IMG/VR virus record: IMGVR_UViG_3300017763_000217
Coordinates: 1 to 22,861 of that record
Direction: 5' to 3' (one strand)
Source: a virus
Length of the DNA: 22,861 bases
In this document: positions 1 to 22,861 of the stretch, one piece after another
Position numbering within the stretch: the stretch's first letter is position 1
How the letters are laid out: each line of letters opens with the position of its first letter
Made by a program: the position numbers and the translations under genes
The notes under the pieces: model-generated
What the model was told of the DNA's origin: nothing
Seen by the model: the letters and a program-made list of their open reading frames with translations, nothing else
Databases searched by the model: none

Positions 1-1287
1 AACGTGGGTATTGGCAAAGTTCCAGAAGCCACTAACTCTGGCTACATCTCGCTAGACGTTGCATTAGCCAACCTGATGGCACGAACTTCAAACACCGATT
101 TCTATTTAACCTCTAACTCTTACTTTAGCGATGCTTGGAGATACACAACTTCGGCTGCCGCTACTCAGTATTATCAATCAGGTGGTGAGCATGTTTGGAG
201 AAGAGCTACTAGCAGTACCACGGCTGACGGTACTGTCAATAACTCAGGAAACTGGGATGAGAGTATGCGTATAGACGCATCGGGCAACGTGCTCCAAGGG
301 ATTACCGCAATCCCCACTGGAGTCCAATCCAGCAGGCAGCTTATCAGTTCTAGCGCAACGGGTGCTGAGATCATCGCTTACCGTGAAGACAATGCTGTTG
401 CAGTAGACGACTTTGTTGGTGCTTTCTTAATTGGTCACGATGACAACAGCGGTACTGAAGATCACTTTATTGGTATGTGGGGAGAGGCTGCTTCTACTAA
501 CGGAAACATGAACCTCAAGTTTGCCGCAGGCAGAGATGTTTATGAAACCGGCGGCACTCACATGATGATTTCTTCTAGTGGGCGCGTATTAATAGGCACA
601 ACTTCGGGCACCTATACCCACGATCAGGGGCTTAGAGTTAGAAGTGGTGAGGTGGGGTCTCATGTTTTAGACGCAGCATTAAGTTTAGAAGGCTCTGGTG
701 GCGATTTCTATGCTATGAATATGACAGGCCCATCTAATATTGGATTTGGCGTACTTGCTGTGTTTAGCGGAACTACCGATTATGTAATATATCAGTATAG
801 AGATTCCAGCGGATCTACAAACATCATCCAATTATTACAGAATGGAAATGTTGTTGTACTAGGCGCTCTTTCTAAAGGCTCTGGCTCGTTCCGTATTGAT
901 CACCCCTTACCTGCCAAAACCTCAACGCATCACCTCGTTCACTCGTTTATAGAAGGCCCACAAGCTGATCTAATTTATCGTGGCAAAGTTACTTTGGTTG
1001 ACGGCTCTGCAACTGTGAATGTCGATACAGCAGCAGGTATGACGGAGGGCACTTTTGAAGTTCTTTGTACTGATGTTCAGTGTTTTACTTCAAATGAATC
1101 AGGTTGGACTGCGGTAAAAGGTTCTGTGTCTGGAAATACGCTAACAATCACGGCTCAAGACAATACCTGCACCGACACTATTTCATGGATGGTTGTAGGT
1201 GAGCGTAAAGACCAGCATATGCTTGATACAGACTGGACTGACGACAATGGCAAAGTAATCGTAGAACCCTTAAAGGAAAACGACTAA
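1..1287 (+). CDS. Tail fibre / receptor-binding protein, C-terminal part (5' truncated)
   Basis: The frame is open from the first base, and the first GTG is not a convincing start because the reading N-V-G-I-G begins a motif typical inside phage fibres (GNVGIGTT-type repeats). Related motifs recur (DASGNVLQG, SSGRVLIGTT), spaced along a Gly/Ser/Thr/Asn-rich, beta-rich protein. The last ~130 residues, starting near SFRIDHPL, form a separate C-terminal module (HSFIEGPQADLIYRGKV, later ISWMVVGERKD) of a kind I recall at the ends of many phage tail fibres. The role is therefore probably host surface binding at the tail tip, with the C-terminal module helping trimer folding or chaperoning; that part is inference. 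It ends in TAATG overlapping the next gene. The N-terminal virion-attachment part lies outside the window. Confidence 0.72.
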   Translation, partial: NVGIGKVPEATNSGYISLDVALANLMARTSNTDFYLTSNSYFSDAWRYTTSAAATQYYQSGGEHVWRRATSSTTADGTVNNSGNWDESMRIDASGNVLQGITAIPTGVQSSRQLISSSATGAEIIAYREDNAVAVDDFVGAFLIGHDDNSGTEDHFIGMWGEAASTNGNMNLKFAAGRDVYETGGTHMMISSSGRVLIGTTSGTYTHDQGLRVRSGEVGSHVLDAALSLEGSGGDFYAMNMTGPSNIGFGVLAVFSGTTDYVIYQYRDSSGSTNIIQLLQNGNVVVLGALSKGSGSFRIDHPLPAKTSTHHLVHSFIEGPQADLIYRGKVTLVDGSATVNVDTAAGMTEGTFEVLCTDVQCFTSNESGWTAVKGSVSGNTLTITAQDNTCTDTISWMVVGERKDQHMLDTDWTDDNGKVIVEPLKEND

Positions 1288-1514
1288 TGAGTGAACAACA
1301 AACAATCACTATCGACAATGAAGAACATAACGTGTCAGAGCTGACCGTTGAGACCCAGATGCACGTTGCCCGTGTTGCTGAGATCCGCCAAGAAATCGCA
1401 CGATTACAAATGCAGATCAACGAACGTCAGGTTGTGCTGAAGGCTTACGGTGAAGCTATCGTCAACGCAGTTAAGCCTGCTGAAGATGATGAAGCCGAGG
1501 CTTCTGTTCAGTGA
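1287..1514 (+). CDS. Small coiled-coil protein, DUF6447-like
   Basis: A 75-aa acidic protein whose ATG overlaps the tail fibre stop (TAATG). Residues 1-20 are a short hydrophilic stretch (TITIDNEEHNVSEL), and residues ~22-62 form a predicted helix with heptad-like spacing (EIRQEIARLQMQINERQVVL), followed by an acidic tail. The layout matches the DUF6447 type of small phage protein that commonly sits just after tail fibre genes; that family assignment is from memory and not verified. The function is unknown. Its place between the fibre and the lysis genes allows a role as a fibre chaperone or a minor structural protein, but nothing in the sequence decides this. Confidence 0.7.
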   Translation: MSEQQTITIDNEEHNVSELTVETQMHVARVAEIRQEIARLQMQINERQVVLKAYGEAIVNAVKPAEDDEAEASVQ

Positions 1515-1699
1515 CGCCTACAGAGAAGGCCATAGCTCAGATTGAGGCGCATGAGAAAGAGTGCGCTATACGATATCAAGGTATTGAGCAGCGCCTGCAA
1601 GATGGTAGCAAGCGGTTTGACCGGCTTGAGCTAATGATCTGGGGCGTTTATGCAACGGTGATTGTCGCGGTGGCTCTGCCACAGTTCATGGGCGGCTGA
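1511..1699 (+). CDS. XhlA-like small membrane protein, possible lysis accessory
   Basis: A 62-aa protein with a GTG start inside the previous stop (GTGA overlap), so it is probably translated by reinitiation. The N-terminal ~42 residues are charged and helical (QIEAHEKECAIRYQGIEQRL, then RFDRLELMIW). One transmembrane segment follows near the C-terminus (WGVYATVIVAVALPQFM). A soluble coiled coil with an R-x-D-R-x-E lead into a single C-terminal membrane helix is the plan of XhlA-type haemolysin/holin accessory proteins. With spanins and an endolysin 1-2 kb downstream, a lysis role is likely but not proven; a general membrane anchor is the alternative. Confidence 0.6.
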   Translation: MTPTEKAIAQIEAHEKECAIRYQGIEQRLQDGSKRFDRLELMIWGVYATVIVAVALPQFMGG

Positions 1700-1701
1700 A
1701 C

Positions 1702-2154
1702 GTGATTGGCGAGATCGCTGCGATTGTAGCTGGCGTAAATGCAGCTACCAGTGCGATTAAGCAGGTCGCTGAGACTACTAACGACATTCAGTCCATCTCT
1801 GGGTTTCTGTCTGCGCTAGGTGGTGCCGAAGTAGAACTACAACGCGCTCAGAACGAGGGCAAGCTGTCAGAGGCTGATGCTGTAAAAGCTGCCTTGGCAA
1901 AAAAGCAGATCCAAGAAACCATGCGCGAAATCAAGGATCTGTTTACCGTTAGTGGTAACGGACAGTTGTATCAAGAGGCGATGCAGGCGATGGCAGAGGC
2001 TCGCAAGCAGAAACAGCTTGAGTTGGCTAGAGCGGCGGCTAGAAAGAAACAGTTCTGGAAAGAAGTTAAAGAATACGCAGCCATTGGGGGTGTACTGCTG
2101 TTTCTCTTACCCATGACGTTGGCACTTTTGCTAAGTTGGCTGACAAGAAAATGA
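1702..2154 (+). CDS. Conserved phage protein with C-terminal membrane anchor
   Basis: A 150-aa protein starting at GTG 2 nt after the previous stop. The N-terminus (IGEIAAIVAGVNAATSAI) is weakly hydrophobic. The middle is a long charged helix containing QETMREIKDLFTVSGNGQLY and EARKQKQLELARAAARKKQ. The C-terminus has one strong transmembrane segment (IGGVLLFLLPMTLALLLSWL) ending in TRK. I recall proteins of this plan from many marine myo- and podophages without an assigned function. Its position among holin and spanin genes suggests a membrane or lysis role, while the helical amphipathic body would also fit a virion ejection protein. The ATGA overlap with the next gene implies coupling. Confidence 0.65.
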   Translation: MIGEIAAIVAGVNAATSAIKQVAETTNDIQSISGFLSALGGAEVELQRAQNEGKLSEADAVKAALAKKQIQETMREIKDLFTVSGNGQLYQEAMQAMAEARKQKQLELARAAARKKQFWKEVKEYAAIGGVLLFLLPMTLALLLSWLTRK

Positions 2155-2357
2155 TGGCTTTCTTGTTGGTTGTGGTAGTAAACGGAGAGCCAATAGCCGA
2201 TCAGTTTTATTTTCGAGATGTTACCCGATGTAACACATTTGCGTATTACGTCAGCACAGGTAAAACCAAGATAAACAACCGCTATCAAATGCAAGAAAAC
2301 ATAACGGCTTATTGCATACCGAAGCGGGTTGCGGCGAACACGAAAACTTGGGATTAA
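2151..2357 (+). CDS. Small hydrophobic-N-terminus protein, conserved in marine phages
   Basis: A 68-aa protein. I chose ATG 2151 (ATGA overlap with the previous stop) over an in-frame TTG at 2136, because it starts directly with the hydrophobic stretch AFLLVVVV, as relatives I recall do. The rest is soluble: GEPIADQFYFRDVTRCNTF, then ITAYCIPKRV near the end. It holds two cysteines, one in DVTRCNTF and one in AYCIPK, a spacing I associate with a widespread small marine-phage protein of unknown function. The hydrophobic N-terminus is short for a transmembrane segment and could instead be an edge beta strand. Function unknown; gene reality is supported by the tight packing with its neighbours. 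Confidence 0.6.
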   Translation: MMAFLLVVVVNGEPIADQFYFRDVTRCNTFAYYVSTGKTKINNRYQMQENITAYCIPKRVAANTKTWD

Positions 2358-2358
2358 G

Positions 2359-2688
2359 ATGGCAGCGAAGCGTTTACAAGAAGGTTCTGAATACGCCGAA
2401 TACGATGCGGATGGGGACGGTGTTGTCACGGATGAAGAGCTAAACACCAGCAAGGAACTGCAAGAGCTACGTCTACAGCATGAACGTGCGGATGCCCAAC
2501 GAGCTATGAGTTGGTTCGCTCTGTGGGGAATGCTGCTGTACCCGTCATTAGTCGTGGCATCAGAGCTTTTTGGGTTGACACAGGCAGCAACGATTCTAGG
2601 TGATATGGCGGCAGTCTACTTCGTATCCGTTGCGGGTATACTTGCTGCGTTTTTTGGCGCTCAAGCGTGGTCAAATAGGAAGCCGTAA
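2359..2688 (+). CDS. EF-hand holin-like membrane protein
   Basis: A 109-aa protein. I chose ATG 2359 (1 nt after the previous stop) over the upstream in-frame TTG at 2329. Residues 16-27 are a canonical EF-hand loop: D16, D18, D20, G21, T24, E27 (DADGDGVVTDEE). A charged helix follows (residues ~33-47), then two hydrophobic segments at about 49-66 (WFALWGMLLYPSLVVASEL) and 78-102 (GDMAAVYFVSVAGILAAFFG), ending in a basic SNRKP tail. Two membrane segments directly upstream of spanins and endolysin fit a class II-type holin, which would let the endolysin reach the cell wall. The calcium loop on a soluble N-terminal arm is the odd part. Calcium binding and holin activity are inferred, not shown. 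Confidence 0.68.
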   Translation: MAAKRLQEGSEYAEYDADGDGVVTDEELNTSKELQELRLQHERADAQRAMSWFALWGMLLYPSLVVASELFGLTQAATILGDMAAVYFVSVAGILAAFFGAQAWSNRKP

Positions 2689-3086
2689 TGTGGCAGATTA
2701 CAGGGGTTCTAGGCATTGCTTTATTGGCTACTGTCGGAGCGTTCAAGATGTACGCAGATAAAACAGAGGCTGAAAAGCAAGCTATGGCTATGGATCTACG
2801 TCAAGCGGCAGATAACCAGCTAGTCTTGGAGGGCAGCATATCTAGCCTGAATCAACAGCTCACGGAGGCTGAAGAGCGCCAACAGCGCATACTGGATCGA
2901 GTCAACGAGCTTCAGGCTGCTAACGCGCAAGCCCAGCAAGAGGTGGAATCGATCCGAAAAAAGTTCGCAAAGCACGATATGAATGTGCTTTCGTTACGCA
3001 AGCCGGGGCTGATTGAAAACATTATCAACCGTGGCACCAAGGGGGTATTAAGTGATCTGGAAGCTATTACCGATCCTGCTTCTTAG
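2688..3086 (+). CDS. i-spanin (Rz-like inner-membrane spanin)
   Basis: A 132-aa protein, with its ATG overlapping the previous stop (TAATG). Residues ~1-20 form one N-terminal membrane helix (WQITGVLGIALLATVGAFKM). After it comes a long periplasmic coiled coil (residues ~25-95) with regular Leu/Ala/Gln spacing, e.g. SISSLNQQLTEAEERQQRIL. The C-terminal region carries LRKPGLIENIINRGT, a Lys/Pro-Gly-Leu-Ile-Glu pattern I recall from phage i-spanins. The gene overlaps the following lipoprotein gene by 35 nt in a different frame, the usual architecture of embedded or overlapping Rz/Rz1 pairs. Role: with the o-spanin it bridges inner and outer membranes and causes outer-membrane disruption at the end of lysis. 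Confidence 0.82.
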   Translation: MWQITGVLGIALLATVGAFKMYADKTEAEKQAMAMDLRQAADNQLVLEGSISSLNQQLTEAEERQQRILDRVNELQAANAQAQQEVESIRKKFAKHDMNVLSLRKPGLIENIINRGTKGVLSDLEAITDPAS

Positions 3087-3453
3087 TGGTTGCGGCCTGA
3101 TAGGTCGAGAGCCATACATCCCTGAGACCAAGCCTGTTGAGGTTGTCACGGTCATCAAGCCAGCAGCCGTCTATCACCCTGCACTGCCAAACGCTATATC
3201 CACGCTGCCTGTCGAATGGAAGGTTCTTACGCCTCAGACGATGCAGGAATATCTTGATGATCTTGAAGAGGGCAACGCCCCGACAAACGCTTACTATGGC
3301 TTATCGACGAAAGGTTATGAGAACCTATCAACTAACATGGCGGAAGTTAAAAGATATATCCGCCAAGTGCTCACTATTGTACAATATTACAAAAATTTGG
3401 ACGAGGAACTGGACGATGAGAGTGACCAGCGAAGAGGGGATATCCCTGATTAA
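3052..3453 (+). CDS. o-spanin (Rz1-like outer-membrane lipoprotein)
   Basis: A 133-aa protein starting at GTG 3052 inside the end of the i-spanin gene. It has a short signal peptide (MIWKLLPILLLSGC) with a lipobox L-S-G-C and the lipidated cysteine at residue 14. The mature part is proline-rich at first (IPETKPVEVVTVIKPAAVYH, then LPNAISTLPVEW) and ends in a helix with an acidic tail (NLDEELDDES). Signal peptidase II processing should place it in the outer membrane, facing the i-spanin. It is longer than lambda Rz1, within the range of overlapping-type o-spanins. The 3' end overlaps the endolysin start by 38 nt. Confidence 0.82.
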   Translation: MIWKLLPILLLSGCGLIGREPYIPETKPVEVVTVIKPAAVYHPALPNAISTLPVEWKVLTPQTMQEYLDDLEEGNAPTNAYYGLSTKGYENLSTNMAEVKRYIRQVLTIVQYYKNLDEELDDESDQRRGDIPD

Positions 3454-3862
3454 AAAGTTCGAGGGCTGTGAGCTACAAGCATATCAATGCTCAGCCAACG
3501 TCTGGACTATTGGTTATGGTCACACAAGAGGTGTCAACGAGGGCGACTCTTGCACACAACAAGACGCTGACAATATGTTGGTTGATGATTTGCAGGAGTT
3601 TGAGGGCTACGTTAACGAGCTGGTTGATGCGGATCTGACGCAAAGTCAGTTTGACGCGCTAGTGGCTTGGACATACAACCTTGGCCCGACAAACTTGAAG
3701 TCATCCACGCTATTGAATCGACTCAACGAAGGCGATATGGCGGATGTGCCGCACCAAATCAAGCGTTGGAATAAAGCTGGCGGCAAGGTGTTAGACGGCT
3801 TGGTAAGAAGGCGCGAGGCAGAGGCTTTGTTGTTCCAAGGGGAAGCTTGGGAAAATGTCTGA
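3416..3862 (+). CDS. Endolysin, GH24 lysozyme (T4/P22 type)
   Basis: A 148-aa muramidase that would cut the N-acetylmuramic acid-N-acetylglucosamine bond of peptidoglycan. The frame is open upstream to 3137, but that part overlaps the o-spanin, and ATG 3416 gives a normal lysozyme N-terminus (RVTSEEGISLIKKFEG). The catalytic pattern is clear: E16, C25 and T31, i.e. E-8aa-C-5aa-T, followed by IGYGHT. Cysteine replaces the more common aspartate, a variant known in the family. Later family segments are AWTYNLG and the C-terminal LVRRREAEALL. There is no signal peptide or signal-anchor helix, so export should depend on a holin hole. It overlaps terL by 8 nt. Confidence 0.93.
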   Translation: MRVTSEEGISLIKKFEGCELQAYQCSANVWTIGYGHTRGVNEGDSCTQQDADNMLVDDLQEFEGYVNELVDADLTQSQFDALVAWTYNLGPTNLKSSTLLNRLNEGDMADVPHQIKRWNKAGGKVLDGLVRRREAEALLFQGEAWENV

Positions 3863-5339
3863 ACTCTCGCTTAAAGACTTCGAGATCCTGAGCGAGCAGG
3901 ATCAAAACGAAGCCTTGGCGCTTCTGTCTCGCTATGACCAAATGGAAAAGCAGGACAGGTGTCAGGGCGATTTTATTGAGTTCGTCAAGCATATGTGGCC
4001 TGAGTGTATCTTGGGCCGTCATCACAAAATCATTGGCGACAAGTTCAACAAGATTGCACAGGGTAAGCTGAAGCGGTTGATTGTCTGTTTGCCTCCTAGA
4101 CACTCCAAATCGGAGTTTGCGAGCACCTACTTTCCTGCTTGGATGATGGGTCGAAAGGGTGATCTCAAGATCATTCAAACCACCCACACCGCCGAGCTTG
4201 CGGTTCGGTTTGGCCGAAAGGTGCGAAATATCATCGACTCAGATGACTATTCTCAGGTGTTTCCAGAGCTTCAATTGCAGGCCGATAACAAATCGGCGGG
4301 TCGTTGGACAACCAATCAGGAAGGTGAATCTTTCTACGCGGGTGTTGGTGGTGCTATCACGGGTCGAGGCGCTGACCTCTTGATAATTGACGATCCGCAC
4401 TCTGAGCAAGACGCGCTGTCTCCCACGGCAATGGAGTCCGCTTATGAGTGGTACACGTCAGGGCCACGGCAGCGTCTACAGCCGGGCGGAACGATCATCA
4501 TTGTAATGACTCGATGGTCAACAAAAGACCTTGTAGGGAAGGTTCTCAAGAAGCAGGGCGACGATCACGCTGACCAGTGGGAGGTTGTCGAGTTCCCCGC
4601 CATAATGCCTGAGTCAGAAACTCCGCTCTGGCCTGAGTTCTGGAAGAAAGAAGAGCTTTTGTCGGTGAAAGCGTCTCTACCAATCAGCAAATGGAATGCT
4701 CAGTGGATGCAAAACCCAACCGCTGAAGCTGGCTCTATCGTGAAGCGAGAGTGGTGGCGCAAATGGGAAAAGGACTGGGTGCCATCTTATGAATACGTCA
4801 TTCAGAGCTACGACACCGCGTTTAGCAAAAAAGAAACCGCCGACTACTCGGCCATAACCACATGGGCGATATTTCAGTCCCCAGATGACAATGTTCAAGC
4901 AATTATATTGCTAGACGCCAAACGAGTCAGGTTGGATTTTCCTGAGCTGAAGCGATTGGCTTACGAAGAGTACAAGTATTGGGAGCCAGACTGCATTCTT
5001 ATCGAGGCCAAAGCCAGTGGTACGCCACTGACTCAAGAGCTTCGGCGCATGGGCATCCCAGTGACGGCCTATACACCATCGAGAGGCCAAGATAAGATTG
5101 CCCGAATGAACAGCGTTGCGCCGATCTTTGAGTCGGGCATGGTTTGGGCACCAGATGAAAGCTTTGCCGATGAGGTGATTGAGGAAATGGCGAGCTTTCC
5201 GTTTGGCGATAACGACGATTACTGTGACTCGGCAACGATGGCGTTGATGCGGTTCCGTCAAGGCGGCTTTTTGAGCTTGCAAGACGATTACCCTGAAGAG
5301 GCTGAGTTTTTAAGGCGTGACAGACAGGTATATTACTAA
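3855..5339 (+). CDS. terL: Terminase large subunit (TerL)
   Basis: A 494-aa packaging motor ATPase and nuclease that pumps DNA through the portal into the prohead. The N-terminal ATPase has a Walker A-like P-loop at 79-87 (LPPRHSKSE), Walker B at 175-181 (LLIIDDP) and the coupling motif MTRW at 218-221. The C-terminal RNase H-like nuclease shows three acidic positions: D320 in QSYDTAF, E384 in ILIEAKASG and D458 in DDYCDSA. This set is typical of full-length TerL. The ATG at 3855 lies 8 nt inside the endolysin gene, and the stop overlaps the portal start. No small-terminase gene is recognisable immediately upstream, where one often lies; it is either outside the window or too divergent for me to see. 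Confidence 0.96.
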   Translation: MSELSLKDFEILSEQDQNEALALLSRYDQMEKQDRCQGDFIEFVKHMWPECILGRHHKIIGDKFNKIAQGKLKRLIVCLPPRHSKSEFASTYFPAWMMGRKGDLKIIQTTHTAELAVRFGRKVRNIIDSDDYSQVFPELQLQADNKSAGRWTTNQEGESFYAGVGGAITGRGADLLIIDDPHSEQDALSPTAMESAYEWYTSGPRQRLQPGGTIIIVMTRWSTKDLVGKVLKKQGDDHADQWEVVEFPAIMPESETPLWPEFWKKEELLSVKASLPISKWNAQWMQNPTAEAGSIVKREWWRKWEKDWVPSYEYVIQSYDTAFSKKETADYSAITTWAIFQSPDDNVQAIILLDAKRVRLDFPELKRLAYEEYKYWEPDCILIEAKASGTPLTQELRRMGIPVTAYTPSRGQDKIARMNSVAPIFESGMVWAPDESFADEVIEEMASFPFGDNDDYCDSATMALMRFRQGGFLSLQDDYPEEAEFLRRDRQVYY

Positions 5340-7843
5340 TGGCGATTGAAAAACAAGGCTTGGGCACAGAGAACGATCCTGACGTGATGCCAACGGGTAG
5401 CGCGATGGAGATCGAGCCAGAGATGACTCGAAACGACGAGATTCGCAATGCTGCGGAGATACTGGTTCGTGAACAAGAAATTTTGATTGATGACGAGATT
5501 GATGCCGTAGAAGAGCAGATAGCTACCGATTTCAACGCAAATTTGGTCGATTTCATTTCAGACAGCGACTTATCCAAGCTCGCCAGCGACGTAATTGGTT
5601 CGATCAAAGCCGATAAAGAAAGCCGATCTGAGTGGGAAAAGACATACACCGATGGCTTGAAGTATCTGGGCATGAAGTTTGATGATTCTCGCAGCCAACC
5701 TTTTGAGGGGTCTTCTGGGGTTATTCACCCGATATTGGCAGAATCTGTCACGCAGTTTCAGGCTCAAGCTTACAAAGAGCTTTTGCCGTCGAAAGGCCCA
5801 GTCAAAACCGAGATAGTGGGCGCGCGAAGCCCAGAGGTTGAAATGCAGGCTGGTCGCGTTCAAGACTTTATGAATTACTACATCATGAACGTCATGCAAG
5901 AGTACGATCCAGAGTTGGATATGCTGTTGTTTTATCTTCCGCTCGCAGGCTCTGCGTTTAAGAAAGTGTACTTTGATACTGGCTCAAGCCGTGCGATGAG
6001 CAAGTTTATCGAGCCTCAAGACCTTGTGGTTCCTTACGAAGCGCCCGATTTGTTCTCGGCTGAGCGAGTTACTCATGTTTTGAACATGAGCCGTAACGAG
6101 ATCAAGAAGCAGCAGCTCAGCGGATTTTATGCCGATGTTGAGCTTAAAGGCGGCTCGATGACTGTAAATCGCAGCGACATTGAAGAGCAGATTGACGAGA
6201 TTGAGGGCATGGAGCCTTCGTATCGAGAAGACCGCGATCACGTTGTCTTTGAGACGCACACCATCCTAGACATACCCGGCTTTGAAGACGTTGGCGAGGA
6301 CGGAGAACCTACGGGCCTCAAGTTGCCGTACATTGTCACAATTGACGAACAGAGCCAGAAGGTTTTGTCGATTCGACGCAATTACATCGAAACTGACCCT
6401 CTCAAGACAAAGATCAATTTCTTCGTGCAATACAAGTTCTTGCCGGGCCTTGGCTTTTACGGGTTAGGCTTGAGCCACATGATTGGTGGCATATCGAAGT
6501 CAGCCACGTCCATTCTGCGCCAGCTCATCGACGCTGGCACCTTGGCCAACCTGCCAGCAGGTTTCAAGGCTCGCGGTATGCGGATTCGTGACGAAGACAG
6601 CCCATTACAGCCGGGCGAGTTCCGCGACATCGACACCACGGGTGCTTCATTGCGAGAAAACCTGATACCGCTGCCGATCAAAGAACCCAGCAACGTGCTC
6701 ATGCAGCTCTTAGGGCTGCTTGTAGAGTCTGGTAAGCGATTTGCGTCTATAGCTGACATGAATGTCGGTGATATGAACCAAGCCATGCCAGTAGGCACCA
6801 CAGTGGCTCTGCTGGAGCGTGGCACCAAGGTTATGAGCGCCATACACAAGCGCCTGCACTACAGCCAGAAACTTGAGTTCCAACTTCTTGCCAAGGTGTT
6901 TGCTGAGTATCTACCGCCCAACTACCCCTATGTTTCACGCAATGGCCCCCAAGAGATTATGGGTCAGGACTTTGATGGCCGAGTTGATGTCATCCCCGTA
7001 TCAGATCCCAATATTTTCAGCCAGTCACAGCGCATTACGATGGCTCAAGAGCTGCTTACGATGGTGCAGTCTAATCCTGAAATACACGGGCCACAGGGCA
7101 TCTACGAGGCGTATAGGCGCATGTACTCGGCTCTGGGCGTGGATGATGTGGATAGCCTCATTCAGCCGCCACCTCAGCCACCGCAGCCCATGCCTATGGA
7201 TGCGGGTATCGAGAACAGTGGCTTCTTGATGGGCCAGCCTGCACAGGCTTTTGAGGGCCAGAACCATCAGGCGCATATTGACGCTCACAGGTCGTTATTT
7301 TTAACCGACGTGGTTAAGCAGAACCCGCAGCTTCAGGGAATGATCATCGGCCACATGATGCAGCACTTACAATTCATGGCTAGTCAAATGGCACAAAACC
7401 AAGTTCCGCCAGAAATTAGCCAGCAGATGCAAGAGATGCAGGCGGCATCACAATCTGGCCAAGTGCCTCCTGAGCAATTGCAGCAAATGCAAAGCCAGAT
7501 TCAAATGCAGATGGAACAGTATTCTGCACCGATTCTGGCGCAATTGACTCAAGAATTGCTCGAATCGATTGGGCAGGGCGATGAGACAGATCCTTTGGTT
7601 CAGATCAGGCAGCAAGAGCTAGACCTTAAAGAAAAAGCTATCGACGCTGAAAATGAACAATTCGAGGAAAAACAAAAGCAAAGAGCGAAAGAAAAGCTTT
7701 TGGAGACAGAGATTGCCAAGCAGCGTCTTGGAATTCAGAAAGAAGTTGCAGACGATAAGTTAGATGTAGCACTTCGTCGGTTAGAGCAACAAGCGGAGTT
7801 GAAGCTCCTAGACATGCAAAATAAAAACATGGGAGGCCGATAA
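5339..7843 (+). CDS. Portal protein (podovirus type)
   Basis: An 834-aa protein, its ATG overlapping the terL stop (TAATG). It would form the dodecameric ring at one capsid vertex through which DNA is packaged and ejected. Portal-type features are RSEWEKTYTDGLKYLGMKFD and PFEGSSGVIHPILAESVTQF near residues 85-145, and a conserved core around ATSILRQLIDAGTLANLPAG (~390-410) and MNQAMPVGTTVALLERG. The length is close to large P22-like portals (P22 gp1 is 725 aa). From ~residue 615 it becomes proline-, Gln- and Met-rich, and the last ~80 residues are a charged coiled coil (QIRQQELDLKEKAIDAENEQ). This tail may form the internal barrel seen in P22-type portals; that is inference. Confidence 0.9.
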   Translation: MAIEKQGLGTENDPDVMPTGSAMEIEPEMTRNDEIRNAAEILVREQEILIDDEIDAVEEQIATDFNANLVDFISDSDLSKLASDVIGSIKADKESRSEWEKTYTDGLKYLGMKFDDSRSQPFEGSSGVIHPILAESVTQFQAQAYKELLPSKGPVKTEIVGARSPEVEMQAGRVQDFMNYYIMNVMQEYDPELDMLLFYLPLAGSAFKKVYFDTGSSRAMSKFIEPQDLVVPYEAPDLFSAERVTHVLNMSRNEIKKQQLSGFYADVELKGGSMTVNRSDIEEQIDEIEGMEPSYREDRDHVVFETHTILDIPGFEDVGEDGEPTGLKLPYIVTIDEQSQKVLSIRRNYIETDPLKTKINFFVQYKFLPGLGFYGLGLSHMIGGISKSATSILRQLIDAGTLANLPAGFKARGMRIRDEDSPLQPGEFRDIDTTGASLRENLIPLPIKEPSNVLMQLLGLLVESGKRFASIADMNVGDMNQAMPVGTTVALLERGTKVMSAIHKRLHYSQKLEFQLLAKVFAEYLPPNYPYVSRNGPQEIMGQDFDGRVDVIPVSDPNIFSQSQRITMAQELLTMVQSNPEIHGPQGIYEAYRRMYSALGVDDVDSLIQPPPQPPQPMPMDAGIENSGFLMGQPAQAFEGQNHQAHIDAHRSLFLTDVVKQNPQLQGMIIGHMMQHLQFMASQMAQNQVPPEISQQMQEMQAASQSGQVPPEQLQQMQSQIQMQMEQYSAPILAQLTQELLESIGQGDETDPLVQIRQQELDLKEKAIDAENEQFEEKQKQRAKEKLLETEIAKQRLGIQKEVADDKLDVALRRLEQQAELKLLDMQNKNMGGR

Positions 7844-8175
7844 TGGCTAATTTAATTTCATCAACAAGTTACGTCCGACAGCGAATTGAAGAGCTGCGTG
7901 AAAGCAAAAAGCTTGCTAGGCAGGTAGAAGCGGCTTTAGCAGAAAAAAAGGCGAAAGATGCTGACGAAAAGAAAAGAAAGAGCGATGCGCGCATTGCCGC
8001 AAAGATGGCTCGAATTGCTGGCGAAGAGCCACCCGTAGTCAAAGAGCCAGAGGCTGAAGCGGTGGTCGCTCAAGAGGTTCAAGAAGAGTTCGTCATTGAA
8101 GAAGAGCCTATTATCAAAAGAGCGCCCAAAAAGGCCGCTGCCAAAAAAGAAACTGAAGAAAGCGAGGAAGACTGA
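7843..8175 (+). CDS. Small highly charged helical protein, unknown
   Basis: A 110-aa protein, with its ATG overlapping the portal stop (TAATG). The N-terminal half is a Lys/Glu/Ala-rich helix (RQRIEELRESKKLARQVEAA, then DADEKKRKSDARIAAKMARI). The C-terminal half is acidic (EPEAEAVVAQEVQEE) with a basic patch (KRAPKKAAAKK) and an acidic end. I see no known domain. Between portal and scaffold it could be a portal-associated or minor scaffolding factor, but composition alone does not show function. Low-complexity Lys/Glu content is a caution against reading homology from weak hits. Confidence 0.65.
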   Translation: MANLISSTSYVRQRIEELRESKKLARQVEAALAEKKAKDADEKKRKSDARIAAKMARIAGEEPPVVKEPEAEAVVAQEVQEEFVIEEEPIIKRAPKKAAAKKETEESEED

Positions 8176-8345
8176 TGAAAGACATGAGCCGAATCAAAAA
8201 GGTTAAGTCACCTACAAAAACCATTAAATCTGGCCCTACATCGCCTGAGCTGATTCGCCGCACGATGGGCGGCGAGGTCAAGGTAATCAAGGCCCGTGGC
8301 GCTGGCGCTGCGACTCGTGGCTTCGATTTCCACGAGAAAGTTTAG
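8175..8345 (+). CDS. Small basic protein, unknown
   Basis: A 56-aa open frame starting at ATG 8175, which overlaps the previous stop by one base (TGATG); its own TAG overlaps the next GTG (TAGTG). It is strongly basic: SRIKKVKSPTKTIKSGPTS at the N-terminus, then GGEVKVIKARGAGAATRGFD near the end. The KARGxGAATRG pattern recurs in small proteins of marine phages, as I recall, which supports the reading. The packing on both sides, without gaps, is the other evidence. Function unknown; nucleic-acid binding is possible from the charge only. Confidence 0.6.
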   Translation: MKDMSRIKKVKSPTKTIKSGPTSPELIRRTMGGEVKVIKARGAGAATRGFDFHEKV

Positions 8346-8527
8346 TGGATGACATTGACCTTGGGTCGCGCCTAAAACGGGTCATGGCTGAACGGAGAGA
8401 GCTTATCCGCGAGGTCATGATGGACGGTATGCTCAAAGATATAGAACATTATAAAAGTTTGCAGGGAGAGCTAACTGTTATAAACTTGGTCGAGGAAACC
8501 ATCAAAGAATTCTATAAGGAAATCTAA
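8345..8527 (+). CDS. Small helical protein, unknown
   Basis: A 60-aa protein with a GTG start overlapping the previous TAG. It is almost entirely predicted helix with mixed charge (GSRLKRVMAERRELIREVMM, then HYKSLQGELTVINLVEETIK). It has no membrane segment and no cysteines. I recall similar short proteins adjacent to GroES-like genes in marine phages, but cannot verify this. Function unknown. Confidence 0.58.
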   Translation: MDDIDLGSRLKRVMAERRELIREVMMDGMLKDIEHYKSLQGELTVINLVEETIKEFYKEI

Positions 8528-8528
8528 A

Positions 8529-8948
8529 TTGACAATCCCGACCACTGAATCCGCTTACGTTTCAAGCGATGAGCGCGTTCTCGACCCAACCCTGCTTGAT
8601 AAATCCGCCCTAGAACGTATGCCAGACCCTACGGGCTGGCGAATGTTGGTTCTGCCATACAAAGGCAAAGCTCAGAGCGATGGCGGCATACACCTTCTTA
8701 AAGAAACCGTAGATCGAGAGGCTCTTGCCACTGTTGTGGCATATGTTGTAAAAATGGGGCCACTTTGCTACGGCGACACGGAAAAGTTTGGAAACAAGCC
8801 GTGGTGCCAAGAAAAGCAATGGGTTCTGATTGGCCGCTACTCAGGCGCTCGATTTAAGCTCGAAGACGGCGGAGAAGTCAGAATTATCAATGACGATGAG
8901 GTCATTGGCACCATTCTTAACCCAGATGACATAGTGAGTTTCACATGA
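8529..8948 (+). CDS. GroES-like co-chaperonin
   Basis: A 139-aa protein. The start is TTG 8529, with AAGGA about 8 nt upstream; no better start exists before the domain. After a ~35-residue N-terminal extension it follows the GroES fold order. Strand WRMLVLPYKG leads into a glycine-containing loop with GGIHL (residues 52-56), at the place of the GroES mobile-loop GGIVL that binds GroEL. AYVVKMG (71-77) corresponds to the GroES EVLAVG region; then WVLIGRYSGARF (98-109), and VRIINDDEVIGTI near the C-terminus matches the GroES ending (VLIMSESDILAIV). Role inferred: partner of the host GroEL in folding capsid proteins, as for T4 gp31. No GroEL gene is present. Its place immediately before the scaffold gene suits this job. 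Confidence 0.75.
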   Translation: MTIPTTESAYVSSDERVLDPTLLDKSALERMPDPTGWRMLVLPYKGKAQSDGGIHLLKETVDREALATVVAYVVKMGPLCYGDTEKFGNKPWCQEKQWVLIGRYSGARFKLEDGGEVRIINDDEVIGTILNPDDIVSFT

Positions 8949-9898
8949 TTGAGAATCAAAACGCCGAGCAGATCGAGGAAGAACAGGTCTCGATAGAGGT
9001 CACAGAAGACCCAGTAGAAGGCTCTGACGTTGCCAGTGAAGGCGACGAGCTTGAAAACTACACCAAGTCGGTTAGCAAGCGGATCAACAAACTCAACGCA
9101 AAGCACCGAGAAGCTGAGCAAAGAGCGCAGCAGCTTGAGCAGATTGCTTTGCAGAAAGAAGCGGAGCTTCAGCAGTACCGACAGCATTCAGTTCAGCAGT
9201 CAAATCAAGTTCTGGCTAAAGAGGAAGAGGCTTTATCTTCTAAAGAGTCACAAATAGACGATGTTTATCGCAAAGCTGTTGAAAGTGGTGATGCAGACTT
9301 GATCACCAAGGCAGCTAAGCTACAGAGCGATATATCGATCCAGAAAGAAAAGCTTCGAGTCGCCAAGGCTCGACAGCAAACCGCTCAAGAGCAAGAGTAT
9401 GTGTCGCAAGGCAACGAGCAGGTTGTGCGACAGGAGCAGTATCAACAAGCTGAGCAAGAGGTTACTCCGACTGAAGACGCTCTGGAGTGGCATGATCGAA
9501 ACCCTTGGTACGCTAACAAAGACGATGAAGATGACATGAAGGCTACGCAGTACGCCTATTATGTACACTACAATCTAGCCAATGAGGGCTATGACGTAGG
9601 CTCTGACGAGTATTACGAAGAGTTGGACAGCCGTGTAGGTACGGTTTATCCTCATACCAAATCCGCTAATGGTGGATCTAAGATCGTTCAAAGTGAAGCT
9701 CGACCCGCTGTGCAAAGAGTCGCTTCAGCTCCCCAAGGGGGCCGATCAAAAACACAAGGCAAAAAGAACGGCGTAAGCTTTTCTAAGTCTGAGCTAGAGC
9801 GACTCAGAAGCCTCAAGCCGCACAATATGTCTGAAGAGGCATGGTTGCAGCGAGTGGCGAAAGAGAAGCAAAAAATTGCAGCAAGAGAGGCAAGCTAA
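8945..9898 (+). CDS. Scaffold-like head assembly protein
   Basis: A 317-aa acidic, helical protein with an ATGA overlap with the GroES-like gene. The first ~40 residues are strongly acidic (EEEQVSIEVTEDPVEGS). Residues ~45-180 are a long Gln/Glu/Lys coiled coil (NKLNAKHREAEQRAQQLEQI). A more compact segment contains WHDRNPWYANKDDEDDMKAT (~residues 184-203) and YDVGSDEYYEELD (~219-231). The C-terminus is basic (RLRSLKPHNMSEEAWLQRVA). Acidic coiled coil with a basic C-terminal helix, two genes ahead of the major capsid gene, is the usual profile of a phage scaffolding protein, which templates the procapsid and then leaves. No protease domain is visible, so removal without cleavage or by another protease is possible. 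Confidence 0.75.
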   Translation: MIENQNAEQIEEEQVSIEVTEDPVEGSDVASEGDELENYTKSVSKRINKLNAKHREAEQRAQQLEQIALQKEAELQQYRQHSVQQSNQVLAKEEEALSSKESQIDDVYRKAVESGDADLITKAAKLQSDISIQKEKLRVAKARQQTAQEQEYVSQGNEQVVRQEQYQQAEQEVTPTEDALEWHDRNPWYANKDDEDDMKATQYAYYVHYNLANEGYDVGSDEYYEELDSRVGTVYPHTKSANGGSKIVQSEARPAVQRVASAPQGGRSKTQGKKNGVSFSKSELERLRSLKPHNMSEEAWLQRVAKEKQKIAAREAS

Positions 9899-9899
9899 A

Positions 9900-10373
9900 A
9901 TGGCAGAAGCAAAAGCAAACGCACGTTCATCCCGTGATTCGCAGTCACACGATAATCAGACTCGCAGAAAACCGTGGCGACCCGTGCGCTCATTGGAAAC
10001 CCCTCCCCCACCCGCAGGTTATACCTATCGGTGGATTAGGGAATCAATGTTGGGACAAGAAGACCGAGCTAATGTCTCGCGTCGGCTTCGAGAAGGCTGG
10101 GATCTCGTAAGAGGCACCGATCTACCTGAAGAATGGCGTTCTTTACCGACAATGGACAATGGACGGCACGAAGGCGTGGTTTACAACGAAGGGTTGCTAT
10201 TAGCGAAGATCCCTAATGAAACGGTTGAAGAGCGACGAGCCTATTACAAGGCGAAGAGCCAACAGGCCACTGATGCGTTGGACAACACCATGTTCAGCGA
10301 AGCCCGTGGCGATAGCCGTTATGTTAAATACGATCCTCAGCGCGATAGCAACGTCACATTTGGACGTAGATAG
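9900..10373 (+). CDS. Conserved head-region protein, unknown
   Basis: A 157-aa protein. I chose ATG 9900 (1 nt after the scaffold stop, with an AGAGG site in the scaffold end) over an in-frame TTG at 9876. The N-terminus is basic and Arg-rich (SRDSQSHDNQTRRKPWRP). A conserved core follows: ETPPPPAGYTYRWIRESMLG, then VSRRLREGWDLVRGTDLP, then GLLLAKIPNETVEERRAYY; it ends in SNVTFGRR. I recall this family as widespread in marine phages directly upstream of capsid genes without a known role. The position between scaffold and capsid genes suggests a head completion or minor capsid function. Confidence 0.72.
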   Translation: MAEAKANARSSRDSQSHDNQTRRKPWRPVRSLETPPPPAGYTYRWIRESMLGQEDRANVSRRLREGWDLVRGTDLPEEWRSLPTMDNGRHEGVVYNEGLLLAKIPNETVEERRAYYKAKSQQATDALDNTMFSEARGDSRYVKYDPQRDSNVTFGRR

Positions 10374-10385
10374 AGGTAATTACAA

Positions 10386-10970
10386 ATGGCGAATAAAGAC
10401 GCTGCATTTGGAATGAAGCCGGTCAGAATGATCGGTGGCGCACCCTACACGGGCGGCCAGAGTCGATATCGTATTGCTGCGAACTATGGAACCTCCATTT
10501 TTCAAGGCGACATGGTTGCTCAGGTCACTGGTGGTACGGTGGAAGTACACGCTGACGGTGGCACTGTGCCCGTAGTCGGTGTTTTTAATGGTGTTCAATA
10601 CACTGATCCCACCTCTGGTGAGCAGGTATTCAGCAACTACTACCCTGCAAGCACTAACGCTTCAGACATCATCGCTTTCATCATTGATGACCCAGATGTT
10701 GTTTACGAAGTGCAGGCTGATGACACATTCCCAGTTACCGATCTATTCGGAAACTTTGATATTGTCTACACCAGCAGCGGCAGCACTCAAACGGGCATCT
10801 CTGGTGCCGAGTTGGACGTAACCACTGGTGCGACCAACACGACTCTGTCAATCAAAGCGATTGACATCTCGGAAGATCCGAATAACTCGGACACAGGGGC
10901 CGCAAACACCAACGTGCTTGTGGTTATTCAAAACTCAGTATTCGGCGTCAAAGGCGCTGGCTTAGCTTAA
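10386..10970 (+). CDS. Virion head protein, possible capsid decoration
   Basis: A 194-aa, Gly/Thr/Asp-rich, probably all-beta protein with GAGG 9 nt before the ATG. The N-terminus KDAAFGMKPVRMIGGAPYTG is a pattern I recall from a widespread marine-phage virion protein family encoded just before the major capsid gene. Later blocks are VVGVFNGVQYTDPTSGEQVF and DIIAFIIDDPDVVYEVQAD. There are no cysteines and no membrane segments. The place next to the major capsid gene, with its own Shine-Dalgarno site, fits an abundant virion component such as a head decoration protein; this role is inferred. Confidence 0.72.
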   Translation: MANKDAAFGMKPVRMIGGAPYTGGQSRYRIAANYGTSIFQGDMVAQVTGGTVEVHADGGTVPVVGVFNGVQYTDPTSGEQVFSNYYPASTNASDIIAFIIDDPDVVYEVQADDTFPVTDLFGNFDIVYTSSGSTQTGISGAELDVTTGATNTTLSIKAIDISEDPNNSDTGAANTNVLVVIQNSVFGVKGAGLA

Positions 10971-10972
10971 AT

Positions 10973-10978
10973 AGGAGG
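10973..10978 (+). promoter_or_regulatory. Strong Shine-Dalgarno site of the major capsid gene
   Basis: AGGAGG lies 7 nt before the ATG at 10986. It is the best match to the anti-Shine-Dalgarno sequence near any gene in the window. This agrees with the major capsid protein being the most abundant product, and it fixes the start. Confidence 0.85.
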
Positions 10979-10985
10979 CTAGACA

Positions 10986-11903
10986 ATGGCTATTTCAAGA
11001 GCACAACTAGCTAAAGAGCTAGAGCCGGGTCTGAACTCGCTTTTCGGCATGTCTTACGACAGTTATGACCGCGAGTACGAGGAAATCTTTGCTATTGAAG
11101 ACTCACAGCGAGCCTTTGAAGAAGAGGTTTTGATCACTGGTTTCGGTGGAGCACCGACCAAAACTGAAGGCCAAGGCGTACAATTCGACAACGCTTCTGA
11201 GTCTTATACCGCTCGTTACACGCACGACACCGTTGCGTTGGCTTTCGCTTTGACCGATGAGGCCGTAGAGGACAACCTTTACGACTCACTGGGCAAGCGA
11301 TATGTGAAGGCTTTGGCCCGATCTATGGCTAACACCAAGGAAGTAAAAGGCGCTGACGTACTGAACAATGCGTTTGACGCAAACTTCACTGGCGGTGACG
11401 GCGTTACATTGATCAACACGGCACACCCTCTAGCGGGTGGCGGCACTGCTGCAAACCGTGCGGCTTCAATGGCTGACTTGAACGAAACGTCTTTGGAAGA
11501 TGCGTTGATTGATATCAGCACATTTACCGATGACAAAGGTCTAACGATCTCTGTTCAAGCCACCAAGCTGGTTGTTCCGCCTCAGTTGACGTTTGTTGCT
11601 GACCGTATCCTGAACTCAACTTTGCGTTCTGGTACTGCCGACAACGACATCAACGCTGTACGCAACACGGGTGTATTGCCCGGTGGTTACACGGTAAACC
11701 ATTACCTGACTGACCCTGATGCGTTCTTCTTGCTAACCAGTGTTACTGACTCTGGCGAAGGCTTGAAGATGTTCCAGCGAACAGGCATGGAAACCACGAT
11801 GGAGCCAGACTTTACGACTGGTAACATCCGTTACAAGGCCCGTGAGCGTTATAGCTTCGGCTTTAGTGACTGGCGCGGCATCTACGGCTCACAAGGCGCG
11901 TAG
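10986..11903 (+). CDS. Major capsid protein (HK97-fold type)
   Basis: A 305-aa protein that would form the icosahedral shell. The N-terminus (AISRAQLAKELEPGLNSLFG) is helical. The central part has VLITGFGGAPTKTEGQGVQF, then TDEAVEDNLYDSLGKRYVKA (spine-helix-like), then TLINTAHPLAGGGTAANRA. The last third includes VQATKLVVPPQLTFVADRIL and ends GFSDWRGIYGSQ. The TAHPLAGGGT segment and the FSDWRGIYG ending are characteristic of Mu gpT-like/HK97-fold major head proteins as I recall them. The size (~33 kDa) is normal. It follows scaffold and decoration-like genes and has the best ribosome site here. A strong terminator 15 nt downstream ends the head transcript. Confidence 0.9.
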   Translation: MAISRAQLAKELEPGLNSLFGMSYDSYDREYEEIFAIEDSQRAFEEEVLITGFGGAPTKTEGQGVQFDNASESYTARYTHDTVALAFALTDEAVEDNLYDSLGKRYVKALARSMANTKEVKGADVLNNAFDANFTGGDGVTLINTAHPLAGGGTAANRAASMADLNETSLEDALIDISTFTDDKGLTISVQATKLVVPPQLTFVADRILNSTLRSGTADNDINAVRNTGVLPGGYTVNHYLTDPDAFFLLTSVTDSGEGLKMFQRTGMETTMEPDFTTGNIRYKARERYSFGFSDWRGIYGSQGA

Positions 11904-11917
11904 ATACCAAGCAAAAG

Positions 11918-11943
11918 AAAGGGGGCATAAGCCCCCTTTTTTT
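11918..11943. terminator. Intrinsic terminator, probably bidirectional
   Basis: A perfect 9-bp stem, AAAGGGGGC / GCCCCCTTT, closes an ATAA tetraloop and runs into seven T residues on the + strand, 15 nt after the capsid stop. Read on the minus strand, the same stem is followed by TTTCTTTTG, a reasonable T-rich tail, and lies just past the end of the convergent minus-strand gene. It should therefore stop transcription from both sides. Confidence 0.92.
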
Positions 11944-11950
11944 GTGCCGC

Positions 11951-12451
11951 TTACGCGGCCTCCGTTCTGTTTTCTTTCTCTTTCCGTATGCGGCCAATTA
12001 GTATGAAAGCCTGTATCGAAGCCCTGTTTGCGCGATCCGCCTTCGGAGCAAACTCGCTGGCTGCACCCAGCCTGTCGAAATGCTCTTCTGCTGCCAAAGC
12101 CAGAGTGCGAATTGCGTCAAGCTGATCTTCGGTCAGGTTGCTCACATCCATGTCCGCAATCCGGTTAGCTGGGTTAGGCTTCTCGACCTTGACCACACCG
12201 TCAGTGATGCGGCCCATGTTCGTTGGCGTACCGTTCAGCGGTGGAAAGGCGCGCTCGCCTTCTTCAAAGTCTCTCTCGACACCATCGAAGACTACCCGCG
12301 TTGCTTTGATGTCAAATCTCATGCAGCCCTCTACTTTGGTGAAGCCTTCTACGATGCCTTCGATGAAGCAGGCGTCTGGCGCGTCGATGTCGCGGTGCGT
12401 TGGGAAATCAAAGCTGCGTACCTTGTCGCCAATGTTGATGTCGTTAGTCAT
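11951..12451 (-). CDS. Conserved minus-strand phage protein (SFDFP family), unknown
   Basis: A 166-aa protein, the only gene on this strand. An upstream in-frame start at 12565 is unlikely because the promoter candidate lies inside that extension; ATG 12451 has GGAG 9 nt ahead. The N-terminal half is a conserved block: DINIGDKVRSFDFPTHRDID, ACFIEGIVEGFTKVEGCMRF, IKATRVVFDGVERDF and PPLNGTPTNMGRITDGV. I recall it as a small beta-rich family encoded on the opposite strand in many marine phages. The C-terminal half is helical and charged (NLTEDQLDAIRTLALAAEEH, later RIRKEKENRTEAA). Function unknown; separate promoter and terminator suggest expression at another time than the structural genes. 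Confidence 0.8.
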   Translation of the reverse strand: MTNDINIGDKVRSFDFPTHRDIDAPDACFIEGIVEGFTKVEGCMRFDIKATRVVFDGVERDFEEGERAFPPLNGTPTNMGRITDGVVKVEKPNPANRIADMDVSNLTEDQLDAIRTLALAAEEHFDRLGAASEFAPKADRANRASIQAFILIGRIRKEKENRTEAA

Positions 12452-12460
12452 ATCATCATT

Positions 12461-12464
12461 CTCC
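12461..12464 (-). promoter_or_regulatory. Ribosome binding site fixing the minus-strand gene start
   Basis: GGAG on the minus strand lies 9 nt before the ATG at 12451. A nearer ATGATG pair between them is out of frame and stops immediately. The site supports 12451 rather than the far upstream in-frame start. Confidence 0.65.
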
Positions 12465-12479
12465 GTTGTTATGGCCCTA

Positions 12480-12507
12480 ATTATACAGATCCCGTGTCTA
12501 TGTGCAA
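12480..12507 (-). promoter_or_regulatory. Sigma70-like promoter for the minus-strand gene
   Basis: On the minus strand, a perfect -10 TATAAT (12485-12480) is preceded by a weaker -35 TTGCAC (12507-12502) with a 16-bp spacer. Transcription would begin near 12473, leaving a leader of about 20 nt that contains the GGAG site. The exact -10 and the spacing make this the best promoter candidate in the window; the weak -35 suggests possible control by a bound protein. Confidence 0.65.
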
Positions 12508-12518
12508 CTATGTATACA
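12498..12518. promoter_or_regulatory. Operator-like repeats over the minus-strand -35
   Basis: Two adjacent 10-bp units, CTATGTGCAA (12498) and CTATGTATAC (12508), match at 7 of 10 positions and share CTATGT, so they sit one helical turn apart. The second merges into the palindrome TGTATACA (12511-12518). A second GTGCAA copy occurs at 12526. The repeats cover the -35 region of the minus-strand promoter. Binding by a regulator is inferred from layout only. Confidence 0.4.
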
Positions 12519-12558
12519 CGCAAAAGTGCAAATAATTGAACTTTTTTTTGGCGGGTCG

Positions 12559-12586
12559 TTGGCATACACTGAGGATCTGAGATAAA
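12559..12586 (+). promoter_or_regulatory. Candidate forward promoter for the tail/connector transcript
   Basis: TTGGCA (12559-12564, 5 of 6 to the sigma70 -35) is followed after 16 bp by GATAAA (12581-12586, 4 of 6 to the -10). A start near 12592 would put the leader hairpin at the very 5' end of the RNA. A promoter is expected here because the upstream transcript ends at 11918-11943 and a long same-strand gene block follows. An alternative -35 (TTGAAC, 12536) has poor spacing. Confidence 0.45.
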
Positions 12587-12590
12587 TCCA

Positions 12591-12633
12591 GCCCCGGCGA
12601 CTGGCTCAGCAGACGTTACGAAGACTCTGGGGC
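12591..12633 (+). promoter_or_regulatory. Structured 5' leader hairpin of the virion protein gene
   Basis: GCCCCGG (12591-12597) can pair with CTGGGGC (12627-12633) as a 7-bp stem with one G-T wobble, closing a 29-nt loop. Directly after it, CGAA/TTCG (12633-12636 with 12641-12644) can form a second small hairpin around TCCT, 1 nt before the AAGAGG ribosome site. The structure could stabilise the message or tune initiation. No known riboswitch class is recognised. Confidence 0.4.
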
Positions 12634-12645
12634 GAATCCTTTCGT

Positions 12646-12651
12646 AAGAGG
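12646..12651 (+). promoter_or_regulatory. Ribosome binding site of the GPVRS virion protein
   Basis: AAGAGG lies 7 nt before ATG 12659 and immediately after a possible CGAA/TTCG hairpin. It confirms the start of the first gene of the downstream transcript, and its accessibility could depend on the leader structure. Confidence 0.65.
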
Positions 12652-12658
12652 TAATACC

Positions 12659-13168
12659 ATGTCACAGACAACATTTTCAGGCCCAGTCAGATCGCTGGGC
12701 GGCTTCATCACCGCAGGCGTAAATAGCAGCGTCAGTCTGTCCGCAGACACCACGCTGACCGTGGCGGCTCATGCTGGCAAGATCATTCTGCTCAACGACG
12801 CAGACGGCAAGTTTACTTTGCCATCAATTGTCTCCAGCACCCCCACAGATCCCACGTCGCCTAACCAAGACAACAACATTGGTGCGTCTTTTTTCTTCTA
12901 CATTGAGACCGCTGCAACTGACTTGGACATCCTCACCGATGGCACTGACAAGTTCAAAGGCGCAGCTATGGTTGCTGTAGATGACAGCACTAAAAAAGCT
13001 TTCTTCCCAGCCGCAGCAAATGACGTGATGACTTTCAACGGCTCAACCAAAGGCGGTTTGGTCGGAAGCGTCATTCAGGTAACGGCAATCGACACTGCCA
13101 GCTACCTCGTTCATAACACTTTGTTGCTTGGTTCAGGAACGATTGTTACGCCTTTCGCTGACGCTTAA
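12659..13168 (+). CDS. Virion structural protein (GPVRSLGGF family), possible decoration protein
   Basis: A 169-aa, Ser/Thr/Ala-rich, probably beta-sandwich protein. The N-terminus SQTTFSGPVRSLGGFITAG is a pattern I recall from a widespread marine-phage virion protein encoded shortly after the major capsid gene. Later segments include AAHAGKIILLNDADGKFTLP, GASFFFYIETAATDLDILTD and GSVIQVTAIDTASYLVHN. There are no membrane segments or cysteines. As first gene of a transcript with a dedicated leader and an AAGAGG site, it is probably made in quantity. A role in decorating or stabilising the head is plausible; tail attachment is the alternative. Confidence 0.72.
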   Translation: MSQTTFSGPVRSLGGFITAGVNSSVSLSADTTLTVAAHAGKIILLNDADGKFTLPSIVSSTPTDPTSPNQDNNIGASFFFYIETAATDLDILTDGTDKFKGAAMVAVDDSTKKAFFPAAANDVMTFNGSTKGGLVGSVIQVTAIDTASYLVHNTLLLGSGTIVTPFADA

Positions 13169-13190
13169 TCCACAAAATAGGAGATAGGCA

Positions 13191-13595
13191 ATGGCAGATG
13201 CAGTAACAAGCCAAACCATTCAGGACGGCGAGCGCAAAGCCGTCCTCAAATTCACCAATATCAGCGATGGTACGGGTGAGTCTGCTATAACAAAGATCGA
13301 CGTAAGCGCGTTGACTGCGAACAGCGCAGGAAAAGCTTGCACAGAAGTGGCTGTCGCCAAGATTTGGTGGCAGTGCGTCGGCATGGGCGTTGAGTTGCTT
13401 AACGACGCCACTTCAGACACGTTGATCATTGGGCTTTCGCCTGACTCGAATGGCTTTCACGATTACTCAGACTTTTCTGGCATCCCCAACAATGCTGGAA
13501 GCGGAAAGACGGGTGACGTAAAGTTTACGACGATTGGCGCAAGCAGCAGCGACACCTATACTGTGATCGTTGAAGTGTTGAAGACTTACGGCTAA
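13191..13595 (+). CDS. Virion structural protein, unknown role
   Basis: A 134-aa protein with AGGAG 7 nt before the ATG. The N-terminus ADAVTSQTIQDGERKAVLKF, followed by TNISDGTGESAITKIDVSAL, belongs to a family I recall next to capsid genes in marine phages. Later blocks are VAVAKIWWQCVGMGVELLND and the end TYTVIVEVLKTYG. Alternating hydrophobic and polar residues suggest an all-beta fold. The good ribosome site, in a window where most genes rely on overlaps, suggests high expression, as expected for a virion protein. A head or head-tail location is likely; the exact role is unknown. Confidence 0.7.
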   Translation: MADAVTSQTIQDGERKAVLKFTNISDGTGESAITKIDVSALTANSAGKACTEVAVAKIWWQCVGMGVELLNDATSDTLIIGLSPDSNGFHDYSDFSGIPNNAGSGKTGDVKFTTIGASSSDTYTVIVEVLKTYG

Positions 13596-13888
13596 TGGCT
13601 GATACAAGCGATGTAACGCGAACTAAGTCGGGCAGACTCGTCTATAGAGGCGAGTCTTTCCCCGGCTATAACAAGCAAAAAAGAACGCCCGGCGAAAACA
13701 AGAAGTTTGCGGTTCTAGCCAAAAAGGGCGATCAGGTAAAGATTGTGCGCTACGGTGATCCGAATATGGAGATCAAGCGCGACAGCCCAGAGCGTCGGCG
13801 CAACTTTCGCGCTCGCCACAACTGCGATGCGGTTCAGAAGAAGAAAGACGTGTTCGCAGCTTCGTATTGGTCTTGTAAAAATTGGTGA
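13595..13888 (+). CDS. Small basic protein, DUF6321-like
   Basis: A 97-aa basic protein, its ATG overlapping the previous stop (TAATG). Conserved-looking blocks are ESFPGYNKQKRTPGENKKFA, then AVLAKKGDQVKIVRYGDPNM, then RRRNFRARHNCDAV and SYWSCKNW at the end. I recall the GDPNM...RRxFxARHNC...YWSCKxW pattern from small proteins in phages and algal viruses annotated as DUF6321 or similar; the number is not verified. Two cysteines (in RHNCD and WSCK) with a histidine might bind metal, but the set is incomplete for a classical zinc finger. Function unknown; a DNA- or capsid-associated basic protein is possible. Confidence 0.65.
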   Translation: MADTSDVTRTKSGRLVYRGESFPGYNKQKRTPGENKKFAVLAKKGDQVKIVRYGDPNMEIKRDSPERRRNFRARHNCDAVQKKKDVFAASYWSCKNW

Positions 13889-13893
13889 TATAG

Positions 13894-15189
13894 ATGGCTT
13901 CTAACGACTTGCAGGCTGCAATAGACGAGTATAACAACGCAGCATCGCCTTATAACGCGCTAGATGATTACCTCATGCAGAGGCCGGTTTATGACCGTGG
14001 CGCTAGAGAAGCGCCAGAAGCGCCGACAATGAGAACTCTTGAAGCCGTGATGCCAGATTCAGCGGACACGATGGCAAACCGTTTTGAACAAGAGTTGGAG
14101 GGGCTTCGACAACAGGATGCAACTTCAGAGGCGGCAAGACAAGAAGAAATAAACGCCCTGAGAAGTCTTTTGGAGAAAGAGTTAGCTTCTTCTAGTGACG
14201 TGGCGCGAGCCGAAAGGTCTGCTTTGAGCGGGTCTCTTGAAAATAGAATACAAGAGTTGAGGCGAGGGATTGATGCCGAAACTATTGATTTGCGTAAGGC
14301 AGGGCTAGACGAAAGGGCCGCGCTCGCAAGGCAGATATCTGAAGGCGACAAGCTGGTAAGCGAGGCTCAAACCTCCGCCATTGGAGAGCTAAAAGACCGA
14401 ATAGTCACCTTGAACTCTGAGCTGCAAGAAATAGACGGAGCTGTTCAGGGGAGCCTTTCGGCACAATCAGAAATCGATGACCTAAATGCTAAGCTTGAAG
14501 GAATTTATGACACCGTGGACTCGGGTGTTACCGAAGGTAACGAACTTTTGCGAGGTGAAATTTCTAAGCTCATTTCGGGACTGGAAGCGTCAATAGGTCA
14601 AGTGAGAGACAATTTGGACTCTTTGCCAATTGACTCTATACAAGAACAATTGTCGAGAGTGAATCTGGGTGCGGAACAATTTCAAGGACAAATTGACGCG
14701 GCTGCTGGGGAGCGAGCAGAGTTGTCTCAGCAGATACAGTCTCTACAAGAAACAGGATTGGGCCAATCTGATTTAACGGCAGCACTCGACCCCATTCAAG
14801 CTGAAATAAATGCTTTGCGAGAGGCTGGTTCAGGAGAAGTGGATGTTGAAGCTTTGCGAAAACAAATAACAGATGACATTTTGGCACAATTGGCAAGTCA
14901 GGAGCAGCAAACTGAAGCTTCCACTACACCGTTCCAAGCTGAGGATACTCCCGTGTTCGAGGGTGAGGGTGGTGCTTACGGCGGTGATTTTGGCCCTTCG
15001 GCTTCAGAGGCGGCAGGTTTCGACCTTACCGGCGCAAGTAGGAACTACGAACAGTATGATCCAAGCGATTATGTGCGTAGCACAAACCCCGGCTCAAACG
15101 CTTTCAAGAATCCGCAGCCTGTGCAGACCCAGCCAGATAACCAATTTGGGTTTGATATATCAGGAATCAATCTGAATGTGGGGGCGTAA
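13894..15189 (+). CDS. Long coiled-coil protein, unknown
   Basis: A 431-aa acidic protein starting 5 nt after the previous stop. About residues 60-340 are almost continuous helix with coiled-coil character, with repeated motifs such as FEQELEGLRQQDATSEAARQ, ELKDRIVTLNSELQEIDGAV and AELSQQIQSLQETGLGQSDL. The last ~90 residues are low-complexity Gly/Ser/Asn/Gln/Pro-rich (FEGEGGAYGGDFGPSASEAA) and end FGFDISGINLNVG. No hydrophobic segments are present, so it is not a classical tape measure. In a short-tailed phage it might be an internal head or ejection protein or an assembly factor. Coiled-coil composition alone gives no family. Confidence 0.68.
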   Translation: MASNDLQAAIDEYNNAASPYNALDDYLMQRPVYDRGAREAPEAPTMRTLEAVMPDSADTMANRFEQELEGLRQQDATSEAARQEEINALRSLLEKELASSSDVARAERSALSGSLENRIQELRRGIDAETIDLRKAGLDERAALARQISEGDKLVSEAQTSAIGELKDRIVTLNSELQEIDGAVQGSLSAQSEIDDLNAKLEGIYDTVDSGVTEGNELLRGEISKLISGLEASIGQVRDNLDSLPIDSIQEQLSRVNLGAEQFQGQIDAAAGERAELSQQIQSLQETGLGQSDLTAALDPIQAEINALREAGSGEVDVEALRKQITDDILAQLASQEQQTEASTTPFQAEDTPVFEGEGGAYGGDFGPSASEAAGFDLTGASRNYEQYDPSDYVRSTNPGSNAFKNPQPVQTQPDNQFGFDISGINLNVGA

Positions 15190-15551
15190 TGGCTAGTGAT
15201 GTACCAAAGAACGTAGCGAACCCTTCTCTTTACAAAAAGGCAAAGGCGAAGGCAAAGGCCAAGTTTGACGTTTACCCAAGCGCATACGCCAACGGTTGGA
15301 TGGTACAGGAGTACAAGCGAATGGGCGGAGAATACAAAGGCGCTACAGGCGGTGAGGTGACTCTCGACCCGAAGAAAAGCGATCTTAACAATGACGGTAA
15401 GCTAAGCGGTTACGAGCGCAAGCGCGGCACTGCAATCGCCAAGAGCATGGCAAAGAACATGAACGGGGGCGGAACTGTAATGGTTCAAGGCCGTGGTTGT
15501 GGTGCTATTATGCCAAGCAAGCAAAAGAAAACGAGAGTACCTCGTGGCTAA
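15189..15551 (+). CDS. Cationic protein with an EF-hand/dockerin-type calcium loop
   Basis: A 120-aa basic protein, its ATG overlapping the previous stop (TAATG). The N-terminus has NPSLYKKAKAKAKAKFDVYP, and residues ~31-50 (SAYANGWMVQEYKRMGGEYK) resemble a small conserved phage domain. Residues 65-76 form a canonical calcium loop (DLNNDGKLSGYE) with D65, N67, D69, G70, S73 and E76 at loop positions 1, 3, 5, 6, 9 and 12. The C-terminus has a Gly-rich stretch with one cysteine (VQGRGCGAIMPS) and a basic tail. Similar proteins occur in marine phages as far as I recall, without a role. The loop could stabilise a small virion protein. Confidence 0.65.
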   Translation: MASDVPKNVANPSLYKKAKAKAKAKFDVYPSAYANGWMVQEYKRMGGEYKGATGGEVTLDPKKSDLNNDGKLSGYERKRGTAIAKSMAKNMNGGGTVMVQGRGCGAIMPSKQKKTRVPRG

Positions 15552-16077
15552 GCCCAGAAGCGGACTCAAGAAATGGTTTGGTAAGGGCAAAGGTGGCAAC
15601 TGGGTTGACATCTCAGCGCCCAAAGAGGGCGGCGGCTTTGAAAAGTGTGGGCGTAAGAGTGCCAGCGATTCTGATCGCGGTTACCCTAAGTGCGTACCCG
15701 CAGACAAAGCCGCTAACATGAGCAAAAAGCAGATTGCTTCAGCGGTTAGCCGCAAGCGGTCAAAGAAACAGGGTGTTGGTGGAAAGCCTACCAATGTCGC
15801 AACTTTCGCTAAAGACGGAGGCGAGATTATGAAGAGCAAGATGGGTACGAAAGGCGGCGCAATGGGCGGCAAAAAAAATATGATGATGCCCGGCGGCATG
15901 AAGAAGGGCGGATCAGCCATGAAATCCAAAGGTATGGCTAAAGGTGGTGCCATGAAGACTAAGGGCTACGCCAAAGGCGGTGCCATGAAATCTAAAGGTA
16001 TGTCTAAAGGCGGAGCAGCTAAGGGCGGCATGAGAAAGCCTTCTAGCAAGAACAGTGGTCTATATGGCCGCAGCTAG
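15544..16077 (+). CDS. DUF5872-like cationic protein with K/G/M-rich repeats
   Basis: A 177-aa protein. The frame is open from 15493, but GTG 15544 (8-nt overlap with the previous gene, GAGAG upstream) gives the expected N-terminus AKPRSGLKKWFGKGKGGNWV. Residues ~1-90 resemble DUF5872: DISAPKEGGGFEKCGRKS, then YPKCVPADKAANMSKKQIAS, with paired cysteines, and NVATF at the end. From ~residue 98 the chain is almost only Lys, Gly, Met, Ala and Ser, including tandem KGGAMKSKGMA-type repeats. The DUF number is from memory. Such a positive, flexible tail could neutralise DNA or bind the capsid interior; function unknown. Confidence 0.65.
   Translation: MAKPRSGLKKWFGKGKGGNWVDISAPKEGGGFEKCGRKSASDSDRGYPKCVPADKAANMSKKQIASAVSRKRSKKQGVGGKPTNVATFAKDGGEIMKSKMGTKGGAMGGKKNMMMPGGMKKGGSAMKSKGMAKGGAMKTKGYAKGGAMKSKGMSKGGAAKGGMRKPSSKNSGLYGRS
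15904..16020 (+). repeat. Tandem 33-bp coding repeats (K-G-G-A-M-K-x-K-G-x-x)
   Basis: Units begin at 15904 (36 bp, one extra codon), 15940 (33 bp), 15973 (33 bp) and 16006 (partial), encoding KGGSAMKSKGMA, KGGAMKTKGYA, KGGAMKSKGMS and KGGAA. The units differ at synonymous positions (AAA/AAG, GGT/GGC, TCC/TCT), so the peptide repeat is older than any recent DNA duplication and is probably kept by selection. Confidence 0.8.
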
Positions 16078-16775
16078 TGGCCTATCTTCAAAGCAATATC
16101 CCACACTTTAAGGCGTGGGTTAGAAGAGAGTACACGGTCAACCATGAGCGATACCACGGCGAGTTTTTACACGCTATGGTTATCGCCGTGACCACAATGC
16201 CGACAAGGTGCTTGAGCTTTCAGGTCATATTTACAGGCGCTGAAACTTACGACGATGACGAAGAACCAAACGTACACGGCGGGGCTATGTGGGCGCGGAT
16301 GCCCATTACGGCGTTGGTTGCCGACACGCCCTTTGATGAGTGGCCTGAACCTATGCCTGTTTGGGCGGCGCAGCCTTGGGACTGTTCTTCTCATGACCAC
16401 TCTGTTTATGTCTTAGACCGCGCAACACCGTGCCCTTGGCTTGCCAAGATTGATGGCGAGTTCTATCCCGCAAAGTATTATTTCACCGTTGATTACACCG
16501 AGAATGAAATAGCGGATGATCCAGCGCAGCACAAGCAGAGCCATGTTATGGAGCTTTTAGATGCTGGCAAGTGGACTGGAAATATTGTGGCTTTGCCAAA
16601 TAATAGAGTAAGAGTGACGCACCCAGCGTGGTTCGAGACGGGCGAGGGCGCTCCAGACTTCAGACCAAGCCAGCATATCCATTACAGCAAAAGCGATTTA
16701 GACTACACTCTTGACGTAAATCAGGTTTTCGACAACCTATACGCAGGTAAAAAAGATGGCGGTAAGCGGAAGTAA
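16077..16775 (+). CDS. Conserved phage protein of the connector region, unknown
   Basis: A 232-aa protein with GTG start overlapping the previous TAG. The N-terminus AYLQSNIPHFKAWVRREYTV, then HGEFLHAMVIAVTTMPTRCL, is a pattern I recall from a conserved marine-phage family always near the gp4-like adaptor. The chain is rich in Trp, His, Pro and Asp (FDEWPEPMPVWAAQPWDCSS) and looks like a compact globular enzyme- or binding-type fold rather than a fibrous virion protein, but I recognise no catalytic motif. It overlaps the adaptor gene by 20 nt, so the two are probably made in proportion. A role in head completion or tail assembly is inferred from position only. Confidence 0.7.
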   Translation: MAYLQSNIPHFKAWVRREYTVNHERYHGEFLHAMVIAVTTMPTRCLSFQVIFTGAETYDDDEEPNVHGGAMWARMPITALVADTPFDEWPEPMPVWAAQPWDCSSHDHSVYVLDRATPCPWLAKIDGEFYPAKYYFTVDYTENEIADDPAQHKQSHVMELLDAGKWTGNIVALPNNRVRVTHPAWFETGEGAPDFRPSQHIHYSKSDLDYTLDVNQVFDNLYAGKKDGGKRK

Positions 16776-17451
16776 AGACTTTGAGTTAGACGTAGCCGAC
16801 TACGTTGAAGAGGCGTTTGAGCGTTGCGGCTTAGAACTTCGCACGGGGTATGACCTAAAGACGGCCAATCGATCCCTCAACCTGATGCTTGCAGAGTGGG
16901 CAAATCGTGGCTTGAATCAGTGGACGATCAACCAAAAGACGTTGGCGATGGTCAAAGACACGACCTCGTACACGGTTGACGCAACAAATCCAACCGCGAC
17001 AATTGACGTTTTGGACGTGTTTATTCGTGAGACTTTAGGCGGTGTATCAACAGACGTGCCGCTATCTCGAATGTCTCGATCCGAGTACGCCAATCTTTCT
17101 ACCAAAACAAGCACGGGGAAGCCTAACCAGTATTTCGTAGACAAGCAGATTAGCCCGACCATCACGGTTTGGCCTGCACCAGACCAGACATCCAAATACG
17201 ATTTATATCTTAACGTGTTGAGCCGTATGGATGACGCGGATGCTGGGGCTAACACGCTACAAGTGCCTTTCCGATTTTACCCTTGCTTGGCAGCGGGGCT
17301 GGCTTATTACATAGCATTGAAAAAAGCGCCTGAAAAGGTGTCGATGCTGAAGCAAATTTACGAAGAAGAGTTTCAGCGAGCCTTGAGCCAAGACGAAGAC
17401 CGAGCTTCCTTTAGAGTGGCCCCCGATCTTCGTGGGTACAACATAGCGTAA
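16756..17451 (+). CDS. Head-tail adaptor, P22 gp4-like
   Basis: A 231-aa protein starting 20 nt inside the previous gene. The helical N-terminus (VADYVEEAFERCGLELRTGY, then NLMLAEWANRGLNQWTINQK) is typical of podovirus gp4-like tail accessory factors, which bind the portal after packaging and seal the head. It continues with TTSYTVDATNPTATIDVLDV (beta part) and a C-terminal helical segment with FYPCLAAGLAYYIALKKAPE and YEEEFQRALSQDEDRASF. P22 gp4 is 166 aa, so this version is longer. The assignment rests on recalled family features and on its location between head and nozzle genes. Confidence 0.75.
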   Translation: MAVSGSKDFELDVADYVEEAFERCGLELRTGYDLKTANRSLNLMLAEWANRGLNQWTINQKTLAMVKDTTSYTVDATNPTATIDVLDVFIRETLGGVSTDVPLSRMSRSEYANLSTKTSTGKPNQYFVDKQISPTITVWPAPDQTSKYDLYLNVLSRMDDADAGANTLQVPFRFYPCLAAGLAYYIALKKAPEKVSMLKQIYEEEFQRALSQDEDRASFRVAPDLRGYNIA

Positions 17452-17774
17452 TGGCTTACGCATCCAACAAACGTGCTTACGGCATCTGTGACATCACGGG
17501 CTTTCGCTATCGCCTAAAAGACATGAAGATGACGTGGGATGGTTTATTGGTAGGCCCAGATCAGTGGTCGCCAAAGCATCCTCAACTCATGCCAAAGCCA
17601 TTCCCTGTTGATCCGCAGGCATTGCAGATCACGCGCCCTGATCAAGCGGCGGACGGCAACGACAACAACTTTTTCACCGTTTACACAAATGTTGGAAATG
17701 GTATTTTGGGTACAACTTTGCAAACTTTTGGAATAACCTGTAGTGTTGGCACCGTGGAGGTAACAACGTCATGA
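17451..17774 (+). CDS. Small conserved connector-region protein, unknown
   Basis: A 107-aa protein with ATG overlapping the adaptor stop (TAATG). The N-terminal block YGICDITGFRYRLKDMKMTW, then GLLVGPDQWSPKHPQLMPKP, is a strongly patterned motif I recall from many marine and soil phages, always beside adaptor genes. It contains a C-D-x-x-G-F arrangement but only one nearby cysteine, so no metal site is evident. The C-terminal part is Gly/Thr-rich. The function is unknown. The ATGA overlap with the next adaptor gene means it is embedded in the head-tail connector operon and is probably a virion or assembly protein. Confidence 0.72.
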   Translation: MAYASNKRAYGICDITGFRYRLKDMKMTWDGLLVGPDQWSPKHPQLMPKPFPVDPQALQITRPDQAADGNDNNFFTVYTNVGNGILGTTLQTFGITCSVGTVEVTTS

Positions 17775-18421
17775 GCTTCACATTGGCAACGCTAAAATCG
17801 ACTGTGCAAGATTACTTGCAGGTCAATGAGACTACGTTCAACAACAACCTGAATACGTTCATCAAAGAAGCTGAGAGCCGCATCTTTAAGATGGTTCAGC
17901 TACCAGAGCAGCGAAAGAACGTGCAGGGTACGTTGACGGCAAGCAATCGTTTCTTGGCTACACCAAGCGACTACTTTGCTCCGTTTTCATTGGCGGTTAT
18001 TGATAGCAACAACAAGTACCACTATTTGGATTTCAAGCATCCATCATTCATTAAGGAATACAGCCCTACCACGACAACGACTGGCAGGCCCAAGTATTAC
18101 TCATTGTTTGACGAAACAGCCTTTGAGCTGTCGCCTGTACCAGATTCTGGTTATACCGCAGAGTTGCACTACCTGTTTAAGCCAGCGTCTTTGACGATTG
18201 GCGCGGACTCAGGTACGACAATCCTGTCTACGGATCACCCTGATCCCTTGCTTTACGGCACCTTGGTAGAGGCTGCTGTGTTCTTAAAAGAAGCTCCTGA
18301 CGTGATAGCCAACTTCGAGGCTCGGTTCAAGGAAGGCGTCTCTCGGATGAAGAATCTGAGCGAAGGCCGTGGAACGCGAGACGAGTATCGATATGACTTA
18401 TTGCGTACAGGGGTAACCTAA
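17771..18421 (+). CDS. phiSU10-like adaptor protein
   Basis: A 216-aa protein (ATGA overlap). The N-terminus is helical (LATLKSTVQDYLQVNETTFN, then IKEAESRIFKMVQLPEQRKN). A beta-rich middle follows: ASNRFLATPSDYFAPFSLAV, then YHYLDFKHPSFIKEYSPTTT, then RPKYYSLFDETAFELSPVPD. The C-terminus is again helical (DPLLYGTLVEAAVFLKEAPD). This helix-beta-helix layout with P-S-D-Y and F-E-L-x-P motifs matches the adaptor family exemplified in phage phiSU10, which forms a ring between portal and nozzle. The genome would thus encode two adaptor-type proteins, this one and the gp4-like product. Assignment by recalled motifs. Confidence 0.75.
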   Translation: MSFTLATLKSTVQDYLQVNETTFNNNLNTFIKEAESRIFKMVQLPEQRKNVQGTLTASNRFLATPSDYFAPFSLAVIDSNNKYHYLDFKHPSFIKEYSPTTTTTGRPKYYSLFDETAFELSPVPDSGYTAELHYLFKPASLTIGADSGTTILSTDHPDPLLYGTLVEAAVFLKEAPDVIANFEARFKEGVSRMKNLSEGRGTRDEYRYDLLRTGVT

Positions 18422-19144
18422 TTGGAACCAATCAAAGAACTTGAAGGCAAGAAAATAGCAATTATCGGTCTGGGAGCCTCTCAGATCGATTATGTAATCG
18501 GAAAAGAAAACAGCGTTGAATGGGACGAGGTTTGGTTGATTAACTCAGCCTTGTCGGTTTTTGACTGTGATCGCGTGTTTATGCTCGATCCTGCCAGCCG
18601 CTTCCTTGACACCGAAGATGCAGGCAATCAAACCGAGGTGATGCGTAAGCTGCTACCCACGTTTGATAAACCGATTTATAGCTGCGAACTAGACGAGCGC
18701 GTACCAGCCTTGGTCGAATACCCGCTTGAAGAGGTCATTAAAGACCAACGCTGCGCTTACATGAATACTACTGTGGCTTATGCCTTAGCCTTTGCTGCGT
18801 GGAACAAAGTGGGCGAAGTCGATCTGTTTGGCATGGACTTCAGCTACAAAAACAACTTGCACTTCGCAGAGGCAGGTAGAGCCTGCCTTGAGTTCTGGAT
18901 ATGCAAGATGATTGCCATTGGCATCAAGGTTGGCGTAAGCCCAAGGTCTTCGTTGCTAGATCAGAACGTCGATATGCAAGACAGACTGTATGGCTACCAT
19001 CGCCTGCCTAACCCGAAAATAGCAATGCCAAACCCAGAGGGTGAGTGGGTAGTCTGCAACCGCTCAGAGCTGGCGCAGATGGTTAAGAAGCACAAACTAG
19101 AGACGGTAGAGCTGCCGTCCTCGCCAGAACCGTATAAGGGGTAG
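18422..19144 (+). CDS. Rossmann-fold, DUF115-like protein
   Basis: A 240-aa protein with TTG start directly after the previous stop (no gap). The N-terminus KKIAIIGLGASQIDYVI is a beta strand plus glycine-rich loop of a nucleotide-binding Rossmann fold. It continues WDEVWLINSALSVFDCDRVF, where DUF115-type proteins have a similar N-S segment, and later has TTVAYALAFAAWNKVGEVDL ending in FGMDFSY, again DUF115-like. That family includes MptE pyrophosphokinases and Maf flagellin-glycosylation proteins. An activated-sugar or nucleotide substrate is therefore possible. An enzyme-like protein in the middle of a connector/tail operon is unusual; it might modify the virion. Family identity is moderate, activity speculative. 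Confidence 0.5.
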   Translation: MEPIKELEGKKIAIIGLGASQIDYVIGKENSVEWDEVWLINSALSVFDCDRVFMLDPASRFLDTEDAGNQTEVMRKLLPTFDKPIYSCELDERVPALVEYPLEEVIKDQRCAYMNTTVAYALAFAAWNKVGEVDLFGMDFSYKNNLHFAEAGRACLEFWICKMIAIGIKVGVSPRSSLLDQNVDMQDRLYGYHRLPNPKIAMPNPEGEWVVCNRSELAQMVKKHKLETVELPSSPEPYKG

Positions 19145-19146
19145 TC

Positions 19147-19431
19147 ATGTCACAGGGTGTTTTTCAGATGGGTCAGGTGATGGTTTCGACAACCGATAAC
19201 CGTGGCCATGATGTAGAATTTTGGGCAAAAGAGACAACAAAGAAGATTTTAGGTATATCGGAAGAGGCTGAGCCGCACATTCGTTTGCAAGCTGAGGCTT
19301 TCCGCAATCAAGTTTATACTTTAATATTGATGGGGATGAAAAACGCTATAGCTTCTGACCGAGTTACGATTCGTGGTCTACTTGCGTCTCAGGGGCATGA
19401 AGACATGGCAAAAATAATCAAGGAGCTTTGA
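19147..19431 (+). CDS. Small conserved helical protein, unknown
   Basis: A 94-aa protein starting 2 nt after the previous stop. The core VMVSTTDNRGHDVEFWAKET, then LILMGMKNAIASDRVTIRGL, ending LLASQGHEDMAKIIKEL, matches a small helical family I recall from marine phages near tail genes. There are no cysteines or membrane segments. Its 3' end contains AAGGAG, which serves as ribosome site for the next gene. Function unknown. Confidence 0.68.
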   Translation: MSQGVFQMGQVMVSTTDNRGHDVEFWAKETTKKILGISEEAEPHIRLQAEAFRNQVYTLILMGMKNAIASDRVTIRGLLASQGHEDMAKIIKEL

Positions 19432-19432
19432 T

Positions 19433-19861
19433 ATGGCCATCACTTCCGCAATTCCTACCAGCTTCAAGCAAGAGCTTTTGGTTGGGACTCATAACTTTAC
19501 AGCTACCAGTGGCAACGCTTTCAAGCTTGCGCTTTACACGTCTAGCGCGACCCTTGGCGCTGCTACTACAGCATTCACCACGACAGGACAAGCCAGCGGC
19601 ACTAACTACACGTCTGGCGGCGCTACGGTTACATCAGTAACTCCAACGACTTCTGGCACGACTGCGGTGTGCGACTTTGCCGACCTTACATTTGGTACGG
19701 CTACTGTCACAGCTCGCGGCTGCATGATTTATAACGACACTCAGTCTGATAAGGCGTGTGCAGTAATTGATTTCGGTGGTGACAAAACCAGTACGGCTGG
19801 CGATTTTACTATCGTCTTCCCAAGCCCCACGGCTACTGGCGCGATCATTCGGTTGGCGTAA
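19433..19861 (+). CDS. Beta-rich virion protein, unknown role
   Basis: A 142-aa, Thr/Ala/Gly-rich protein with AAGGAG about 8 nt before the ATG, inside the previous gene's end. The N-terminus AITSAIPTSFKQELLVGTHN, then FKLALYTSSATLGAATTAFT, is a pattern I recall from virion proteins of marine phages. Later: VCDFADLTFGTATVTARGCM and the ending PTATGAIIRLA. It has a fibre- or sandwich-like composition with many Thr residues. The strong ribosome site fits an abundant structural component, perhaps a tail appendage or decoration protein next to the nozzle gene. The role is not known. Confidence 0.7.
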   Translation: MAITSAIPTSFKQELLVGTHNFTATSGNAFKLALYTSSATLGAATTAFTTTGQASGTNYTSGGATVTSVTPTTSGTTAVCDFADLTFGTATVTARGCMIYNDTQSDKACAVIDFGGDKTSTAGDFTIVFPSPTATGAIIRLA

Positions 19862-19867
19862 TGGCCC

Positions 19868-21766
19868 ATGCCGCTACAAACACTAGATTTTCAACCGGGC
19901 ATCGACAAAGAGGGCACTGATTATTCGGCCAAAGGCGGCTGGGTAGACGGTAACCTCATAAGATTTAGAAAGGGTCGTGTCGAAAAAGTAGGTGGCTGGA
20001 AAAAGCTCGGCACCAATTATTACCTTGGTACGGGAAGAGCACTTCACTCTTGGATAAGCCTTGGCGGTGTTCGATACCTTGGTATCGGCTCGACGTTTAA
20101 GTATTACATCGAAGAGGGTAATGCTTACTACGACATCACCCCAATCAGGGTAACGACTTCGGCTGGCGATGTCACATTTGCCGCTGCTAACGGCTCTTCA
20201 ACGATCACGGTGACAGACGCTTCTCACGGCGCAGTGACCAGCGACTTCGTGACGTTCAGCGGAGCGGTCAGCCTTGGCGGTAACGTGACAGCGGATGTTT
20301 TGAATCAGGAATATCAAATATCTCTAGTTACTGGCACAAACACCTACGAGATAACCGCGAAAGACACGTCTGGAGCGACAGTCACAGCTAACGCATCTGA
20401 CAGCGGAAATGGCGGTTCAAGCGTGGTTGGTGCCTATCAAATCAATGTAGGGCTAGACACTTTCGTCAAATCCTCTGGCTGGGGCGTCGGCACTTGGAGT
20501 TCTGGTGGCTTTGGCTCCGCATCATCCATCAGCTCAGTAAACCAGCTACGTCTATGGGCGCATGACAACTATGGCGAGAACCTGATTATTAACCCTCGCG
20601 GCGCGGGTATCTATCGTTGGGTGGAAAACAACGGAACCAGTGTTAGGGCGCTTGAGCTTTCCGGCGTTAGTGGTGCCAATCTAGTGCCGACTGTGGCGCT
20701 TCAGGTGATCACGTCAGAAACAGACCGCCATTTGGTTGTTCTTGGCGCAGACCCGATCTCTGGCGGCAGCAGGACTGGTCTGGTTGACCCGATGCTTGTA
20801 GCCTTTTCGGATCAAGAAAATGATTTGGACTTTGAGCCAAGAGCTACCAACACAGCAGGCTCTTTACGGCTATCCTCTGGCTCTTTCATTGTCGGCGGCA
20901 TCAAGTCTCGTCAAGAGATCCTGATTTTTACCGACACCAGCCTCTACAGCATGAACTTTATCGGGCCACCGCTTACCTTTGCGATCAACTTGATCAACGA
21001 GGGTTCTGGCCTGTTGTCGCCCAAGTCTGCCGTGAACGCACCAAACGGTGTGTTTTATGCCAGCAAGACAGGGTTTTATTTCTACAGCGGCTCAGTCAAG
21101 CGGCTGCCCTGCACCGTGCAAGAGTACGTCTTTGAAGACTTAGACTTATCGCAGGCGTTCAAGTGCCACATGGGTGTGAACACAGAGTTCAGCGAGATAT
21201 GGTTCTTCTATCCAAGTCTTGCAGACGGCACTGGCGAGATCAGCCGATACGTCATTTACAACTATGAAGAAAACCACTGGTCAGTGGGAAGCTTGATTCG
21301 TTACGCATGGCTTGATGCAGGCATAGAGGATCTACCGTATGCCACTGCAACCAGCAGCTCTCAGCAATGCGTATTCGAGCACGAAAGTGGCTTTGATGAC
21401 TACGAAGACGCGATGACTGGCGTGTTTATTGAAAGCGCCGACTTGGACATATCGTCTGGGGATTCGTTCACTTTCATAAAGCAGATTATCCCTGATATGA
21501 AGTTTGTCACTGAGTCTGGCGTGAGCGCAGATCCTGCGATGAACATTGTACTCAAGAGCAGGGATTATCCCGGCCAGAGCCTAGTAACTGATTCAACCAC
21601 GCAAGTTACGCCAACAACCACGTTTAGCAATGTACGCACGAGGGCAAGGCAGGTAGCGTTTCGGTTTGAGAGCGACGATGACAACACGGCTGCTGATCAG
21701 AAGGGTTATAAATGGAGACTTGGTTCTACAAGAATCGACATCCAGCCTAGCGGCAAACGTGCATGA
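19868..21766 (+). CDS. Tail nozzle / DNA stabilisation protein, P22 gp10-like
   Basis: A 632-aa protein. ATG 19868 is chosen; ATG 19861 is in another frame. The N-terminus TLDFQPGIDKEGTDYSAKGG, then NLIRFRKGRVEKVGGWKKLG, is characteristic of gp10-like proteins that form the hexameric tail nozzle and hold packaged DNA in the head. Residues ~98-190 look like an inserted Ser/Thr-rich beta domain (VTFAAANGSSTITVTDASHG, YEITAKDTSGATVTANASDS). The later core contains FSDQENDLDFEPRATNTAGS and FYASKTGFYFYSGSVKRL, with WFFYPSLADG and NYEENHWSVGSL typical of beta-propeller blades. P22 gp10 is 472 aa, so the insert explains much of the extra length. Confidence 0.8.
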   Translation: MPLQTLDFQPGIDKEGTDYSAKGGWVDGNLIRFRKGRVEKVGGWKKLGTNYYLGTGRALHSWISLGGVRYLGIGSTFKYYIEEGNAYYDITPIRVTTSAGDVTFAAANGSSTITVTDASHGAVTSDFVTFSGAVSLGGNVTADVLNQEYQISLVTGTNTYEITAKDTSGATVTANASDSGNGGSSVVGAYQINVGLDTFVKSSGWGVGTWSSGGFGSASSISSVNQLRLWAHDNYGENLIINPRGAGIYRWVENNGTSVRALELSGVSGANLVPTVALQVITSETDRHLVVLGADPISGGSRTGLVDPMLVAFSDQENDLDFEPRATNTAGSLRLSSGSFIVGGIKSRQEILIFTDTSLYSMNFIGPPLTFAINLINEGSGLLSPKSAVNAPNGVFYASKTGFYFYSGSVKRLPCTVQEYVFEDLDLSQAFKCHMGVNTEFSEIWFFYPSLADGTGEISRYVIYNYEENHWSVGSLIRYAWLDAGIEDLPYATATSSSQQCVFEHESGFDDYEDAMTGVFIESADLDISSGDSFTFIKQIIPDMKFVTESGVSADPAMNIVLKSRDYPGQSLVTDSTTQVTPTTTFSNVRTRARQVAFRFESDDDNTAADQKGYKWRLGSTRIDIQPSGKRA

Positions 21767-22074
21767 GCAGGCTTCTTCAGACCAGATTACCTTTTTCACA
21801 GGGCGATTCTGTTGACTCAGACACATTTAACCGACTGATTCGCATACTAGAGTTGAACCTTGGATCGGTTGATTTCACCATTTCGCCGCATTTTAACGCC
21901 GCTGAGATAAGCGAGCTTCAATTTGCAACGGGTAGTATAATCTTCAATACTACGAACCAAATACATCAAGCGTTTGACGGCACGAAGTTTAGAGACCTTT
22001 ACAGCCATCAAACCCACCCAACTGGCCAAACAATTACCTCTGGTATTGGGGTCGTTACAGTGAGTACGCCATAA
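21763..22074 (+). CDS. Small tail-region protein, unknown
   Basis: A 103-aa protein in ATGA overlap with the nozzle gene. The N-terminus SRLLQTRLPFSQGDSVDSDT leads into FNRLIRILELNLGSVDF (helix), then FATGSIIFNTTNQIHQAFDG and TKFRDLYSH. The I-x-F-N-T-T-x-x-x-H-Q-x-F-D-G pattern resembles the short repeat found at the start of many phage fibre domains, so it may be a small fibre or needle protein attached to the nozzle. That reading is inference. Stop overlaps the next ATG (TAATG). Confidence 0.68.
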   Translation: MSRLLQTRLPFSQGDSVDSDTFNRLIRILELNLGSVDFTISPHFNAAEISELQFATGSIIFNTTNQIHQAFDGTKFRDLYSHQTHPTGQTITSGIGVVTVSTP

Positions 22075-22861
22075 TGGATGCAATGCTACAGAGTCGGATT
22101 CAAAGCTTAATTGGTGGCGAGATGCCAACGGGTGTTGAGCAATACGCAGAGGGCGGCGGGGTAGACAAGCCGGGGCCGTTTTCCAATTTTGAGCTTGATT
22201 TGGTTGAAGACCTTGAAGGCGCAGAAGCATCAATGGTGACGGACGAGGCGCTAGTCCCGCCAGACCGTGAAAGGCAAAGCTTAGAAACCGCGATCAACGA
22301 CCTCATGATGGCGCGAGCTGGGGCCGAAGACGAGGGCGAAAGGCAATACATTGACGGCTTAATCGAAGCTTCAGAGGTGGGGTCGCAAGCGCCTATGGCT
22401 GATCTTGCTTTACAGCTCTCTGAAGCTGGTCGGGGCGGTGACGTGACTCTAGCTCACGTCAGGCCCGGCGAGATCGTTCTTCCGCCTGAATCGATGGATG
22501 ACCCAGAGTTTGAGGCTGCGGTTGAAAGGCGGCTTTTAGAACTTGATATGGATCCGCAAGCGTCGGTTGTAGGCGCAGGTATTGCGAGCCTAAACCCAAT
22601 CACTGGACTGGAAGAGTTTGGTTGGTTCAAAAAGACGTGGAAAAGCGTCAAGAAAGTAGTCAAGAAGGTAGTTAAGCCGATAGCGCAAGTCGCTCAGTTT
22701 ATTCCCGGCCCTTGGCAAATTCCTGCCGCACTCATAGCCAAAGCGTCAACGATTTATGATGTTGCGAAAGGTCGAGCAAACCCTTTGATGCTTGCAACCG
22801 TGTTTTCTCCTCTACCGGGCAGTGATGCTGCTGGTCAGGCAGGAAAAGGCATTGGCTCTCT
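22074..22861 (+). CDS. Possible ejection / internal virion protein (3' truncated)
   Basis: The open frame runs from ATG 22074 (TAATG overlap) off the window end: 262 residues visible. The first ~110 residues are acidic and helical (LDLVEDLEGAEASMV). Then comes GGDVTLAHVRPGEIVLPPES (~121-140), with DDPEFEAAVERRLLELDMDP, then GIASLNPITGLEEFGWF (~169-185), a cationic segment KKTWKSVKKVVKKVVKPIAQ (~186-205) and FIPGPWQIPAALIAKAS. I recall this AHVxPGEIVLP...GIASLNPxTGLEEF...KK layout from many marine phages, often with the cationic helix. It is probably an amphipathic membrane-active segment used in DNA ejection; that role is inferred. Confidence 0.68.
   Translation, partial: MDAMLQSRIQSLIGGEMPTGVEQYAEGGGVDKPGPFSNFELDLVEDLEGAEASMVTDEALVPPDRERQSLETAINDLMMARAGAEDEGERQYIDGLIEASEVGSQAPMADLALQLSEAGRGGDVTLAHVRPGEIVLPPESMDDPEFEAAVERRLLELDMDPQASVVGAGIASLNPITGLEEFGWFKKTWKSVKKVVKKVVKPIAQVAQFIPGPWQIPAALIAKASTIYDVAKGRANPLMLATVFSPLPGSDAAGQAGKGIGS

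Follow-up and report, generated by a model that had tools for sequence, protein, structure and literature searches.

Why should a block of structural genes that leaves almost no space between its members be interrupted by 755 bp? This question is raised by the IMG/VR virus record IMGVR_UViG_3300017763_000217, analysed here as one stretch of 22,861 nt (the window), in which the interval between the capsid gene (stop codon at 11901-11903) and the gene starting at 12659 is by far the largest gap, the next largest being 22 bp. A first-pass annotation had already remarked on this contrast and described the interval as a divergent control island, which would keep the transcription of head and tail genes apart and isolate a gene of probably different timing. 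The elements that it listed were found again: a perfect hairpin terminator 3′ of the capsid gene (-23.7 kcal/mol, z -5.1), the sole minus-strand gene of the window, a divergent gap of 207 bp (12452-12658) and a TATAAT box on the minus strand (Table 1). It overlooked that the forward unit has a structured RNA leader and that the minus-strand gene is optional and mobile. Based on comparison with relatives, we consider it probable that the junction is a two-part module, composed of an optional moron on the opposite strand and a pseudoknotted leader RNA that would control the translation of a probable decoration gene.

Table 1. Features at the junction between the capsid gene and the gene at 12659 (window coordinates).
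Feature	Position	Strand	Remarks
Major capsid protein gene (MCP), Mu gpT-like, 305 aa	10986..11903	+	PHROG 371 major head protein, E 3e-27; annotation of relatives
Hairpin terminator of the capsid gene	11918..11943	both strands	Stem 11918-11926/11931-11939, T-run to 11943; conserved
Hairpin GCCGC-GTAA-GCGGC	11946..11959	-	TAA stop of the cargo gene in the loop; fold z -3.8
Cargo (moron) gene, 166 aa	11951..12451	-	ATG at 12451, stop at 11951; start supported by relatives
Candidate promoter and leader of the cargo gene	12452..12485	-	TATAAT 12485-12480; leader end AACAACGGAGAATGATGAT before the ATG
-10-like box TACACT of the forward unit	12565..12570	+	Six bases before the RNA; 4/6 vs. TATAAT
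Structured leader RNA	12577..12651	+	Covariation; crossing helices, strands running a b a′ c b′ c′
Helix a, CTGAG/CTCAG	a 12577-12581, a′ 12605-12609	+	
Helix b, GCCCCGG/CTGGGGC	b 12591-12597, b′ 12627-12633	+	
3-bp helix CTG/CAG around a′	12601-12603 with 12610-12612	+	
Helix c, TTACGAA/TTCGTAA	c 12616-12622, c′ 12641-12647	+	
Shine-Dalgarno GAGG	12648-12651	+	Directly 3′ of c′
Next structural gene, probable head decoration (cement) protein, 169 aa	12659..13168	+	N-terminus MSQTTFSGPVRS

Relatives of the locus were fetched with the capsid protein and with the product of the 12659 gene. The capsid relatives are annotated as major capsid protein or Mu-like gpT; a PDB sequence search with the window's capsid protein gave no meaningful match. 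Among the 82 loci holding both flanking genes, some of them duplicates, 57 have a gap of at most 211 bp and no minus-strand gene. The closest view of such an empty site is given by L095 and L097, in which the capsid (98% identical to that of the window) and the next gene (99%) are separated by 173 bp, with the terminator followed at once by the forward leader. In other near relatives the site is filled differently, by a minus-strand gene of 116 aa (L106) or 278 aa (L014) or by two minus-strand genes (L098, L100, L101, L103). The replacement genes have their upstream sequence in common with the window, from the -10 box through the leader that precedes the ATG, and one candidate promoter and ribosome-binding leader are thereby shared by unrelated cargo genes. 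Relatives of the window's own minus-strand gene are found in other settings at 63-76% identity; in a 52-kb contig (G016) the capsid gene, 90% identical, lies near 14 kb, and a 75%-identical cargo relative near 37 kb, approximately 22 kb apart. Empty sites, replacements and the distant copy together make the gene fit a phage moron: it is inserted between genes that are adjacent in relatives with flanks 98-99% identical, its place is taken by other inserts or by none, and it ends at a terminator, the 11918-11939 hairpin, which is common with the capsid gene rather than private. These comparisons show the minus-strand gene to be optional cargo, absent or replaced in close relatives. Since it is missing from most relatives, which have the terminator and leader RNA only, the interval is not a dedicated divergent control island. 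With its near-identical empty sites, the slot documents how genes are gained, lost and exchanged in a natural series.

The cargo protein itself consists of two exchangeable parts, a low-confidence beta-rich one (about residues 1-88) and a helical one (about 95-166), which occur apart in relatives. No match to it was found in INPHARED, PHROGs or Pfam, and its AlphaFold model (pLDDT 58) was too poor for a fold search. The gene ends in a GC hairpin carrying the stop codon in its loop, as cargo genes at these loci commonly do. Among the fetched loci, 16 of 19 distinct hairpins with a GTAA loop sit on stops of long reading frames, and stop-codon hairpins are also built with the alternative stems GGCCGC/GCGGCC and GGCGGC/GCCGCC. 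This hairpin may aid the exchange or protection of small accessory genes. A stop-in-loop GC hairpin was seen as well at the cargo genes of L004-L012, L098, L100, L101 and L103.

The terminator that follows the capsid gene, AAAGGGGGC-ATAA-GCCCCCTTT (11918-11939), has a perfect 9-bp stem and is kept in relatives with stem changes, as the proposed comparison of the interval among related phages made clear. Its reverse strand also folds (-21.7, z -4.1) and has a T-rich tail, suggesting that it may end transcripts from both sides; it is likely also the terminator of the minus-strand transcript, and a consensus terminator scanner listed this hairpin on the minus strand only. The candidate promoters for both directions are a more mixed case: the boxes are present and conserved or enriched in relatives, but they do not reach sigma-70 consensus strength. 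A generic sigma-70 scan of the divergent gap gave no passing match, so the promoter calls rest on conservation in relatives, and promoter-like matches in the region were not in excess over shuffles. On the minus strand, TATAAT is kept with the cargo cassette in several contexts, with no convincing -35. On the plus strand, a hexamer agreeing with TATAAT at five or more of six positions stands just upstream of helix a in 73 of 159 relatives vs. 18 of 159 in a control interval further upstream. A forward start at 12592, as first proposed, would fall inside helix b of the conserved RNA; the position of the -10-like box, six bases 5′ of that RNA, speaks rather for a start near 12575-12577. A good -10 box is lacking from about half of the related leaders, indicating that the RNA is independent of a promoter of its own, and in many of these helix a comes straight after a GC hairpin. 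Separate transcription units, supported in the window by the terminator, the minus unit and the forward start, are therefore not general across related leaders.

Between the -10-like box and the ATG at 12659 relatives keep structure rather than letters. Using a search pattern in which the core letters and part of a′ were fixed and a and b left free, we obtained at least 120 matching viral stretches, and the RNA is present, with strong compensatory change, in about 160 distinct viral sequences. The sample is biased to this RNA class, since for many loci the query was either the RNA pattern itself or the next gene. By eye, it is present also in DSL-LC04 and in the cultured Pelagibacter phage HTVC023P. 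The unpaired letters of the core, GAC..CAGAC..AAGAC, are invariant. Within 163 distinct core-anchored instances, a:a′ forms five of five pairs in 161 and b:b′ at least 5 bp in 161, as compared to means of 72 and 64, respectively, in shuffles that swap pairing partners among sequences and in which relatedness remains. All five pairs of helix a and all three of the small helix are standard in every one of 113 distinct trimmed rows; one position of helix a occurs as GC, AT, TA and CG, and positions of helix b show up to four Watson-Crick types. For 56 diverse rows, 94.3% of cells are paired vs. 72.7% after shuffling, with 228 double changes vs. 64.7 and a covariation score of 0.663 vs. 0.228, which drops to at most 0.188 when the partners are slid by one base. 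Loops were cut for this pair count because the first MAFFT alignments, made with variable loops, put helix a out of register, and pairs were counted instead of using a covariance model because the key helices cross.

Both main helices are formed in all 113 viral pattern matches listed vs. 7 of 105 in bacterial genomes, a scan that gave mostly chance matches and was used as a control; at least four of these seven precede the same kind of phage gene. Four marine bacterial genome-bin contigs (L340, L361, L368, L404) carry the leader RNA together with an FSGPV-type gene, and they are probably misbinned phage contigs or prophages. Folded without crossing helices, the window leader reaches a minimum free energy that does not surpass that of shuffles (z 0.6); a hairpin at the Shine-Dalgarno, the 3-bp helix and helix b do appear in its unconstrained fold. 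As judged from the covariation shown above, helices a and b and the 3-bp helix belong to essentially all members and helix c to about half.

A search of Rfam (Rfam 15) with the window and ten relatives gave no match at gathering score at the leader. Rfam RF03012 (Mu-gpT-DE) occupies the same place in some relatives, with 72 bits in CRP-902 and 71 bits in L054; searched at E up to 10, its covariance model matched nothing in the window, and a scan of 12540-12680 was equally negative. No description of this leader was found in the literature, within a partial coverage. The leader represents a well-supported structured RNA family that Rfam lacks; it occurs frequently among marine phage contigs and is tied to one virus-assembly step, so that the balance that phages strike between capsid and decoration protein becomes directly testable. 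A third leader type, a simpler hairpin, is found in some relatives. In L024, L027, L042, L047 and L412 a hairpin and GGTTC...GAGAAC around the Shine-Dalgarno lie 3′ of the capsid gene, and this third type precedes a different structural gene starting like MTTHFTSGVTNVG. In loci L015 and L412 the capsid gene and the second gene after it are retained, with another leader and another gene between them, so that a leader apparently travels together with its gene. With at least two other leader types at the same place, this gene seems to need control through its RNA, although the means of control can be exchanged. The 65-kb viral contig G020 (L413, L414) has two capsid genes of the family, 61% and 60% identical to that of the window, and a Mu-gpT-DE-like leader after one of them.

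The RNA precedes genes that start like MxxTTFSGPV and have otherwise unrelated bodies. An FxGP-type start is present in 149 of 161 downstream proteins and a close variant in most others, and the bodies, 136 to 313 residues long, form 41 dissimilar groups. A cement protein is annotated in DSL-LC04 at the place equivalent to 12659, which makes a decoration role likely: from its position and this one relative's annotation, 12659 probably encodes a head decoration (cement) protein. The same annotation renders the proposed split of head from tail transcription doubtful, as it is probably not tail genes that begin here. BLAST with the window's 12659 gene did not recover the DSL-LC04 cement protein, and its product had no match in PHROGs, Pfam or PDB sequences, including solved cement proteins (cyanophage Pam1 type); its AlphaFold model (pLDDT 50) was too weak for a fold search. 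Further along the structural block, positions 15493-16077 encode a predicted protein ending in many Lys/Gly-rich repeats (MKSKGMAKGGAMKTKGYAKGG).

What the leader might do is suggested by its 3′ end. In 80 of 160 leaders c:c′ forms at least 6 bp adjoining the Shine-Dalgarno, and in 52 of the other 80 a local Shine-Dalgarno hairpin scores at least 5, vs. 22.5% in shuffles. The window leader could form both c:c′ and CCTTT/AAGAGG, the latter appearing in the nested fold. Because of this pairing at or beside the Shine-Dalgarno, we hold control of translation of the decoration gene to be the likeliest function, and the leader probably acts on 12659 in this way. Transcription would start at or near helix a, folding of the RNA would set the access of ribosomes to the decoration gene, and the decoration protein, whose copy number has to match that of the capsid protein, would appear in the right amount or at the right moment. 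The most likely route, which we put forward only tentatively, seems to be a switch of the Shine-Dalgarno between free and paired, driven by feedback or competition. The decoration protein as the trigger of such feedback is a guess, and it is doubtful that surplus, unassembled decoration protein binds the pseudoknot through its TTFSGPV arm and represses its own translation. If it does, self-repression would explain why exchange affects the protein body and spares only the RNA and the N-terminal arm; the leader would represent a new class of phage leader RNA, switched by a decoration protein.

Other readings of the interval have to be set against translational control. The leader could govern how stable the RNA is or how it is processed, instead of the access of ribosomes, with its 5′ end protected or created by cleavage of the capsid transcript. 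In promoter-less relatives the RNA closely follows a hairpin, so that transcripts must either read through or be cut, and helix a would stand at the 5′ end of the mRNA; yet the conserved pairing beside or over the Shine-Dalgarno points to translation, and we hold this alternative to be rather unlikely, if deserving of some weight. The idea of a divergent control region built into the phage family, with head and tail transcription separated and a specially timed minus-strand gene, draws on the terminator, the TATAAT, the opposite strand, the large gap and the enrichment of the forward -10-like box in relatives. However, it is partly refuted by the empty sites and replacements in close relatives, the next gene is probably a head protein, and about half of the related leaders have no good -10 box, some with a GC hairpin before helix a; we regard it as unlikely.

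Compact crossing helices with invariant unpaired letters would also suit a metabolite riboswitch or a self-cleaving ribozyme. This is improbable, as the RNA is bound to one gene position in one phage group, not to any metabolic pathway, and matches no riboswitch or ribozyme of Rfam. Least probable is an element acting as DNA, a recombination or packaging site: although leader and gene are swapped as a unit in L412 and L015, the paired changes across crossing helices, the one fixed orientation and the end at the Shine-Dalgarno all speak for RNA.

Translational control by a pseudoknotted leader has a precedent in T4 gene 32, whose 5′ leader contains an autoregulatory pseudoknot. The window leader resembles it in kind, as a pseudoknot 5′ of a phage gene with a probable role in translational control. 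Like Mu-gpT-DE, reportedly described by Weinberg in 2017, it follows a gpT-like capsid gene and lies between it and the next structural gene. The Mu-gpT-DE model, in contrast, has 53 positions and two nested helices, whereas the window leader has another core and crossing helices. For the minus-strand gene the closest parallel is pid of phage P22, which is divergently transcribed in the late region, has a 3′ terminator and occupies a site that is empty or otherwise filled in relatives (PMC3573128); the window cargo, too, sits between late genes, antisense to its neighbours, with a 3′ intrinsic terminator. Unlike pid, cargo genes of the window type are preceded by one common -10 box and leader, and their 3′ end is a hairpin that carries the stop codon. 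Short regulatory sequences flanking exchangeable small genes, as found here, are also said to characterize the promoter-stem-loop cassettes of T4-type phages reported by Arbiol et al. in 2010. Unlike those cassettes, the hairpin at this junction straddles the stop codon, and the promoter is single and lies upstream of the cargo.
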